Source: Planctomycetota bacterium (GTDB taxonomy: Bacteria; Planctomycetota; Planctomycetia; Pirellulales; Pirellulaceae). Taken from it: a stretch of DNA of 64,000 bases. Position numbers and translations under genes: made by a program. The DNA lies in NCBI GenBank assembly GCA_963204915.1, contig CAUJHS010000061.1, positions 1-64,000 on the forward strand. The letters are read 5' to 3'. Shown in pieces: positions 1 to 64,000 of this stretch. The notes under the pieces were generated by a model, which saw nothing but the letters and a program-made list of their open reading frames with translations, was not told the DNA's origin and ran no database searches. Within the stretch, counting starts at the first letter, position 1. The number at the start of each line of letters is the position of its first letter.

Positions 1-7
1 GCCTAAC

Positions 8-27
8 CGCCCCCGGTTCTTGGGGCG
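8..27. terminator. GC-rich hairpin at window edge
   Basis: A stem CGCCCC / GGGGCG with an 8-nt loop is visible, and a short T-rich stretch (gtatttt) follows about 20 nt later. It may be the 3' end structure of a gene lying outside the window. It lacks an immediate U-run, so it could be incidental. Confidence 0.25.
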
Positions 28-210
28 CGGGCCCTTGCCCCCCGTATTTTGTAGCCCGGTTGGCGTTTAGCCCACGGCTATGCGCGCACGACCTGGCGAA
101 TGCGGTCGATGTGCGAACTTGTTCAATGTGCGACCTGGCGCATGAGCTGGCCTGGAGCAACCTTGCCGGTTTCGCGGCGTCGGGGTATACCTACAGGTTT
201 GCCCCTGTAA

Positions 211-255
211 GTTTGTCGTGCGTCGATTTGTCATGTGTCGATTTGTCCTTTGTCG
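211..255. repeat. Three tandem 15-nt TGTCG-type units upstream of accA
   Basis: Three consecutive 15-nt units of the form [AG]TTTGTCNNNNGTCG lie at 211-225, 226-240 and 241-255 and end 17 nt before the accA start codon. Degenerate copies of the same unit occur at many other places in this window (see findings). A perfect 6-bp hairpin, TACAGG / CCTGTA (192-209), sits directly before the array. Confidence 0.75.
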
Positions 256-272
256 CTTGCTGTGAATCTCCG

Positions 273-1244
273 ATGGATGCACCCAATCCCGCGCTGGATT
301 TTGAACGGCCGATCTTCGAGTTGAGCAACCAACTTCGTGCGTTGGAGAAATCCTCGGGCGACCGGCCCGACGCCCAAGAGGAAATTCGCCGCCTACGTCG
401 CGAACTGGTGGACACCACCAAACGCATTTACGGCTCGCTCACGCCGTGGCAAATTGTGCAGGTGGCGCGGCACCCGAGCCGGCCGCACACGGTCGATTAC
501 ATTTCGCTGCTGTTCGATGAGTTCGTCGAGCTGCACGGCGACCGCCGGTTCGGCGACGACCGGGCAATTCTGACCGGCTTCGCAAAGTTGGACGAGCATA
601 AGGTAATGCTCGTGGGCCACGAGAAAGGCAAGAACTTCAAAGAACGCAGTGCATGTTACTTTGGATGTGCGCATCCGGAGGGCTATCGCAAAGCGCTCTC
701 GAAGATGCAAATGGCGGCCAAGCACGGGTTGCCCATCATTTGCCTGATTGACACGCCCGGCGCCTACCCCGGCATTGGGGCCGAAGAACGCGGGCAGAGC
801 GAAGCAATCGCCGAGAACATGTACGAGATGTCGCGCCTGGCCACGCCGATCATTTGCGTGGTGATTGGCGAAGGCGGCAGCGGCGGCGCCTTGGGCATTG
901 GCGTGGGCGACCGCGTGGGCGTGCTGCAATACAGTTATTATTCAGTCATCAGCCCCGAAGGATGCGCCGGCATCTTGTGGAAAAGCGGCGAGTTCGCCGA
1001 AGACGCCGCCCGAGCGCTGCGGTTCACCTCGAAAGACCTGCTCGAACTTGGCGTGATCGACGCCGTGATCGAAGAACCGCTGGGCGGCGCCCATCGCGAA
1101 CCCTACCAAACCGCCGCCCGGCTCAAACAGTTCCTGGTCAAAATGCTGCGCGAACTGACGCCCATTCCCAAAGACGAACTGGTCAACCAGCGTTACGACA
1201 AGTTCCGCCGCATGGGCAAATTCCTGGAAGAGGCCACCGCGTAA
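273..1244 (+). CDS. accA: Acetyl-CoA carboxylase, carboxyltransferase subunit alpha
   Basis: This is the carboxyltransferase alpha subunit. With AccD it transfers the carboxyl group from biotin on AccB to acetyl-CoA, giving malonyl-CoA for fatty-acid synthesis in the cytoplasm. The crotonase-like fold is recognised from DTPGAYPGIGAEERGQ, the glycine-rich GEGGSGGALGIG and YSVISPEGCA. The frame is open upstream to position 60, but that part translates the 15-nt repeat array and is not protein-like. The ATG at 273 gives 323 residues, close to the 319 of E. coli AccA. No convincing Shine-Dalgarno precedes it. The Uma2 gene starts 2 nt after the stop, so the two are probably cotranscribed. accD is not in the window. 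Confidence 0.96.
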   Translation: MDAPNPALDFERPIFELSNQLRALEKSSGDRPDAQEEIRRLRRELVDTTKRIYGSLTPWQIVQVARHPSRPHTVDYISLLFDEFVELHGDRRFGDDRAILTGFAKLDEHKVMLVGHEKGKNFKERSACYFGCAHPEGYRKALSKMQMAAKHGLPIICLIDTPGAYPGIGAEERGQSEAIAENMYEMSRLATPIICVVIGEGGSGGALGIGVGDRVGVLQYSYYSVISPEGCAGILWKSGEFAEDAARALRFTSKDLLELGVIDAVIEEPLGGAHREPYQTAARLKQFLVKMLRELTPIPKDELVNQRYDKFRRMGKFLEEATA

Positions 1245-1246
1245 CG

Positions 1247-1798
1247 ATGAGTACAACCGCGTACACCACGGCCGAGGACCTGTTGCGTCTGCCGGATGAT
1301 GGCTTTCGCTACGAGTTGGTTGAGGGAGAGTTAACACGAATGAACCCCGCTGGATCGCGCCATGGCGCCGTGATCGTCGAGCTGACCGCGCGATTGCATC
1401 AACACGTGCGCATGGAGAACTTGGGCCGTGTATTTGGAGCGGAAACGGGCTTCATCTTGCAGCGCGATCCCGACACGGTGCGGGCGCCGGACATCGCGTT
1501 TGTTCGCCGCGAGCGTTTGGAAGCGACCGGACTTCCCGCGGGCTTTTATCCCGGCGCTCCGGACCTGGCCGTGGAAGTGGTTTCCCCGAACGACACCTTC
1601 GCCAGTGTCGATGAGAAAGCCCGCGCGTGGCTGGCCGCGGGAGCGCGGCTGGTGTGGAACGTGCGGCCGGAGGCGCGCGTGGTCGAGGCGTATCGTCCGG
1701 CACACATCGTCGAAATCTTGCCTGAAGATCAAACGCTGACTGCCGAAGAGGTCATTCCGGGTTTTGCATGTCTTGTGTCGGAGATCTTTCCAAAGTAA
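1247..1798 (+). CDS. Uma2 family (DUF820) putative restriction-fold endonuclease
   Basis: A 183-residue protein of the Uma2/DUF820 family, which has a PD-(D/E)xK nuclease fold and is abundant in cyanobacteria and planctomycetes. Visible family features are the N-terminal YELVEGEL, the PDIAFV segment, and DLAVEVVSPND, which carries the acidic residue and E-x-V of the core. The missing Lys is typical of many members. The substrate is unknown. It starts 2 nt after accA. Its last 47 nt overlap the 3' end of the convergent membrane-protein gene, so the two mRNAs have complementary 3' ends. Confidence 0.88.
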   Translation: MSTTAYTTAEDLLRLPDDGFRYELVEGELTRMNPAGSRHGAVIVELTARLHQHVRMENLGRVFGAETGFILQRDPDTVRAPDIAFVRRERLEATGLPAGFYPGAPDLAVEVVSPNDTFASVDEKARAWLAAGARLVWNVRPEARVVEAYRPAHIVEILPEDQTLTAEEVIPGFACLVSEIFPK

Positions 1799-2684
1799 TC
1801 GGCGTCTCGGAAAGAATAAGCCGGTATCCGCACCAGCGCAAGATCAGGAAGTGCGTCAGCGGAGCCAAACTACCCAGAGCCGAAGCGATCACGAAGTTCA
1901 ACGTGTCGCTCGTCGCGCCATGCGACTCCATCAGGCCCGCGGCCAGCCCGCCAGCGATCGCCGTCACGGTCGGCAGCGGCAGCCATCGCCAGAACGTTCC
2001 CGGCAGAAGCAGCCAGTACGCCGCCGTAACCGTGGCGAGCGGCGGCGCCAAGATCACGGCGCTCAAAGAAATGGTGATCGACCCGGTAAAGCCAAACCCG
2101 CCGCCGGGCGCCGCATTGCCCAAGCCGGGTCTCGGAATCGAAGGTTCATCGCCCGAGGCGAAGGTCAGAGGGAAGAACTGCGCCGCGCCCACGAACAACG
2201 CCGCCAGCAGCGTGGTCACGAACATCGCGCGCATAGAAAACTGCGCCGGCCGCGCCGACAAGGCCGAACTCTGGCCGACGGGCCACATCCGCCGTCCGCG
2301 GAACAGCTCCGGCGTCAGGCCGAACAGCACAACCGCCAGTGGAATCAGGCTGACGACCGTCGAGGTCTTCGCCGCGAGCCGTACAAAACCGTGTTCGCCA
2401 ACATCATGCAGGAACAGCGCCGACCACGACAGCAGCGCCGCCAGCACTCCGAGGGAAACGCGCCACGCCGCGTGCGGTCGGCCGAGCATGATCCACGCCG
2501 CGAGGAGCTGCGTTTGGAAATAGACGAGCAGCGTCGGCAGCACGGCCAGCAACATAGCCAACTGCGGCGAACGCGCCCAAGGCGAGAACGCTTCGCCCAG
2601 GAGCCAACTCTTCACGCCCAGCGCCAGCACGAACAGGATCACAACCACATGCAGCGTAAAATAGACCTTGGCGCCGCGACTCAT
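1752..2684 (-). CDS. Polytopic membrane protein of unknown function
   Basis: About 310 residues with roughly seven to eight hydrophobic segments. An internal QFSMRAMFVTTLLAALF stretch resembles the F-S-x-R membrane-entry motif common in uncharacterised planctomycete proteins. The ATG at 2684 (MSRGAKVYF) is preferred over the ATG at 2717 because GGAG lies about 9 nt before it. The 11 extra N-terminal residues of the longer form have no such signal. The 3' end overlaps the Uma2 gene by 47 nt. No catalytic motif is recognised and no function is proposed. Confidence 0.7.
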   Translation of the reverse strand: MSRGAKVYFTLHVVVILFVLALGVKSWLLGEAFSPWARSPQLAMLLAVLPTLLVYFQTQLLAAWIMLGRPHAAWRVSLGVLAALLSWSALFLHDVGEHGFVRLAAKTSTVVSLIPLAVVLFGLTPELFRGRRMWPVGQSSALSARPAQFSMRAMFVTTLLAALFVGAAQFFPLTFASGDEPSIPRPGLGNAAPGGGFGFTGSITISLSAVILAPPLATVTAAYWLLLPGTFWRWLPLPTVTAIAGGLAAGLMESHGATSDTLNFVIASALGSLAPLTHFLILRWCGYRLILSETPITLERSPTQDMQNPE

Positions 2685-2717
2685 GCTCGTCGCTCCGATC
2701 GGTTCCGCGGCGAGCAT

Positions 2718-2808
2718 CGTTGTTCAACTCGCGGTTGTTGTGCCGTGACGTCGTTGCGCGGTTGCGTTGTTGTGCCGCGCGTTTGTCGATGCGTCGATGT
2801 GTCGGCGC
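2718..2808. repeat. Degenerate TTG/TGTCG repeat stretch
   Basis: Two similar segments, GCGGTTGTTGTGCCG and GCGGTTGCGTTGTTGTGCCG, are followed by TTTGTCGATGCGTCGATGTGTCG (2782-2804), a degenerate copy of the 15-nt unit seen before accA. The stretch sits immediately upstream of the minus-strand membrane-protein gene. Confidence 0.5.
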
Positions 2809-2921
2809 CTCGTACGCTGCGGCGGTCATTTCCCAGAGCCATATCGCCAGGCCAAAAGGCCCTGCCGAACGTCCGATAATGTCCGTTATGTTCGGTTGGG
2901 GGCAGGGTTTTCCCAGGAAAA

Positions 2922-2988
2922 TGCAGGTTTTCTGCAAATAACGGGCTTTCTCACCCACGCCGTTCTAGCCGTTATTTGGCGGCGTGGG
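2922..2988. promoter_or_regulatory. Cluster of overlapping, mutually exclusive inverted repeats
   Basis: Three perfect dyads share sequence: TGCAG/CTGCA (2922-2926 with 2932-2936), CAAATAACGG/CCGTTATTTG (2935-2944 with 2969-2978), and CCCACGCCG/CGGCGTGGG (2954-2962 with 2980-2988). The last two interleave, so they cannot form as simple nested hairpins together. Read on the minus strand they follow the cvpA stop codon and precede the next minus-strand gene. The short TGCAG stem is followed there by ATTTTCC, so termination or attenuation is possible. Confidence 0.5.
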
Positions 2989-3026
2989 AACCGGGCGGCC
3001 ATGGCCGAATGACTGTCGTGCGGCGG

Positions 3027-3689
3027 CTAGCGCGAGAAACCGGGCAGACTCCCCTTCTCGGCGGCGGCTCGCATTTGGTCGAACATGGCTTCGGTGTTCA
3101 CCGGCAGGTTCATCTCTTGCGGGAACTCCAAGTGCATCTCGCCGTCGTGGTGCAAATGTCCGAACACGCGGTCGGCCGGACTGAGGCGATCGTCGAGCTT
3201 ATGAATGTACGGCGAGAGCGTGTCGTGCACTTCCTTCGGCATCACCGCGTGCGCCCGATCAAGCGCCAGCGCGATGTAATGTCCCGAGCGCGAGTTGACC
3301 ACCTTGTCTCGGTTGACCGGCCCGAGCAGCGACACGGCGAAGATCGTAATCACAATGCACAACAACGCGCCTTTGACCAACCCCAGCAGCGCGCCAATCT
3401 GGCGGTCGAACTCTTTCAGCTTGAGCCGGTCGATGGCGCCCGAGACCAGCCGGAACGCGATCCACACCACCAGCGACGTTCCCAGGAACAGCGCCAACAT
3501 GGCCACACCCACGTTCCACGGCGGATCGGCGTCGATGCGTTGTGCGACCACATCGCGAAAATTCCAAGCCACAAAGTAACTCGCCACGATCGAAGTGATC
3601 GACGCCACTTGCCAGGCCAACCCCTTCCAGGCGCCGTACGCCGCGGCCGCGCCAATCACCATCAGCATGATAACGTCGTAGACCTGCAT
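3027..3689 (-). CDS. cvpA: CvpA family membrane protein
   Basis: A 220-residue protein with four predicted transmembrane segments in the first two thirds. The N-terminal YDVIMLMVIGAAAAYGAWKG, the FLGTSLVVWIAFRLVSG segment and the GALLGLVKGALLC loop match the CvpA family, which in E. coli is linked to colicin V production and envelope stress. The C-terminal 80 residues are hydrophilic and extend beyond the core. The gene is divergent from the DUF457 gene (3886). The dyad cluster at 2922-2988 lies just downstream. Confidence 0.85.
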   Translation of the reverse strand: MQVYDVIMLMVIGAAAAYGAWKGLAWQVASITSIVASYFVAWNFRDVVAQRIDADPPWNVGVAMLALFLGTSLVVWIAFRLVSGAIDRLKLKEFDRQIGALLGLVKGALLCIVITIFAVSLLGPVNRDKVVNSRSGHYIALALDRAHAVMPKEVHDTLSPYIHKLDDRLSPADRVFGHLHHDGEMHLEFPQEMNLPVNTEAMFDQMRAAAEKGSLPGFSR

Positions 3690-3833
3690 CGCTTCTTCTC
3701 CAGGTTGCGGGAAACGGGCGGACTATACCAAACGGGTCAAGTTGGGCGAAGAGCAAGTTGCCGCAACACGCTTCGACGCCGCGACTGCGGGTCTTTTGCT
3801 CTTGGTCTTGCCGTGCGGATTAGATAGAGTTTG

Positions 3834-3849
3834 CCCCGCGCGGGGTTTT
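3834..3849 (+). terminator. CCCCGCGCGGGG palindrome followed by T-run, inside a 5' leader
   Basis: A perfect 12-nt palindrome (3834-3845) is followed directly by TTTTG on the plus strand, as in a compact intrinsic terminator. No plus-strand gene ends here. The next plus-strand start codon is at 3886, about 40 nt further on. It could therefore be an attenuator in that gene's leader, or a chance palindrome in GC-rich DNA. Confidence 0.35.
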
Positions 3850-3885
3850 GTTCGCACGTTTCGTTTTTGCGTCGCGGGTTTCCTC

Positions 3886-4665
3886 ATGGCTGGGTTCAAA
3901 ACGCACATCACGGTGAGTTCGGTCGTTGGCGTGGGATACGGCGCCCTGGGATTGGGGCTCGACTACCCGCTCGAGTCGTGCATGTTGGCCGGCGGCTTGT
4001 GCGGCATCGCGGGCATTTTGCCCGACTTGGACAGCAAATCCGGCGTGCCGGTGCGGGAGATCATGGCGCTGGCGGCGGCCATCGTGCCGATGATGATGAT
4101 CGACCGCTTCCAGCACATGAACATGGGGCCGGAGTCGATCGTGCTGGCCGGAGCGCTCATCTACATTGTGATTCGCTTCGGCGTGGGCGAGATTTTCAAG
4201 CTGTACACCGTGCATCGCGGCATGTGGCACAGCATTCCGGCGGCCATCACGTGCGGGTTGCTGGCGATGTTCATTTGCTCGTGCGAGGATTACCGTCTGC
4301 GCGTGTTCAAGGCCGTGGCGGTGTTCATTGGGTTTATGGCGCACCTGGTGTTGGATGAAATTTGGAGCATTGAGCTGCGCGGCGGAAGGATTCACTTGAA
4401 AAGCTCGTTTGGCACCGCCATTAAGTTTTGGGGCAAGAGCCTGTGGGGCAACTTGTCGACGTACGCCAAGCTCATCGCCATGATCGCCGTGACCATGGGC
4501 GACCCCATTCTGATGGAGCAATTCGGCGTGCAGCCGTTCAACCCGCGCGTGCCCACCAACGCGCAAGAGTGGTTCGAGCATGTGTGGCAAAAACACGGCG
4601 AGCCGCTCCGACAAGCCGACGCCGGCGCCGCGCTGCCAATCGAGCCGCACAGCCATGCGCACTAA
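3886..4665 (+). CDS. DUF457/YdjM-like membrane-bound metal-dependent hydrolase family protein
   Basis: A 259-residue integral membrane protein. DLDSKSG near the N-terminus, HRGMWHS in the middle and HLVLDEIWS further on are the spaced Asp/His motifs of the YdjM/DUF457 family, annotated as membrane-bound metal-dependent hydrolases. Four to five hydrophobic segments are visible. The frame is open upstream, but the ATG at 3886 begins the family-like MAGFKTHITVSS segment, typical of the amino terminus in this family. The C-terminus is a hydrophilic His-rich tail (HSHAH). The physiological substrate is unknown. Confidence 0.8.
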   Translation: MAGFKTHITVSSVVGVGYGALGLGLDYPLESCMLAGGLCGIAGILPDLDSKSGVPVREIMALAAAIVPMMMIDRFQHMNMGPESIVLAGALIYIVIRFGVGEIFKLYTVHRGMWHSIPAAITCGLLAMFICSCEDYRLRVFKAVAVFIGFMAHLVLDEIWSIELRGGRIHLKSSFGTAIKFWGKSLWGNLSTYAKLIAMIAVTMGDPILMEQFGVQPFNPRVPTNAQEWFEHVWQKHGEPLRQADAGAALPIEPHSHAH

Positions 4666-4974
4666 CGCGCCGCAAAACAACGAAAAACGTTAGCCGGTGG
4701 GCGCTGCCTACGGTTGGCGTTGCGTTGGTCGCGAGCGCGAACCGCACGCTCGCGCGGGGCGGCTCATGAGTCATCCGCCATCGCGATTTGTCGTGTGTCG
4801 ATTTGTCAGCACGGGGTGCGGCGACGAGCGACCATCGGATCGGTCGTCGGAGCAACCGTTTGTGTTTCCTTCCGCCGCGGATCAGGGCAGGGCGTGGCGA
4901 AGAATCTCACGCCGCAAAAGGCCAGGGCAGAGCAATGGCGGCTGGGAAGCGGCGCTCGCGATCCGGGCACCAGG
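4666..4974. other. Intergenic region with repeat relics
   Basis: This 309-bp gap lies between the DUF457 gene and the 3' end of dtd. It holds GTTAGCCGGTGGGCGC near 4691, related to the GTGGGC hairpin repeats around pdxA. It also holds a copy of the TGTCG unit at 4783-4807 (ATTTGTCGTGTGTCGATTTG). No ORF with protein-like composition or convincing start is seen. Confidence 0.6.
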
Positions 4975-5424
4975 TTAGAACAGCTTGCGGCTATCCAGCA
5001 GCAGCGTCACGGGGCCGTCGTTCACCAGTTCGACCTCCATGTGCGCCTGAAAACGGCCTGTGGCCACGGGGGCGCCGCGCGCGGCGGCTTCGGCGGCGAA
5101 CACCTCGTACAGGCGGTTGGCTTCCTGCGGCGGCGCCGCGTCGGTGAAGCTCGGGCGGCGTCCGCGGCGCACATCGCCGAGCAGCGTAAACTGGCTGACA
5201 ACCAGGATGGCGCCCCCCTGCTCGACCACCGACCGGTTCATTTTTCCCTGATCGTCTTCAAACACGCGCAGACCGACGACTTTCTCGGCCAGGTAGCGTG
5301 CATCGTTGTCGTCATCGCCGTTGGCCACGCCCAACAGCACTAGCAAGCCAGAGCCAATTCGCCCCACGACTTCTCCCGCCACGCTGACGCTTGCCCGACG
5401 AACGCGTTGAACGCAAGCACGCAT
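4975..5424 (-). CDS. dtd: D-aminoacyl-tRNA deacylase
   Basis: Hydrolyses the ester bond between D-amino acids (and mischarged glycine) and tRNA, recycling the tRNA and preventing misincorporation. At 149 residues it matches the family length of about 145-150. The two active-site signatures are present: SQFTL and NDGPVT, the latter containing the Gly-Pro motif. The ATG at 5424 ([13 protein letters not shown]) matches the canonical Dtd amino terminus; the 21 residues of open frame upstream do not. The promoter side contains a TGTCG-repeat stretch (5505-5535). Confidence 0.95.
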
Positions 5425-5504
5425 GAGATCAATGCCAACGGACGGGCGCGTCCGCCTTGAGAAGGTGAACCCCGCTGCGCCGCTCAAAGCAGATCTGGCC
5501 GGGG

Positions 5505-5535
5505 TTGTGTCGAAGCGTCGTGTGTCGAAACGTCA
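5505..5535. repeat. TGTCG-type degenerate repeat copy
   Basis: GTTGTGTCGAAGCGTCGTGTG followed by TCGAAACGTC fills the gap between the dtd upstream region and the 3' end of the 5543-6211 gene. It is related to, but more diverged from, the 15-nt units at 211-255. Confidence 0.45.
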
Positions 5536-5542
5536 TAGGGCT

Positions 5543-6211
5543 CTATTGCGGTTTTTGCGTCGCCAATCCGCGTTCCTGGCGAATGGTTTGCACTTCCTCC
5601 ACGATCTGGTTGATCAGCGCTGCGTTGGCGCCCAGGTTGCGTGCTTGAATGAGGAACGACCAGCCAATGAGCGTCACCCCAACCAGCGCCACCGTGAAAT
5701 GCAATATGACGTACTGCTCGGAATTCTGCACCACGGCGCTGGGGTCCGAAGCCGCGCCCAAGGCCACAATGGTCAGAATGAGCAAAATGGCCCCCAGGGC
5801 CATGGGGAACGTGCCGCGTTTGATGCGGTTCGCACGGCGAATATGCTCCGTGCTCAAATGATAGGTTTCCACGACTTCGCGCACCCAGCGCGAGGTGCCG
5901 ACGAAGTAAGTGATCGTAATGCTGTTCACCAACACGTTCACCAGCGCCGCCAAAATTCCAACCCCCATGTGCCACTGTGCGCGCCGAACCACGGGTTGAA
6001 CTTCGGCGGCCACGGCCACAAGCTTCTGTTGAGCCGCTTGCGTCTTCTCGGTCGAGGCGTTGAGCGATCGCTTGGTCGCGTCGACTTCGCGCTGAGCGGC
6101 CAAGTACTCATCGGCCGCGCCGTTGTAATCGCCGCCCCACAGCCCCAGCGCCAGGTTCAGCGCCAGCAGCAGAAAGGCAAACATCGCCAAACTGGAAAAG
6201 ATACGCGTCAA
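5543..6211 (-). CDS. Membrane protein with periplasmic coiled coil, unknown function
   Basis: A 222-residue protein with an N-terminal hydrophobic segment (residues about 5-25), then a helical, probably coiled-coil stretch (about 35-70, with alternating Ala/Gln/Glu/Lys), and three further hydrophobic segments (about 85-105, 135-155, 168-190). The C-terminal tail is short and charged. No family is recognised. It sits upstream of dtd on the same strand, with about 120 nt between them. Confidence 0.65.
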   Translation of the reverse strand: MTRIFSSLAMFAFLLLALNLALGLWGGDYNGAADEYLAAQREVDATKRSLNASTEKTQAAQQKLVAVAAEVQPVVRRAQWHMGVGILAALVNVLVNSITITYFVGTSRWVREVVETYHLSTEHIRRANRIKRGTFPMALGAILLILTIVALGAASDPSAVVQNSEQYVILHFTVALVGVTLIGWSFLIQARNLGANAALINQIVEEVQTIRQERGLATQKPQ

Positions 6212-6283
6212 GGCAGGACACCATTCGGAAATGAAAACGTGGGAATTACCGCCACGCGCGAGGGTGCGATTCGGACCTTCGCT

Positions 6284-6329
6284 ACCAACTCAACCTCAAC
6301 CGTGGGCTTGCGCCCAGCGGCGGATGGTT
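6284..6329. repeat. 46-bp direct repeat, copy 1 (upstream of pdxA)
   Basis: The 46-nt segment aligns without gaps to 7655-7700 with six mismatches by eye. It contains a hairpin-forming core, CCGTGGGC..GCGCCCAGCGG. The rest of the 360-bp gap 6212-6571 holds no convincing ORF. Confidence 0.7.
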
Positions 6330-6559
6330 GGTAGGGGCGACAACACCATGGCGTATTCGTTGGTTTGGGCCGGAAGGCGGGACGTAGGTGATGCGGCGCG
6401 CGGCGGCGAGATTGCTCCAAGGTTCAATTTGCCAGCGGGTCGATCCGTCGTTGTAGCGGCGAAGGGGACGGACTCGCGCGGGTTTGCCGATCCAGCGAAT
6501 ATTCTAGGACGATCTCCCCTCCCCTGCTACCGGCCCTAGGTCGATTTCCCCGCCGCGCC

Positions 6560-6565
6560 TACAAT
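6560..6565 (+). promoter_or_regulatory. TACAAT -10 element adjacent to the pdxA start
   Basis: TACAAT (5/6 match to TATAAT) ends 6 nt before the pdxA ATG at 6572, so initiation from it would give a leaderless or nearly leaderless transcript. No good -35 hexamer is visible at the usual spacing. A very similar GCGCCTACAAT context occurs at 30885-30893. Confidence 0.35.
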
Positions 6566-6571
6566 TCCCGC

Positions 6572-7618
6572 ATGAACCACACCAAACCCCTGTTGGCGTT
6601 CACGCAAGGCGACCCGGCCGGCGTGGGCCCGGAAATCATCGCCGCGGCGTGGACTTCGCCGCAGTTGCACGAACTAGCCCGGCTGGTGGTGATCGGTCGA
6701 CCGGAAATCCTCCAGCGAGCCGTCGATCTGCTAGGCGCGTCCGTGAAGGTGGTCGAAGTGACTGAGCCGGAAGCGGCCGAGTCGAGCCCGGCGCAGCTCC
6801 CCTGCCTTTCCTGCGGTTCGCCCGATGCGGTGAACACGCCCCCGGCGGTGGTCGACGCTCGTAGCGGACAAGCGGCCTACGATGCGCTCATTCTCGCGGC
6901 GCAACTTGCCTTGGCCGATCGCATCGACGGCCTGGTCACGGCGCCTTTGAACAAGGCGGCCCTGTGGGCGGCGGGACATCACTACCCCGGCCATACCGAA
7001 TTGCTGGCCGAGTTATGCGGTGTGCCGGAAGTGGCCATGATGCTGTACCTGGCGCCAGGGCCGCGCCTTGCCGGCAGCGCTGGGTTGGGCGTAGCGCACG
7101 TGACCTTGCACATGGCCTTGCGCGACGTGTTCGCGAACATAACGCCCAAGGCGATTCGTTCGCGCATCGCCCTGGCCGATGGCGTGATGCGGGCCTTGCA
7201 AGCCCCCGGCTCCCCTGCCCCGCGAATTGGCGTGTGCGCGCTCAACCCTCATGCGGGCGAACAAGGCTTGTTCGGCGACGAGGAGCAACGCATCATCGCT
7301 CCGGCCGTCGAGCAAGCGCGGGCAGCGGGCTTCACGGTTGAAGGCCCCCTGCCCGCCGACACGCTGTTGGCTCGCGCCGCAGGAGGAGCGTTCGATGCCG
7401 TGGTGGCCATGTATCACGACCAGGGGCACATTGCGCTCAAGCTGCTCGAAATGCACCGCGCGGTGAACATCACGCTCGGCTTGCCAATCGTGCGCACCAG
7501 CGTGGCGCACGGCACCGCGTTTGACCTGGCCTGGCAAGGCCGCGCCGAATGGAGCGGTCTGATCGAAGCGACGCGCGTGGCCGCGAAACTCGCCCGCCGC
7601 AAGAAGTATGACGGTTAG
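6572..7618 (+). CDS. pdxA: 4-hydroxythreonine-4-phosphate dehydrogenase
   Basis: NAD-dependent oxidation of 4-phosphohydroxy-L-threonine in the DXP-dependent pyridoxal phosphate pathway. At 348 residues it is close to the family length of about 330. Metal-ligand motifs are visible: GHTELLAELCG, NPHAGE and MYHDQGHIALK. TSVAHGTAFDLA near the C-terminus is also characteristic. No Shine-Dalgarno is seen before the ATG, fitting the leaderless reading suggested by TACAAT at 6560. The gene is monocistronic and flanked by two copies of a 46-bp direct repeat. Confidence 0.96.
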   Translation: MNHTKPLLAFTQGDPAGVGPEIIAAAWTSPQLHELARLVVIGRPEILQRAVDLLGASVKVVEVTEPEAAESSPAQLPCLSCGSPDAVNTPPAVVDARSGQAAYDALILAAQLALADRIDGLVTAPLNKAALWAAGHHYPGHTELLAELCGVPEVAMMLYLAPGPRLAGSAGLGVAHVTLHMALRDVFANITPKAIRSRIALADGVMRALQAPGSPAPRIGVCALNPHAGEQGLFGDEEQRIIAPAVEQARAAGFTVEGPLPADTLLARAAGGAFDAVVAMYHDQGHIALKLLEMHRAVNITLGLPIVRTSVAHGTAFDLAWQGRAEWSGLIEATRVAAKLARRKKYDG

Positions 7619-7654
7619 CCGCCACACGTTAGCATGAGGTTCTCGGTGTTCGCC

Positions 7655-7700
7655 GCCAACTCAATCTCAACCGTGGGCGAGCGCCCAGCGGCTGATAGTT
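7655..7700. repeat. 46-bp direct repeat, copy 2 (downstream of pdxA)
   Basis: This copy is about 40/46 identical by eye to 6284-6329 and in the same orientation. Its GTGGGCGAGCGCCC core can form a hairpin and may serve as a weak 3' end structure for pdxA. Confidence 0.7.
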
Positions 7701-7727
7701 CATTACCGTAACTCGCTCGCGGAGGGT

Positions 7728-8747
7728 TTACGGCGCCGTGACCACTTCACCACCACCGCGTGTGGACATGGCGCGCCAGGTGTACAGGTCGACTGTTTCG
7801 GCAATCGGCCGCACCGAGCCGTCGGCGAGGGCGGTCATGACCACGCCGGGATGAAAGCTTCTCGCGGTAATGATGGCGTAGGTGGGTTGGCCGTTGCTGC
7901 CGTCTTTGCCCTCTTGCCAGGAGTTGTAGTCGCCGCTGACGATGCCGCCGCCCGGCGTGGTGTACGGCACCTCGGCGTTGGGAGGCATGGTGGTGGTGAA
8001 GCCGGTGTGATGCACGCGGCCATCGGGCCATTCGGTGTGGCCGGTGTCTTTATACTCGCCGCCCGAAGCGACCGCTGCACTCGCCGCGGCGATGTCGGCT
8101 GGAATATTCGTGCTGGGCGGTCCGCCGTTGCGTGTGTAGGGCTGCCAGCCCTTGACCTCAGCGGCGAAGAACGTGTTGCTCGTGCCGTCGGTAATCGCCG
8201 CCAGCGGCAAGTGGCTGTTCGGGTAGAACACGCCGTCGCCCCCAATGCGGGTTTGCGGATTGAACACGAACCAGGTTCCCATGTTGAACACGTAGCTTGT
8301 GGGGAACAACTTCGGCTTGCCGCCGCCGGGGTCGCGCAGGCGGAAGGAACCAGGATCGCTGGGGCAACCGTAGACTTCGATCTTGAGGCTGTCAATGGCG
8401 GGCTGCACATCCCAGGCTCGCGTGAGGTCCACACGATCGTACAGCGCCGCTTGCTCCAGGAACTGCAAGATCCGGCCATGAATTCCCCAGGCGAGGTTGT
8501 TGGCTGTGGCGGTCGTGTTCAAATCGACAATCGTACTGGCCGGCATACGGCGATAGGTGCTTTCATAATTGTGCAACGCCAGCCCGAGTTGTTTCAGGTT
8601 GTTGCTGCACGACATGCGCCGAGCCGCCTCGCGGGCGGCCTGCACCGCCGGCAACAACAAGGCGACGAGCACGCCGATGATGGCGATGACGACTAACAAC
8701 TCAACCAGCGTGAAGCCAGACGATGCCGTTCGGGGGCGGCGCAACAT
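7728..8747 (-). CDS. DUF1559 domain-containing pseudopilin-like protein
   Basis: A 339-residue member of a large planctomycete family. The N-terminus has a type IV pilin/pseudopilin signal: a basic leader, then [23 protein letters not shown], with the prepilin peptidase site after the Gly and Glu at mature position 5. The next segment, [26 protein letters not shown], is diagnostic of DUF1559. The C-terminal H-X9-DG motif is present ([12 protein letters not shown]). The ATG at 8747 places the prepilin leader correctly; the 28 open codons before it are not leader-like. An AT-rich palindrome lies about 100 bp upstream (8843-8859). Confidence 0.93.
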
Positions 8748-8842
8748 GCGATATGTTGTCAAAGGGCGTGCTCCTACCAAGGGAATGATTACGCCGCTAC
8801 TCGCAATTACCGCGCCGCAGAATGCTGGCACGATAAAAATTT

Positions 8843-8859
8843 AAAATCCTTAGGATTTT
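8843..8859. promoter_or_regulatory. AT-rich 17-nt palindrome upstream of the DUF1559 gene
   Basis: AAAATCCT-T-AGGATTTT is a perfect 8-bp dyad around one central base, embedded in an AT-rich island (cgataaaaatttaaaatcc) that stands out in a GC-rich region. It lies 96-112 bp upstream of the DUF1559 start codon, a plausible operator or promoter position. The rest of the 517-bp gap 8748-9264 holds no convincing ORF. It contains weak TGTCG-type copies at about 9174-9200 and 9240-9262. Confidence 0.45.
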
Positions 8860-9264
8860 CCGCAACTTGCCCCTTCGGCAAAATGTTGGAGCGGGAAAGG
8901 CAACGATGAGACGACCGCGAGACGACGACTTTTCCGACACGCAAGTCGAATGGATCGACAGACCCGTTTCGTGCGGGGAATCATAACCCTAGGTCGATTG
9001 GTCGCACGATCGACGTACTCTAGCGTACGGTCAAGATACAGAAGAAAGAATGGGGTTCGCTACATTAGCCTTCGTGCGTTTGTGTGCGGTACTAGGTCAG
9101 GAACCGCGGGCGAGCGTCATGACCCCACCATTGCCTGATGACGGACCTCTGTCGTCGTGGATAATCAACACTTTTGTCGAGTATCAGGCGTCGAGTGTCA
9201 ATCCGTTCGTGGGGGGCAATGTGGCGGTTGGTCCATTGTTTGAAACGTCGAAGCGTCGGTTTGG

Positions 9265-10194
9265 CTAGCGTGGGTTGGGCGTCTCCCCTGCCCTGCCGGC
9301 GACGCGCGAGCCGGACAGGCCGAACTTGCGCAGGTACAGCTCGGTGTGGTCGGCCACCTCTTGAGCGCCAGCTTTGTACTGGAACTGGAGCGGATCAAGC
9401 TGCGCGCCAAACTGAACTTCGAACAACTCCATGGTGAGCATCGACTCCCACGCACTCCCCTGCCCTGCTTCGGCGGAACGACCGCGTCGGAAGTCAATCT
9501 GATAAGGGAATAAATCATCGGCGCCCAGAATCACCTGAACCTGCTCGGGCGCCTCGGGGGGAAGCCGTCGCACATCGGCAGGGTGTCCGGCCAAGATCGC
9601 TTCTTTCTGATCGGGCAGGAGTTTGGCCAGTTCCGTGGACGTCCATGTTCCTTCGATGACCCACACGTCAAACTGATTAAACTGGGCAGACCGGGCCGGC
9701 CCGAACTGAAAGCTTGCATCTAATCCTTTGAGCAATGCAGGAAGTCCGCCCAAAACCATCCAGTCGGCGGCGAAGTCCGGGGGCGGCGACTGGCTGGCCC
9801 CCCCCAGTTCGCGGCGAATGCGCTGAAGATCAACAAAGCTCAAGGTTTTTGCATTCAGCACTTCGCGTCGGGTCCATAGCTCGGCCCCGTTGCTCACTTG
9901 TTGCAATGAGGAAACCTGCCCGGCGAGGTGGAGCTTAAGGTCTAAACGAAGCATCTTCTCAGGAGCATCGCCCAATTGGAGGTATTCGCCGGAACCCACC
10001 AACTCAGTACCGAACATGCGTACGCGCTGGCGGATTTTTGCCGAGAGCGCCGGTTGCCGATAAAGCTGTTGTGCCGCCTGGGCAATTAGTTCTTCACCCG
10101 CGGGAGGCGCGGGTTGGGCCGTTTGGGCAAACGCCGCCGAGGCGAGAACGCCCCAGACGACCGCCACGATCAGGCTAGGTAATTTGTGCTTCAT
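9265..10194 (-). CDS. Exported protein of unknown function, LolA-like in outline
   Basis: A 309-residue protein with a Sec signal peptide (residues 1-23, ending ASAAFAQ). The mature part alternates beta-like segments, for example SAKIRQRVRMFG, GSGEYLQLG and VWVIEGTWTS, in an order reminiscent of the LolA/outer-membrane lipoprotein-sorting fold. No diagnostic motif is seen, so the resemblance is only an inference. The periplasm is the likely location. Two copies of the strand-biased TCCCCTGCCC motif fall within it (9284-9293, 9456-9465), read antisense. Confidence 0.65.
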   Translation of the reverse strand: MKHKLPSLIVAVVWGVLASAAFAQTAQPAPPAGEELIAQAAQQLYRQPALSAKIRQRVRMFGTELVGSGEYLQLGDAPEKMLRLDLKLHLAGQVSSLQQVSNGAELWTRREVLNAKTLSFVDLQRIRRELGGASQSPPPDFAADWMVLGGLPALLKGLDASFQFGPARSAQFNQFDVWVIEGTWTSTELAKLLPDQKEAILAGHPADVRRLPPEAPEQVQVILGADDLFPYQIDFRRGRSAEAGQGSAWESMLTMELFEVQFGAQLDPLQFQYKAGAQEVADHTELYLRKFGLSGSRVAGRAGETPNPR

Positions 10195-10440
10195 GGTGCG
10201 GTTATGCGGCTTTTGTCAAAGAAACTTGTTGTACCGAACCGAGAAATAATCCACGGCTATGTTTTCTTCGCCTTGCGCCGCGCGCCCAAGGTCGGCCAGC
10301 CGGTTTCCGCGGGAGTTGAACTCCGCAGGCGACCGATTGCCGCCCTGGGGAGTTGTTCCGCAGAGGCAAGGCGAGGAAAGAGGGGCGAGCATTGTAAAAA
10401 CCGCCGCTTTGTCAGTCCATGCCAGCTTTCGTTCCAGACG

Positions 10441-10507
10441 TAAGACCGACGACGATCACCGGGCAATCCCGCTTTGCCGCCTGGCCCAACCACGGCGGCG
10501 GTCTTAA
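10441..10507 (+). promoter_or_regulatory. Structured leader before the 10523 lipoprotein gene
   Basis: TAAGACCG (10441-10448) and CGGTCTTA (10499-10506) form a perfect 8-bp outer stem around 50 nt that contains a possible inner CCGCC/GGCGG stem. The structure ends about 16 nt before the start codon, just ahead of a GGGGGG ribosome-binding sequence. The rest of the gap 10195-10522 contains an imperfect direct repeat (GGAGTTGAACTCCGCAGG and GGAGTTGTTCCGCAGAGG) and no convincing ORF. Confidence 0.35.
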
Positions 10508-10522
10508 GTACGGGGGGATTTT

Positions 10523-12001
10523 ATGAACGTGAGGAGTTCGTTATCACTGGTTCTCCTCGCCGCGGTTACGGCCGCTGGCGGGTGTGGAACGCCGCTCAAA
10601 CACCATAACCTGCCCCCCGCCCAGCAATTGATGGAGCCGGGGCCAGGCGTCGGAGGGCCGGGACCTGGCGTCCTGCCGCCCGCCGGACCTCCGCTGATGG
10701 GCGCCGCCGGCTTCGGCATCGCTTCACCGGGCGGACCAAGCGGACTCGGTTGCGGGGCCGTGGGTCCCGGGTGCGGTATCGGCGGCATGCCAGGCTTTGG
10801 CCTGCCGGGTCCCACCTCGCAAATCTGGTTCGCCAGTCCGGATGGCGCTCAGGTGCGCTGGGACGTGGGCATGATGGGCGGCTTCGTGTCGACCCCGTTG
10901 GTCATGCCCGGCCGGCAGAACTTCCCCATGGGAGGCATCTATCGGCTGAAGCTGACCAACATCGAAGGTCGGCCCGGCGTCGAGCTGTATCCCACGTTGG
11001 AGATCAGCCCGGCCACGCCGCGGACCATCGCTTACTTAGAGCATAACGCCATTCCGGTGCAGTTCACCGACGAAGACTTCGCCCAAGTCCTGGCGGGCAA
11101 CATGGTCACTAAGGTGATCTACCTGCCGGACCCCGAGTTCCAGGAACTTGTCGCGGGCGTCGAAACGTTGGTGAGCACGCGGCTTGATCCGGGCTTGGAC
11201 CCGATCGTGGAAGCCGACCGACGCGGCGCCATCCTTGCTATTGTGCGAGTGGGTAACAAAGATTTGGAAACTCCGGGCATCGGAACGGGTTACGGTCCGA
11301 TGCTGGGCGTGCCAGGCGCTCCGTACCCGACGGACTACCTGAACGGCGGTTTGCCGCCGGGTTATCCTCCGCTGCCCAACGGGGCTTTGCCAAATGGCCC
11401 TCTGCCCAATGGAGCGCCAGGTCCGTTAAATCCGACGGTTCCGGCCAACCCGCTGGCGCCGCCGACCGACAATCCGCCGGCTCCTCCGCCGGTTGACTCG
11501 CCCATCTCGCCTGCGGTTCACAGCGCGGAAGCCGGCGCGGCAGGAACCGTTCCCGTGCAACCCGTTAGCGGACCTTACGGCGCCATGCCTGTGGCGCCAA
11601 TTGGCGGGCCGATGATGCAGCCGGGAGTTTACCCGACCTTTCCTCATGCCGGTGGTTATGCGGGTCCCGTGCCGTACGGCCCGGTGGCCATGCCGCCGCC
11701 TTATGTGGTAGGTGTAACGGCTCCGTCGTACGGTTACCCGATCACGGGCACGCCGATTGGACTTCCTGGTCCGCCGCACATTCCGCTCGGAGGCCCCGCG
11801 GGTTTGCAACGCCACGTGATGAACAACTGGACGCACCATCACTTGCCCGATCCGACGCATCGTCTGGCGATCAACGTGAAGCAGAAGCCTGGCTTCAGCT
11901 ACCCGCGTCCGGCGAGCCGCGCGTTCATCCAAGAGCAAATGATTCATCCGGCGCCGAGCTATCGCCAGCCGCCGGGCAATCAGTTCAAAGTGATCCATTA
12001 A
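10523..12001 (+). CDS. Gly/Pro-rich lipoprotein with planctomycete-specific domain
   Basis: A 492-residue predicted lipoprotein: signal peptide with a lipobox-like TAAGGC and Cys at about residue 21. It is followed by a Gly/Pro-rich low-complexity stretch (to about 95). A compact domain follows (about 97-250, including YRLKLTNIEG, PTLEISP and VTKVIYLPDPEF), then a second Pro/Gly-rich region with LPNGA/LPNGP repeats (about 275-440). The compact domain is clearly similar to the next gene's product (12159). A GGGGGG ribosome-binding sequence lies about 6 nt before the ATG. The domain order suggests a surface or envelope-associated structural role, but no function is known. Confidence 0.8.
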   Translation: MNVRSSLSLVLLAAVTAAGGCGTPLKHHNLPPAQQLMEPGPGVGGPGPGVLPPAGPPLMGAAGFGIASPGGPSGLGCGAVGPGCGIGGMPGFGLPGPTSQIWFASPDGAQVRWDVGMMGGFVSTPLVMPGRQNFPMGGIYRLKLTNIEGRPGVELYPTLEISPATPRTIAYLEHNAIPVQFTDEDFAQVLAGNMVTKVIYLPDPEFQELVAGVETLVSTRLDPGLDPIVEADRRGAILAIVRVGNKDLETPGIGTGYGPMLGVPGAPYPTDYLNGGLPPGYPPLPNGALPNGPLPNGAPGPLNPTVPANPLAPPTDNPPAPPPVDSPISPAVHSAEAGAAGTVPVQPVSGPYGAMPVAPIGGPMMQPGVYPTFPHAGGYAGPVPYGPVAMPPPYVVGVTAPSYGYPITGTPIGLPGPPHIPLGGPAGLQRHVMNNWTHHHLPDPTHRLAINVKQKPGFSYPRPASRAFIQEQMIHPAPSYRQPPGNQFKVIH

Positions 12002-12057
12002 CGTAATGATGCTGTTGAGACCGCTCCTCATCGGGGAGCGTGTCCGCGGAAGAAGCC

Positions 12058-12124
12058 ATCAGGAGTCAGGGGTTGGGAATCACCGAAACGCGTTCCTTGG
12101 TGACTCCTGATTCGTGACTCCTGA
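12058..12124. repeat. Inverted and direct GACTCCTGA repeats
   Basis: ATCAGGAGTCA (12058-12068) is the exact reverse complement of TGACTCCTGAT (12101-12111). A second direct copy, TGACTCCTGA, lies at 12115-12124. The intervening DNA can pair again (TCACC/GGTGA). The structure ends about 35 nt before the start codon at 12159. Confidence 0.6.
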
Positions 12125-12158
12125 ATCCTGTTCACTACCCTCGTTATTTGCGATTCCC

Positions 12159-12941
12159 ATGAGCGTCCGACTTGCACAATGCGCTGGAGTCTGGGCGGTG
12201 CGCGGAATGGCGGCGTGGACGGTTCTGGTGCTGCTGGCGGCTTCGACGGCCCTGGCGCAGTACCGGCCGAACGTTCACTACCTCCAGTCTGCCGACCTGC
12301 CACCGGGAGCGATTGGCAGTCACCAGCTGTTGCGCGGCGGACCGCTCCCTGGGTATTTTCAGCCGGTCGAGATCCAGGCTCCTCCGGGAGCCCGGATCTC
12401 GTTGGCGACGGCGGGCGGCTTCACCGAGCCGCAACCGGCGCCCGTGGTGGTGGGGCTGCTTATCGGGCATGTGTATCGGATCAAAGTGACCGACATTCCC
12501 GGCGAGCAGAACATCGGGCAAGAGGCGTTCCCCACGATTGAAGTGATCAATCGGCTTTATCCGCCGCCAGGGTATGAAGCCCGGTTCCCCGTTCCCGTGC
12601 AACTGGCCCAAGACGATCTGGAAACGGCCCTGAGCGGCCAGTTTGTCACGCGCGTGGTGTACCTGGAAGACCCGTTCAATGTGCTTCCCGTGGCCGAGAC
12701 GCCGCAAACGCAACGCTACTACGAAGTGCATCCGCAAGACGATCCGCTGGAAGTGGCCGACCGGCTGGGACGCCCCATGGCGATCGCTCGGTTAGGTTCG
12801 CGACAACCGGACGCCACGGGCCCGAGCAGCGCGTTCCTGTATGGCGCTCCGCCGTGGTTGTCAATTCCTAAGGCGTATTGCACGCCGGTCGATAAACTCG
12901 ATCCAATCCGCGAGGGGCGCGATATTCCCCGCACGCCGTGA
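12159..12941 (+). CDS. Exported protein sharing the 10523-type domain
   Basis: A 260-residue protein with a signal peptide (about residues 1-34, ending STALAQ). The mature domain parallels that of the 10523 product: VYRIKVTDIPG against IYRLKLTNIEG, FPTIEV against YPTLEI, VPVQLAQDDLETALSGQFVTRVVYLEDP against its counterpart, and a later DPLEVADRLGRPMAIARLGS against DPIVEADRRGAILAIVRVG. It lacks the long Pro/Gly-rich flanks. The ATG at 12159 (MSVRLAQ) is chosen because the 15 residues before it are not signal-like. It probably arose by tandem duplication of one domain. Confidence 0.8.
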   Translation: MSVRLAQCAGVWAVRGMAAWTVLVLLAASTALAQYRPNVHYLQSADLPPGAIGSHQLLRGGPLPGYFQPVEIQAPPGARISLATAGGFTEPQPAPVVVGLLIGHVYRIKVTDIPGEQNIGQEAFPTIEVINRLYPPPGYEARFPVPVQLAQDDLETALSGQFVTRVVYLEDPFNVLPVAETPQTQRYYEVHPQDDPLEVADRLGRPMAIARLGSRQPDATGPSSAFLYGAPPWLSIPKAYCTPVDKLDPIREGRDIPRTP

Positions 12942-13041
12942 GGCGCCAGATGATGAAGTTCGGCGAGGCAAGGGGCCTGTTGGTAAAAGGCGGCCTACGC
13001 AACCCGGCTGCGACGCGGCCAGCAACGGACAAGCGAATTCC

Positions 13042-14469
13042 ATGACGCACGTTCGCCAGAACCAGACGCCCCGTCACCCGCGCCACTTGGAGCGAGCCGC
13101 ACTGGTCGCGCTCGTGGCGATATCGCTTTGCGCCTGCCAAGCCGGCGTTTCGTCGAGTGTCGGCGCGTCGAAGCAGGCGCCGCAGCCGGCCGTGAACACG
13201 CCTCCCATGATCGGGGCGGCGCACCCCTCCCCTGCCCCTCCGCGCGCCGTGGCGCATGCGCAACCGCAAGTGGGTTGCCCTTGCTGTTCGGGCGAGGCGG
13301 ATTACGCCAAGTTCTCCGTCGCGTATGATCAGAAAAATCCTCCTCCCACGGCCACACAAGCTCCAACCGTGCAACAAGTCGGATACACGGAGCCTTGCGG
13401 CTATCCGGGGATACCGGGCCATGCCGGCGGACTTCCCTTGAATGCCTGGATCGGCGGACCGCATGACGGATACACTCACCCCACGGCTCACATCAGCCAG
13501 TACCCTTACGGCGTACCGGCGGGCGTGAGCGCTTGGGCTCCGGCCGGCGTGCAGCGGCCTTGGCCCCACGATGAATTCATCTTCGACGGCGGCGACAAAC
13601 AACCCCACGTGGAAGTGGCCCCCGACTGGACCGTTCACGGACTGCAATTGGAGGACACGGTCGCTCACTTTGACACGCTCGACGGACGGACTCTGGTCGA
13701 ACCGGCAAACCGAGTGCCGCTGTACGCCCCACGGTTCGCGGCGGTGCGCAAGGTGTACGGGATCGAAGCGCATCATCATCGCACGCCGGCGCTGGTGCAC
13801 GATCAACCGTCGCAAGTGGTCATCGAGCAAGATGCACAGCTCGCGGTCGACGCCGACCAGTATCTGCACATGCGAACCAACTTGGGTATCAAGTCGCCGA
13901 TTACGAACCTCGAAGAGCGCGGGCCGGTCACCTTAATGGTTCAGCTCACGCCCGAGACCTTCCTCGAAAACTTTGCTCCGTACGAGGACCTGCAAATTAT
14001 TCGCGCCGGCATTTACGACAACAGCGAGAAAGCTCGCTTGTCGCAAATGGCGGCGGCCGCCACCGTTTGGACGATCAAGCAGGCGCCGCAAGTCATCTTG
14101 GATGAAACGCAACCGCTGACCGCCGTGGTTGAAACCAAGGCGCAAGAAACGGTCAAGTACGAACTGGCCGGCAAACCGCGCTTGCGCATTGTGAAGGTGG
14201 CCAACCGCACCGAAGCCCGGCCCGGCGACATTGTGGAGTTCACCTTACGGTTCGACAATATCGGCACGCAAACGATTGGCAACGTGACGATCATCGACAG
14301 TCTGACCACGCGTTTGGAGTATGCGCCTGACACCGCCCAGTGCTCGCGTCGGGCGAACTTCATTACCGAGGAAAACATCGGCGACTCGCTCGTCCTGCGA
14401 TGGGAAATCATCGAGCCGATGAAACCCGGCGAAGGTGGCGTCATTCGCTTCCGTTGCCGCGTGCGGTAA
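13042..14469 (+). CDS. Predicted lipoprotein with C-terminal DUF11-like repeat domain
   Basis: A 475-residue protein. The signal peptide ends in a lipobox-like SLCAC, so lipid attachment at about Cys32 or Cys34 is likely. Residues about 35-260 are Pro/Gly/His-rich with no recognised fold. The last 90 residues (KPRLRIVKVANRTEARPGDIVEF through FDNIGTQTIGNVTIIDSLTTRLEY) match the DUF11 beta-sandwich common in cell-surface proteins. The ATG at 13042 gives the correct signal peptide. It is third in the same-strand run of exported proteins starting at 10523, with about 100 bp from the previous stop. Confidence 0.8.
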   Translation: MTHVRQNQTPRHPRHLERAALVALVAISLCACQAGVSSSVGASKQAPQPAVNTPPMIGAAHPSPAPPRAVAHAQPQVGCPCCSGEADYAKFSVAYDQKNPPPTATQAPTVQQVGYTEPCGYPGIPGHAGGLPLNAWIGGPHDGYTHPTAHISQYPYGVPAGVSAWAPAGVQRPWPHDEFIFDGGDKQPHVEVAPDWTVHGLQLEDTVAHFDTLDGRTLVEPANRVPLYAPRFAAVRKVYGIEAHHHRTPALVHDQPSQVVIEQDAQLAVDADQYLHMRTNLGIKSPITNLEERGPVTLMVQLTPETFLENFAPYEDLQIIRAGIYDNSEKARLSQMAAAATVWTIKQAPQVILDETQPLTAVVETKAQETVKYELAGKPRLRIVKVANRTEARPGDIVEFTLRFDNIGTQTIGNVTIIDSLTTRLEYAPDTAQCSRRANFITEENIGDSLVLRWEIIEPMKPGEGGVIRFRCRVR

Positions 14470-14561
14470 GCACGGAGCCTGCCGAGCCCGCGCCACGCGC
14501 CGTCTCCGCCGTGGCGTTCCATGCACTTGGTTCAATGCATCCAGCGATTGGCGCCTTGTGA

Positions 14562-14576
14562 AACCCCGTTGGGGTT
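14562..14576 (+). terminator. Short hairpin AACCCC/GGGGTT
   Basis: A 6-bp stem with a GTT loop lies about 90 bp after the 13042 gene. The downstream sequence is TCTCTATAG rather than a clear U-run, so terminator function is only possible. Confidence 0.25.
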
Positions 14577-14675
14577 CTCTATAGTTGGCGCATCGGCTTG
14601 CCTTCGACGAGATGGCGCAAGACGCCATGGTGGTTGACGCAGCCGCGATCGAGCCACCCAATTCCCACCAACACG

Positions 14676-14696
14676 GCGAGTGAACCTTGCACTCGC
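14676..14696. promoter_or_regulatory. GCGAGTG/CACTCGC dyad before the PL11 gene
   Basis: A perfect 7-bp inverted repeat with a 7-nt spacer (AACCTTG) ends 34 nt upstream of the start codon at 14731. The position suits an operator or leader hairpin. Confidence 0.35.
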
Positions 14697-14730
14697 GGCA
14701 AGCCTGGCGACTTACCTGGAAAGGTTTGCC

Positions 14731-16956
14731 ATGCTCGCCTTCGCTCTCCTGCGTTCTTCGCTAGGAAAATGGTTCTCGGCTACTCCCCTGCTCTGGCTCA
14801 GTTTCATCGCCGCGCCGTTGACAGCGCAACAGCCGCTTCGTTTTGAGGCGGAGGATGTGACCGTCAACCGAGACGCCTGGCAAGTAAACCGCACAAGCGA
14901 ATCAAAGTGGAACCTGTGGTCGACCGACCAGGACGCTCAGCGCAAATGGTCGGAAGGGGTGGTGCTGCAATCGCCGCGCGTGCTGCAAGATCGGGCAAGC
15001 CCCGACGAAGGCGCGCCACCGCTGCACACGGTCATTCGCGACATTCCCCCGGGCCAATACGAAGTTTCGCTGGGCGGGGTCGGCCGTCCCCTGGCGCTTT
15101 CGCTCGATGGCGAAACGTGGCGCAAGATTGAAGGCTCAAGCCGTTATTTGGGACTGTTCGAGGTCGGCCCCAAGGGTTTCGAGCTTTGGATCGACGACCG
15201 GTACGCCTCGCGAGATAACCCCGGCGCCAGTTACTACGACTATGTTGAATTCACTCCCCTGCCCGACCCCAACCGCAAACCGAAAGTGCTGGGGTTTGCT
15301 CAAGACCGCGTGGAAGAAGCCCTTGGGCGCGGTGTGGTGGCGCTGCCGGCAGGCGACGGTCATGTGTATGTCGGGTGGCGGCTGCTCCGTGTCGATGTGT
15401 CGAATGTCGGTTTCAACGTGTATCGCCGGACGCCGGGCGCCCCGTCGATGAAGTTGAACGACACTCCTCTTACGAAGACGACCGACTTTGTCGACGAGCA
15501 ATCGCGCCCCGGCGTAGTGAATGAATACTACGTGACCACGGTGCACGACGGCAAAGAAGGCAGCCCGTCTTCCGTGGCCCGCATAACTCCCACAGAGATT
15601 GCGTCAAATTATCTTTCAATCCAGCTGCAAGGCGACATCACCTTTCAGAAATGTGGCATTGCCGACCTCAATGGAGACGGCGAGTATGACTATGTCATCA
15701 AACATCCGAACGAGAATATCGACCCCTACGAACTGTATTGGAAGCCAAGCCCCGACACCTACAAGGTCGAAGCCTATCTGAACGACGGCACGTTCCTGTG
15801 GCGATATGACCTCGGCTGGGCGATTGAACGCGGCATTTGGTATTCGCCCATGGTGGTGTATGACCTCGACGGCGACGGCCGGGCCGAGGTTTGCCTTAAA
15901 GCGGGAGAAGGCGATCCCCGCGACACGGATGGTCGTGTGCAGTCAGGCCCTGAGCACCTTTTGATTCTCGATGGCTTGACGGGGCAAGAAGTGGCTCGGG
16001 CCGAGTGGCCGCCGCGCGACGCCTTCAATAACTACAACCGCGCCTCGCGCAATCAAATGTGCGTGGCGTACCTCGACGGCAAAACACCCTGCCTCATTGT
16101 GGAGCGCGGCACGTATGACGTGATCCAAGTGCGTGCGTACGAATATCGCCCCGGAAAACTGCGTGAGCTTTGGCGCTGGAGCGACGAAGAAGAAGGACCG
16201 CGCTATCGCGGACAAGGCGCCCATAGCATGCACGCCGCGGATGTGGACGGCGACGGCCGGGATGAAGTGTTTCTCGGCTCGGCCGTACTAGACGACCACG
16301 GCGTGGGCCTTTGGTCGGTCGGCTTGGGCCATCCCGATCATCATTACGTGGGGGACATTGACCCGGACCGTCCCGGGCTAGAGGTTTATTACGGCATAGA
16401 GACGCGTCAAGCGAAAAATGGGTGCTGTTTGGTTGATGCGGCTAGCGGCAAGATTTTGTGGGGAATCGACACGCCAACCCGGCATGTTCACTCCACGGGG
16501 CTATGCGCCGACATTGACCCCAACACGCCGGGGCTGGAATGTTACTCGTCGGACACCGACAGCGAGAAACGTTCCGAGCGGCGCTGGCTGTTCGACGCCA
16601 AAGGCAACGTCCTGCGTGACGACTTGAACTGGGGCTTCGGACTGCGCACCGTATACTGGGACGCCGACGCGCAGCGCGAACTGGTGCAAGGCGACGACAT
16701 CATCAAATACCGCGGCGGCAGGTACCCCGACCTTGTGCGCGGCTCCATCATTGGCGTGGCCGATGTGCTGGGCGACTGGCGCGAAGAATTGATCGTCAGC
16801 GCCCGGGGGGAGTTGCGCATTTACTCCACCACCATTCCCGCCGCCGACCGGCGGATGTGTTTAATGCAAGATCCACTCTACCGCGCCGATGTATGCATTC
16901 AAGCCATGGGCTACACGCAAGGGCCCATGAGCACGCACTGCCTTTCGGCGGAATAA
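14731..16956 (+). CDS. Rhamnogalacturonan lyase, polysaccharide lyase family 11
   Basis: A 741-residue exported enzyme. Residues 1-35 form a signal peptide ending APLTAQQ. A CBM-like or beta-sandwich region follows (about 40-185), then a fibronectin-like segment (VGWRLLRVDVSNVGFNVYR). The rest is the eight-bladed propeller of PL11 (YesW/YesX), recognised from GIADLNGDGEYDYVIKHP, DLDGDGRAEVCLKAGEG and DVDGDGRDEVFLGSAV, which are repeated calcium-binding DxDGDG loops. Family members cleave the rhamnogalacturonan I backbone of pectin by beta-elimination. The ATG at 14731 has GGAAAGG about 6 nt before it and starts the signal peptide. It is followed after 21 nt by a glycosidase gene. Confidence 0.9.
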   Translation: MLAFALLRSSLGKWFSATPLLWLSFIAAPLTAQQPLRFEAEDVTVNRDAWQVNRTSESKWNLWSTDQDAQRKWSEGVVLQSPRVLQDRASPDEGAPPLHTVIRDIPPGQYEVSLGGVGRPLALSLDGETWRKIEGSSRYLGLFEVGPKGFELWIDDRYASRDNPGASYYDYVEFTPLPDPNRKPKVLGFAQDRVEEALGRGVVALPAGDGHVYVGWRLLRVDVSNVGFNVYRRTPGAPSMKLNDTPLTKTTDFVDEQSRPGVVNEYYVTTVHDGKEGSPSSVARITPTEIASNYLSIQLQGDITFQKCGIADLNGDGEYDYVIKHPNENIDPYELYWKPSPDTYKVEAYLNDGTFLWRYDLGWAIERGIWYSPMVVYDLDGDGRAEVCLKAGEGDPRDTDGRVQSGPEHLLILDGLTGQEVARAEWPPRDAFNNYNRASRNQMCVAYLDGKTPCLIVERGTYDVIQVRAYEYRPGKLRELWRWSDEEEGPRYRGQGAHSMHAADVDGDGRDEVFLGSAVLDDHGVGLWSVGLGHPDHHYVGDIDPDRPGLEVYYGIETRQAKNGCCLVDAASGKILWGIDTPTRHVHSTGLCADIDPNTPGLECYSSDTDSEKRSERRWLFDAKGNVLRDDLNWGFGLRTVYWDADAQRELVQGDDIIKYRGGRYPDLVRGSIIGVADVLGDWREELIVSARGELRIYSTTIPAADRRMCLMQDPLYRADVCIQAMGYTQGPMSTHCLSAE

Positions 16957-16977
16957 CCTTCTGGAGAAAGTTGCATC

Positions 16978-18306
16978 ATGATGCCCTTAACTCGTTTTGG
17001 CGCGCGCCTCGGTTGGGCGTGTGTCGTTTTGCCGATGGTCGTTTTGTCGTTTGTCGGCGCGTCGAGTTGGTGTGCTGCGGAACCGCATCCCTCGTTGCCA
17101 AGGCCCGGCACAACTCAGGGATTGGGCGTGAACATTCACTTCACCGACGCCCGGCCCGGCGAAATGGACATGCTCGCCGACGGCGGATTTGGTTGGGTGC
17201 GCATGGATTTCGTGTGGGGCGCCACCGAACGCCAACGCGGCGAATATGACTTTCGCGCCTACGAGCGTTTGCTCGAATCTCTCGAGGCGAAAAAACTGCG
17301 TGCGTTGTTCATTCTCGATTACAGCAACCAGCTGTACGAGAAAGAGCGATCGGTCGCTACCGAAGAAGGCCGCCAGGCGTTTGCTCGCTGGGCCGCGGCC
17401 GCCGCCAAACGCTTCCAAGGACGCGGCGTGCTGTGGGAGATCTGGAACGAACCAAACATCAAAAACTTCTGGGAGCCGGAGCCGAACCTGGAACATTACA
17501 CCGCCTTGGCGAAGGCGACCAGTCAAGCGATTCGCGAAGCAGCCCCCGGCGAGGCGGTCATCGGACCTGCAACCTCCACGGTTGATTTCAAATTCCTGGA
17601 AGGATGTTTCCAAGCGGGCTTGCTCAACGATTGGGACGCCGTGTCGGTGCATCCCTACCGGCAAAAGGCCCCGGAAACCGTTGTCGAGGACTACGCCAAA
17701 TTACGCGAATTGATTGCCAAGTACGCCCCAGAAGGCAAGAGCATTCCCATCATCAGCGGCGAATGGGGTTATTCCGCCACGTGGAAAGGCTATGACGTAG
17801 ACCGTCAAGGGAAATATCTCCCGCGTCAATGGCTTGTAAACATGTGGCGGCAAATTCCCGTGTCCATCTGGTACGACTGGCACGACGACGGTCCGGATGC
17901 ACATGAGCCAGAACATCACTTCGGCACGGTGGCGTTCGAGTATCATAAAGATCGTCGGCCGGTGTATGATCCTAAGCCCGCGTATCTGGCCGCCAAGACG
18001 CTCACCTCGCAACTCCAGGGCTATGAATTCGAGAAACGGATCGCCACCGAGCGGCCGGAAGACTACGCCCTTCTGTTCCGCAAGGGAGACGACTTGCGTC
18101 TGGCGGTTTGGACCACAGGCGAAGCGCGGGACATTGCCATTCCCGCAAGCGAAGGCGAGTTGGAAGTGGTTTCGCACACCGGCGACCAGCGCGACCCGTT
18201 AATCGCGCGGGATGGCGTGGTCAAGGTTCCCGCCACCGAGGCGCCGTTGTACGTAACGCCAAAGTCGGGAAATCTAAAGTTGATCGACGCTCCGGCGGCG
18301 AAGTGA
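16978..18306 (+). CDS. Exported clan-A glycoside hydrolase (GH5/GH39-like)
   Basis: A 442-residue protein with a signal peptide (about 1-33, ending SSWCAAEP). The (beta/alpha)8 catalytic domain is indicated by WEIWNEPN, whose Glu is the acid/base, and IISGEWGY, whose Glu is the likely nucleophile, about 115 residues apart as in clan GH-A. SVHPYR and WYDWHDDG are further active-site strand ends. The C-terminal 90 residues look like a beta-sandwich appendage. The exact family cannot be fixed by eye. The gene begins 21 nt after the PL11 lyase, so the two probably act on the same polymer. Its signal-peptide codons include a TGTCG-rich stretch (17021-17068). Confidence 0.82.
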   Translation: MMPLTRFGARLGWACVVLPMVVLSFVGASSWCAAEPHPSLPRPGTTQGLGVNIHFTDARPGEMDMLADGGFGWVRMDFVWGATERQRGEYDFRAYERLLESLEAKKLRALFILDYSNQLYEKERSVATEEGRQAFARWAAAAAKRFQGRGVLWEIWNEPNIKNFWEPEPNLEHYTALAKATSQAIREAAPGEAVIGPATSTVDFKFLEGCFQAGLLNDWDAVSVHPYRQKAPETVVEDYAKLRELIAKYAPEGKSIPIISGEWGYSATWKGYDVDRQGKYLPRQWLVNMWRQIPVSIWYDWHDDGPDAHEPEHHFGTVAFEYHKDRRPVYDPKPAYLAAKTLTSQLQGYEFEKRIATERPEDYALLFRKGDDLRLAVWTTGEARDIAIPASEGELEVVSHTGDQRDPLIARDGVVKVPATEAPLYVTPKSGNLKLIDAPAAK

Positions 18307-18372
18307 ACGAGAAGCGAACGAAACGCTTTCTCGCACGATTCACGGCAACCCCTGCCTGCGGCGTGCTTCGCC

Positions 18373-19275
18373 TCAGGCCGTCTTCGCAGGGTATTTGTGG
18401 ATCAGCGCCAAAACCTCGTCAATTTGCTGCGGTTCTTCAAAGCCGATGGTCATAGCGTCCAGCACGCCCAGCTCTTGAGCGAAGCGAATGCAGGCTTCTT
18501 TCTGATTGCGCAGTTCGCCTTCGCCAAAGATTTTCATGCCGATGACTGCTTTGCCGTTGGCTTTCATCTCCTTCAGCACGGCGGTGATTTCCTCGGGCGT
18601 GCCGTCCATTTTGACGCCCTTCGGGTTAATGCGGGCCAGCACGACATCGACCCAGGGGGACGCCGCCGCCGTTTTGAGTGCGGCAAAGTCATGGCAGGAT
18701 ACGCCTACCGCACGAACTTGCTTCTTCTCTTTCGCTTCCGCCAACTCCTCCATGTAGGGTTGCAGGTCTTGATCCCAGGCGCCATTGGTCATGCAGTGGA
18801 GCAGCACAATATCGACGTAGTCGGTGTCCAGCTCATGGCGGAAACGCTCCAGGGCGGTGCGAGCCATTTGCTTGCGGAACGGCAACTTCGTCGCGTTCTC
18901 GGGGCCGTCGTAGCGCCACCATAGCTTGGTGAGAATGGTGATCTTCTCGCGCGGGATGGACCGTAACGCTTCGCGAAAATAGAGGTGGGTGCCGTATAAG
19001 TCGGCCAGGTCGAAAAACGTGATGCCACGGTCATACGCATGGCGGAACAGGGCAACCAGTTTCTCAAATCCCATGCGGGTTTGATCGGACTGGCGTTCTC
19101 CACCATGAACACCAGTCCCCTGCCCCACGCGCGACATCGTAATGCCGGTGCGTCCCAGTGGAACTTGCGGAGGCGGAGCGACCTCGGCCGCTCGCAATAG
19201 CGAGGCGTTACTCAACAACACGGCTGCGCCGCTGGCGGCGCCTACAAATTGACGACGACTGAATGGCGCCTTCAT
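18373..19275 (-). CDS. Tat-exported aldo/keto reductase
   Basis: A 300-residue protein with a twin-arginine signal (FSRRQFVGAASGAAVLL) and an aldo/keto reductase barrel. The catalytic Asp-Tyr pair is in FFDLADLYGTHLYFREAL; the Lys is in ITILTKLWW and the His in VDIVLLHCM. Tat export implies cofactor loading in the cytoplasm and function in the periplasm. It is the last gene of a minus-strand run that also holds the Gfo/Idh oxidoreductase, the HEAT protein and the small ORF. GGGAAG about 8 nt before the ATG is a good ribosome-binding site. Confidence 0.9.
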   Translation of the reverse strand: MKAPFSRRQFVGAASGAAVLLSNASLLRAAEVAPPPQVPLGRTGITMSRVGQGTGVHGGERQSDQTRMGFEKLVALFRHAYDRGITFFDLADLYGTHLYFREALRSIPREKITILTKLWWRYDGPENATKLPFRKQMARTALERFRHELDTDYVDIVLLHCMTNGAWDQDLQPYMEELAEAKEKKQVRAVGVSCHDFAALKTAAASPWVDVVLARINPKGVKMDGTPEEITAVLKEMKANGKAVIGMKIFGEGELRNQKEACIRFAQELGVLDAMTIGFEEPQQIDEVLALIHKYPAKTA

Positions 19276-19296
19276 GGTTGGCTTCCCGGAAGATCG

Positions 19297-19401
19297 TTAC
19301 GGCTGCGGGGTCGCGCCGTGGGGCAAGTAAAACCAGACGGGATCGAACATCTGGTTGGCCATTGAGTTTGCGTACGGCGCGGACCACGTCGCGCCGTTCA
19401 T
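19297..19401 (-). CDS. Small ORF of 34 codons coupled to the HEAT gene by an ATGA overlap
   Basis: On the minus strand the stop codon of the HEAT gene (TGA, 19400-19398) overlaps an ATG at 19401 as ATGA. The new frame runs 34 codons to TAA at 19299-19297. The peptide begins MNGATWSAPYANSM and contains MFDPVWFYLPHGATPQP, an aromatic-rich carboxyl half. It ends 21 nt before the aldo/keto reductase start. Stop-start overlap is a classic arrangement for translational coupling. The family is not recognised. It could be a genuine small protein or chance. Confidence 0.45.
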   Translation of the reverse strand: MNGATWSAPYANSMANQMFDPVWFYLPHGATPQP

Positions 19402-19970
19402 CCCACCACAGGTTTCACGCGCGTCGCCTTGGTGGGTTTCAGTTTCTGCGAGGGATACCCCGCCACCTGGACGCCGCGCCTTCGGAGCGATTGCGCCAGG
19501 GCGTGCTTGAAATCGTCGGGAGCGCTTTCAAACGCGGTTTTCAATGCCGCCACGGCGTTCTCGCTCGGGAGGCGCTCCAGCACCATGCGGGCGTCTTCGC
19601 GCAAGTTTTCCTGTTTCAGTAAGGCGGCGATCGGTTCGACGTCTTGTTCTCCCTGGCTGAGTTCGGAAATCATCCAGGCGACTTCCCGGCGCACCGCTAC
19701 GGGTTGATCATCATGGAGCAACTCGCGCAATGCGGCGCAAGTTTCGTCGCGGCCCGTGGCGCCTGGAGCGCCCACGACATGGACGATGCGCCACATGGCG
19801 CGTTGGGCCGCACGGCTCACTTCCAGTTTACCCCCCGCCATGACCTGGGCCAACTGTTTCAGGGGGGCGGGGCCAAGTTCGCCGGCGCGCAGCCAAGCCT
19901 GCGTGCGCACGTTTTCGTCATCGCTTTGAATGGCGGCAAGCAGCGCCGCAACCGTCAAGGGATCGTTCAT
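19398..19970 (-). CDS. HEAT-repeat protein
   Basis: A 190-residue soluble helical protein with HEAT-like units: LLAAIQSDDENVRTQAWLRAGELG, LRELLHDDQPVAVRREVAWMISEL and IAALLKQENLREDARMVLERL. It is probably a protein-interaction scaffold. No catalytic residues are evident. The ATG at 19970 is preferred over 19991 because GAGGA lies about 8 nt upstream of it. A TGTCG-repeat copy (19994-20032) lies just before the gene. Its stop codon overlaps the start of the small ORF at 19297-19401. Confidence 0.82.
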   Translation of the reverse strand: MNDPLTVAALLAAIQSDDENVRTQAWLRAGELGPAPLKQLAQVMAGGKLEVSRAAQRAMWRIVHVVGAPGATGRDETCAALRELLHDDQPVAVRREVAWMISELSQGEQDVEPIAALLKQENLREDARMVLERLPSENAVAALKTAFESAPDDFKHALAQSLRRRGVQVAGYPSQKLKPTKATRVKPVVG

Positions 19971-19993
19971 GATTATTTCCTCGGGCGTCAAGT

Positions 19994-20032
19994 TGTGTCG
20001 ATTTGTCGCGTGTCGGCAATCGTCGGCGCAAC
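19994..20032. repeat. TGTCG-type repeat copy between the HEAT and Gfo/Idh genes
   Basis: GTGTCGATTTGTCGCGTGTCG followed by a more diverged GCAATCGTCGGCGC is closely related to the 15-nt unit before accA. It occupies most of the gap between two minus-strand genes. Confidence 0.6.
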
Positions 20033-20052
20033 GTAGTGCGCCGGGGGCGCCA

Positions 20053-21405
20053 TTACAAATGGTACGGGTAGCGTTGGGGACGGCTCATCAACCGTGCGGC
20101 TTGTTCGTCTCCCACAATCTCTTGCCTAGCCTGGTCCCATTCGAGTTTTCGCCCCAACAGGTACGAGAGATTCCCCAACACACACAAGTTCGACACGCCC
20201 ACGCCGGCTTCAATGTTCATGATCGTTTTCTTGCCGGTCTTAATCCCCTCGAACCAGTCCTCCATGTGGCCGGGACTTTGATAAACGTCTTGGAAGCCGG
20301 CCGGAGGAACCCACTGCCGGGCTTTGCGCTCGGCCCAGGTTCCGCCGTCGCCGCCCCAATGGACGAAGGTCCCGTTCTCGCCGTAGTACGTGGCGCCATA
20401 TCCGGGGCGCGAGATGGCTGTCACGCCGTCTTTGAACTCCTCGGGCTTGCGTTCTTCGGCCGGGACGGCGCAGTGATCATTCTGCTCCCAAATCAAGGTC
20501 CAATCGGGATTTTTGAACGTGTACGTGACGTACATATCCACCGCACTATCCCATAAGCCCTTGGGCGGCGGCGTGCCGGTCGCTTCGACGGTTACAGGTC
20601 CTGTCCCGTCCTGTCCAAGCCACCACATGGCGCAGCTCATCACGTGAGCGCCGCGATCACGAATTTGCCCTCCGCCGGACTCCAGCAGCCAACGAAAAGT
20701 GCCCGGCAAATAACGCGCGTTGTAGGGACGCCAACGCAACGGGCCAAGCCAAAGGTCCCAGTCCAACTCCGGCGGCGGAGCGCTATCCGGCGTTTCGCTT
20801 TCGTCCACCGGGCTGGGATAATGGAAACAGTGAACTTTGCTCACCTTGCCGAGGTTGTTCACAATGTACCGATGGGCTAAATACGCCTCCGGTTGCGAGC
20901 GCCCCTGCGAGCCGATTTGCGTGGCCACGCCGGCCGCCTTGGCTGCCGCGATCATCGCCTTGCCTTCTTCAATCGTGCAACAGGCGGGTTTTTCACAGTA
21001 GATGTGTTTACCGCTTTGGGCCGAGTGGACGAATTGCACGCCGTGCCAATGATCGGGGGTCGAAATGACGACGGCGTCGATGTCTTTCCGTTCGAGCAGG
21101 TAGCGGTAATCGCGATAGACTGCCGCATGAGGGCCAATCGCCTTCGAGGCGGCGGTCAGGCGATTTTCATCGACCTCGCACACGGCCACCACTTCCGCCT
21201 CGCCTTTTTGCATCAAGCCGCCCAACTCGGAATACAAGCTTTTGGCCCGACCGCCAAAGCCGATGAAGCCGACTTGCACGCGGTCGTTCGCTCCAGCTTT
21301 GCCTTGCGCGCCCAGTACGGCCTGCGGCAAGATGAGCGGAGCGCTAGCAACGGCGGCCGAAGCGGCCAGAAACTCACGACGTTTGACTTTAGATGAGTGC
21401 GACAC
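20053..21405 (-). CDS. Tat-exported Gfo/Idh/MocA family oxidoreductase
   Basis: A 450-residue protein with a twin-arginine signal ([15 protein letters not shown]), an NAD(P)-binding Rossmann fold (VGFIGFGGRAKSLY, STPDHWHGVQF) and the EKPACCTIEEG version of the family's E-K-P catalytic motif. The C-terminal half is the alpha/beta substrate domain (GAHVMSCAMWWLG, YTFKNPDW). Family members typically oxidise or reduce sugars with tightly held NAD(P). Many planctomycete copies are exported. The minus-strand run continues into the HEAT, small ORF and aldo/keto reductase genes, suggesting linked sugar chemistry. Confidence 0.92.
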   Translation of the reverse strand: MSHSSKVKRREFLAASAAVASAPLILPQAVLGAQGKAGANDRVQVGFIGFGGRAKSLYSELGGLMQKGEAEVVAVCEVDENRLTAASKAIGPHAAVYRDYRYLLERKDIDAVVISTPDHWHGVQFVHSAQSGKHIYCEKPACCTIEEGKAMIAAAKAAGVATQIGSQGRSQPEAYLAHRYIVNNLGKVSKVHCFHYPSPVDESETPDSAPPPELDWDLWLGPLRWRPYNARYLPGTFRWLLESGGGQIRDRGAHVMSCAMWWLGQDGTGPVTVEATGTPPPKGLWDSAVDMYVTYTFKNPDWTLIWEQNDHCAVPAEERKPEEFKDGVTAISRPGYGATYYGENGTFVHWGGDGGTWAERKARQWVPPAGFQDVYQSPGHMEDWFEGIKTGKKTIMNIEAGVGVSNLCVLGNLSYLLGRKLEWDQARQEIVGDEQAARLMSRPQRYPYHL

Positions 21406-21793
21406 AGTGCCTTTCCCTTCGCGTTCAAAGTGTCAGAAGCGGGGATGACTCGGAGTGCGAACGATATTCGCGCAGAACCGAAACGTTCGGACCTAGGCGG
21501 GTGTTTCGCTGGTAAGCAAACACTATACCGCCGGACTTCGAAATACCTCGAAAATCGACGAGACTTGTGCGCGGTGGTCGATGCGGCTGGCGCGCAGCGT
21601 AAATTGCGCGCGTGCGGCTTGATCGCACCGGTGAAGCTGCAAAGAGTATCATGACGCCTTGTGAGACCAGACGCCACACCTATCGTGCGATAACGCGCAC
21701 TTTCTGGCAGCCCTGAGTGCGTTTCGCGCGCTTGGGTTGTCGCCTGCAAGCCGGCAACCGCATTGAAGCGCGGCTGGATTAACCCAGGCCGGT
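21406..21793. other. Intergenic region upstream of the Gfo/Idh gene
   Basis: In this 388-bp gap no ORF with a convincing start or composition is seen. A near-palindrome CCGAAACGTTCGG lies near 21478. On the minus strand a TATAGT hexamer (21522-21527) could act as a -10 element for the Gfo/Idh gene, without a clear -35. Confidence 0.4.
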
Positions 21794-22297
21794 TCAGATT
21801 TTGGTGAGATAGAACCGGGTGCGTTCAAAGACTTGCTCGACGAGCCGTTTACTTTTGCCCCAGTCGAAAAGCTGGCCCTTGGTCTCGGTGGCCACTTCGA
21901 CGCGCACCAGGCGGGATGACACGTCGATCACGTCAGCGCCGAGCGTGCCCCGCATCGAAAACACGTCGGCCGGCTGCTTGGCTTCCACAAAGCAACCAGT
22001 GGCCGTGTCCCACAAGGCGGCAATGTGACAATCCTGGTTCACCAACGCCTGGAGGAAGCGTGCGGCAACCGTGGAATACGAGCCTTCAAACTCCTGCGCA
22101 AAACGTTTTTGCCCCTTGACGCCCAGGTTGGACCATAAAGCGTCGCTCACCTTGAGCAAGGGCGTGAACAATTCAGGCGAGGCGGAGAACGGCGCCAAAA
22201 CCTTGCCGACATCGTCGAGGCTCATGCCATTGGCGGGGGCATTCGCAGGAATGCCATGCGTCTGACGGATGGTTTGAACGGAAGGTCGGTCCGACAT
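21794..22297 (-). CDS. Conserved-looking cytoplasmic protein, function unknown
   Basis: A 167-residue soluble protein with mixed alpha/beta composition, no signal and no membrane segment. The ATG at 22297 (MSDRPSVQTIRQTHG) is used because GGAGAGG lies about 10 nt upstream and the 18 codons before it are Arg/Cys-rich and not protein-like. Visible segments include ALWSNLGVKGQKRFAQEF and RLVRVEVATETKGQLFDWG. No family is recognised. It stands alone on the minus strand. Confidence 0.65.
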   Translation of the reverse strand: MSDRPSVQTIRQTHGIPANAPANGMSLDDVGKVLAPFSASPELFTPLLKVSDALWSNLGVKGQKRFAQEFEGSYSTVAARFLQALVNQDCHIAALWDTATGCFVEAKQPADVFSMRGTLGADVIDVSSRLVRVEVATETKGQLFDWGKSKRLVEQVFERTRFYLTKI

Positions 22298-22624
22298 ACG
22301 GTTTGCGCCTCTCCTTGGCTGACACGTTGTGACGCGCCTGACGCGAGTCATCCAGCATGTGGGGCCGCCGCGCCTGTCGGCAAAGCGGCGTCAATCTGAA
22401 TTATCGGCCATCCCCCCGCGTGGCAAACAAGTTTTGCCAGAAATCTCCGTGCTGGCGAGTGTCGTGCGTCATGTGACGAAGGTTGAATGAGCCGCCAACC
22501 GACTTGGTGAATCGCGCAAGGCGCCACGATTGATGAAGCAAGAGCGATCAACGACACTGGATGATCGACGATTGACGTGGCCAACGAACGTTTGATGACA
22601 ACGGCGTAAGCGAGGAACTTTCGG
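22298..22624. other. Intergenic region, nothing recognised
   Basis: A 327-bp divergent gap between the 21794 gene and the DUF1080 gene. No hairpin with a U-run, no tRNA-like fold and no credible ORF is seen. GTGTCGTGCGTC near 22460 is a weak TGTCG-type copy. Confidence 0.4.
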
Positions 22625-23419
22625 ATGACTTGGCAAAGACGAGAAGCGGCGGCAACGTGGTTGATTCTCATGGCCTGCGCCTTTTCCGGCGCCGCACGAG
22701 CCGAGGACGCGTTCAACCCACGGCAAGACGAACTCCCAGCAGCGCCGCCCGAGGACGCGATCGTGCTGTTCGATGGCGAAGGCGTGAATCGCTTTCTCAG
22801 CATGAGCGGCGGCAAAATCGACTGGCCCGTGGAAGACAGCGCGCTTGTTTCGACCCGTGGAAACGCCCGCGCGAACCACATCGTCTCGGATGTGCACTTC
22901 CGCGACGCCGACCTGCACGTGGAGTTCATGCTGCCGCCGCAAGGAAGCGGCAACAGCGGAATCTACATTCACGGCAACTATGAAATGCAAATCTTCAATT
23001 CAGGTCACAAGCAATCGCTTGATCAGGGCGACATGGGCGCACTCTACGGGTACGCGCCGCCACTCATGAACGCGAGCCGACCGCCGGGCGAATGGCAAGT
23101 GTACGACATTCGCTACCGAGCCCCGCGCCGTGACGAGCAAGGGCGCATTACCGAGGAAGGATCGATCACGGCTTGGCTCAACGGACAGAAGGTGCAAGAC
23201 AACACGCGTTTTGGCGAGCCGCGCTCGGTGTATCATCCTTTCCGCTACGGAACGACGCCCTACCTGCAAACGATTTGGAAACTGCAACAACAAACCTCCG
23301 TCGGCCCCGTATTCCTGCAAGACCACGACAGCCCCGTGCGCTTCCGCAACTTGTGGCTTCGCCCGTTGGACGATCGAGCAATCACTTATCAACCCGCCGC
23401 CGGGCCTGCCGTGCCCTGA
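22625..23419 (+). CDS. Exported DUF1080 (3-keto-disaccharide hydrolase-like) protein
   Basis: A 264-residue protein with a signal peptide (about 1-26, ending ARAED). The concanavalin-like DUF1080 fold is recognised from AIVLFDGEGVNRFLS, DVHFRDADLHVEFMLPP, GNSGIYIHGNYEMQI and VFLQDHDSPVRFRNLWLRPL. Characterised members hydrolyse 3-keto-glycosides, which would fit the sugar oxidoreductases encoded 1-4 kb upstream. The periplasm is the likely site. Confidence 0.9.
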   Translation: MTWQRREAAATWLILMACAFSGAARAEDAFNPRQDELPAAPPEDAIVLFDGEGVNRFLSMSGGKIDWPVEDSALVSTRGNARANHIVSDVHFRDADLHVEFMLPPQGSGNSGIYIHGNYEMQIFNSGHKQSLDQGDMGALYGYAPPLMNASRPPGEWQVYDIRYRAPRRDEQGRITEEGSITAWLNGQKVQDNTRFGEPRSVYHPFRYGTTPYLQTIWKLQQQTSVGPVFLQDHDSPVRFRNLWLRPLDDRAITYQPAAGPAVP

Positions 23420-23504
23420 TCAGCAAGCCGACAGATCAGGCCGAGAAGCTGTAACTTGCCCGACAACTTCGCTGGGACATACCGCGCTGCGCGGCAGCGG
23501 TTGC

Positions 23505-24158
23505 TTACATGAGCATAACTGCGCGGACCATCACGACGATGGCGCCAATGGCAACCGTCACCATGAAGGCGAGTCCGGCGATTTGAACGAATGCCGGCAG
23601 AGGTTGGGTATCTTCATCCACGGTCAGAAGATCGACAACGCCCTTGGCAAAGTCAACTTGAATCCAGGCGGGGCCATTCATCACATCGCGGCCCCTTATA
23701 TCGATTGGACCTAGCGCGTGGCGCGCCATTTGCGAAGCCTTCGCTGGTACGCGCGCCTCTTGTAGGATGCGCACCGCGAGCGACGTGGCAGATGGTCTCG
23801 TGTGGACAGGCGGATATCCTTTGCCCGACACAGAGAGGGCTTCGCCGTAGTCCGTAATGGCGATGAATTGACAGACTTGGCGTTCATGGCGGCAATCTTC
23901 CGGCACGCGCCATGGTAATCGCTTAACACCCGACTGCCCGGCGGGGCAAATTAGTTCCGCGTGGCCGACCAACTCAGTGGAGAGTACTTCAACCGCCAAA
24001 GTTAACACTACGTCACGAGAATCACGGTTCTGAAAGTAGAACGCCCAGTGAAAAACCTCGTCTCGAACTTCCGCCGCTACGACAAAATGCACACGGCCGC
24101 AGATGAAATAACCTCCACCAGTTTGCTCCAGGACCGATTCGAACGTTTGCTCGATCAT
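23505..24158 (-). CDS. Protein with C-terminal membrane anchor, function unknown
   Basis: About 217 residues from the ATG at 24158 (MIEQTFESVLEQTGGGYF). An AGGGA sequence lies about 11 nt upstream. An in-frame ATG at 24227 would add 23 residues. The body is globular and hydrophilic (VHFVVAAEVRDEVFHWAFYF). The last 30 residues are hydrophobic (AGLAFMVTVAIGAIVVMV), suggesting a tail anchor. No family is recognised. Composition is less GC-biased at third positions than in neighbours, so it is less certain than most genes here. Confidence 0.5.
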   Translation of the reverse strand: MIEQTFESVLEQTGGGYFICGRVHFVVAAEVRDEVFHWAFYFQNRDSRDVVLTLAVEVLSTELVGHAELICPAGQSGVKRLPWRVPEDCRHERQVCQFIAITDYGEALSVSGKGYPPVHTRPSATSLAVRILQEARVPAKASQMARHALGPIDIRGRDVMNGPAWIQVDFAKGVVDLLTVDEDTQPLPAFVQIAGLAFMVTVAIGAIVVMVRAVMLM

Positions 24159-24312
24159 GCGATGATGTTCCCTGTGCCGTATTGCGGGAAAAGATTTCGG
24201 GAGAGTCACGCCATTATGTGCACGCATGTTATTCTCGGCCGAGGCAGCGTGGAACGAACGTGGCGCCGGTGAAGACTTACCCACCAGCGGCGCCTGGCCC
24301 AGAGGTGTTTTG

Positions 24313-27300
24313 TTAATCCTCCACCTTAAGTTTGATCTCGTCGCTGTTGCCGCGCAGCTCGGGAGCGTACATGGCTTGGGCGACGGCGGGTAGCGCGCTG
24401 AATTGGCCGGGGATCTCCGCGTGCAGGCGGTAGCTCAAACTGTGCTTGCCTCGGGCGAGTTGGCGGACGAAGAAACTGACGCGTTCGTCACGGTACTCGG
24501 TGTAGGCGCCTAGGCCGTTGGCCGTGTAGCCGCTTTGCACTTCGACCGCTTCGAAACCGGCCGCCTTTTTGTCCTCGAAGATCATGTACTCGTAATCGTT
24601 TTTCGATTCGATCACGAGTTCGACTTCGACCAGGTCGCCGCTCTTGACGGTTGACAGGTCTTCGAGCTTCACGCGTTCGTAGGCTTCGACGCGCTGGTCG
24701 AGCGCCTGGCCGCGGCTCCCTTCAGCTTTGATCGTCTTGTCGCGCGGGACGAGCTTGTACACGTCGCGCTGCACCTTCACCTCGAGTCCAGCAGCAGTGA
24801 TGTGGTCTTCGAGCGTGAAGTTCGTGAGGTACGCGTTCCAGTAGACTGGGCCTTGACCTTGCCGGCGAATCTCAATCTCGTGAGGGCCGTCGGTCACGTC
24901 ATTGCCCGTCAAGCGGAACGTGCCGTCGAAGGTGAACAGGTTGTCTTTCGTGATCTTCGCTTCGTGCCTTTTTTCACCGTCCAACCACATCTCGACGGTC
25001 ATTTCAGGCGAGAGTTCGCCCGTGGCGCGCAGGTATTCGGCGAACGCTTCAACGCAGTAGGCCGTATCGCGCGTGCTGCGCCAATAGGTGGCGTGCTTAC
25101 GATTGTTCAGCAAGTACTTGACCAAACGCGGGGCGCGCTCGCCCTTGGCGTCGGTGCGGGCCAGAAGTTTCAGGAAGTAGGCGTTGGCCTCGATCTCGCT
25201 GCCGTACCAATACCACCAGTAGTCGCCTTCAGGCAGCTTGAGGTAAGCGGTTTCGTTCTCCTCGTCTTGCACCAGGTATTGGTCGATATTGCGGAGAATC
25301 ATCTCAAGCTTTTCCTGGTCGCCTAACTTGTGCAGTGCCAGGCCGAACATGCCTTTGGCGTACACCGAAATCTTCGTGCGATCCCGATAGAGGAAGTCTC
25401 GCATCGCGACATTGTCGATGTCGCTATCGACCAACACCATGTAAACGAAGGCGTCCAGATTGTCGACGTGTTGTTTATGCGAGAGGTTCGTGTCCTTCAT
25501 CTCCCAATTCTTGATCTTCTGAACTTCTTGTTCTTGGTAACGCTTGAGCCATTCCAGGCCGCGCTCCAGCATACCAGGCACGAGCGCAACATCGTTTTGC
25601 TGCGCCACTTGCAAGCCATGTACGACCACGGCCGTGGTGTGCGGCCAGCTTCGCTCCTGCCAGCCAGAGAACCAGCCCCAACCGCCGTCCTCGTTTTGCA
25701 TGTTCGTCAGCAGTTTCAAACCGTCTTTGACCATGCGGTCGACTTCCGCTTGATCGAACACAGGGTTGCGGTCAAAACGTTTCCATTGCTCGGCTCGTTC
25801 TTGGGGGTCGCCCAGCTCTTGCGCATTGAGGTTTACGCGCTTCGCCTGGATCTCAGCCAGGTTGAGGTCCATCTCCAGCAAGACCTTTTGGGTGATGACC
25901 GTGGGAATGAACCGATTGAGCGTTTGCTCGGTACAGCCGTAGGGGTAATCGACCAGGTAAGGCAGCGCGTCAACCATGGCGCCGGCCAGCGTGGGCGAGT
26001 AACGCACCACCAGTTCCGATTGTTCTGGCCGGCGCTCGGCAGGAACATTCACGGTGACGGTTGACGACGACTTATCAGGTCGAACCGTACCCGCCCAAGA
26101 CTCCATCTTGAGCATGCCGTGCACAAACACGGGAAGCTTGGTTTCGGTCGCGTCCGACTCCTCATCGGTCAACGCCTTCATGCGCACCAGGGTCGTGCCT
26201 TCGCGCAGTACTTTCACGCGCCAATCGACGCGTTGTTCGCCGCCCGCTTCAATCGTCACCACGCGTTCGAGGTCCTCGAGCGCTTCGAGTTCCTCGCCTG
26301 GCAGTTCTAGGGAAACATGCACGTCTTTGGCCTTGTCCAAGTAATTGTGGACATTGGCCGAAAGCACCACTTCGTCTTTCTCGACAAAGAATCGCGGCGC
26401 TTGTAAACGAACAATGAGATTCTTACGGGTCACCACATCGGCGTCGCCCGAACCTACGCGCGTGCCGGCGCCCATACCCCAGACGCGGATCTTCCATGTG
26501 GTCAGATTTTCGGGCATGGTGAGTGAGACTTCCGCTTCACCCTGTGGGTTGGTTTCGAGCGATCCTTCCCAAAAGGCGGTGTCGGCAAACTGCGTGCGTA
26601 CGGCGGCTTGGACCAAGTCGCCGCCTTGGCCGCCGCTCCGATCGGCCTCGCCAGCGCCGGCTGCGTCCGCCACGGCCGACTTATCCATCGGTGCGGCCGC
26701 GGCCTCCAGCGAATCGACTCGCGCACCCAACATAGCCGCGGCAGGTGCGCCGGGTGGGGCGGCGCCAAAGCCGCCGCCTCCGCCAAACCCGCCGTAACCA
26801 CCCATGGCCTCTCCGCGACGCAGGTTCGATCGAAATCGTGTCTGAGACTTGCTCTTTGAAAGCGCAGCGGAGTCCTGGCCTGCTTCGTCGCCAAGGCTCG
26901 CAAGGTCATCGGGCAAGGTGGCGCCAAAGGCGCCTACGTCTTGCATCGGCAGAGCGCCGGGAAGCACGATGTTGTAACCGCCGCGCTGGCTTAAGCTGTC
27001 CTCATGTTGCGGTTGGTGCTGACGACGCCATTTCCAGAAAAACTCGCGGATGTCGCTGGCGTTCGAGCCGCCCGAGATGTATTCGACCGATTTGTCATAC
27101 ATCGCCACTGCGGTTTGCCCGTGGAAGGGTTTGCCGTCAAAGTCGGTCAACTTAATTTTGACCGTCGCTTTTTCGCCGGGTTTGTAGGTTTCGGCCGACG
27201 GATCGATGGCCACGTCCAGCACGCGTTTCTCTGGTGGGACGACGATTTCTTTTGTCTCGGTGAAAACCTGTCCGTCATAGACCGTCAGGGCCTCGACAAA

Positions 27301-30300
27301 GAAGTTCGGCATGTCCTTTTTGATTACCGCCACAGGAACGACCGTGCTCTTGCCCGGCATGCGCAGCACTTGCGGCTCCAAATACACGCCATTGGCTGGT
27401 CGGACAAACAGCAGCACCGTGGCGTCGACGCGGTTCGTATTGACCTGCAATTGCACGGTTTCGCCTGGCTGATACTCTTTCTGATCGGGGATGAGTTCAA
27501 GTTCGTTGAAGCGGAACTCATCGCCATCGAAGCCTTGTCCCACGATCGTGAAGATGTAGCCGCCTTCGATCGTGTGGCCGGCTTTGTCGGTCACGCGGTA
27601 GGACAAACGGTATTGCCCTTGCCGCGCTGCTTGGAATTGTTGCTGCGCTGATCCGTGCTCATCGGTCGCTAAGTCCCATTCTTCGACCGGCGTTTCCACG
27701 GGTTCAGCCTTTTCGTTGTACGTGATCCGCACGAGCGAAAGTTTTCCTTCGCCTTGTACGGGCTTGCCATCGAGCGTTTGCGCTTGGAAGCGCGCTTGCG
27801 CCACATCGCCAGTTCGGTAATAGCCGCGATCGACCCAGGCGAATACCTTGAAGGGTTCGCGCGCGACGAGCACCTTGCCTTCGCCCAGAATGGTGCGACG
27901 TGACTCGTCGCGCACTTCGGCCGAGATGGTGTACTGGTGATCGAGATCGCCTTGCAGCGCCTTGGCCACCGCGGTGTCGATTTCCACTTTCACCGTGCCG
28001 TCTGGCCCAATGGCGACTTCCTGCTCGGCCACCAACTCTGGCGGGTTGCGCGGCGAGTTCCACCACCACCAAGGCGCGGGCCGCACACAGCCAGCCCATT
28101 TGCTCCAGCCTGGGTACCACCGGTAGTCGTACGCGAACCACCAATAACCCTCGCCATAGAACCAGTCCCACGCCGCGCGGGGATACCAGTTCGCGCTGTG
28201 TTCAGATCTCGTGACCTTGTATTTGACCGTGGCGTTCACGACTGGCGAACCAAAGTAGTAGTTCGCTTTGATGGTGGCGGTCACTTTCTCTCCGAGCATG
28301 ACCGGGTCGATCGGCGCATCGACCGTGACTTCAAACTCGGGCTTTTTGTACTCCTCGACGCGGAAGCTATTTTGCCCGCGATGGATGTCTGGCCCTTCTT
28401 TAACGACAATCTGGTACACGCCGAGGGTAGCATCACCGCCGATCTCGAACACGCCTTCCAGACCACCGAACTCGTCGGCCTGAAGCGGCTCATCGTACAC
28501 TTTCTCGCCGCGCGGATCGTGAATTTCGACGAGAAAACTCTTTCCGGCGAAATCGGTCAGGTTTTCGTTGTCATATTGTGCATGCCGGACCCACGCCTTG
28601 AATTTCACATCCTGGTCGGGGCGATACACCGGCCGATCGGTGATGATATAAGTTTTGATTTCGTTGTACCGTGCGTCGAAATACTCACCCGACCACACGC
28701 CAGAGAAACCCAAGAACGCGAAGCGGCCGTTTTGCCCTCGGGCCGTGATCAGCCATTGGTATTCGTTTTTCAGGTCGCGCGGGTCGGGCGCCACCATGCC
28801 GTCGGCCGAAGTGCGTTCCGCGAAGTTCGTCGTGAATACGCGGACCACGTTGTTCGCCAGATATTGCTGTTGGTAGCCGAACAACTCTAGGTTAGCGCCG
28901 GAGATCGGTTTGCCCGTTACCGCGTCGGCCACATAGTACAACGACTTGCCGGAGAGCGTTTGCTTGACGATGGCGGTGTCAGCCACCCAAAGGACGATCT
29001 TGCTGACGTTGCCGTCCTCCATGGCGGCCGTAACCAGGTACGCGCCCGGTTTCTGCAACGGCGTAGCGACCGTAACGCGCGAATCCCAATGGTTCTCGCG
29101 CGGGTTTAACTCCATCGACCAGCGAGCGGCCAGTTCACCTTGATAGTGACGCTCGTTCTGGTGAACGATTCGATAGCCAATATCGCCGATGTTGACTTTG
29201 TTCCAGTCGAGGCGTCCCGGGTCGCGCCGCAAGTAAGCTTTGACATCTTCCAGCAGTCGGTCGACATGGAGGCGATGCGCCGTGAAGGCCACCTTCTTGC
29301 CATTGCGGAACCGGTACTCCACCGTCGCGCCTTGTCCCGCCGGCTGAGTTGTGACCGGTTCAAAACGGCCCCAGTTGTTCACAATCTGATCGAGGCGCTG
29401 TTTGCGCCAGTCGTTGGCCTGCCGAGCAGGATTTAACTTCAGCGAACGCTTCCAATAGTCGGCGGCCTTCGGGTATTGGCGGCGGTTCTCAAAGATTTGC
29501 CCGAGCTGATTGAGCGCCGCCTCGGCTCGAGAGCTGCGCGGCTGCCGCGTTTCGTCGGCCACCTGTTGATACAACTTGATGAAGTTGTGCTCATCCGGAA
29601 GCTTAAGCCGACGAATGCCAATCGCGGTGCGGGCAATGGTCTCGTCTTCGCCAAGGGTATGCAGCGCGTACGTTCCGCTCTCGTCTTTTTCTTCGTCACC
29701 ATCTTTCGCAGCGCCTGCTTTGGGCGAACCGAAGAACGGAATCCACTGCCCTTGCTGCATGGTGTGGACGCCAAGTTGATGATACAAAAACTCGGCCCGG
29801 TGCATCGTGACTTCATCGCGACGCGACGGGTCGATCTCAACTACTTGCTCCAGCGCCCAACGCCAACGTTGTCCGTCGGTCGTGGCGTCGTCCCAACTTT
29901 TGGGCGCCTCGTGAAACACGGGGTTGCCTTCGGCATCAACAGGCGCGCCTTGGTAGTCGCGCCAGTAATACCAGCCGTCGTCATAGTCGGGCAGCACTTT
30001 CAAATCGGTCAGGTATTGCAAACGCCAGGCCTCGCTGTGGCCGCGATTATTCAGAAACGCGTTGGCCATGGAGTAGTAGAACGCCGCAACGTCGGCCTTT
30101 TGGTCGTCTTTCATCGCCAATGGCGACGCTTGTTGCAAAAGTTGCAAAGCCCGCACCCGGTCTCGTTCGACCGCGTTCACCACGTTGCCGCCGCCACGGT
30201 GATGACCGCGGTGAAAGGCGCCGGCGATCATGAAGCCTTGGTGCTCGATGCTGAGGTATTGTTGCGCCACCCCTTGGAGCACACGCCATTCATCCTGATG

Positions 30301-30588
30301 GGCTTGTACGACCCCTTCCAAAAACGCGTCAACTTCATCGACGCGGCCCAACTGATTGAGCGCTTGCACGGCCAGGCCCACATCTTCAACCACCGAACGA
30401 GGGGTCGACTCAGGGTCCAGGCACAGCGTTCGCAACCCGTCATAGGCGTCGCGAAAGTTGCCGTTACGAAACTCCTGATGCAGTTTTTGTCGGTTCGGAG
30501 CTTCCACGGCGGCGACCAGGAAAGAGAAAGAAAGAACGGCGACCGCGCCAAATGTCAAAACAAGCAGCCCAAATTTATTGGCTCGCAT
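24313..30588 (-). CDS. Alpha-2-macroglobulin family protein with N-terminal TPR-like region
   Basis: A 2091-residue exported protein, longer than typical bacterial alpha-2-macroglobulins (about 1500-1650). Residues 1-29 form a signal peptide ending without a lipobox Cys. Residues about 30-420 are helical and TPR-like (RAEAALNQLGQIFENRRQYPKAADYWKRS). MG domains follow, including TDRPVYRPDQDVKFKAWVR. A Trp/Pro-rich insert lies near residues 820-850. A Gly/Ala-rich linker (about 1250-1285) precedes the alpha-2-macroglobulin core. The thioester motif is PYGCTEQ, with Cys1552 and Gln1555. Such proteins trap proteases covalently. The missing lipobox suggests periplasmic or secreted rather than membrane-anchored function. 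The gene is monocistronic. Confidence 0.93.
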   Translation of the reverse strand: MRANKFGLLVLTFGAVAVLSFSFLVAAVEAPNRQKLHQEFRNGNFRDAYDGLRTLCLDPESTPRSVVEDVGLAVQALNQLGRVDEVDAFLEGVVQAHQDEWRVLQGVAQQYLSIEHQGFMIAGAFHRGHHRGGGNVVNAVERDRVRALQLLQQASPLAMKDDQKADVAAFYYSMANAFLNNRGHSEAWRLQYLTDLKVLPDYDDGWYYWRDYQGAPVDAEGNPVFHEAPKSWDDATTDGQRWRWALEQVVEIDPSRRDEVTMHRAEFLYHQLGVHTMQQGQWIPFFGSPKAGAAKDGDEEKDESGTYALHTLGEDETIARTAIGIRRLKLPDEHNFIKLYQQVADETRQPRSSRAEAALNQLGQIFENRRQYPKAADYWKRSLKLNPARQANDWRKQRLDQIVNNWGRFEPVTTQPAGQGATVEYRFRNGKKVAFTAHRLHVDRLLEDVKAYLRRDPGRLDWNKVNIGDIGYRIVHQNERHYQGELAARWSMELNPRENHWDSRVTVATPLQKPGAYLVTAAMEDGNVSKIVLWVADTAIVKQTLSGKSLYYVADAVTGKPISGANLELFGYQQQYLANNVVRVFTTNFAERTSADGMVAPDPRDLKNEYQWLITARGQNGRFAFLGFSGVWSGEYFDARYNEIKTYIITDRPVYRPDQDVKFKAWVRHAQYDNENLTDFAGKSFLVEIHDPRGEKVYDEPLQADEFGGLEGVFEIGGDATLGVYQIVVKEGPDIHRGQNSFRVEEYKKPEFEVTVDAPIDPVMLGEKVTATIKANYYFGSPVVNATVKYKVTRSEHSANWYPRAAWDWFYGEGYWWFAYDYRWYPGWSKWAGCVRPAPWWWWNSPRNPPELVAEQEVAIGPDGTVKVEIDTAVAKALQGDLDHQYTISAEVRDESRRTILGEGKVLVAREPFKVFAWVDRGYYRTGDVAQARFQAQTLDGKPVQGEGKLSLVRITYNEKAEPVETPVEEWDLATDEHGSAQQQFQAARQGQYRLSYRVTDKAGHTIEGGYIFTIVGQGFDGDEFRFNELELIPDQKEYQPGETVQLQVNTNRVDATVLLFVRPANGVYLEPQVLRMPGKSTVVPVAVIKKDMPNFFVEALTVYDGQVFTETKEIVVPPEKRVLDVAIDPSAETYKPGEKATVKIKLTDFDGKPFHGQTAVAMYDKSVEYISGGSNASDIREFFWKWRRQHQPQHEDSLSQRGGYNIVLPGALPMQDVGAFGATLPDDLASLGDEAGQDSAALSKSKSQTRFRSNLRRGEAMGGYGGFGGGGGFGAAPPGAPAAAMLGARVDSLEAAAAPMDKSAVADAAGAGEADRSGGQGGDLVQAAVRTQFADTAFWEGSLETNPQGEAEVSLTMPENLTTWKIRVWGMGAGTRVGSGDADVVTRKNLIVRLQAPRFFVEKDEVVLSANVHNYLDKAKDVHVSLELPGEELEALEDLERVVTIEAGGEQRVDWRVKVLREGTTLVRMKALTDEESDATETKLPVFVHGMLKMESWAGTVRPDKSSSTVTVNVPAERRPEQSELVVRYSPTLAGAMVDALPYLVDYPYGCTEQTLNRFIPTVITQKVLLEMDLNLAEIQAKRVNLNAQELGDPQERAEQWKRFDRNPVFDQAEVDRMVKDGLKLLTNMQNEDGGWGWFSGWQERSWPHTTAVVVHGLQVAQQNDVALVPGMLERGLEWLKRYQEQEVQKIKNWEMKDTNLSHKQHVDNLDAFVYMVLVDSDIDNVAMRDFLYRDRTKISVYAKGMFGLALHKLGDQEKLEMILRNIDQYLVQDEENETAYLKLPEGDYWWYWYGSEIEANAYFLKLLARTDAKGERAPRLVKYLLNNRKHATYWRSTRDTAYCVEAFAEYLRATGELSPEMTVEMWLDGEKRHEAKITKDNLFTFDGTFRLTGNDVTDGPHEIEIRRQGQGPVYWNAYLTNFTLEDHITAAGLEVKVQRDVYKLVPRDKTIKAEGSRGQALDQRVEAYERVKLEDLSTVKSGDLVEVELVIESKNDYEYMIFEDKKAAGFEAVEVQSGYTANGLGAYTEYRDERVSFFVRQLARGKHSLSYRLHAEIPGQFSALPAVAQAMYAPELRGNSDEIKLKVED

Positions 30589-30631
30589 TGCAGAAAACTC
30601 GCATCATAATAAGTGTTGAACTTCGCAGCGC

Positions 30632-30653
30632 CGACGCGTTAAGATCCGCGTCG
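30632..30653. promoter_or_regulatory. CGACGCG/CGCGTCG dyad between divergent genes
   Basis: A perfect 7-bp inverted repeat with an 8-nt spacer (TTAAGATC) lies 44-65 bp upstream of the alpha-2-macroglobulin start. It is in the 395-bp gap shared with the 30984 gene. The position fits a repressor or activator operator. Confidence 0.4.
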
Positions 30654-30864
30654 TAAAAATTATGGCGATGCGCCGCGAAGGTGCGAGGAGAGCCGCCGGA
30701 GAACATGTCGGGACACTCTCTCGCACTCTCCTCCCTAAGACGATTCAGACAAGCAAAGTGTTCCGTACGTTTTTAATGTACCGCTTTGGGCATTCTGGCG
30801 GAATAATGCTGTTGCGGGTTGACGAACGTAACGTTATGTCACGCCCGACCTAGAAATTACGATG

Positions 30865-30893
30865 TTGTTGGCCCTCTAGGAGGCGCCTACAAT
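30865..30893 (+). promoter_or_regulatory. Putative sigma-70 promoter for the 30984 gene
   Basis: TTGTTG (30865-30870) and TACAAT (30888-30893) are separated by exactly 17 nt. The predicted start lies about 85 nt before the GTG at 30984. Between them is a TGTCG-type repeat (30916-30932). No good ORF occupies the gap 30589-30983. Confidence 0.4.
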
Positions 30894-30983
30894 AGAGGGT
30901 AGCGATTCCCTCCGTCGTGTCGACTTGTCGTTCTGAAATCGATTCCCTCCTGTGCGTCGTCTGTCAATTCAACCGCATCGTCC

Positions 30984-33602
30984 GTGGAAAGCCCCGTGTC
31001 GGAAGCGTTTAATCCTTATCGCGATTGGCTTGGTTTGGAAGACGCGCCTGCGTCGCCCGACTACTATATGTTGCTTGGAGTCGAGCGAAACGCGAGCGCC
31101 GATCGGATCAAACGCGCCGCCGACTACGCCATCAATCGCGTTCGGAAAATCCGGCCCGGTGAGCGAGCCGCGCAATGGTCGCGACTGATTGATGAGTTAC
31201 GAACGGCGCAATTGGAGCTGACCGAGCCTGAACGCCGCGCTGTGTACGATGCGGGCCTTTCGCCCACGACATCACAAGATGGTCCTAAACAACGCGCGTC
31301 CATCCCCGCCACGGCGCCGCAATCGCATGAACCAGAGCGTGCACCTGACGATCGCGTCGCCCCTGATTTGTCGTATGCGTTCCCTCCCAGTCATCCGCCA
31401 GCTCAACCTGATGCGGCGACACCCGGAGTTTGGGCAGCCCCAATTCAAGCGGCAACTCCCCCGACGGCGAGTTACCCCGTAGCGCAACCGTTGGCTTCGT
31501 CACAACCCTACGGTGGTTTGCCGGCGGTCGCACCATCTGCGGAAGCGTACCCCTCTTACGCCGACCCGATGGCTCCGGTTGCTTTGCCCGCGGAGTTTGG
31601 AGGACCCGTTACCCAATCAGGCGCTATCGCGCAACCTGGACCGGCATACGGCTCCGGGGGCGCGTCCGTGCCGCCAACCGCGGGACCTAGGCCGCTCGGT
31701 TACGCCGGCCCTGCGCCGCTCGCAAGTCCAACCGCAGTTCCAGTCGCGAAAGCTATTGCACTGGGCCAAACGGGTCCTGCAGCGACGCCGTATGCCCCCT
31801 ATGCTCAGCCGCCGCTGGGGGTAAACACCGGCACGACTCCAAGTTATTCGCCCGTTGCGGTGCGACCCGTAGTGGCCGCTTACCCGACGGCGCCCCTAAC
31901 GGCGGCGCCGTCGCCCATGACTGCTCCTGTTTACCCGGCGGCATACCGTGAACCGGCGGTCCCGGTAGGTGAAGTGATACCGTCAGGTATTGGCGCTCCG
32001 GCACGGGGAGGTAAACGACGCCGTACGCCGCTTCTGGGTGGCCTTGCCGTGTTCGCGATGGCAGCCGTCCTGATCGGTGCGTTGGTCGTTGCGCTGAACA
32101 CGGGCTTGGATCCATCGCAGGATGTCGCCGGACGCCCGAACGACACAACGACGCGCGCCCTTCAATCGTCGACACGTTCAAGCCAGGCGCCGCGCGGGCT
32201 CCCTACGCGTGCGCCAGCGTCTCCCGTGGTTCCCGCCGCCAAGACCGACCTGCCTCCACTTGAAATCACATCGACGATCGCCGAACCTGCGATTCCCTCC
32301 CCTACCCCGTCGGGTTCGATGACCTCTCCGGCCACATCCGTCCCGCCGACTCCGGTCGAACCCCCGGCGCCGCAGCCCGCACCGGAATCGAAACGCCCGC
32401 CTTCCGCGGCAGAAATGGCGCAAGTTGCCCAGGCTTTTCTCGACGCGCGCGCGGCGCTGGAACGACAAGATTTTGACGCGGCCGACGCTCTCCTCGCGGA
32501 AGTCGAAGGGCTGTCCAAGACAGAGGATGGACAACAAAGTTTCGCCGCGATCAAGCAATTGGCGCAAAGCGCGCGGGCGTTCGCCGACGCCGTTCGCGAC
32601 GGCTTCGAGGGCCTCAAGGCCAATCAGCAACTTCAAGTCAACAACACAACGATCCTCGTGAAAGACGCCTCGCCCGAGAGGATTACCGTGGAAGTGGCGC
32701 CGGGCGCCGTTCGCACCTTCACTGCCGAGAGTCTTTCGCTGGGGCTGAAGTACGCCATTGTCAATACGGTCATTGCTCCGGAAACCTCCGAGAACGCCTT
32801 GGCGAAGGCCGCGTACCACGCCACGCATCCTGCGGGCGATATCGCCGAAGCGCGACACTTTCTCGAACAAGCCAAGAACGCCGGGGCCGACGTTTCCGGA
32901 TTGCTGCTTGTTGTGGACAAGACCACGCCGGCGCCGACCACGGTCGCCTCGACCAACACGCCCTCTGTGGAGACGCCAGCCGGATCGGCGACTTCGTCGA
33001 GTTCGGCGCCCAGCGCGAATGTTTCCGCGGCTCCCACGCCCGAACCCGTCCCGCCTCCGACCACGCAAGAGTTAAAGGAATTGACGCGGCTCGCACAAAC
33101 AGCGCTGGCTGCGCTGCGGGAACGTAATTTGGACGAAGCCGACGAGCTGCTTTCCAAAGCGAAAGCTGCGGCGAAACTCGACGAACACAAGGAAAAGATC
33201 GAGCATCTCAAGCAACTTGCTTACTACACGCGGGAGTTCTGGCGAGCCGTTGAGGAAGGACTCAAGGGCTTAACCGCAGGACAACAACTCACCGTGGCGG
33301 ACACGGTCATTGGCGTGGTGGAAGCCAGTCCCAACCATCTGGTCATTCGCGTCGCGGGCCAAAACCGGCGTTATCCCAAGCGAGACATTCCTGGCGGTCT
33401 GGCGATGGCGCTGGCCAATCAGTGGTTGAACGAGAACGACGCCGCGACGCGCATTGTGAAAGGCGCTATCTACGCGGTGGAGAAGAAAAGCGATCCGGCC
33501 AAAGCCCGCGAATTGTGGCAAGAGGCCAGCACCATGGGCGTCGACACATCAGCGCTTTTGGCCACGCTGGACGAAGACTACGATTTCACCAAGCAGCCGT
33601 AA
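30984..33602 (+). CDS. J-domain-like membrane protein with two tandem C-terminal modules
   Basis: An 872-residue protein. Residues about 8-90 form a DnaJ-like helical segment of planctomycete type (FNPYRDWLGL, DYYMLLGVERNASADRIKRAADYAI, LTEPERRAVYD). It lacks the HPD tripeptide, so DnaK stimulation is doubtful. A Pro/Ala-rich linker (about 100-340) leads to one transmembrane segment (about 350-372). After a second Pro-rich linker there are two homologous modules, about 477-648 and 696-872. Each has a helical part (LAALRERNLDEADELLSKAKAA), a short beta part on a hydrophobic core, and a tail on alanine helices. GTG at 30984 or 30996 starts it. Function is unknown; a cytoplasmic J-like head and exported modules suggest a membrane scaffold. 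Confidence 0.82.
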   Translation: MESPVSEAFNPYRDWLGLEDAPASPDYYMLLGVERNASADRIKRAADYAINRVRKIRPGERAAQWSRLIDELRTAQLELTEPERRAVYDAGLSPTTSQDGPKQRASIPATAPQSHEPERAPDDRVAPDLSYAFPPSHPPAQPDAATPGVWAAPIQAATPPTASYPVAQPLASSQPYGGLPAVAPSAEAYPSYADPMAPVALPAEFGGPVTQSGAIAQPGPAYGSGGASVPPTAGPRPLGYAGPAPLASPTAVPVAKAIALGQTGPAATPYAPYAQPPLGVNTGTTPSYSPVAVRPVVAAYPTAPLTAAPSPMTAPVYPAAYREPAVPVGEVIPSGIGAPARGGKRRRTPLLGGLAVFAMAAVLIGALVVALNTGLDPSQDVAGRPNDTTTRALQSSTRSSQAPRGLPTRAPASPVVPAAKTDLPPLEITSTIAEPAIPSPTPSGSMTSPATSVPPTPVEPPAPQPAPESKRPPSAAEMAQVAQAFLDARAALERQDFDAADALLAEVEGLSKTEDGQQSFAAIKQLAQSARAFADAVRDGFEGLKANQQLQVNNTTILVKDASPERITVEVAPGAVRTFTAESLSLGLKYAIVNTVIAPETSENALAKAAYHATHPAGDIAEARHFLEQAKNAGADVSGLLLVVDKTTPAPTTVASTNTPSVETPAGSATSSSSAPSANVSAAPTPEPVPPPTTQELKELTRLAQTALAALRERNLDEADELLSKAKAAAKLDEHKEKIEHLKQLAYYTREFWRAVEEGLKGLTAGQQLTVADTVIGVVEASPNHLVIRVAGQNRRYPKRDIPGGLAMALANQWLNENDAATRIVKGAIYAVEKKSDPAKARELWQEASTMGVDTSALLATLDEDYDFTKQP

Positions 33603-33824
33603 CCGCGGCTCTGCACCGACCGCGCGCATCGCCGTTGTCGCCATTCGTGGCAGGAATACCGGTTACGACAACGAAGGCGTGATGCAGCGATTGCAGCGTG
33701 ACGCACGCTCGAGGGTTGGTCGTGATACTCGTCATGGCTGTTCGCTTCAGTTATTATAAATGCGCGCTGGCCTTTTCTGGTCTTCGCACTTCTGGCGCCT
33801 CCTTTTGCATCGGAGATCTTAACC

Positions 33825-35264
33825 TTGCGACGCCGTGACTTTCTTGCGCAAGTTGGCGTTTCAGCCATTGCCACCGGTTTATTGCCACGCGATTTGCTTG
33901 CGCATCCGGGGCATCATCCCGAAACCTGCGGCCCGTTGTATGCATCGCCCCAAGAGGCAATGCAAGCGGAGCGAGAGTCGGTCGCGTTCACCCCGGCCAT
34001 TTATGTCGGCACCGACATTCAGAAGCCCGACTATCTGGCGGTGATTGATCTCGATCCAAAATCGAAAACATACAGTCAGGTGATTCACCGGCTCTCGATG
34101 CCGAATCCTGGCGACGAACTGCATCACTTTGGGTGGAATGCGTGCAGCAGTTGCCATGGCGATCCTACCAAGTCGCGGCGTTACCTGGTTTTGCCGGGCC
34201 TGCGTTCCAGCCGCATTCATATCGTCGATGTGGAAGACCCGCGCCAGCCCAAGATGCACAAGGTGATTGAGCCGGACGAAATCAGACGGAAGACAAACCT
34301 TTCGGCGCCACACACAGTCCATTGCTTGCCCGACGGACACGTCATGCTTTCGATGTTGGGCAATGCACAAGGCGACGCGCCCGGCGGGTTCCTGTTGCTA
34401 GACGAGAACTTCGATATCGCCGGCCGCTGGGAGAAAAGCGGCGAAGGCATGGAGTTTAATTACGACTTCTGGTATCAACCGCGGCACAACGCAATGGTCA
34501 GCAGCGAGTGGGCCGCGCCCAACACTGTCAAGAATGGGTTCAACCTGGAAGACGTCAAAGCGGGCAAGTATGGCCATCGTTTACAGTTTTGGGATTGGGA
34601 GAATCGCAAAATCGTGCAAACGGTGGACTTGGGCGCCGAGGGCATGATCCCTCTCGAAGTGCGTTTCCACCACAATCCCGACAGTACCCACGGGTTCGTG
34701 GGCGCCGCGTTGTCCAGCGCGCTATGGCATTGGGAGAAGCAAGGCGACCAATGGAAGGCGGAGAAAGTAGCCCAGGTTGAACCTGTGGAAACCGCGGGTT
34801 GGCCGTTCCCCGTGCCTGGTTTGATTACCGACTTGCTTGTTTCGATGGATGACCGTTGGCTGTATCTTTCCAACTGGCTACATGGCGACATTCGCCAGTA
34901 CGATATCAGCAATCCGGCCAAACCGCGGCTGGCGGCGCAAGCGTGGCTGGGCGGCGTAATCGGCAAAAAGGCGCACGCGCGTGGCAAGGAACTCGTCGGC
35001 GGTCCGCAAATGCTGCAGCTTAGCCTGGATGGTAAACGCCTGTACGTGACCAATTCGCTTTACAGCAGTTGGGACAACCAATTCTATCCAGCCATTGCGA
35101 AACAGGGGTCGTACATGTTGCAGCTTGACTGCGATACCCAAAAAGGCGGCTTGACCCTCAACGAAGACTTCTACGTTGACTTTGGCCAAGAGCCGAACGG
35201 ACCTGCCCGCGCGCACGAAGTGCGATTCCCCGGCGGCGATTGCACTTCGGACATTTGGGTGTGA
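33825..35264 (+). CDS. Tat-exported selenium-binding protein 56 / methanethiol oxidase homologue
   Basis: A 479-residue protein, close to the length of human SELENBP1. The Tat signal is [17 protein letters not shown]. Family signatures include [12 protein letters not shown] with the CxxC pair, [31 protein letters not shown] and the C-terminal [10 protein letters not shown]. Bacterial MtoX is a copper enzyme that oxidises methanethiol to formaldehyde, hydrogen sulfide and hydrogen peroxide. That activity is inferred here from homology. The start codon is TTG at 33825 with GGAG about 9 nt before it; no in-frame ATG gives the Tat signal. It converges with the gamma-glutamyltransferase gene, 2 nt apart. 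Confidence 0.9.
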
Positions 35265-35266
35265 GC

Positions 35267-37051
35267 TTAATAGCCCATCGCGGCGCCGTCTTTGCGGGCT
35301 TCCGAGGCGCCGTGGAGGACGCCGTTCTCCCAGTCGATCAAAATGCCTTGATAGCCGCCGCCATTACTGCGCGTGCGAATGACGACGTGCCCCATCTGGC
35401 GAAGCTTCTCCATCGCTTCGTCAGAAACGCCCGACTCCACCGTGAGCGTTCCCACGCCTTTGGCCGCCTCGCCGGTGGGCGTGGCGCTTCCTACGTGCTC
35501 CATGCGTGACGCGTCGCCTGCGGCTTGCACGTTCAATCCGAAGTCGATCAGGTTAACTAACACTTGCACGTGCCCCTGCGGCTGCATGTCGCCGCCCATG
35601 ACGCCGAAGCAAAACCAAGGCCGACCCTCTTTTGTGACCAACGCTGGAATGATGGTGTGGAACGGTCGCTTGCGCGGCTCTAAGCGATTGCGATGATGCT
35701 CGTCCAGCGCAAAAAGTTGCCCGCGGTTCTGAATCACAAATCCCACATTTCCCGGCGTGACTTTCGAGCCGAACCCATAGTAGTTACTTTGAATGAGCGA
35801 ACAACAATTGCGGTCTTTGTCAACCACGGTGAGATAGACGGTATCGCCGTGCCGCAGCGGTTCGTCGCCCGCAGCAACATCGACGGCCGCCCGATCCGGG
35901 GCGATGAGCCGGCGACGTTCCTGGGCGTACTCCTTCGAGATGAGCCAGTCCACCGGCACGTCGGCCATGGCAGGGTCGGTGTAATACTTGGCCCGGTCGG
36001 CAAAGGCGAGTTTCTTCGCTTCCGTAAACAAATGAATCCATTGCGGGTCGCCCGGCCGCATCGACTTTATGTTGTAGCCTTCCAGGATATTCAACATTTG
36101 TAAGGCGGCGATCCCCTGTCCGTTGGGCGGTAACTCCCATACCTCATAACCGCGGTAGTTTGTAGAGACGGGCTCGACCCATTCCGACCGATGTTCGCGC
36201 AAGTCTTCGCGCGACAGGTAACCGTCGTTCGCGGCGCTGAACTGGGCGATTATTTCGGCGATTTCGCCTTCGTAGAACGCTTTGGCGCCCTCCTTCGCGA
36301 TCCTGCGATACGACTTAGCCAAATTTGGATTACGAAACACCTCTCCCGCACCCGGAGCGCGACCTTCAATTAAGTAGGTTGTGGCGGAGTCGGGCCATTT
36401 CGACAATTCTTGCTCGGCGCCCTTCCAATAATGAGCGATCACTTCGGAGACAGGAAATCCTTCCTCCGCCGTTTCAATGGCTGGCTCGAGTAGGTCAGCA
36501 AGCTTCATTGCGCCAAATCGTTGCGAGAGTTCATCCCAACCGCTCACGCAACCCGGCACGCTCCAGGGCAGCAGGCCATCGAGAGGAATTTTATCTAGTC
36601 CTCGTTTGCGGAGTTCGTCACGCGAGATCGTTGCCGGGCTGCGTCCGCTGGCGTTCAGACCGTAGATTTTTTGCGTCTTGGCGTCCCACACGATGGCGAA
36701 CAAATCGCCGCCAATACCGCAACTCATAGGCTCCACCAACCCCAGCATGGCGTTGACGGCGATCGCCGCATCAACGGCGTTGCCACCCTGGCGCAGCACA
36801 TCGAGCCCCACTTGTGTGGCCCAAGGATGACTCGACGCGACCATGCCATGCCGCGCCATCGTTACCGACCGGCTTTGATGCGGCGGTCCCACCGGACGAT
36901 CATAGCCCGTGATGGCGGGGTTGAGTCGTTCCTCTGATTCTCGATCGTTCTCCTTTTTCGGTTCTTGCGCGTCAAGAGTCGGTGCGGGGGTCGTCATAAT
37001 CGCGGCGAGAATTGCGAGGAGAAAGATCCACGGCAAAGGATGTCGAGTCAT
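35267..37051 (-). CDS. ggt: Gamma-glutamyltransferase family protein
   Basis: A 594-residue exported Ntn-hydrolase precursor. Residues about 1-28 form a signal peptide (MTRHPLPWIFLLAILAAI). The precursor should self-cleave before Thr404 in HGDTVYLTVVDKD, giving the small subunit. Typical features are GGNAVDAAIAVNAMLGLVEP, PNGQGIAALQMLNIL and GVMGGDMQPQGHVQVL. The family cleaves gamma-glutamyl bonds such as that in glutathione; the exact substrate is unclear. The ATG at 37051 overlaps the stop of the preceding gene as ATGA, so the two are probably translationally coupled. The longer open frame upstream is antisense-like and not used. Confidence 0.92.
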   Translation of the reverse strand: MTRHPLPWIFLLAILAAIMTTPAPTLDAQEPKKENDRESEERLNPAITGYDRPVGPPHQSRSVTMARHGMVASSHPWATQVGLDVLRQGGNAVDAAIAVNAMLGLVEPMSCGIGGDLFAIVWDAKTQKIYGLNASGRSPATISRDELRKRGLDKIPLDGLLPWSVPGCVSGWDELSQRFGAMKLADLLEPAIETAEEGFPVSEVIAHYWKGAEQELSKWPDSATTYLIEGRAPGAGEVFRNPNLAKSYRRIAKEGAKAFYEGEIAEIIAQFSAANDGYLSREDLREHRSEWVEPVSTNYRGYEVWELPPNGQGIAALQMLNILEGYNIKSMRPGDPQWIHLFTEAKKLAFADRAKYYTDPAMADVPVDWLISKEYAQERRRLIAPDRAAVDVAAGDEPLRHGDTVYLTVVDKDRNCCSLIQSNYYGFGSKVTPGNVGFVIQNRGQLFALDEHHRNRLEPRKRPFHTIIPALVTKEGRPWFCFGVMGGDMQPQGHVQVLVNLIDFGLNVQAAGDASRMEHVGSATPTGEAAKGVGTLTVESGVSDEAMEKLRQMGHVVIRTRSNGGGYQGILIDWENGVLHGASEARKDGAAMGY

Positions 37052-37560
37052 GATTGCCCTGGGATTACGGGGTTCACTTGCTCGGGACGAAGGGTCAACG
37101 GCAAACCAGCCCGCTGCATCTGCCGCGCCCAGCCAATCACGCGATGCGATTGTAGGATGACCACGGCCAAGATTACCAAACCACAAACGTTCAACTGGAC
37201 CAAGTTGCCGACGAGTGAAACGTAGCTCAATCCCAAGCCAACGTACACCGCCCAAAGGTGCTTAAGGCACGCAAGCACTCCGAGTGTAAACCAAGCGACG
37301 CCGATTGCCAGGAATACAATTCCCGCAATGGGAGGCCCGTACACACTTCCGCCAAGGTCGCCCCCCCACATGATGGCCAGTCCAATCGCGAGGATCAACA
37401 GCCCAATCAGCCCCCAAAAGACTCCGAGGGCTTGAATCTCACGCCGAAAGCGTTTGACTGTTTCCGCATCCACTTCGGACGAGTGATAACCCGGCGCCAA
37501 CTCGCCGCCCTCGCTGGAGGGTGGTGCGTAGGGGTTTTCATCGGCAGGAGGCCTTGGCAT
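37048..37560 (-). CDS. Small membrane protein with N-terminal NPYAPP motif
   Basis: A 170-residue protein. The amino terminus has NPYAPP, a motif repeatedly seen at the start of planctomycete membrane proteins, then a hydrophilic segment to about residue 40 and four transmembrane helices (about 45-65, 75-95, 100-120, 125-140). Function is unknown. Its last codon overlaps the start of the gamma-glutamyltransferase gene, so the products may act together or the overlap may set expression. Confidence 0.75.
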   Translation of the reverse strand: MPRPPADENPYAPPSSEGGELAPGYHSSEVDAETVKRFRREIQALGVFWGLIGLLILAIGLAIMWGGDLGGSVYGPPIAGIVFLAIGVAWFTLGVLACLKHLWAVYVGLGLSYVSLVGNLVQLNVCGLVILAVVILQSHRVIGWARQMQRAGLPLTLRPEQVNPVIPGQS

Positions 37561-37795
37561 CGCTTCGCTCGGTTCGTCACGGCAAAACGATCAACGTAAA
37601 GGAGAGCTAGCCAAGATGCAAGAAAAACGCCCTTTCGGTAGTGGGTGCATTGAAATCCGCTGCCACGCGCTGGCGTGCATTCTTGCGAGGAATAGTGCGT
37701 TAGCGCAGGGACCGACAGCCGCAGTTTACAACGGCGCGTACGGCCAGTGGTTTATGCAGGACGGAGAATGCCGCGCTTGCCGCCAGTTGCTCAAG

Positions 37796-37834
37796 AAAAC
37801 GAAAAACCGCCGCGGACCCAGACCGCGGCGGTTT
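37796..37834 (-). terminator. Rho-independent terminator of the secretin gene
   Basis: AAACCGCCGCGG (37804-37815) and CCGCGGCGGTTT (37823-37834) form a perfect 12-bp stem with a 7-nt loop. On the minus strand the stem runs into TTTTTCGTTTTC, a U-run. It lies about 30 nt after the secretin stop codon. The rest of the 305-bp gap 37561-37865 contains no supported gene. Confidence 0.85.
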
Positions 37835-37865
37835 GTCGATTCATCGCTTGTCGCCAAGCGAATCA

Positions 37866-40800
37866 TCACGGATTCGGGATGTCGATTCCCAGGTTCGCTT
37901 CTTCTTCCTCCTGGATGATGATGCGCGGCGTGACCATCATCATCAAGCTTTGCGTGCTGCGGCCGATACCGACGTTCTTGAACAACCGGCTGACGTAAGG
38001 CACTTTGCTCAAGAGCGGCAACCCACGTTCGTTGCGGCCTTCTTGAAGCCGCTTGATGCCGCCTAGGAGCACGGTGCCTCCATCGGGCACGCTGACCGTG
38101 GTGGTGACCGTGGTGAAGGCGAACGTCGGCAACTGGACCGTGGTGCCTTCCTCGATGGTCACAACATCGTCCTCATCCGTGTCGGGATCGTCGTCCTGGT
38201 CGCCCCGCACGGTCTTCTTCTTGCCGTTGAAGGTGAATTCCTCCACTTGTCCAATCTGGCTGAAGAAGGGCACCAGGGTCAGTCGTACAAACCGGCGATC
38301 GTTCGACACGACGGCTTGCACCGAGAGCGACGTTCCTTCGCTGAGCACCACGACCACCGGAGCATGGGCGGCGGCGAAGTCGCCCACGACCGGGATCACG
38401 CTCGTCACGAAGGGCCGTTGCGTGGTGTCCGACACGAATGCTTGTTGACCGTTGAACAGCGTCACTTTCGGGGCTTGCAGCACGTTGGTGCGGGAGTCGC
38501 CCTGGGCGGCTTGGAGGAGGAAGAACACCTCAATGTCGCTCAGGATCGCGAACCCGAAGTTCGCAGCCGTGGCCGGGTCAAACCCGCCGAACTGCGGCAC
38601 CGCGGAGCCGAAACTGCCTTGCGTGAATGACAAGTCGCCGTCGGTGGTAAAGGCGCCCGTGGGATCCAAACCGACCGCCATGCTGGGGCCGGTGTCGTCC
38701 GGTGGATTGGCCAGCAAGTTCGGGGCGACGTTGTCGTCAATGTCGAACTCGAAATCGATACCGATCCGTTCAAAGAAGCTGTCGTTGATCGTGATGAACC
38801 GCACTTCGATCGTCACTTGCAAGTCCTGCAAGCGTCGGAGTTGCTCCAGCAGATCGGCGATCTGTTCGTGGATTTCCTGTGTTTGACTGATGACCAACGA
38901 CAAGTTGCCCGCGAAAGGTTGGACAGCTCCAGGCCCGCCCACTTCGTCCCAGCTCTCGGGGGCGATGGTGGCCGTGACCAGTTCGATCAGCGAGTCGTAG
39001 TCGGCCGCCACACCGCCGCCCAATCCGCCGGGGCCAAAGCCCAGGGGCTGCTGGGCCCGCGCTCCGCCGGCCATCGAGGGAATCGAACCGTTCGGGCTCA
39101 TCTGAGCAAGGGCCAAGGGATTGATGGCGCCGGGCTCTGCATCGTTCTGAGCCATCACGGTCAGCGGCACCGTGCCCGCTCCGCCGAACGCCTGGCCATA
39201 CGGCATGGCGCTGTGGGCGGCGCGAATGGCGCCGGGCAAGCCCATGTTGTAGCTAGGCACAAAGTTGGGAATCGGAATCACCAGGTCGCCTACGTTGTAC
39301 ACTTTGGTAATGACATCGGAGCGACGCACGGTTTCGCTGGTGATTTCCAACACTTCGTTGCGAATCACGTAGCTCAGGTGCAGCGGTTCGAGAATCAAGT
39401 TCAGGGCCGACCGCAGCGACACCGGCTCCCGCAATTGGATATTGATGGGCATGTCGCTCGTGACGCCCTCGGCGTTCAGACCTTCCTCGTTCAAGTGGAA
39501 GTTGACGCCCACGGCAGCGCTGAGGATGTCCATCACTTCCGACAGCGGCTGGTTCTCAAATCGCACGTCAACCGGTTCTTTAAGCACGTCTTGGATTTTG
39601 ATTTCCGCTGGGCTAAGTCGCCGCCCCTGTTCTTGCAGCCATTGACGGCGCGTCTTGGTCAATTGGCTCCACTGAGTCGCATCGCCAAATTGCAGCGGAT
39701 CGCGATCGTCAAAGGGCGTGGCCGACTCGTCCACGGAGGTGAGTGCGTCCATGAAATTGCCTTGCTGCTCCGCTCGGAGCGAGCGGCGCGATTCGTACGC
39801 TTTGACGAAGCGTGACTTCCACACCATGGCGGTCACGACTTCTTCTTCGGGAGCGATTTCCCGAGCCTGGTTGGCCACCATCTCGGCCTCGGCCCAGCGT
39901 TCCTGATCCATCAACTTGTTGAATTCCTCGACAAGTTGGGCAAGTCGGTCTTGCGACGCCAGTCGCATGGCCCGTTCACGGTCGATTTCTTCGAGCTTGG
40001 TCTTGTTCTCGGCCTTGAGTTCGATGTCGGCTCGGTTCTGATCGATGTAGACCTCCATCTTGTCGATGGTGCGGTCGATGATGACCAAGAGTTGCTTACG
40101 CGACTTGGGACTCAGCTCAGAGTTGATGACACGCTCGCGAACTTTCTTGACGCGGTCCAGCCCTCCCAGGGGGTTGGCGTTCATGATCGCCTCGGACTCG
40201 CGAATCTCGACGTTCACTTCACGCGACAGTCGCTGGAAGGCGGCCAGATCATCCGCATTGGCGGTTGGTTCGAGGGGAGCGGGCTCGTTACCCGCAGGCA
40301 TGGGTTGTGGCCCCACGGCTCGCAGCAAACCGAGGTGGTCTTGCAATCGCTGACGGGTCAGCGGATCGAGCGTTGCTTCATGTTTCCAAGCCTCATGGAA
40401 GAACTTCAGAGCTTGCTCTCGCTCCTGGCGTTGCAGGGCATTCAAGCCGGCCTCATAGAGTTCTTGTCCTTTGCTTCGTGCAATGGCGTTGGGAATGGGA
40501 CCGAGGCCCGGTGTAATCGGCGCCTGTGTCGCGGCCGGCATATTGCGTGTGGTGTCGTTCTGCGGCACATAGGGAACCGGCTGCACAGGAAAGACGCCCG
40601 GAGTTTTGTCATTTGCACCATTTTCGACCGTGAAGGCGCCGGCGGGCATGACCGCCACACCGCGACGATTCATCTCGCGTTCGACTTCCATGAGTAGCGC
40701 CCAAGGCGGCGTTTCTCCCTTGGCGAAAGCCGTGTTGGGCACTTGCATGTCGCGAGCTTGCGAGGCAAGTCGATGAGCCGTGGTCAAGTCGCCCCGATCC

Positions 40801-41636
40801 ATCGCGGCCCGAGCTTCGGCGACCAATCGCAAGGCGGCGGCCTTTGAATCGCTTCGGCCCGAGGTGGCGCCGGCAGGGCTTTCACTGTCAGGAGCAGGCA
40901 AACGACGCATCGCCCCATTGAATTCACCGGTTCGAGGCTCGGACGCTCCCGCAGGAGCATTGTTGCCCAGAAGCGGATGATTGTTCGAGGGAATGGCATA
41001 GGGGTTCGTCACCAAAGACCCCGGGAAAGGACTAGCCACCGAGTTCGGCGCCTGACTCCGCAAGAGTGCAGGCAATGACTCGCGATCGGCGGCGGCCGCT
41101 TGATCGGGCGAGATCGTCGGTGCGGCTGGCTGCGTCGGCGCGGCAGCCAACTCTTGCACCGAGACGCCCGCCTGACGCAAGGCGTCGGCCAGTTGCTGCG
41201 GCGAGTATTCGCCAGGAGCAAACTGAGCGTTGGTCGCCTTGGCCTTGCGATACCAATGCAAGGCGGCGACCGTGTCGCCAGCGCTAATGGCCGCCCTGCC
41301 CTTCTCTAAGTAGGTTCGGGCCTGCTCGGGCTCGGTGTGGGTCAGGCGGTTGAAGGCTGCTTCGCGTTGCCGCGCCGCAAACGGATCGGCCGGTCGGGCT
41401 TCGGCCGCCGGCGATGTCATTCGCGGCAGCAGTCCGCCAGGCCCGGTTTGTCCTAACGCCCACGCTGCGGCGCCAGCCGGCCACACAAGCGCTTCGGCAA
41501 GGCCGGTCGAACTGGACAGCGTGATGCTCAGCGCGGCAAGGCCGGCTAGCCAAGGTGCGGTGGCGTTCAACGCGCTTCTCCTTCTTCGAGATGCACGAAA
41601 TCCAAGGGGGTGTAACATAGGTACCCTCGCCGACAA
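37866..41636 (-). CDS. Type II/III secretion system secretin-like protein
   Basis: A 1256-residue outer-membrane secretin precursor, about twice the GspD length. Residues about 1-50 contain a hydrophobic export signal; an ATG at 41618 is an alternative start. Residues about 80-680 are TPR-like and helical with Pro-rich linkers. The STN/N-domain (VDVRFENQPLSEVMDILSAA to HLSYVIRNEVLEITSE) lies at about 685-775. The secretin barrel domain is at about 950-1245, ending in VPDGGTVLLGGIKR and LPLLSKVPYVSRLFKN. Secretins form the outer-membrane channel for type II secretion or type IV pili. No other secretion gene is adjacent. A strong terminator follows. Confidence 0.9.
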   Translation of the reverse strand: MSARVPMLHPLGFRASRRRRSALNATAPWLAGLAALSITLSSSTGLAEALVWPAGAAAWALGQTGPGGLLPRMTSPAAEARPADPFAARQREAAFNRLTHTEPEQARTYLEKGRAAISAGDTVAALHWYRKAKATNAQFAPGEYSPQQLADALRQAGVSVQELAAAPTQPAAPTISPDQAAAADRESLPALLRSQAPNSVASPFPGSLVTNPYAIPSNNHPLLGNNAPAGASEPRTGEFNGAMRRLPAPDSESPAGATSGRSDSKAAALRLVAEARAAMDRGDLTTAHRLASQARDMQVPNTAFAKGETPPWALLMEVEREMNRRGVAVMPAGAFTVENGANDKTPGVFPVQPVPYVPQNDTTRNMPAATQAPITPGLGPIPNAIARSKGQELYEAGLNALQRQEREQALKFFHEAWKHEATLDPLTRQRLQDHLGLLRAVGPQPMPAGNEPAPLEPTANADDLAAFQRLSREVNVEIRESEAIMNANPLGGLDRVKKVRERVINSELSPKSRKQLLVIIDRTIDKMEVYIDQNRADIELKAENKTKLEEIDRERAMRLASQDRLAQLVEEFNKLMDQERWAEAEMVANQAREIAPEEEVVTAMVWKSRFVKAYESRRSLRAEQQGNFMDALTSVDESATPFDDRDPLQFGDATQWSQLTKTRRQWLQEQGRRLSPAEIKIQDVLKEPVDVRFENQPLSEVMDILSAAVGVNFHLNEEGLNAEGVTSDMPINIQLREPVSLRSALNLILEPLHLSYVIRNEVLEITSETVRRSDVITKVYNVGDLVIPIPNFVPSYNMGLPGAIRAAHSAMPYGQAFGGAGTVPLTVMAQNDAEPGAINPLALAQMSPNGSIPSMAGGARAQQPLGFGPGGLGGGVAADYDSLIELVTATIAPESWDEVGGPGAVQPFAGNLSLVISQTQEIHEQIADLLEQLRRLQDLQVTIEVRFITINDSFFERIGIDFEFDIDDNVAPNLLANPPDDTGPSMAVGLDPTGAFTTDGDLSFTQGSFGSAVPQFGGFDPATAANFGFAILSDIEVFFLLQAAQGDSRTNVLQAPKVTLFNGQQAFVSDTTQRPFVTSVIPVVGDFAAAHAPVVVVLSEGTSLSVQAVVSNDRRFVRLTLVPFFSQIGQVEEFTFNGKKKTVRGDQDDDPDTDEDDVVTIEEGTTVQLPTFAFTTVTTTVSVPDGGTVLLGGIKRLQEGRNERGLPLLSKVPYVSRLFKNVGIGRSTQSLMMMVTPRIIIQEEEEANLGIDIPNP

Positions 41637-42062
41637 CGCCTCGCGCTCGCCCGAGATGCTCGCGCTGCTCGACCCGTCGTGCGCACCATGTGCGCACCGT
41701 CAAGCCCCTCAAGCGCGCGAAGCCGCCCCGTGCGAGGCGCCGTCAAGACAGAATTTCTACAACTACCGATGTGGTTTTGGACAAGGGCGGGTAAATACCG
41801 CCGGTGGCCCTACGGGTCAAGCCCGTATGTCAGAAGTATCGGTTGTCCTGAAAGTGCGCGTTAGGAAAAATGGGCGGTAAACCACGAACCTTAACGGTAA
41901 CAACAAGTCTGCCGATAAAACGGGAAAACCGGGTAAACCGCATTTCACTCAATTCACGGTGAGCCCATCACACTCCCCTTCCTTGGGGAATCTGTATCAG
42001 CTCAACATGATGGCCCGAAAGCCGGCGTCACTCTTTTCCTGAAAAAACAAGGTTAGGGCGCA
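41637..42062. other. Intergenic region between purK and the secretin gene
   Basis: This 426-bp gap contains a perfect TACGGG/CCCGTA hairpin with a 5-nt loop (41811-41827) and a CCCC/GGGG hairpin (41974-41988). It also holds short AAACGGG, AAACCGGG and TAAACCG segments near 41920-41940. It should hold the secretin promoter, but no clear -35/-10 pair is seen. No supported ORF. Confidence 0.45.
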
Positions 42063-43211
42063 TTATTGCTGCATGAGGGCTGCTCGGGCTGCGAGTGCGC
42101 GTTCCGTCGCTTCCTGGGGACTTGCACCCAACGCCGTCAAATGGCCCATTTTTCGGCCAGGCAGAGGTTTCCGTTTGCCGTAAAGATGAAGTTTGACTTC
42201 TCGGGATGCGAGAGCCGCCTCCCAGCGTGGCTCGCCGTGTTTCCACAAATCCCCTAACAAGTTGACCATCGCCGCGGGCGCGAGTAGCCGGTCAGAGCCC
42301 AAGGGCAGACCGCAAATCGCTCGGACTTGTTGCTCAAATTGACAGGTAACACAGGCGTCAATCGTCAAATGCCCCGAATTGTGCGGCCGTGGAGCAAGTT
42401 CATTAATCAACAGCCGACCGTCGCGTGTTAGAAAGAACTCGACGCATAACACCCCCACAACGTCAAGTTGCGTCATGACCGCTTGGGCGATGTCGACCGC
42501 GTCTTTGGCAATCGAAGAATTCAATTCTGCGGGGTACACCGAAAGATCAAGGATATGATTCGCATGACGGTTGCTGATCGGTCCGTAATGGGCGATCGAG
42601 CCATCGATACCGCGCGCGGCAACCACCGAAAGCTCCTGGTCGAAATCGATGAAAGACTCCAAGATCGCTTCCTGCGTTCCAAGTTGACGCCAAACGGTTT
42701 CGGGGGAGTCGTTGGGCGTGATACGCACTTGCCCTTTGCCGTCATACCCCCAGGCGGCGGTTTTCAAGACGGCCGGGCAACCCAATTCAATCAAAGCGCT
42801 CGTCAGCTCGGTCGAATTGTGAACCGCTCGAAACGGCGTGACGGGAAAACCTGCCGCTGCGAGGGTCGACTTCTCCCTCAGTCGATGTTGCGTCACATGC
42901 AAGACGCTGTAATCCGGTCGCACCGGCGCAAACCGTGCGGCGGTTTCCGCAGTCAACGCTGGCACGTTCTCGAACTCAAACGTGACGACCTGAACCTCTC
43001 GGGCAAAGCGCGCCACGGCGTCCAAATCGTCGTACGAGCCAGTGATTTCGAGATCAGCCACATGACCCGTGGGTGAGTCTTCGTCGGGCGAGAAAACGTG
43101 CACGCGATAACCCATTTGCCGCGCCGCAAGCGCAAACATGCGGCCTAGTTGACCGCTGCCCAACACGCCTAAAGTTGCGCCAGGAAGTATTGATGCAGGC
43201 ATTCCAGCCAT
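42063..43211 (-). CDS. purK: 5-(carboxyamino)imidazole ribonucleotide synthase
   Basis: ATP-dependent carboxylation of AIR to N5-CAIR in purine biosynthesis. About 382 residues in the ATP-grasp fold: nucleotide-binding GVLGSGQLGRMFALAARQMGY, KTAAWGYDGKGQ in the ATP lid, and CVEFFLTRDGRLLINELAPRPHNSGH near the metal site. Starts at 43211 (MAGMPAS) or 43202 both fit; the upstream 49 codons are not family-like. PurE, the usual partner, is not adjacent. The gene is divergent from the dihydroorotase homologue. Confidence 0.94.
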   Translation of the reverse strand: MAGMPASILPGATLGVLGSGQLGRMFALAARQMGYRVHVFSPDEDSPTGHVADLEITGSYDDLDAVARFAREVQVVTFEFENVPALTAETAARFAPVRPDYSVLHVTQHRLREKSTLAAAGFPVTPFRAVHNSTELTSALIELGCPAVLKTAAWGYDGKGQVRITPNDSPETVWRQLGTQEAILESFIDFDQELSVVAARGIDGSIAHYGPISNRHANHILDLSVYPAELNSSIAKDAVDIAQAVMTQLDVVGVLCVEFFLTRDGRLLINELAPRPHNSGHLTIDACVTCQFEQQVRAICGLPLGSDRLLAPAAMVNLLGDLWKHGEPRWEAALASREVKLHLYGKRKPLPGRKMGHLTALGASPQEATERALAARAALMQQ

Positions 43212-43375
43212 CGGGAAACAAGAACCAGAAACCATCCAGGAATTATCGGGGGAACATCGCAAGCGAGCGTCGCCGGCCATTACCGATTGCGTTGGGCGCC
43301 GTTGCATGACGCGTCCCGAATCAGTACCGTAGCGAAAACTCGACTTCCGGAAAACCACCTCGCCAAAATTCCGCC

Positions 43376-44650
43376 ATGCCCCGCCTGCTCCTTCTCGATG
43401 GAAGGGTGATCGATCCGAGCCAAAACCTGGACCGCGTGACGAACGTGCTCGTCGAAAACGGACGAATCGCCGCCTATGATGCGCCTGCCGACTCCGCTCC
43501 GCAAGTGATCGACGCCCGTGGAAAAATTGTGGCGCCGGGGCTGATCGACATGCACGTACAATTGCGTGAACCTGGCCGTGAAGAGGATGAAACCATCGCG
43601 ACGGGAACGGCGGCGGCGCTGGCGGGAGGGTTCACGGCCATCGCTTGCTTACCAAACACCGAGCCACCGCTTGATACCGCGGCCGGGGTTGAGTTTGTCC
43701 ATCAAAAAGCCGTCCGCGCGAACCACTGCCGCGTGCACGTTATTGCCTGCGTGAGCAAAAATCGGGAAGGCGAACAACTGGCCGAGATCGGCTCGCTGGT
43801 CGAGGCCGGCGCCGTCGCCTTTAGCGATGCGGAGCGGCCAATCATCAATTCCGAGTTGCTCCGCCGCGCTTTGCAGTACTGCCTGATGTTCGACAAGCCG
43901 ATCCTCAATCATCCCGAGACGTTGCACCTTTCGCACGGCGGGGTGATGCACGAGGGACTCGTGTCGCTCATTCTCGGCCTGCAAGGACTACCCGCCGACG
44001 CCGAAGACGTCATGACGGCGCGCGATCTGCGCCTGGCCGAAATCACCGGAGGACGGCTGCACTTGATGAGCGTGTCGACCGCCGCCAGCGTGGAATTGAT
44101 CCGCCGCGCCAAGTCGCGCGGAATGCGAATCACTTCCGAAATATCACCCTTGAACTTTACCCTTACGGACGAGGCGTTGCGCACCTTTGACGCCAATTAC
44201 AAAGTCAATCCTCCGCTGAGGTCTCAGGAGCATATCGAAGCCTGCATCAACGGGTTGAAGGACGGCTCCATTGACGTCATCGCCAGCGCTCACGCGCCGC
44301 GGGCCAGCGAGAAGAAAATGCAAGAGTTGGATCAAGCTCCGTTTGGCGCCGTGGGCTTAGAAACTACGCTCGGGCTCGTCATTACACGACTGATCGAGCC
44401 CGGCCATTTGGACTGGCCCACCGCGCTCGCCAAGATGACCATCAACCCGGCGCGCGTCCTTGGACTGAACAGCGGAACGTTGGCCCTTGGCGTCGACGCC
44501 GACATCACGGTGATTGACCCCAACTTGGAATGGAGCGTGCAGCCGCGCGACTTTCGCTCGCAAAGTTCGAACACGCCTTTCGCCGGGTGGAAACTCAAGG
44601 GGCGCGCAACGCATACGATCGTCGGCGGCGAAGTGAAATTCGCCTGTTAA
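43376..44650 (+). CDS. Dihydroorotase-like protein with degenerate active site
   Basis: A 424-residue amidohydrolase clearly homologous to class I dihydroorotase (pyrimidine synthesis, carbamoyl aspartate to dihydroorotate). Overall fold motifs are kept: PGLIDMH, LREPG, CLPNTEPP, FSDAERP, NHPETLHLSHGGVMHEG. But key ligands differ: the H-x-H pair is H60-x-Q62; the HVST His is Ser232; the DHAPH Asp and last His are Ala305 and Arg309; TPHH is SPLN. D151 and H179 remain. It therefore resembles the non-catalytic PyrC'/PyrX subunits that stabilise aspartate transcarbamoylase. pyrB is not adjacent. If it is the only copy in the genome, an unusual mechanism would be needed. Confidence 0.85.
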   Translation: MPRLLLLDGRVIDPSQNLDRVTNVLVENGRIAAYDAPADSAPQVIDARGKIVAPGLIDMHVQLREPGREEDETIATGTAAALAGGFTAIACLPNTEPPLDTAAGVEFVHQKAVRANHCRVHVIACVSKNREGEQLAEIGSLVEAGAVAFSDAERPIINSELLRRALQYCLMFDKPILNHPETLHLSHGGVMHEGLVSLILGLQGLPADAEDVMTARDLRLAEITGGRLHLMSVSTAASVELIRRAKSRGMRITSEISPLNFTLTDEALRTFDANYKVNPPLRSQEHIEACINGLKDGSIDVIASAHAPRASEKKMQELDQAPFGAVGLETTLGLVITRLIEPGHLDWPTALAKMTINPARVLGLNSGTLALGVDADITVIDPNLEWSVQPRDFRSQSSNTPFAGWKLKGRATHTIVGGEVKFAC

Positions 44651-44790
44651 CTAACCCCACCAAGCGACGCGCCGCCAGCGCCGCCTTGATGATTCACACC
44701 GCTTGAAATTCCCTGGCTGGCGCCTCACCATACGACCTGTTGCACGATCGTGGTATTCTTCGGGATGAATCACTTTGTAAGGCTTGACCC

Positions 44791-46890
44791 ATGCAACTTC
44801 GACGCTGCTTGATCACTCTGACGGCGCTGCTCCTCCCCTGCCCTGCTTTGGCGGCGCCGCCGGAAGTCGATACGACGCGCGGCGATCGGATGATTGCCGA
44901 GTATTTCGCCGCGGAGACCGCAAAGCTCCAAGAGGCGTGTTTGACAGACATCCGTTCGCGTGACGATTGGCAAGCGAAACGGGAGGAATACCGGCGCCAA
45001 CTGCACGAAATGCTGAGTTTGGATCCGCTCCCGGAACGAACGCCGCTCAACGCCGTCATCACCGGCAAGGTGGAGCACGACGAATTCACCATCGAGAACG
45101 TGCATTTTCAGTCGCGCCCCGGACTGTATGTGACCGGCAATGTGTATCTGCCGAAACATCAGGATCGCCCCGCACCCGCCATCCTGTACGTATGTGGACA
45201 TGCGCAAGTGAAGAAAGATGGCGTCGCCTATGGCAACAAGACGGCTTATCAACATCATGGAGCATGGTTCGCGCGCAATGGTTATGTGTGCCTCACGATC
45301 GACACGCTGCAGCTTGGCGAGATTGAAGGCATTCACCACGGAACTTACCGCTATGGGATGTGGTGGTGGTTGAATCGGGGCTACACTTCGGCGGGCGTCG
45401 AAGCCTGGAATTGCATTCGAGCGCTTGACTATTTGCAATCGCGGCCCGATGTCGACGGCGAACGTCTTGGCGTAACGGGTCGTAGCGGCGGCGGGGCCTA
45501 CAGCTGGTGGATCGCCGCCCTCGACGACCGGATCAAGTGCGCCGCACCCGTGGCAGGCATTACGGACTTGCAGAACCACTTGGTCGATGGCTGTGTCGAA
45601 GGCCATTGCGATTGCATGTTCATGGTCAACACGTACCGATGGGACTATCCGCAAGTGGCGGCGCTCGTAGCGCCGCGGCCTTTACTCATCGTGAATACCG
45701 ACACCGACCGCATATTCCCGCTGGATGGCGTGGTGCGTACCTTCGAAAAAGTCCGAGAGGTGTATCGTCTGCATGACGCTGCCGACAAGGTGGGCTTAAC
45801 CATCGGACCCGGAGGCCACAAAGACACGCAAGACATCCAGATGGACGTATTTCGTTGGATGAATTATCACTTAAAAGGCGACGAAACACTGATCGACGAC
45901 GCGGCCGTCAAATTCTTTGAACCCGAGCCGCTCAAGGTGTTTCCGGCGGGGCGATTGCCCGATGATCGAACGAACGAAGAAATTCACGAGACTTTTGTCG
46001 CAGCGGCGCCCACGCCCCCAATTCCCGAGACACAAGAAGCGTGGAACGCCCTGCGTAACGAGTGGCGTCAGGCGTTGTTGGAAAAGTCTTTTCGTGGATG
46101 GCCGCAAGACTCGGAACCGCTCGGGACACAAAAGGTCTTTGACGTTGAGAAACAAGGGGTGCGGTTCGCGGCGTACGATTTCACCAGCCAGGCGAACATC
46201 CGACTCCGGCTGTATGTCGCTCATCGCCCCGATTTGGAAGAACCGGCGTTGACCGTGCTCAACGTGCTGGATGGAACTTCCTGGAGCGATTTTTTGAGCA
46301 CGTACCGCGCCGCGTTTGAGGAAGAACTCCGCGAAGAATCACTACCGGAAGCAAATGCTGATGCGTTTAAGCGAACGCACGACATGCTTCAGGCGAACCG
46401 GTGGATCATGGCGTATGTGGCGCCGCGCGGCGTTGGCCCCACGGCTTGGGATCAAACCGAACGAAAACAAACGCAACACCAGCGCCGTTTCTACCTGTTG
46501 GGCCAAACGCGGGACGGAATGCAAGTGTGGGATGTGCGCCGCGCGATCCAAGCGGTGCGCACCCTGGACACGACGAAGGACTCACCCTTGTGGCTGCAGG
46601 CCGAACGCGCCATGGCGGGCGTCGCGGTTTACGCTTCGCTGTTCGAGCCTGACATCGCACGCCTCGATTTACACTCCCCTCCCCTTACGCACCGAGACGG
46701 TCCTTATTTGCTCAACGTCAGCCGGTATTTAGATCTTCCCCAGTCGATGGCCATGGCGGCGGAAAACTCGCAAGTGGTCGTCTATCAGGCGTCCACGGAA
46801 GGTTGGGAATGGCCCGCCGAATTGGTGAAGAAGCTCGGCTGGGGCGACAAACAATGGCGCCTGCGCACGCCGCCGGCCGATGCTCCTTAG
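44791..46890 (+). CDS. Exported alpha/beta hydrolase (acetylxylan-esterase-like), two-domain
   Basis: A 699-residue protein with a signal peptide (about 1-21, ending PALAAPP). The N-terminal hydrolase domain has a nucleophile elbow GVTGRSGGGAYSWW (Ser in GRSGG), an acid in IVNTDTDRIFP, and His in GPGGHKD. It resembles acetylxylan esterase/dienelactone hydrolase-like enzymes. The C-terminal half (about 430-690) has a second hydrolase-like pattern (LNVLDGTSWSDF, LQAERAMAGVAVYASLF) in which the expected elbow Ser is absent, so it is probably non-catalytic. The substrate is unknown; polysaccharide esters are plausible. Confidence 0.8.
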   Translation: MQLRRCLITLTALLLPCPALAAPPEVDTTRGDRMIAEYFAAETAKLQEACLTDIRSRDDWQAKREEYRRQLHEMLSLDPLPERTPLNAVITGKVEHDEFTIENVHFQSRPGLYVTGNVYLPKHQDRPAPAILYVCGHAQVKKDGVAYGNKTAYQHHGAWFARNGYVCLTIDTLQLGEIEGIHHGTYRYGMWWWLNRGYTSAGVEAWNCIRALDYLQSRPDVDGERLGVTGRSGGGAYSWWIAALDDRIKCAAPVAGITDLQNHLVDGCVEGHCDCMFMVNTYRWDYPQVAALVAPRPLLIVNTDTDRIFPLDGVVRTFEKVREVYRLHDAADKVGLTIGPGGHKDTQDIQMDVFRWMNYHLKGDETLIDDAAVKFFEPEPLKVFPAGRLPDDRTNEEIHETFVAAAPTPPIPETQEAWNALRNEWRQALLEKSFRGWPQDSEPLGTQKVFDVEKQGVRFAAYDFTSQANIRLRLYVAHRPDLEEPALTVLNVLDGTSWSDFLSTYRAAFEEELREESLPEANADAFKRTHDMLQANRWIMAYVAPRGVGPTAWDQTERKQTQHQRRFYLLGQTRDGMQVWDVRRAIQAVRTLDTTKDSPLWLQAERAMAGVAVYASLFEPDIARLDLHSPPLTHRDGPYLLNVSRYLDLPQSMAMAAENSQVVVYQASTEGWEWPAELVKKLGWGDKQWRLRTPPADAP

Positions 46891-46989
46891 CGTCAATTAT
46901 GTGCCCTGGTTTTCATGATCAGTGTCGGACGATGCTGGTCATCTCGATAACGCTCCCGACGGATTGCCGTACTTACCAATCGCTATTCT

Positions 46990-48096
46990 ATGACACACCC
47001 TTGGATTGCCGATCGAACGAAAGCGTTTGACAGTTCAGGCATACGCAAAGTATTTGACCTGGCGGCGCAAATGAAGGATCCGATTAACTTATCGATCGGT
47101 CAGCCCGATTTTGACGTACCGGAATCGGTGAAAGAGGCGTGCATTAACGCCATTCGGGCAGGGAAAAACAGTTACGCGCTCACGCAGGGAATGCCCGTGT
47201 TGCGCGAAAAGCTCCAGGCTCAAGTCGACGCGGAATTCGCCCATGCGGATCGACGGGTGTTTGTCTCCAGTGGGACAAGCGGAGGATTGGTTCTTGCCCT
47301 GCTCTCGCTCGTGAACCCGGGCGATGAGGTGATTAGCTTCGATCCGTTCTTCGTCATGTACGAAGCGTTGGTCAAGCTCGCAGGGGGCGTGCCGGTGTTG
47401 ATCGACACATACCCGAACTTTCGCATCGACGTCGACCGCGTAGCCGCCGCCATCACGCCTCGCACCAAGCTCATTCTGTTCAACAGCCCGGCGAATCCGA
47501 CTGGCGTTACCGCCAGTGAGGCTGAAATACGCGGGCTCGCACAATTGGCCGCCGAGCGGAAAGTCGCGCTCATTTCGGACGAGATCTACCGGCTGTTTCA
47601 ATATGACGAACCGTTTGTCTCGCCCGCTCGCTTTAATGAGCAGACGATTGTCATCGACGGGCTTTCCAAAAGTCACGCCATGACCGGTTGGCGCGTGGGG
47701 TTCGTCCACGGCCCCGCCGAATTGATCAACACGATGATCAAACTTCAGCAATATTCCTTCGTTTGCGCGCCGCAGCCGGCTCAATGGGCTGGCGCCGTCG
47801 CGCTCGATACGCCCATGGATGAACACATCGCCGCGTATCGCCGCAAGCGTGACATGATTTACGAAGGGCTTGCCGACCTCTACGAAGTCACCAAGCCTGG
47901 CGGCGCGTTTTATATATTTCCCAAAGCGCCCGGCGGCTCGGGAGAGGCCTTCGTGCGAAAGGCGATTGAGAACAACCTGTTGATCATTCCAGGGAACATC
48001 TTCAGTCGCCGAGATACCCACTTTCGCATTTCTTACGCCGCGGACGAGAGCACTCTGGAGCGCGGCATTGAGGTGCTTCGCCGGTTGGCGCGCTAA
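46990..48096 (+). CDS. Class I/II PLP-dependent aminotransferase
   Basis: A 368-residue fold-type I aminotransferase of the aspartate aminotransferase family. Motifs seen: LSIGQPDFDVPE, YALTQGMPVLREKL, FNSPANPTG, LISDEIYRLF, and the PLP Lys in IDGLSKSHAMTGWRVGF. The C-terminal Arg that binds the alpha-carboxylate is in HFRISYAA. Substrate specificity cannot be read from the sequence. A 12-bp inverted repeat (48215-48250) lies between it and the convergent TPR gene. Confidence 0.93.
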   Translation: MTHPWIADRTKAFDSSGIRKVFDLAAQMKDPINLSIGQPDFDVPESVKEACINAIRAGKNSYALTQGMPVLREKLQAQVDAEFAHADRRVFVSSGTSGGLVLALLSLVNPGDEVISFDPFFVMYEALVKLAGGVPVLIDTYPNFRIDVDRVAAAITPRTKLILFNSPANPTGVTASEAEIRGLAQLAAERKVALISDEIYRLFQYDEPFVSPARFNEQTIVIDGLSKSHAMTGWRVGFVHGPAELINTMIKLQQYSFVCAPQPAQWAGAVALDTPMDEHIAAYRRKRDMIYEGLADLYEVTKPGGAFYIFPKAPGGSGEAFVRKAIENNLLIIPGNIFSRRDTHFRISYAADESTLERGIEVLRRLAR

Positions 48097-48214
48097 ATGG
48101 TGTTGGCGCCCGCGATTTGCCAACGGCGGGTGAACGGCAAAGTCTAACGACGAAGATGCGCGCCAACGAGCGCGTATTTCATCGAAGTGTGATGACTTCT
48201 TCCGTGTGGTTCTC

Positions 48215-48250
48215 TCGCTCCGCGAGTGGTTTCCGGCGCTCGCGGAGCGA
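48215..48250. terminator. 12-bp inverted repeat between convergent genes
   Basis: TCGCTCCGCGAG (48215-48226) and CTCGCGGAGCGA (48239-48250) are perfect reverse complements with a 12-nt loop. It lies between the 3' ends of the aminotransferase and TPR genes, a place for a bidirectional terminator. There is no U-run on either side, so it may instead protect mRNA 3' ends. Confidence 0.5.
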
Positions 48251-48291
48251 TGGCGCCACATTGGGGGCGTCACACCTGCGTGAAACGCGCT

Positions 48292-49551
48292 CTAAAACCC
48301 CTTGCCGGTCTTGCTCGCGGTGCGTGCTTCGAGTTGTTGCGCTTTCGCCACGTCGGCGGCGGCTGCTTCCTGGTCGCCTTTTTGCAGGAGCAACGAGGCG
48401 CGCAACTGGTAAAACACGGGGTTAGCCGGATCACGTTGAATGGCCGACGACAGATCCTCCAACGCGGGCTCCAAGCGGCCCGCCATCTGGTGCGTCAAAC
48501 CGCGCTGGGCCAGCGCCGCAGTGCTTTTCGGATCGGAATTGAGAATCGTATCGAACTCGTGTGCGGCGGCGTCGTACTTGGCGCTCGCTCGCAGCAACAA
48601 TCCATAATGGAACCTCACGGCCGAGTCGGACGGATCTAACCTTAGTGCCGCCGCGAAGTCGTTTAGCGACGCTTCAGCGCTCGCGCGGCGCGGATCATCA
48701 ACTAACACCAACCCTTGTTGCTGTGCGTCGTGCAGGTCTCGCTTCATCCGCGCGACGGCGCGGGAAGTAAAGTAATCGGGATCGGTCGCCGCGAGCGCAA
48801 TGGCCTTGTCGTAATCGGCCACGGCGGCGTCGTATTGCTCAAGGTCCCGGTAGGTGTTGCCCCGGTTCTTCCAGGCCGAAGCGAAGCTCGGGTTGATTTC
48901 GAGCGCCTTGGTGTACGCATCGAGCGCCTGGGAAAGGTTATGGCGTTTACGAAAGACGCCGCCTAGGTTGTAGTGCGCCTTGTACGAAGCCGCATCCCAA
49001 GAGATCGCCTCGCGAAAGTCCGCTTCGGCTCGGTCCAGATCGTTCTTGGCGAGATAGGCAATGCCTCGATTATTCAGAGCAAACCCGTTCGCGGGATCGA
49101 GTTGAATCGCGCGGTTGTAGTCGGCCTCCGCCTCGGCGGGCCGCCGACGCTCATAGTACAATCGGCCGCGCGTTGCGTATGCGTCGGCCAAGAGCGGATC
49201 CAATTCGAGCGCCCGCTCTACGTCTTGTCCCGCTTCGTCTCGCTGTTGCAAGCGCAAATAGACGCGAGCGCGCCACGCATACGCCTTGGCCGCGTCGGGC
49301 GACCGCTCGATTGCCGCGTTGAACTGGGCTAACGCTTCACGATAGGTGGCTTCAGCCTGCGTCGCTTGAGACTCGCCGCTCGCGGCAAGGTCTTCCGCAC
49401 GATCAAATGTGGCGCATCCCTGCTGAATTCCGGTATCCCCGGCGGCGACGGTTCCTGTACTGTCTCCGCCGGTGGTTTCTGTCTTGGATGAACATCCTCC
49501 AAAACCCACAACCCCTGCAATCATGATCCAAATCAACGCGCCGCGCATCAT
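48292..49551 (-). CDS. TPR-repeat lipoprotein
   Basis: A 419-residue protein with a lipoprotein signal (MMRGALIWIMIAGVVGFGGC, Cys20). At least eight tetratricopeptide units follow, for example AKAYAWRARVYLRLQQRDEAGQDVERALELDP, SYKAHYNLGGVFRKRHNLSQAL and ASAWKNRGNTYRDLEQYDAAVADYDKAIAL. TPR lipoproteins scaffold envelope complexes; no partner can be named here. It is divergent from the 49813 gene. Confidence 0.88.
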   Translation of the reverse strand: MMRGALIWIMIAGVVGFGGCSSKTETTGGDSTGTVAAGDTGIQQGCATFDRAEDLAASGESQATQAEATYREALAQFNAAIERSPDAAKAYAWRARVYLRLQQRDEAGQDVERALELDPLLADAYATRGRLYYERRRPAEAEADYNRAIQLDPANGFALNNRGIAYLAKNDLDRAEADFREAISWDAASYKAHYNLGGVFRKRHNLSQALDAYTKALEINPSFASAWKNRGNTYRDLEQYDAAVADYDKAIALAATDPDYFTSRAVARMKRDLHDAQQQGLVLVDDPRRASAEASLNDFAAALRLDPSDSAVRFHYGLLLRASAKYDAAAHEFDTILNSDPKSTAALAQRGLTHQMAGRLEPALEDLSSAIQRDPANPVFYQLRASLLLQKGDQEAAAADVAKAQQLEARTASKTGKGF

Positions 49552-49812
49552 CGTGATCCCTTCTCAAGTTGCGGACTCCCCTCGCGCTGGCCGAAGCCGC
49601 GCGAACCGGGGTATCTACGAACTCACTGGCCGAACGTCAAGTTCAATTTGTGACCGGGCCCCTGCGGGAAGGAACCCACAATCAAAGAATGGCCGCAAAT
49701 GGAGAAAAAAAGTGCAATTTCCCCCACGGCGCATTAAACTAGCTCCATTCTTTTGAGGCGATTATTCAATCGCGGTATGGTCATTTGTTTCGTATGACAT
49801 CGGAGAGCTCAC

Positions 49813-50337
49813 ATGACTCGGTACGCTTGGCTCACGCGGGAGAAGAATATGCGGAATGTAGGATGCGCCGCGTTGTTATTAACGGTCGGAGCGATTCTAA
49901 CGCCGTCAGCTACCGCCCAGCAGAATTCGGCCGGCCAAGCCGCGTCGCCGGCGAAAACCACCCCCGCAGAACCACAGGGCACCGACGAAAAGCAGGCCGA
50001 GGACGAAGCCATCCGCCGGTTGCCTACCTTTTATCGAGAGGTTGTGGCGCCCTACCAACGCAAGCGAATCTATGACATCCAAGATCGGTATGAAGCGCAA
50101 GTTAAAGAGCTTCAAGAGCAAATTAAGGCTCTATTGGCCAAGCGCGACGCAGAAATTGATGAAGTTCTGAATCCTGAACAGCGCGAATTACTCAAGCAGT
50201 TAAAAGCCGCGGCGACGCAGCGCGCCAAACAGACGGGCAGCAAGAAGAGCGGTACAGCCGGCGAAACGCAGGCGCCAAGCGACGCCAGCTCCGGTGCGAA
50301 CGCCACGGCCAAATCGAAATCGGCCGGTACCGAGTAG
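49813..50337 (+). CDS. Exported coiled-coil protein, function unknown
   Basis: A 174-residue protein with a signal peptide (hydrophobic about 17-34, ending SATAQQ). The mature part is low-complexity at both ends with a central heptad-like helix (VVAPYQRKRIYDIQDRYEAQVKELQEQIKALLAKRDAEIDEVL, split here as residues about 75-120). It resembles Spy/CpxP-like helical periplasmic proteins in outline only. Both ATG 49813 and ATG 49849 have a purine-rich ribosome-binding sequence; the first has the better-spaced GGAGAG. It converges with the DUF1704 gene. Confidence 0.7.
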   Translation: MTRYAWLTREKNMRNVGCAALLLTVGAILTPSATAQQNSAGQAASPAKTTPAEPQGTDEKQAEDEAIRRLPTFYREVVAPYQRKRIYDIQDRYEAQVKELQEQIKALLAKRDAEIDEVLNPEQRELLKQLKAAATQRAKQTGSKKSGTAGETQAPSDASSGANATAKSKSAGTE

Positions 50338-50385
50338 TCGTCCTCGCACGGGGCGTCTACGAGAATCGCCGAACTTCCTCGTGCA

Positions 50386-51690
50386 TTACAATAAGCTGGC
50401 GAAATCCGCCTCGGCTCGATTTAAGTCAAGGCGATTGAGAAAGTTCGAGTAGCACATCCAGGCGCATAACGCGTTCAAGTCGGCAAATGGCGACGGTACA
50501 TAGCGAGGCGCCGCCAACACGCCTTCCTCGGCCAATTGCGCAAACACGCCGATATCCTCCAGCGTGGTCTTGCCGCAAAACAGCAGCGGAATGCGCTCGA
50601 GTCGTCCCTTGCGCACCGCCAGGCGCAGAAAGTTGTAAACAAGAATAAATCCTTTGCTATAACTGAGGTCCTTTGTGAAAGGACCTCCTTGAGGCGTACT
50701 GCCGCGAAACAACCGAACCGCGTTGGCGTACGCATCCTCGGCAGAGTCCCCCTGCGAGCGAAAGAACTCGAACACTTCGAGAAAGTTGGCGCCTTCTTCC
50801 GCCAGGCGGACGCCGCGAATTCGGTTCGTCACGCGACGAAGCCGGTTCGGGTGCGACGCGAACGCCAGAACTTCCATCACAATCGCCAGCCCCTCTTGAG
50901 TAACGGTCGCCGAGGGCGGGCCTTTGCTCAGGAAAGTGCAAACGGGTTGGGCCTGTCCGTTCAGCGTCGTGCCAAGGTGAACCCAGCCTTCGTGCACTTC
51001 GAGAAGTCGTAGATCGCGTAGGGTAAAACGCGCCTCGCGGCGAATCTTGAGGTAGTCGGCGCCGGCCGCGGCGTCGGAAACGATGTTGTCACTCAACATC
51101 ACGCGGATCGGACGCTGAGGATCAGGAAACGCCGCGCTCAACCGCTCTTGGAGAATCACCACGGCTTCCTCGCCCGAGATCGATTTCTCCTCATGATTAA
51201 GCGCCGGCGATTGGGCGATATTCGTGAGCGCTTCGGACATCATATCGCCCAAGTCGGCAAGCGTTGGGTCTCCTGCGTGGAAAACATCGCCCGCGCTCCC
51301 GTAAAGCTGCTGCGAATACGCGGCGAATTCAGGCAAGCCGCGCGACTCCAAAAGCCGCACCACTACGCGATACTCGCGAGACATCCGGCGAAGGATCACG
51401 CCCACGGGATTAAACTGCCCCAATTTGCGGAGGATGCTGCGTTCGATGTCGTGCAATTCTTGCCGTTTGGCCACGGGATCAAACGGCAGGGCGCGCTCTT
51501 CATAATAGCGACGATCGACCGGCGGCAATTCTCGGCACCCTTTGTCAAAGAATGCGCGCTGCACGCCCGCGTCCCACTTAATGGCATCGAGAATGCGAAT
51601 GGGGCGTTGCGCTTCAACGAGTCGCTCGGACAACTCGCGGATGGTCTGCCGGTAATTCTGGCTCGTCTCGGGCAGGGTGCTTGACGCCAT
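50386..51690 (-). CDS. DUF1704 (MATCAP-like) putative zinc peptidase with QEGLA motif
   Basis: A 434-residue cytoplasmic protein of the family annotated as flavohemoglobin expression-modulating QEGLA motif protein (DUF1704). The metal-binding signature is HExxxH, here H233-E-G-W-V-H238. It is followed by TTLNGQAQP and TQEGLA (264-269), whose Glu is the likely third ligand. Eukaryotic relatives (MATCAP) remove tyrosine from tubulin; the bacterial substrate is unknown. The gene stands alone, upstream of truA on the minus strand but separated by an opposite-facing gap. Confidence 0.87.
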   Translation of the reverse strand: MASSTLPETSQNYRQTIRELSERLVEAQRPIRILDAIKWDAGVQRAFFDKGCRELPPVDRRYYEERALPFDPVAKRQELHDIERSILRKLGQFNPVGVILRRMSREYRVVVRLLESRGLPEFAAYSQQLYGSAGDVFHAGDPTLADLGDMMSEALTNIAQSPALNHEEKSISGEEAVVILQERLSAAFPDPQRPIRVMLSDNIVSDAAAGADYLKIRREARFTLRDLRLLEVHEGWVHLGTTLNGQAQPVCTFLSKGPPSATVTQEGLAIVMEVLAFASHPNRLRRVTNRIRGVRLAEEGANFLEVFEFFRSQGDSAEDAYANAVRLFRGSTPQGGPFTKDLSYSKGFILVYNFLRLAVRKGRLERIPLLFCGKTTLEDIGVFAQLAEEGVLAAPRYVPSPFADLNALCAWMCYSNFLNRLDLNRAEADFASLL

Positions 51691-51808
51691 GTTGGGCTAT
51701 ACAAGGTCCGTAAACAAGGTCCGCTGAGGTGCTGCGATCGTATTCCTTCATCCTAACATTCCCGCCGCGCCGCCGTAACGTGAATTTCCTCCACGCGTCG
51801 AAACGCTT

Positions 51809-52561
51809 TTACCGGTCGTAATCAACGCTTACGAGAAATAATCCTTGGGGCGGCGCTGTCGGGTAACGCACACGGCGATCTTTACCCGCCAGAATCCGCG
51901 AGATCCAGTCCACCGGTTGCTCACCGCGTCCCACTTCGTACAAGGCGCCAACGATATTGCGGACCATGTTGTAGAGAAAGCCGTCGGCGGCTATTTCGAT
52001 CACAATTCGACCGACTGCGCCTTCCCAGCGACGAGCTACAAAAAGATCGGTCACCGTACGAACGCTATTCTGACGCGGTGAGCCGGACGCCTCAAAGCTG
52101 GAAAAGTCATGCGTCCCCAGCAGCAACTGCGCCGCCGCATGCATCGCCTCGGCATCCAGTGCGTGCGGGATCCTCCAAGAGTAATGGCGAGCGAAGATGT
52201 CGGGCGCCGGTCCATCCTGAATCACATACCGATAGCGTTTGCCCACGGCGTCGCGAATGGCGTGAAAACCTTCTGGCGCCTCGAGAACTTCCCACACATG
52301 AATGTCATGCGGCAAGTTGCCATTCAGGGCCCGGCAAAACACGTCAGGCGAAAGTTGGGCCTGGGTTCGAAAGCTCACCACCTGCCCGAGTGCGTGGACG
52401 CCGGCATCTGTGCGTCCGCTTGCGATCGCGCGAATGTCTTCGCCGGTGATTTTCTTCAGCGCCGCTTCTAAAGCGGCCTGCACCGTTGCCTGGCCAACCT
52501 GCACTTGCCAGCCGGCATAGTTGGTCCCATCATACGCAAGGGTCATCTTCAAATAGCGCAT
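51809..52561 (-). CDS. truA: tRNA pseudouridine(38-40) synthase
   Basis: Isomerises uridines 38-40 in the anticodon stem-loop. A 250-residue protein with the catalytic Asp in GRTDAGVHALGQVVSF, the amino-terminal LAYDGTNYAGWQVQ, and the C-terminal FLYNMVRNIVGAL that contacts the active site. Length and order match the family (about 245-270). Likely alone in its transcription unit. Between it and asd lies a 13-nt tandem repeat. Confidence 0.96.
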   Translation of the reverse strand: MRYLKMTLAYDGTNYAGWQVQVGQATVQAALEAALKKITGEDIRAIASGRTDAGVHALGQVVSFRTQAQLSPDVFCRALNGNLPHDIHVWEVLEAPEGFHAIRDAVGKRYRYVIQDGPAPDIFARHYSWRIPHALDAEAMHAAAQLLLGTHDFSSFEASGSPRQNSVRTVTDLFVARRWEGAVGRIVIEIAADGFLYNMVRNIVGALYEVGRGEQPVDWISRILAGKDRRVRYPTAPPQGLFLVSVDYDR

Positions 52562-52652
52562 CGCAATTCAAGGGCGAGCAGGTTTGTCGTTCTCCTCAGA
52601 GAGTTCACGCCTCACCGACCAACCAGGCGCAAGGATGCGTGCCAATCGTGCA

Positions 52653-52690
52653 TTCGCTTGAAGCGTTCGCTTGAAGCGTTCGCTTGAACG
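52653..52690. repeat. Three tandem copies of a 13-nt unit
   Basis: TTCGCTTGAAGCG is repeated exactly at 52653-52665 and 52666-52678, then nearly (TTCGCTTGAACG) at 52679-52690. Each unit contains the small palindrome GCTT-G-AAGC. It lies 30 nt from the asd terminator. Confidence 0.85.
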
Positions 52691-52717
52691 AAAATCCGCG
52701 ATACGACTTGGCGGCGC

Positions 52718-52744
52718 AAAAAATCAGGGGGCGTGAGCCCCCTG
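52718..52744 (-). terminator. Rho-independent terminator of asd
   Basis: CAGGGGGC (52725-52732) and GCCCCCTG (52737-52744) form a perfect 8-bp stem with a GTGA loop. On the minus strand it is followed by ATTTTTTG. It lies about 26 nt after the asd stop codon. Confidence 0.9.
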
Positions 52745-52770
52745 CATTATTTCTTCACGTGAGCACGCGC

Positions 52771-53790
52771 TTACGCTCGCACCGTCGACTTAACCCCGAT
52801 CAAGAGTTCGGCGATTTGCACGGCGTTCGTGGCGGCGCCTTTGCGAAGATTATCGCTCACGCACCAAAACGCGAGGCCGTTCGGGCTTGAAAGGTCTTCA
52901 CGAATGCGGCCGACGTATACGTCATCGTAATTGTCGCACACCATAGGCATGGGGTACTTCTTGTTCGGCAAATCGTCAATCACGGTAATGCCCGGTGCGG
53001 CGGCGAACAGTCTGCGGGCCTCTTCAACGGTGATTTTACGTTCGGTCTCGACCAGGATGCTCTCACTGTGGCAGTTGGTCACGGGGACGCGAACACAGGT
53101 CGGACAAACTTGAATCGAGTCGTCGCCGAAGATCTTTTGCGTCTCCCACACCATCTTCATTTCTTCTGAGGTGTAGCCCTCGTGCTTGGGCGAACCAATG
53201 TGCGGGATCAAGTTGAACGCGAGTCGATGGGCGAACGTGGTGTACTTGTATTCTTGGTCCGCCAGATAAGCACGTGTGCCCGCGTCCAAATCTTCCTGCC
53301 CCGCCACTCCGGCGCCGCTGGCGGCTTGATAGGTGCTAACCACCACGCGGCGAATGCGGCCCGCCTCGTGCAGCGGTTTCATGGCGACGACCATTTGCGT
53401 GGTCGAACAATTCGGGCTGGCGATAATGCCCTGATGATTGCGCACCGCATCGGGATTCACCTCAGGCACGACAAGCGGCACCTTGGGATCCATGCGCCAC
53501 GCGGCGCTTTCGTCCACCACAACGGCGCCACGCTCAACGGCATAGGGCGCGAACTCGCGAGCGACTTCATCGGGCGTACTGGCGATCACCAGGTCGCCTT
53601 CGTGGAATGCTTCCGGACGAAGCACCTCCACCGGATATTCCTTTCCCTTGAACGTCACGGTTTTGCCGGCCGAGCGGGCGGAGGCGAGGAACGTGATTTT
53701 CTCATAAGGAAAATTCCGCTCCTCCAACAATCGCAATACCAAACGCCCCACGGCGCCCGTAGCGCCCACAACCGTCAGCCGCTCGTACAC
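52771..53790 (-). CDS. asd: Aspartate-semialdehyde dehydrogenase
   Basis: Reduces aspartyl phosphate to aspartate semialdehyde with NADPH, the branch point to lysine/diaminopimelate, threonine and methionine. A 339-residue protein. VVGATGAVGRLVLRLLEERNFP is the NADP site; the catalytic Cys is in SPNCSTTQM; VSTYQAASGAG and RVPVTNCHSESILVE complete the active site. Length is typical. No Shine-Dalgarno is obvious. A hairpin terminator follows it. hemC lies about 110 bp upstream on the same strand. Confidence 0.96.
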   Translation of the reverse strand: MYERLTVVGATGAVGRLVLRLLEERNFPYEKITFLASARSAGKTVTFKGKEYPVEVLRPEAFHEGDLVIASTPDEVAREFAPYAVERGAVVVDESAAWRMDPKVPLVVPEVNPDAVRNHQGIIASPNCSTTQMVVAMKPLHEAGRIRRVVVSTYQAASGAGVAGQEDLDAGTRAYLADQEYKYTTFAHRLAFNLIPHIGSPKHEGYTSEEMKMVWETQKIFGDDSIQVCPTCVRVPVTNCHSESILVETERKITVEEARRLFAAAPGITVIDDLPNKKYPMPMVCDNYDDVYVGRIREDLSSPNGLAFWCVSDNLRKGAATNAVQIAELLIGVKSTVRA

Positions 53791-53900
53791 AGGGAAAACT
53801 CCAGAAACGAAGAGGGAAACACAAACCTTCCAGTATATTCGGCAGGTTGCAGCCGCCTAGTGGACTTTGAGGGTTAGGAACGTTAGGACCGCGCCGTTCA

Positions 53901-54836
53901 TCACTTTGGCGGGGCGCCACGCGAGCCCGCAATGAGTTCCGCAGCGCCTTGCACTTGAAGTTGCTCGGCCACGTGGCGCCCTAACTGTACGGCCTCCTGG
54001 AGAGGGGATTCGCCACTGGCCGTAAGGCGTTGTTTGCCGTCATGGCTAAGCACCACCGCGTCAAGCAAGAGTCCGCCGCTCGCGTTGCAACGCCCCCAAG
54101 CGCCCACGGGCGCAAGGCAGCCGCCGCGCAAGGCCGCAAGCATGGCGCGCTCGGCAAGGACCGCCGCATGCGTAGGAGAATCATCCAGCAAGGCGACGAC
54201 CCGACGCGTGGCGTGATCGTCGGTACGAATCTCTAATCCCAACGCGCCTTGCCCCACGGCGGGCAGCATCAGCGCTTTGGGCAACACTTGCGCAATGCGA
54301 TGTTCCCACCCCAATCGCGTTAGTCCGGCCTCTGCAAGCACCAACGCATCGTACAGACCTTCCTCCAGTTTCCGTAGCCGCGTATCCAGATTGCCCCGAA
54401 TTTCGGCCATGACCAGATCCGGTCGAACGTGAAGCAGTTGCGCCTTGCGGCGCGCACTGCCCGTGCCGACCCGCGCCCCGTGCGGTAGTTCTTCGATACT
54501 TGAGGCAGTCGTTGTAATGAGCGCATCGCCTGAACCGGCGCGCGGTGGAACGGCCCCCAGCGTAAGACCATCGATCGGTTCCGTGGGCAGGTCTTTTAGA
54601 CTATGTACCGCCAGATCGACGCGTCCATCTAGCAAGGCGCGTTGAATTTCCTTGGTGAACAGCCCCTGCCCGCCGATTTGCCCCAGGGGCCCAGCCGTAA
54701 CATCGCCTTGCGTGGTGATGTGAATAATTTCGGTCGAAACGCCGTGGGAGCGCAATTGTTCCGCCACCCAGTTGCTTTGCCACAAAGCCAATTGGCTTGC
54801 GCGCGTGCCGATGCGAACTTTTTGCGAAACCGTCAT
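53901..54836 (-). CDS. hemC: Porphobilinogen deaminase (hydroxymethylbilane synthase)
   Basis: Polymerises four porphobilinogen units to hydroxymethylbilane in haem synthesis, using a dipyrromethane cofactor. 311 residues. Typical features: KVRIGTRASQLALWQ at the amino terminus, VDLAVHSLKDLPTE with the catalytic Asp, GTGSARRKAQLLHVRPDL, and the cofactor Cys in LRGGCLAPVGAW, where most homologues have GGCQVP. The ATG at 54836 (MTVSQKV) is the family-like start; 14 more open codons upstream are discarded. Confidence 0.95.
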   Translation of the reverse strand: MTVSQKVRIGTRASQLALWQSNWVAEQLRSHGVSTEIIHITTQGDVTAGPLGQIGGQGLFTKEIQRALLDGRVDLAVHSLKDLPTEPIDGLTLGAVPPRAGSGDALITTTASSIEELPHGARVGTGSARRKAQLLHVRPDLVMAEIRGNLDTRLRKLEEGLYDALVLAEAGLTRLGWEHRIAQVLPKALMLPAVGQGALGLEIRTDDHATRRVVALLDDSPTHAAVLAERAMLAALRGGCLAPVGAWGRCNASGGLLLDAVVLSHDGKQRLTASGESPLQEAVQLGRHVAEQLQVQGAAELIAGSRGAPPK

Positions 54837-54905
54837 GCCACTCCAAACAGCCCGGCCCGATTCGCCGGTGACGACCATGAATGCGGAATGTTTCCAATCA
54901 GGCGT

Positions 54906-56693
54906 TTATAATCCGTCGCCAAACGATTCTACGGCGAACTCGCTGGTCGTACGCCTCCACAAACCCCATGATACCAAAAGCAATGCGGCCAGAGCGTAAC
55001 TGGCGGCAAAGTAGAACGGCGTTTGCCCTTCCGCGTGATGCGGCAGATTCTCAGGCAGACGCCAGGGAAGCAAGAGCGGACTACCCGGCATCGGCGAATG
55101 AATGACGCCAAATAAACTACACGCAGCCGCCACGCTCAAATACCCAGCCGCCAACCCCAGCCGGCGGTCAATAATCGCCGCCAAGGCCGAAGCCCACAAC
55201 AAACTGGTAACGATAAACCCGCCCGAGAGCGCGCGCATGGTTTGGATGTTCTTTCCCAAGACTCCCGCGGGTTCGCCAATCCGATTGATCGCCGGATTGC
55301 CTGCCTTTGTTTCCAGCGCCGCGCCATGTTCGGAAAGCGAAGTCACCGTTTGTTGCAACTGAACCGTCGAGTCACTTTCTGGAAGCGAAGCGACGATCTC
55401 TTCAAGTTGTTGAATTTGCTGGTTCACTTGAGCGACGGCGCCGGCATACTGCCCTTGCAAATCATCGACAAAAATCAGTGCCATGGCGGCCAACGCGGGG
55501 ATACACCCAAACATGACCGCGGCATAATGGCGCTGCGGCGTGGCATGAAAACTTTGCGCCGTGATCTCCAATCCTACGAACACCAGAATCGGGAAGACCG
55601 TAGCTTTAGGAATCAGCAAATACAAGTAGCCAAAGTAGCCAATCACTCCCGCTCCGCCTACAAACAATGCGGTCAGCAGAGTGTAAAGTGCGCGGCCGCC
55701 CATCGCTTTATACGCCGGATGGCCAATGTACGGTGTGGTTTGGATCACTCCGCCGCATAAGGCAGCAACGATCGTAGCTAACGCTTCCACGCCAATCACG
55801 TGGTTGGTATTGAACTCGTCTCCGACGGCGGCAGCGCTCTCGGTGCAGTCGATGCCGCCGACGACCGTTGCCAGGGCAAAAGGAATGACTACGGGCAAAT
55901 ACGTCAACGAATCGCGAAATGCGGTCAGCCATTCCAAGCGAAATGCGCTAAACCAACCCGTAGGAAACAAGGCCATGCGGGCGTCGAACCCTGGTTCTGG
56001 GGGGTGACCTAGCCATCCGTTAAAATCCATGAAGTAATAAATCGCGGCACCCACCAGCAGCGCCGCGAGCGCGCCGGGAATGCGAAAGGGAACCCGGACT
56101 TGCGCCACTAAGGATGTCAAAATGACAGCCAAGGCCGTCATTCCGACAACCGGGTAATGCATTATCTCCAGCATGGGCAAAAAACTGATAAGTACAATCG
56201 CGATTGCTGCAAGCGAGCCCAACAACCCCGCTCGGGGAAGCGATGTTCTCACCCAATGGGAGCAAAACGAGCAAGCCAACTTGAACCAACCACTAACAAA
56301 GATCGCACAAATGCCAATCTTCCAGGTGTAGGCTGCGGCCGCGTGAGGCTCGAGTCCTAACTCGAACTTCGCGTGCAAAAACGAAGGCCCCAGCACAAAG
56401 AACACCATCCCGAAGGTCGAGGGGGTGTCTAACCCCAAGGGCATTGCAGTAATGTCGGTTCGCCCAGTGCGCCGAGCGAGCGAGAACGCCATCCAAAAGA
56501 AAAGCAAATCCCCGACCAAGACGCCTACGGCCGTCCCTGGCACCATGTAAGAAAGGGCGAAGTCTGTAGGAAATTCAAAGACGGTGGCCAACAGCCCGAC
56601 CGCCAAGAGAAGATCGGCGACGTTATCTAACATCAAGCCAAAAAAGGCGTTAACGTCGCCAAGCGAAGCCCATTGATAGCGGCTTTTTGTCAC
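54906..56693 (-). CDS. NCS2-like permease with inserted coiled coil
   Basis: About 595 residues with 12 or more predicted membrane helices. NAFFGLMLDNVADLLLAVGLL at the start, ITAMPLGLDTPSTFG, and DCTESAAAVGDEFNTNHVIGVEALATIVAALCGG, with TPYIGHPAYKAMGGR, suggest a nucleobase/ascorbate (NCS2)-type transporter. The substrate is uncertain. Unusual is a hydrophilic coiled-coil insert at about 419-464 (VNQQIQQLEEIVASLPESDS and following) between helices. A GTG at 56693 (FV-TKSRYQWASLGDV) is the likely start; the frame is open to 57350 but that part is antisense to the sigma gene. Confidence 0.75.
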   Translation of the reverse strand: MTKSRYQWASLGDVNAFFGLMLDNVADLLLAVGLLATVFEFPTDFALSYMVPGTAVGVLVGDLLFFWMAFSLARRTGRTDITAMPLGLDTPSTFGMVFFVLGPSFLHAKFELGLEPHAAAAYTWKIGICAIFVSGWFKLACSFCSHWVRTSLPRAGLLGSLAAIAIVLISFLPMLEIMHYPVVGMTALAVILTSLVAQVRVPFRIPGALAALLVGAAIYYFMDFNGWLGHPPEPGFDARMALFPTGWFSAFRLEWLTAFRDSLTYLPVVIPFALATVVGGIDCTESAAAVGDEFNTNHVIGVEALATIVAALCGGVIQTTPYIGHPAYKAMGGRALYTLLTALFVGGAGVIGYFGYLYLLIPKATVFPILVFVGLEITAQSFHATPQRHYAAVMFGCIPALAAMALIFVDDLQGQYAGAVAQVNQQIQQLEEIVASLPESDSTVQLQQTVTSLSEHGAALETKAGNPAINRIGEPAGVLGKNIQTMRALSGGFIVTSLLWASALAAIIDRRLGLAAGYLSVAAACSLFGVIHSPMPGSPLLLPWRLPENLPHHAEGQTPFYFAASYALAALLLVSWGLWRRTTSEFAVESFGDGL

Positions 56694-56840
56694 GAATGGA
56701 GCGGTGGCATAGGTTTTGCGAAAGGTATGTGCCGTGAGTTTAGAAGGGCCATTTTGGCCTGTCAACGCGAAGTCAATGCCAATCGTCGGTTTGTCGCTGT
56801 TGGTTTTTTTGCGAACTCTCGACCGGCCACTGCGTAAAGA

Positions 56841-57485
56841 ATGATGAACGCTACAATTAATAGCATGAATCACCCTTTGACCGCCGCCGAGAAGGTTGCT
56901 CTTCTCACCGATGAGCAACTTCTCCTCGCCTATCGCACAACCGGCGATCGTGACCGGTTTGCGCAACTGGTGCGCCGGTACGAACGGGAGCTTTACAGTT
57001 ATTTGCGACGCTACTTGGGCGATGCCGAAATGGCCGAAGATGCGTTTCAAGCCGCTTTCCTCCAAGTGCATCTGAAGTGCGATCACTTCGAGGAAGGCCG
57101 CAAGTTCCGGCCCTGGCTGTACACCATTGCCACGAACCAGGCGATTGACGCGCAGCGTCGTAATCGCCGGCATCGCATGGTGAGCCTGGACCAGCCGGCC
57201 GGAGACGCCAGTCAAGACATCGGCAAGCTGTTGGATTTGCTCGAAAGCACCGATCCCAACCCGCTGGCCGAAGTCAACCATGCCGAACGCCGCGATTGGA
57301 TTCGTCAGGCCATGGACGACCTGCCCGAACACCTGCGTAACGTAGTCCATTTGGTTTACTATCAGGGACTAAAGTATCGCGAAGCGGCCGAGGCGTTGTC
57401 GGTTCCGGTGGGCACGGTGAAAAGCCGTTTGCACGCCGCGATCCTCAAATTGAACGAAGTTTGGCGAGCCGCACACGAGGAGTAG
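56841..57485 (+). CDS. ECF-type RNA polymerase sigma factor
   Basis: A 214-residue sigma-70 family protein of the ECF type. Region 2: LLLAYRTTGDRDRFAQLVRRYERELYSYLRR and AEDAFQAAFLQVHLK, FRPWLYTIATNQAIDAQRR. Region 4: DLPEHLRNVVHLVYYQGLKYREAAEALSVPVGTVKSRLHAAILKL, split here over about residues 150-205. ATG 56841 and in-frame ATG 56865 are both possible; TACAAT at 56852-56857 would make the second one a leaderless start. The gene is followed after 43 nt by its probable membrane partner (57529). Confidence 0.93.
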   Translation: MMNATINSMNHPLTAAEKVALLTDEQLLLAYRTTGDRDRFAQLVRRYERELYSYLRRYLGDAEMAEDAFQAAFLQVHLKCDHFEEGRKFRPWLYTIATNQAIDAQRRNRRHRMVSLDQPAGDASQDIGKLLDLLESTDPNPLAEVNHAERRDWIRQAMDDLPEHLRNVVHLVYYQGLKYREAAEALSVPVGTVKSRLHAAILKLNEVWRAAHEE

Positions 57486-57528
57486 TGACGAAACACTCCC
57501 GAGTCGGTCTAACCTAGTATTCCCTCCT

Positions 57529-58659
57529 ATGCGTGAACACCTGCTTGGCTACCTGATGGGAGCGCTGGATGCCTCTCAGCAGCGTGAAGTCGAATCAGCC
57601 ATCCAAGATGACCCGCGACTGCGCCAGGAATTGGAGTCTCTGAATCAGGCTCTGGATCCGCTCCGTACGGAATTGGACTCCTATGAGCCTCCTTTAGGTT
57701 TGGCGAATCGCACCTTGGACGTCATCGGGTCGGTTGCCGGTTGGCCGGACGAACCGAGGGCGGAAGATGTCGATCAACTATCGCCCGAAGCCGTGGCGTT
57801 TCAGTTGGCTTTCGAGAGCAATCATCTCCAAGAGGAGGTTGCCCCCGTTCCGGCGCCGCTGCGAGAACGTAACAGAAACTCGCGGGGACGCGCCAGGGGA
57901 GCCATGACTCCCGTTCGAGAAAACGGGCAGGACACATGGAACCGGTGGGACTTCCTTGATGTCGCGGTTTCCATGGCGTTAGTCGCCGCGGCGGCCATGC
58001 TCTTTTTCCCCGCGATTGCCAATAGTCGCTTTCAGGCGCGTGTTACGGCGTGTCAAAGCAACTTACAGTCTATCGCCCGGACATTGGATACGTACAGCGA
58101 AAACAATAACGGGCGGTTCGTATCCATTCCGGTGAAAGGAAACAGCGCAATTAGCGGCGTTTATGCTCCTACGCTGCTGGATGAAGGATATAAGACCGAC
58201 GATAAGTCGTTCTTCTGCGCCGGAGACCTCGTTGACGATGAAGGCGTCCGCCGACAGATTCCCAGTTTGGCCGCCTTGACGCGAGCTCAGCCCGGCCCCG
58301 AGTTGCGGCATTTGCAACACATCGCCGGCGGGAGCTACGGGTACAACTTAGGCTACATGAATGGCGATCGTTACACGACGGTGCGCAACGCACGTCGTCC
58401 CAGGTTCGCCCTCGTCGCCGACGCGCCTCGCGAACAAGGCGGTCCAAGCATGCATCATGAAGGCCGCGGTCAAAACGTCGCCTTTGAAGATGGGCATGTG
58501 GAGTTCGTCCCGGGCGGAGCCGAGATCGACTTTGACGATATTTACCTTAGCGAACGTGGTCTCGTCGAAGCTGGTTTGGGCGCCCATGATTCGGTGATCG
58601 GCAGCAGCAGTTCGCGCCCGGTGATCTTCGCGATGCCCGTGAGCAACGTTCAACCGTAG
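57529..58659 (+). CDS. Anti-sigma-like / pseudopilin-like hybrid membrane protein
   Basis: A 376-residue protein directly after the ECF sigma gene. Residues 1-60 (LLGYLMGALDASQQREVESAI, DPRLRQELESL) resemble the cytosolic helical head of anti-sigma factors but have no zinc-binding H-x3-C-x2-C. A linker leads to one transmembrane segment (about 142-165). The following RFQARVTACQSNLQSIARTLDTYSENNNGRF resembles the helix of pseudopilin-type proteins. The end has H-E-GRGQNVAFEDGHVEF, a planctomycete DUF1559-like H-x-DG motif. The order implies a sensor whose exported domain controls the sigma factor. Inference only. Confidence 0.82.
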   Translation: MREHLLGYLMGALDASQQREVESAIQDDPRLRQELESLNQALDPLRTELDSYEPPLGLANRTLDVIGSVAGWPDEPRAEDVDQLSPEAVAFQLAFESNHLQEEVAPVPAPLRERNRNSRGRARGAMTPVRENGQDTWNRWDFLDVAVSMALVAAAAMLFFPAIANSRFQARVTACQSNLQSIARTLDTYSENNNGRFVSIPVKGNSAISGVYAPTLLDEGYKTDDKSFFCAGDLVDDEGVRRQIPSLAALTRAQPGPELRHLQHIAGGSYGYNLGYMNGDRYTTVRNARRPRFALVADAPREQGGPSMHHEGRGQNVAFEDGHVEFVPGGAEIDFDDIYLSERGLVEAGLGAHDSVIGSSSSRPVIFAMPVSNVQP

Positions 58660-58750
58660 TTGATTTCCCAACCGGTGAATTGACAAGCGGCGGACCCGGC
58701 TCGTTCGTCGCTCGGCGCCATTCCCGGCGATTCGCTCCAAGGCGTGTCAT

Positions 58751-59596
58751 TCACTGGCATCGCCAGTCGCCCAGGCGGCGTTTAACGCGCGGGTGATCTT
58801 CCAACGAGAGCAATTCTTCCACCATGCCTTGGGCGTCGTCGGTCAGGTTCGTTAGTCGCATCATCCAAAGCGATTGTGGCGTGCCGAGCGAGTCGAACAG
58901 TTCCGCGGGCAGCAGTTCCACCACGGAAGACGCCAGCCGGTAGTTGTAATCGGGATAGGCTGGCTTTTGAGACAGTCCTTGGGCGAACGACGCTCGCAGC
59001 GAGGCGTAGGTCAATTGCCATGCGACGCCGCGTAAGCCGCCTTGCTCGCGCAGGTCGGAAGCAAATTCCTGGGCGCGGTCGGCGTCAAAGGCGAACTCGA
59101 CCGCATCGTGCTCCAGGAGCAAGTGGCCAAGCAGAAGATCGGTCCATCGCTCGCTGCGCCGGCGAATTTGGTTCAACGCGACGGCCTCTTGAATTTCGAA
59201 ACCTTGACCGTAAACCATCAAGTTCAGGGCTCGATTGCGCGCTTCCATTTGTCCGATGTATACCGATCGAGCGACCGCGCCGGCGCCGCCGGAACCGGTT
59301 TTCTCGTCGCACAAGCACATGATGGCGGTCCAAACTCGCGTAAGCACCTCGGCCGTAAGGACCTCCTCCAACACAGGGCGTACTTGTCGCCATAGTTGCG
59401 GCCGGCGATGCGGCGGCGCGAACTGGATGTCCTTCGTATAGGCCCGCATCGCGCGTCCCCAAACGTCAAGCCGGCACTTGCCCGCGGTCCAATAACGCTC
59501 CAGCGCTTGCGGCGACCAATTTGGCGCCGCAGCCACGACGGCCGGACCATGCGCCGCCGCTAATGCTCCCAACTCAACCAACTCCCAGGCGTGCAT
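58751..59596 (-). CDS. Cytoplasmic helical protein, function unknown
   Basis: A 281-residue protein with mainly helical composition, no signal and no membrane segment. Recognisable stretches are PVLEEVLTAEVLTRVWTAIMCLCDEK, ARSVYIGQMEARNRALNLMVYG and LGHLLLEHDAVEFAFDADRAQEF. No known family is recognised. Convergent with the anti-sigma-like gene. Codon use looks normal for the region, so it is probably a real gene. Confidence 0.7.
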   Translation of the reverse strand: MHAWELVELGALAAAHGPAVVAAAPNWSPQALERYWTAGKCRLDVWGRAMRAYTKDIQFAPPHRRPQLWRQVRPVLEEVLTAEVLTRVWTAIMCLCDEKTGSGGAGAVARSVYIGQMEARNRALNLMVYGQGFEIQEAVALNQIRRRSERWTDLLLGHLLLEHDAVEFAFDADRAQEFASDLREQGGLRGVAWQLTYASLRASFAQGLSQKPAYPDYNYRLASSVVELLPAELFDSLGTPQSLWMMRLTNLTDDAQGMVEELLSLEDHPRVKRRLGDWRCQ

Positions 59597-59974
59597 AACG
59601 AATCCACGGTGCGTATCTCGCTGCAGACCGAGGAGACAGCGAGCGAATCGAACTTATGACAAGTAGACCGATGCGTCGCTCCAGACAAAAGCGACTTACA
59701 ACGGCAAGGCAAACCCGGCGCCGGACGACTAGACATTTTGCATCAAAGCCGTATCTGCCGCCGGACAAGGGAGTTAAGAAATGGAATGCCAGCCAAGTAC
59801 GAGCATCACAAGCGCCGGCGTGTTGTCACGCAACAACAACTCGGTTGCAAAAACGCAACCCGCCGAACAATGTCCCCCTATCATTCAACCAGGAGCCAAC
59901 GTAAGCCGGCTAACAGAGATTCGATGGCATTGCGAGAATCAGTCGGAGTGGAATCAGGGGGCTTACGTCCACCG
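59597..59974. other. Intergenic region, nothing convincing
   Basis: A 378-bp gap between the ABC ATPase 3' end and the 58751 gene start. Slightly more AT-rich than its surroundings. A CCCGGCGCCGG palindrome lies near 59716. Open frames here have no credible start or composition. Confidence 0.4.
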
Positions 59975-61849
59975 CTAGCCAGCTGACTTCGCTCGTTGCG
60001 CTCGCTTGGCTTCGCGCTCCTGCTGGCGGCGACGAATGTGGTCGAGATCGTCCTTCGGCGTCGCATCGATCAACCGGCGGGTATACGCCTCTTTCGGGTC
60101 GGCGTAAATCGCATCGGAAGGGCCAAACTCAACGATCTTTCCGGCGTTCATCACGGCCATCATGTCGGCCATGAACTTCACAACCGCTAACGCATGACTG
60201 ATGAAGATGTACGTCAATCCGCGGCGCAGCTGCAGGTCTTTCAATAAGTTGAGCACCTGGGCCTGCACTGAAACATCAAGCGCCGAGACCGACTCATCGC
60301 AAATCATAAAGTCTGGCTCGACGGTTAATGACCGAGCGATGCACAGCCGCTGTCGTTGCCCGCCGGAGAACTCATGGGGGTATCGCAGCAAGTGCGACGA
60401 ACGGAGACCGACCTCTTCGAGCAGCGCCACCGCCCGGTCGCGCCGCTCGGAAAACGACGCACCGATCCGATGAATCGTCATTGGCTCGATGAGCGCCGCT
60501 TCGATCGTCATGCGCGGGTTTAGCGAACCATAAGGATCCTGAAAAATAATTTGCATGCGGCGCCGAATTTGGCGTAGCTCTTCGCCGCCCAGCGACGCCA
60601 CGTCGGTTCCGTCAAACACCACGTGTCCGGCGGTCGGCTCGATCAGCCGCAAGATCGCGCGGCCGGTGGTGGTCTTGCCGCAACCCGACTCTCCCACCAG
60701 TCCTAACGTTTGCCCGCGATACACGCGGAAACTCACGTCATCGACCGCCTTGACGTAACCCACCGTGCGCTGGAACACACCGCGACGAATGGGAAAGTGA
60801 ACCTTCAAGTGGTTCACTTCCAAGAGCGGACGTTGACCTTCCTCGACGGTCGTCGCACCGGCCGGAACTTGCTTCGGATCGAACGGATGCCCCATCGCCT
60901 TTAATTCCGAGCGTGGATGCAACAAGCGGCCACGACCCGAATGGATCAGCTTTTGCAGACGCTCCTCGGTCATCTGCTTTTCGACCACCACGGTACGCCC
61001 GTCTTCGGCGGTTTCGGTCGACATGTAATCGCTGACCGTGGGCAACAACCGGAAGGGGGTGTCCAGTCGCGGCCGGCAATTCAGCAAACCCTGCGTGTAG
61101 GGATGTTGCGGCGATTCAAAGATTTGCAGCACGGGGCCATACTCCACCACCTTGCCGTTGAGCATCACGGCCACGTCGTCGGCAATTTCGGCGATGACGC
61201 CCAGGTCGTGCGTAATGAAAAGGATCGCCATTCCCCGGTCATCGCGCAATCGGCGAAGAATGTCAAGAATCTGGGCCTGAATGGTCACGTCCAGGGCCGT
61301 CGTTGGCTCGTCGGCGATGAGCAACCGCGGATTGCACGATAGCGCCATGGCGATCATCACGCGCTGTTTTTGACCGCCCGACATTTGGTGCGGGTACGAG
61401 TCGATACGCTGCTCGGGATTGTCGATGCCGACCTCGCGGAACAATTCGATGGTGCGCTGGCGAGCCTGAGCCTTGCTCATCTTTTCATGAATCATGAGCG
61501 ACTCCATCACTTGCGCCCCGACTTTGAACACGGGGTTGAGCGAGGTCATCGGCTCTTGAAAGATCATGCTCATCGCCTTGCCGCGCAACTGCCGCATTTC
61601 TGGTTCGGGAGTCTTCACCAGATCGCGGCCAAGAAAAGCAATGCGTCCGCTTTCAATGCGGGCCGAGACGGTGAGCAAGCGCATGATCGACAACGCCGTG
61701 ACCGATTTGCCCGAGCCGCTTTCGCCGACAACGCCCAGCGTGCGCCCTTCGCGAATCTCAAGAGAAATATCGTCCACCGCGCGGACTACGCCGGCCTCGG
61801 TGTAGAAGTAGGTCCGCAAGTCGTCAATTTCGAGCAACGCTTCCGACAT
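59975..61849 (-). CDS. ABC transporter ATP-binding protein with two nucleotide-binding domains (YejF/GsiA-like)
   Basis: A 624-residue tandem ATPase. Domain 1 has GESGSGKS, MSGGQKQRV and LLIADEPTTALD. Domain 2 has GESGCGKTT, FSGGQRQRL and FMICDESVSALD. The carboxyl half of each carries the oligopeptide-type extension. Such fusions energise the uptake of peptides or related molecules (YejF, GsiA). The ATG at 61849 (MSEALLEIDD) is chosen; the longer open frame reads into non-coding DNA. It belongs to the same minus-strand operon as the two permeases (gap 86 nt). Confidence 0.95.
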   Translation of the reverse strand: MSEALLEIDDLRTYFYTEAGVVRAVDDISLEIREGRTLGVVGESGSGKSVTALSIMRLLTVSARIESGRIAFLGRDLVKTPEPEMRQLRGKAMSMIFQEPMTSLNPVFKVGAQVMESLMIHEKMSKAQARQRTIELFREVGIDNPEQRIDSYPHQMSGGQKQRVMIAMALSCNPRLLIADEPTTALDVTIQAQILDILRRLRDDRGMAILFITHDLGVIAEIADDVAVMLNGKVVEYGPVLQIFESPQHPYTQGLLNCRPRLDTPFRLLPTVSDYMSTETAEDGRTVVVEKQMTEERLQKLIHSGRGRLLHPRSELKAMGHPFDPKQVPAGATTVEEGQRPLLEVNHLKVHFPIRRGVFQRTVGYVKAVDDVSFRVYRGQTLGLVGESGCGKTTTGRAILRLIEPTAGHVVFDGTDVASLGGEELRQIRRRMQIIFQDPYGSLNPRMTIEAALIEPMTIHRIGASFSERRDRAVALLEEVGLRSSHLLRYPHEFSGGQRQRLCIARSLTVEPDFMICDESVSALDVSVQAQVLNLLKDLQLRRGLTYIFISHALAVVKFMADMMAVMNAGKIVEFGPSDAIYADPKEAYTRRLIDATPKDDLDHIRRRQQEREAKRAQRAKSAG

Positions 61850-61935
61850 GAGGATTCCGCTTCGGCAAGGAGCTATCGAGAAAGGAGTTACAAGATTCCC
61901 GTTTGGCGCGATCGGTGAACCCAACCCGCCCGTTT

Positions 61936-63141
61936 TTAGTGCCCCGCTTGTCGCATACGCGGGTCGGTCGCCTCCTGAAGTCCTTCGCCAATCAAGTTGT
62001 ACGCCAAGACGGTGAAGAAGATCGCCAGTCCGGGGAAAAGAATCAACCACCACATTTCCTGGATCGAGTCGCGGCCCTGGTCGAGCAGTTTGCCCCAACT
62101 GGGGCGCGTCGGATCGCCAAAACCCAAGAAGCTCAGGGCGCTCTCTACAAGAATGGCCGATGCAATACCGAACGCGATGGGCACCAGAATCGGCGCTAGT
62201 GCGTTGCGCAAGATATGTCGAAACATAATGCGGGCTCGTCCGGCGCCAAGCGCCTTGGCCGCGGTTACATACTCCATTTGTTTGAGTTTTAGAAACTCGC
62301 CGCGCGTCAAGCGGGCAATCCCGGTCCAGCCGGTAATGCCGATCACGACCATGATATGCCAAATGGAAGGCCGCTCCACAATGGCCAAGAGCGCCAGAAT
62401 CAACACCAGTGCAGGAATGCACATGACCACTTCGATCACGCGACTTAACAGTATGTCGATCCATCCGCCGAAGTATCCCGCCGCAGCGCCGGTGGTGATG
62501 CCGATGGCTGCGGCGATGCCCATCGAAACGAAGCCGACGAGCATCGCGGTTTGGGCGCCATGCACCATTTGCGCGAAAACGTCGACACCGCGATCGGTCG
62601 CCCCAAACAAGTTGAACGGCAACGGACCGTCCTTTAGAAGTTCGCCGAACTCCTCCTCAACGTAATTGGTGCCGAACAGCGAGTCCCAACCTTTCAACCA
62701 AAGATAATACAAGTACGGCTTGCCCTTGGCTCCGGTCGGATTGGGCGGAATCCCTTCCCATTCGTCGCGGTACAACCGCCGTTGCGGATCTTGATATACA
62801 AGCGGCCAGATGGCCCAACTCTCGGGATCTTTCTGCTTGAGGTTCTGGGGGTAGCGGCCGCGAAACTTGTCTTGCGTACGGAAGATAGCGTTCTCCCAAC
62901 TCCGGTTGTAATACGCCATCGCCGGGAAGTAGAGTTCGCCCTTGTAGCGCGTGACCAACGGCTTGGTGCCGGCAATGGCCGGTGCGAATAAGGCGGAAAC
63001 GCCCATGCCAATGACGAATGCTAACGCGGCGAGCGAGAGTTTGCGGCGCCGGAATTGGCGCCACGCCTCGCTCCAGAAACCGCGCGAGGGCGTCTCCAGC
63101 GCGGCCGTGACGGCGGGTTGTTCAACAGGGACGGAAGACAT
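61936..63141 (-). CDS. ABC transporter permease, OppC/DppC/YejE type
   Basis: A 401-residue permease with an amino-terminal helix (about 33-55), a long extracytoplasmic insert (about 65-180, containing YYNRSWENAIFRTQDKFRG and GKPYLYYLWLKGWDSLFGT) and five further helices. The EAA loop is KALGAGRARIMFRHILRNALAPI. The long insert is characteristic of YejE-type subunits. It is translated between the ATPase and the other permease. Confidence 0.93.
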   Translation of the reverse strand: MSSVPVEQPAVTAALETPSRGFWSEAWRQFRRRKLSLAALAFVIGMGVSALFAPAIAGTKPLVTRYKGELYFPAMAYYNRSWENAIFRTQDKFRGRYPQNLKQKDPESWAIWPLVYQDPQRRLYRDEWEGIPPNPTGAKGKPYLYYLWLKGWDSLFGTNYVEEEFGELLKDGPLPFNLFGATDRGVDVFAQMVHGAQTAMLVGFVSMGIAAAIGITTGAAAGYFGGWIDILLSRVIEVVMCIPALVLILALLAIVERPSIWHIMVVIGITGWTGIARLTRGEFLKLKQMEYVTAAKALGAGRARIMFRHILRNALAPILVPIAFGIASAILVESALSFLGFGDPTRPSWGKLLDQGRDSIQEMWWLILFPGLAIFFTVLAYNLIGEGLQEATDPRMRQAGH

Positions 63142-63190
63142 AAGCAGGATCGGAACAAGTGGTCGCGCCGGAAGTCGCGCTCTCGTGGCT

Positions 63191-64000
63191 TTAGGAGTAC
63201 GTCACGCGCGGGTCAACCACCGCGTACAGCAGATCGGCCAGCAGTTGCCCCAGCAGCGTGAGGAAGGAAAACATCAGCGTCAGGCCCATGATCGTGGGGT
63301 AATCACGCTCGCGAAGCGATTCAAAAAACAGGCTGCCCATACCGGGCCAAGAGAAAATCCGCTCCAGAATGACCGCGCCGCTGAGCAACGCCGGCAGCGT
63401 GAGTCCGATCAACGTGACCATGGGGATAAGCGTGTTGCGAAAAGCGTGATGCACAATGACGCGCACCGGCCCCACGCCTTTGGCTCGGGCTGTGCGAATG
63501 TAGTCCTGGCGAATCACTTCCTCCATGTTCGACTTGATGAACCGCGTTTCGTACGCCAGGCTGCCATACGTAAAACAGATCATCGGCATCAGGGCGTGCA
63601 GGAACACATCCCACGCTTTGCCAAAGACCGACATATGCGCGTAGTCGGGACTGGTAATGCCCATCAGCGGCAGCCATTCAAGTTTGACCGCCAAGAGCAA
63701 CTGCAAGTACAACGCCGCCACAAACGTGGGAAGCGCATAGAGCATGTACAAGGCGGTGCTTGTGGTGCGTTCGCGCAATGTGCCGCTGTGCGCGGTCGCC
63801 CATAGGCCGAGCGGAATCGACAGCACGTACGCCAGAATGAGCGAAGGCACGGTAAGCAACAACGTGGCGCCAATCCGTTCGCCAATTAATCGCGCCACGG
63901 GCTGCTTGCGCGGAATCGACCGCCCCAGGTCGCCCTCGGCGACATTGGCCAACCACACCACATAGCCTTCATACCAGGGCTTATCCAATCCGTAGGTGCG
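63191..64000 (-). CDS. ABC transporter permease, OppB/DppB/YejB type (partial, 5' end outside)
   Basis: The carboxyl 270 residues of a permease whose 5' end runs off the window. The reading frame is open through 64000 (RTYGLDKPWYEGY), so the TTG at 63988 is internal, not the start. The EAA loop is ARAKGVGPVRVIVHHAFRNTLIPM. Helices lie at about 45-65, 82-105, 125-150, 195-215 and 240-260. ILERIFSWPGMG is typical of OppB/DppB. It is the first visible gene of the peptide transporter operon. Confidence 0.93.
   Translation of the reverse strand, partial: RTYGLDKPWYEGYVVWLANVAEGDLGRSIPRKQPVARLIGERIGATLLLTVPSLILAYVLSIPLGLWATAHSGTLRERTTSTALYMLYALPTFVAALYLQLLLAVKLEWLPLMGITSPDYAHMSVFGKAWDVFLHALMPMICFTYGSLAYETRFIKSNMEEVIRQDYIRTARAKGVGPVRVIVHHAFRNTLIPMVTLIGLTLPALLSGAVILERIFSWPGMGSLFFESLRERDYPTIMGLTLMFSFLTLLGQLLADLLYAVVDPRVTYS

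Follow-up and report, generated by a model that had tools for sequence, protein, structure and literature searches.

Can a pilin-type domain of the bacterial envelope be connected directly to the control of transcription? The question is raised by two neighbouring genes in a 64,000-nucleotide stretch of planctomycete DNA (the window). The first, at 56841..57485 on the + strand, encodes an ECF sigma factor of 214 aa, and the second, at 57529..58659 on the same strand, encodes a protein of 376 aa that profile matches and an AlphaFold2 model identify as an anti-sigma/pseudopilin hybrid; both open reading frames lie where the sequence-only reading had put them. The start of the sigma gene is uncertain, 56844 and 56865 being alternatives to the ATG at 56841. 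Our answer, to which we assign a probability of about 0.78, is that the two genes form an ECF sigma/anti-sigma operon in which an uncleaved pseudopilin, tethered to the anti-sigma head, serves as the sensor. The link between an envelope domain and transcription that had been suggested from the letters alone is supported by three observations, namely the conservation of the pair, the anti-sigma type of the head and the pilin type of the body.

The first gene product is a clear ECF sigma factor with regions 2 and 4 only. Pfam profiles match Sigma70_r2 (PF04542, 3.1e-19) at residues 43-110 and r4_2 (PF08281, 9.1e-14) at residues 152-204, and Sigma70 region 3 is absent among the six families matched up to E 10. 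The closest solved structure is SigW (4.9e-23), and identity to the other 27 orthologues in the alignment is 54-67%. The host genome encodes a second sigma factor of the same type (1.7e-74), and beside it lies a short ORF (L125, G000:C81:212833-213423; profile E 1.9e-5) that consists of an anti-sigma-like head only and lacks a membrane helix; searched alone, this short ORF gives no match in Pfam or NCBIfam.

The linkage of the two genes, whose absence would have spoken against the sequence-only reading, proved to be conserved: an orthologous sigma gene lies upstream on the same strand in 82/82 head-bearing loci (window included), a set that extends an initial 31/31, and chance juxtaposition of the two genes is thereby ruled out. 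The gap between sigma gene and partner has a median of 8 nt, with a range of -29 to 469. These loci were found via the partner protein and not via the sigma factor, and they are not a random sample, because they are either best-scoring matches (L018-L046 and L048-L076) or hand-picked rows (L077-L096); L105 is the only one from outside the class. L022, in which the sigma frame is split in two, is counted as linked, and the set excludes L047 (a repeat of the window), L092 (a stretch without a match position), L099-L104 and the DUF1559 loci of the host's own genome. L076, near-identical to L073, was omitted from alignment A3. When diverged lineages were approached from the sigma side (11 loci, L107-L116 and L126), a recognisable, diverged partner was found downstream in eight (L107, L108, L110, L111, L113, L114, L115 and L116), where L115 and L105 are one and the same locus and where L108 and L116 match the profile in the pilin part only; the other three of the 11 (L109, L112 and L126) have no recognisable partner downstream of the sigma gene.

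Relatives of the hybrid are present in nearly every genome of the family. The protein search found them in 145/149 genomes, host included, at E<=1e-8 and in 147/149 at E<=1e-3, the exceptions at the stricter threshold being G032, G063, G065 and G138; G032, whose best match is 1.5e-4 and which is 72% complete, is the sole congener of the host among the genomes searched. A profile search of the class (297 genomes) gave full-length rows in at least 18 of 21 families among the matches listed. Also among the matches listed, the row of family f4 starts from position 55, and the best matches of f6 (8.1e-14) and f17 (83 genomes; 6.5e-18) look like ordinary DUF1559 cross-matches. None of the 12 f17 genomes tested has a close sigma match (best 7.0e-37), whereas 11/13 genomes of the non-f17 comparison have one at 1.1e-52 to 1.3e-108, the two without it being G476 and G495, from outside the class. 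Matches listed from outside the class fall mostly on the pseudopilin part; the head is borne by L105/L115 (G483) and L114 (G466), which are head-plus-pseudopilin hybrids beside sigma relatives. Searched with the hybrid protein alone, the named genomes yielded one relative, L009.

The partner begins with a cytosolic head of anti-sigma type (residues 1-70; 57529..57738, + strand). It matches the NCBIfam anti-sigma model NF052375 at 9.7e-10 (residues 5-76) and PRK13920 at 3.8e-9 (residues 1-66), both far under the whole-protein cut-offs (NF052375, an equivalog model, scores 38.8 vs 100 bits). Among the relatives, NF052375 is matched at E<=0.01 by 81/81, zf-HC2 by 5/81 and RskA_N by 7/81. The H-x3-C-x2-C zinc motif is absent from the head of the window protein, and a single locus of the 82 (L105) has it, so that the description of this region as an anti-sigma-like helical head without the zinc motif holds in both respects. 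In the AlphaFold2 model the head helices span residues 2-9, 15-27, 29-48 and 58-69, and VIA-align of the Foldseek candidates superimposes residues 1-67 on RsiW (5wuq_C; Z 6.5, 66 residues, 3.7 Å), residues 1-55 on RslA (Z 5.7) and residues 1-49 on MucA (Z 4.8).

A relative from outside the class bears on how the missing zinc motif is to be read. At L105/L115, a protein of 260 aa lies beside a relative of the sigma factor (1.1e-56); its head is a zinc finger above the Pfam cut-off (27.7 vs 22.2 bits) in which the HxxxCxxC motif is present, and the C-terminal part of the same protein gives a weak match to GspG (0.0015). Because this relative keeps its zinc finger, the head of the window protein is best read from its sequence as an anti-sigma domain of class I that lacks zinc. 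According to an excerpt of PMC7406223, about 44% of the domains of this class do without the zinc motif. Elsewhere in the host genome, an anti-sigma-like head (L011, G000:C49:94295-94708; 1.5e-5 to the window protein) lies within an open frame of 1459 codons. The head is followed by a variable linker (residues 71-139; 57739..57945, + strand), for which mean identity to the relatives over residues 71-135 is 10% vs 35-39% for the domains and in which pLDDT falls below 50 at residues 71-75 and 101-124.

Beyond the linker lie a pilin alpha-1 helix (residues 140-192; 57946..58104, + strand), the N-terminal half of which is the membrane helix, and an exported pseudopilin-type globular domain (58105..58659, + strand) with C230 and an H310-X10-D321-G322 motif. 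One hydrophobic stretch, at about 145-160, can be read from the sequence, and the AlphaFold2 model of the hybrid (81-row alignment, mean pLDDT 86, pTM 0.64) has an unbroken helix from 142 to 192 followed by a small beta domain; both agree with the single membrane helix proposed at the outset. Residues 139-340 align with type IV pilins, the first being Thermus PilA4 (6xxd_A; Z 5.5, 121 residues, 3.6 Å), and in several alignment rows pilin residue 1 falls on hybrid residue 139 or 140, which is consistent with the view of an exported domain with a pseudopilin-like helix. Here residue 140 is numbered as pilin residue 1, so that D144 is pilin position 5 and P161 is pilin position 22. The Z scores are modest (4-6.5, and 3-5.5 for the pilin matches) and call for the caution due to middling values, but the fold matches are credible because sequence profiles agree with them: PDB profile matches connect the body to geopilin, PilE1 and GspG and the head to RskA and RslA, at E 0.003-0.3. 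A Foldseek search of the hybrid model against the PDB returned nothing at E<=0.001.

The DUF1559 signal in this body is faint in the window protein and clearer among its relatives. PF07596 (DUF1559; E 0.1, 13.1 vs 23.3 bits) and TIGR04294 (H-X9-DG; 0.0095, 15.7 bits vs 19) both remain under cut-off there, and at E<=0.01 they match 37/81 and 10/81 relatives, respectively. The spacing in the window protein is H-X10-DG, a variant of the DUF1559 motif. The proposal of a C-terminal DG motif as in DUF1559 proteins therefore stands in part: the variant is present in the C-terminal half, but the family signal is below cut-off and the motif is not at the very C-terminus, since about 54 residues come after it. 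C175, within alpha-1, and C230 are found in 82/82 loci, as is N316, and H310 in 81; the two invariant cysteines could conceivably act in redox sensing. The first cysteine also occurs in 29 DUF1559 proteins found by a strict pattern, which is weak evidence of inheritance because the pattern itself demands that cysteine. A plain DUF1559 protein was considered and rejected as a description of the hybrid: other matches in its own genome begin at residue 106 or later, apart from the head-type ones on C49 and C81, and the loci with pseudopilin-only matches have no such sigma gene (6/6, L099-L104).

Whether the body is ever separated from the head depends on the residues around the junction. A prepilin-peptidase site has Gly or Ala at -1 together with Glu5, and the window protein has Arg139 and Asp144 at these places. 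Over the 82 loci, Arg stands at -1 in 32, Gly in 15 and Ala in 3; position 5 has Asp in 78 loci and Glu in 2; 79 loci retain Pro22; and the aromatic residues at +1 are W (49), F (14) and Y (2). The 9.24-Mb host assembly has 63 DUF1559 match rows, and among the 48 loci drawn from them the prepilin-type motif G/A-x-[ST]-[LIVMF]-x-E is present in 42 and absent in six; the 29 strict-pattern loci have Glu at position 5 and, at -1, Gly in 19 cases and Ala in 10. Because Gly or Ala at -1 is kept in only 18/82 loci, the pilin body probably stays joined to the anti-sigma head, uncleaved, although those 18 suggest that some members might be cleaved.

The DNA in front of the pair carries two types of candidate promoter. 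In 71/82 loci, GAAC-N15-18-CGTA is found between -75 and +45 relative to the sigma start, against 33/3758 random 120-nt segments elsewhere in the same loci, a frequency as expected of an autoregulated ECF; the shorter GAAC-N15-18-CGT is found in 63/81 upstream regions vs 6.1 in shuffles (maximum 12). The window has a candidate CGAAC-N16-CGTA at 56812..56836 on the + strand (GAAC 56813-56816, CGTA 56833-56836) with a spacer of 16; in our estimation it resembles the SigW promoter consensus, and from its letters we read it as the putative autoregulatory promoter of the pair. Its promoter-like -10 element is separated from the ATG at 56841 by 4 nt, and because the site is so near this ATG, the sigma message may be leaderless, as in many relatives, or translation may start further in, at 56865.

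Further upstream lies a sigma54-type -24/-12 site, TGGCATAGGTTTTGC (56705..56719, + strand), with one mismatch to YGGCACRN4TTGC, which we take to be the sigma54 consensus; the orientation of the site also rests on this consensus, because the region is common to a divergent gene. The element is exact in 26/80 upstream regions and present with at most one mismatch in 45/80, compared with 0.85 per shuffle set and 1 on the reverse strand, and it mostly lies 140-360 nt upstream of the sigma genes. This count covers 80 of the 82 loci, L049 and L105 having too little upstream DNA. The loci with the element include the window, L018, L020, L021 and L025-L028, and among L077-L096 it is found in only 3/19, of which two belong to the same order as the window. 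A sigma54-type site before an ECF operon hints at a sigma54-to-ECF cascade. The divergent gene (54909-56666, - strand) encodes a membrane protein that has no match in Pfam, and it is present in at least 36/82 loci. A sigma70-like promoter (TTGACA, 17 nt, TAAACT), apparently that of the divergent gene, can be read at 56737-56765 on the - strand, and TGTCAA is found in 32/81 upstream regions vs 3.9 in shuffles. An Rfam scan of 56400-58900 gave one match only, far under the gathering score (17.6 vs 60 bits).

Searches for further sites established no regulon beyond the pair's own operon in the host and eight congeneric genomes. The pattern CGAACYYTYN11-13CGTA has 10 sites in the host genome vs 2 in the control, and 9/10, the true site included, overlap an open frame of at least 120 codons, so that such overlap sorts little among them; two sites (L178 and L183) precede what are presumably a Dps-like and a CsoR-like protein. 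The eight congeneric genomes have 47 sites vs 30 in the control, of which 30/47 were read. Eight of the 47 are the sigma factor's own site: 4 were read as such, and the others have the same or nearly the same letters. Two further groups, with 4 sites read in each, comprise 7 sites within a coding frame and 5 sites without a clear gene. One group precedes a gene that recurs in 5/8 genomes (4 read) and that we take to be DHFR-like, and one precedes a gene recurring in 2 genomes, presumably an ABC ATPase. A model of the sigma-partner complex, made by read-through of the stop (L024, 53-row alignment), has pLDDT 83 and pTM 0.50 and comes without an interface measure.

These results can be set against other readings of the same pair. 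The one that survives best, a serious prospect although at less than even odds, takes the partner for an anti-sigma factor of the ordinary envelope-stress kind, whose pilin-like domain is a recruited, stable exported fold which senses general damage and is unrelated to any pilin or secretion machinery. The replacement of Glu5 by Asp in 78/82 loci and the loss of Gly/Ala at -1 in 64/82 look as if assembly and processing were irrelevant, and the few recurring candidate sites precede genes that we presume to be DHFR-like and ABC-ATPase genes, not pilin genes. Against this, an acid is kept at position 5 in 80/82 and Pro22 in 79, and with the aromatic residue at +1 and the two invariant cysteines this amounts to more pilin-like constraint than a mere scaffold needs.

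The same residues leave some room for a more speculative idea, which we regard as doubtful: the anti-sigma factor would be a decoy pseudopilin that joins the DUF1559 inner-membrane pool or assembly platform by virtue of its acid at position 5, its helix with Pro22 and its pilin body, and the amount or flow of pseudopilins would be read as sigma release. If true, this would be an envelope-secretion checkpoint conserved across most of the class, with entry via the sigma54-type promoter and amplification by the sigma factor's own promoter.

It is improbable that the hybrid is a true minor pseudopilin with a long N-terminal leader, which is processed and assembled and whose leader is freed as an anti-sigma domain. 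The 18/82 loci with Gly/Ala at -1 all have an acid at +5, and the host genome encodes prepilin peptidases (four genes of this type), but residue 139 is Arg in the window protein and in 32/82 loci overall, and +5 is Asp in 78. Least likely of all is a partner that does not inhibit the sigma factor but activates it as a chaperone or tethers it to the membrane: linkage alone fits both roles equally, but the head matches the anti-sigma model NF052375 in 81/81, one relative has the classic zinc-finger form, and a sigma factor and its partner behind one ECF-type promoter are the usual layout of negative feedback.

If the pair is, as we favour, an ECF sigma/anti-sigma operon with a tethered pseudopilin as its sensor, its family and fold suggest that the head (residues 1-70) would hold the sigma factor in the cytosol, away from RNA polymerase. 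The hybrid would sit N-in/C-out in the inner membrane via the pilin alpha-1 helix, and with the cleavage site not conserved, head and pilin body would remain one polypeptide. What the exported body would most likely feel is a change in the envelope or in the DUF1559/type II-like pseudopilin machinery, of which there are dozens of copies in the host genome, and the signal could release the sigma factor by regulated proteolysis or by a conformational change. Free sigma would then transcribe its own operon from the GAAC-N16-CGTA site, a response that would limit itself because transcription of the operon makes more anti-sigma.

Parts of this arrangement are familiar. The sigma factor is closest in sequence to SigW of the SigW-RsiW pair of Bacillus subtilis, the head of the hybrid aligns with the anti-sigma factors of SigW-RsiW, SigL-RslA and AlgU-MucA, and the order of sigma gene first, partner next and an ECF-type site in front is that of ECF/class I anti-sigma pairs, RpoE-RseA and SigK-RskA among them. 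What differs from all five is the exported sensor, which in the hybrid is a pilin/pseudopilin-type domain; we know of no such sensor in any of them. The hybrid likewise shares alpha-1, the position of the first conserved cysteine and the H...DG motif with the planctomycete DUF1559/H-X9-DG pseudopilins, but it is unlike them in that -1 Gly/Ala is not conserved, Asp stands for Glu5, the motif has X10 and not X9, and the leader is replaced by an anti-sigma head. The nearest functional analogy, one of working alike and not of membership, is PilS-PilA of Pseudomonas aeruginosa, where pilins reportedly act on their own expression via contact with a membrane sensor protein (work said to be that of Kilmury and Burrows, 2016); that system has a two-component kinase and a separate pilin, whereas here the pilin-type body would be part of the anti-sigma factor itself.

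The combination is unusual: both halves are known separately, and their union in one protein, with a tethered pseudopilin as the sensor of an ECF anti-sigma domain, was not found described. The titles and abstract openings listed on anti-sigma or ECF factors together with pilins, DUF1559 or Planctomycetes contain no description of an ECF anti-sigma/pilin hybrid; an ECF classification might name the group. In Planctopirus limnophila the largest paralogue group is formed by 68 DUF1559 proteins of unknown function, of which two are essential, as given in an excerpt of PMC10632474. The operon found in 145/149 genomes of the family ties a DUF1559-type fold to a sigma factor and so offers a genetic handle on the sensed signal. 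With the hybrid, the exported domains described for anti-sigma factors would come to include a sensor of pilin type, through which the cell may monitor its envelope or its secretion filaments by means of a sigma factor that is probably held at the membrane.
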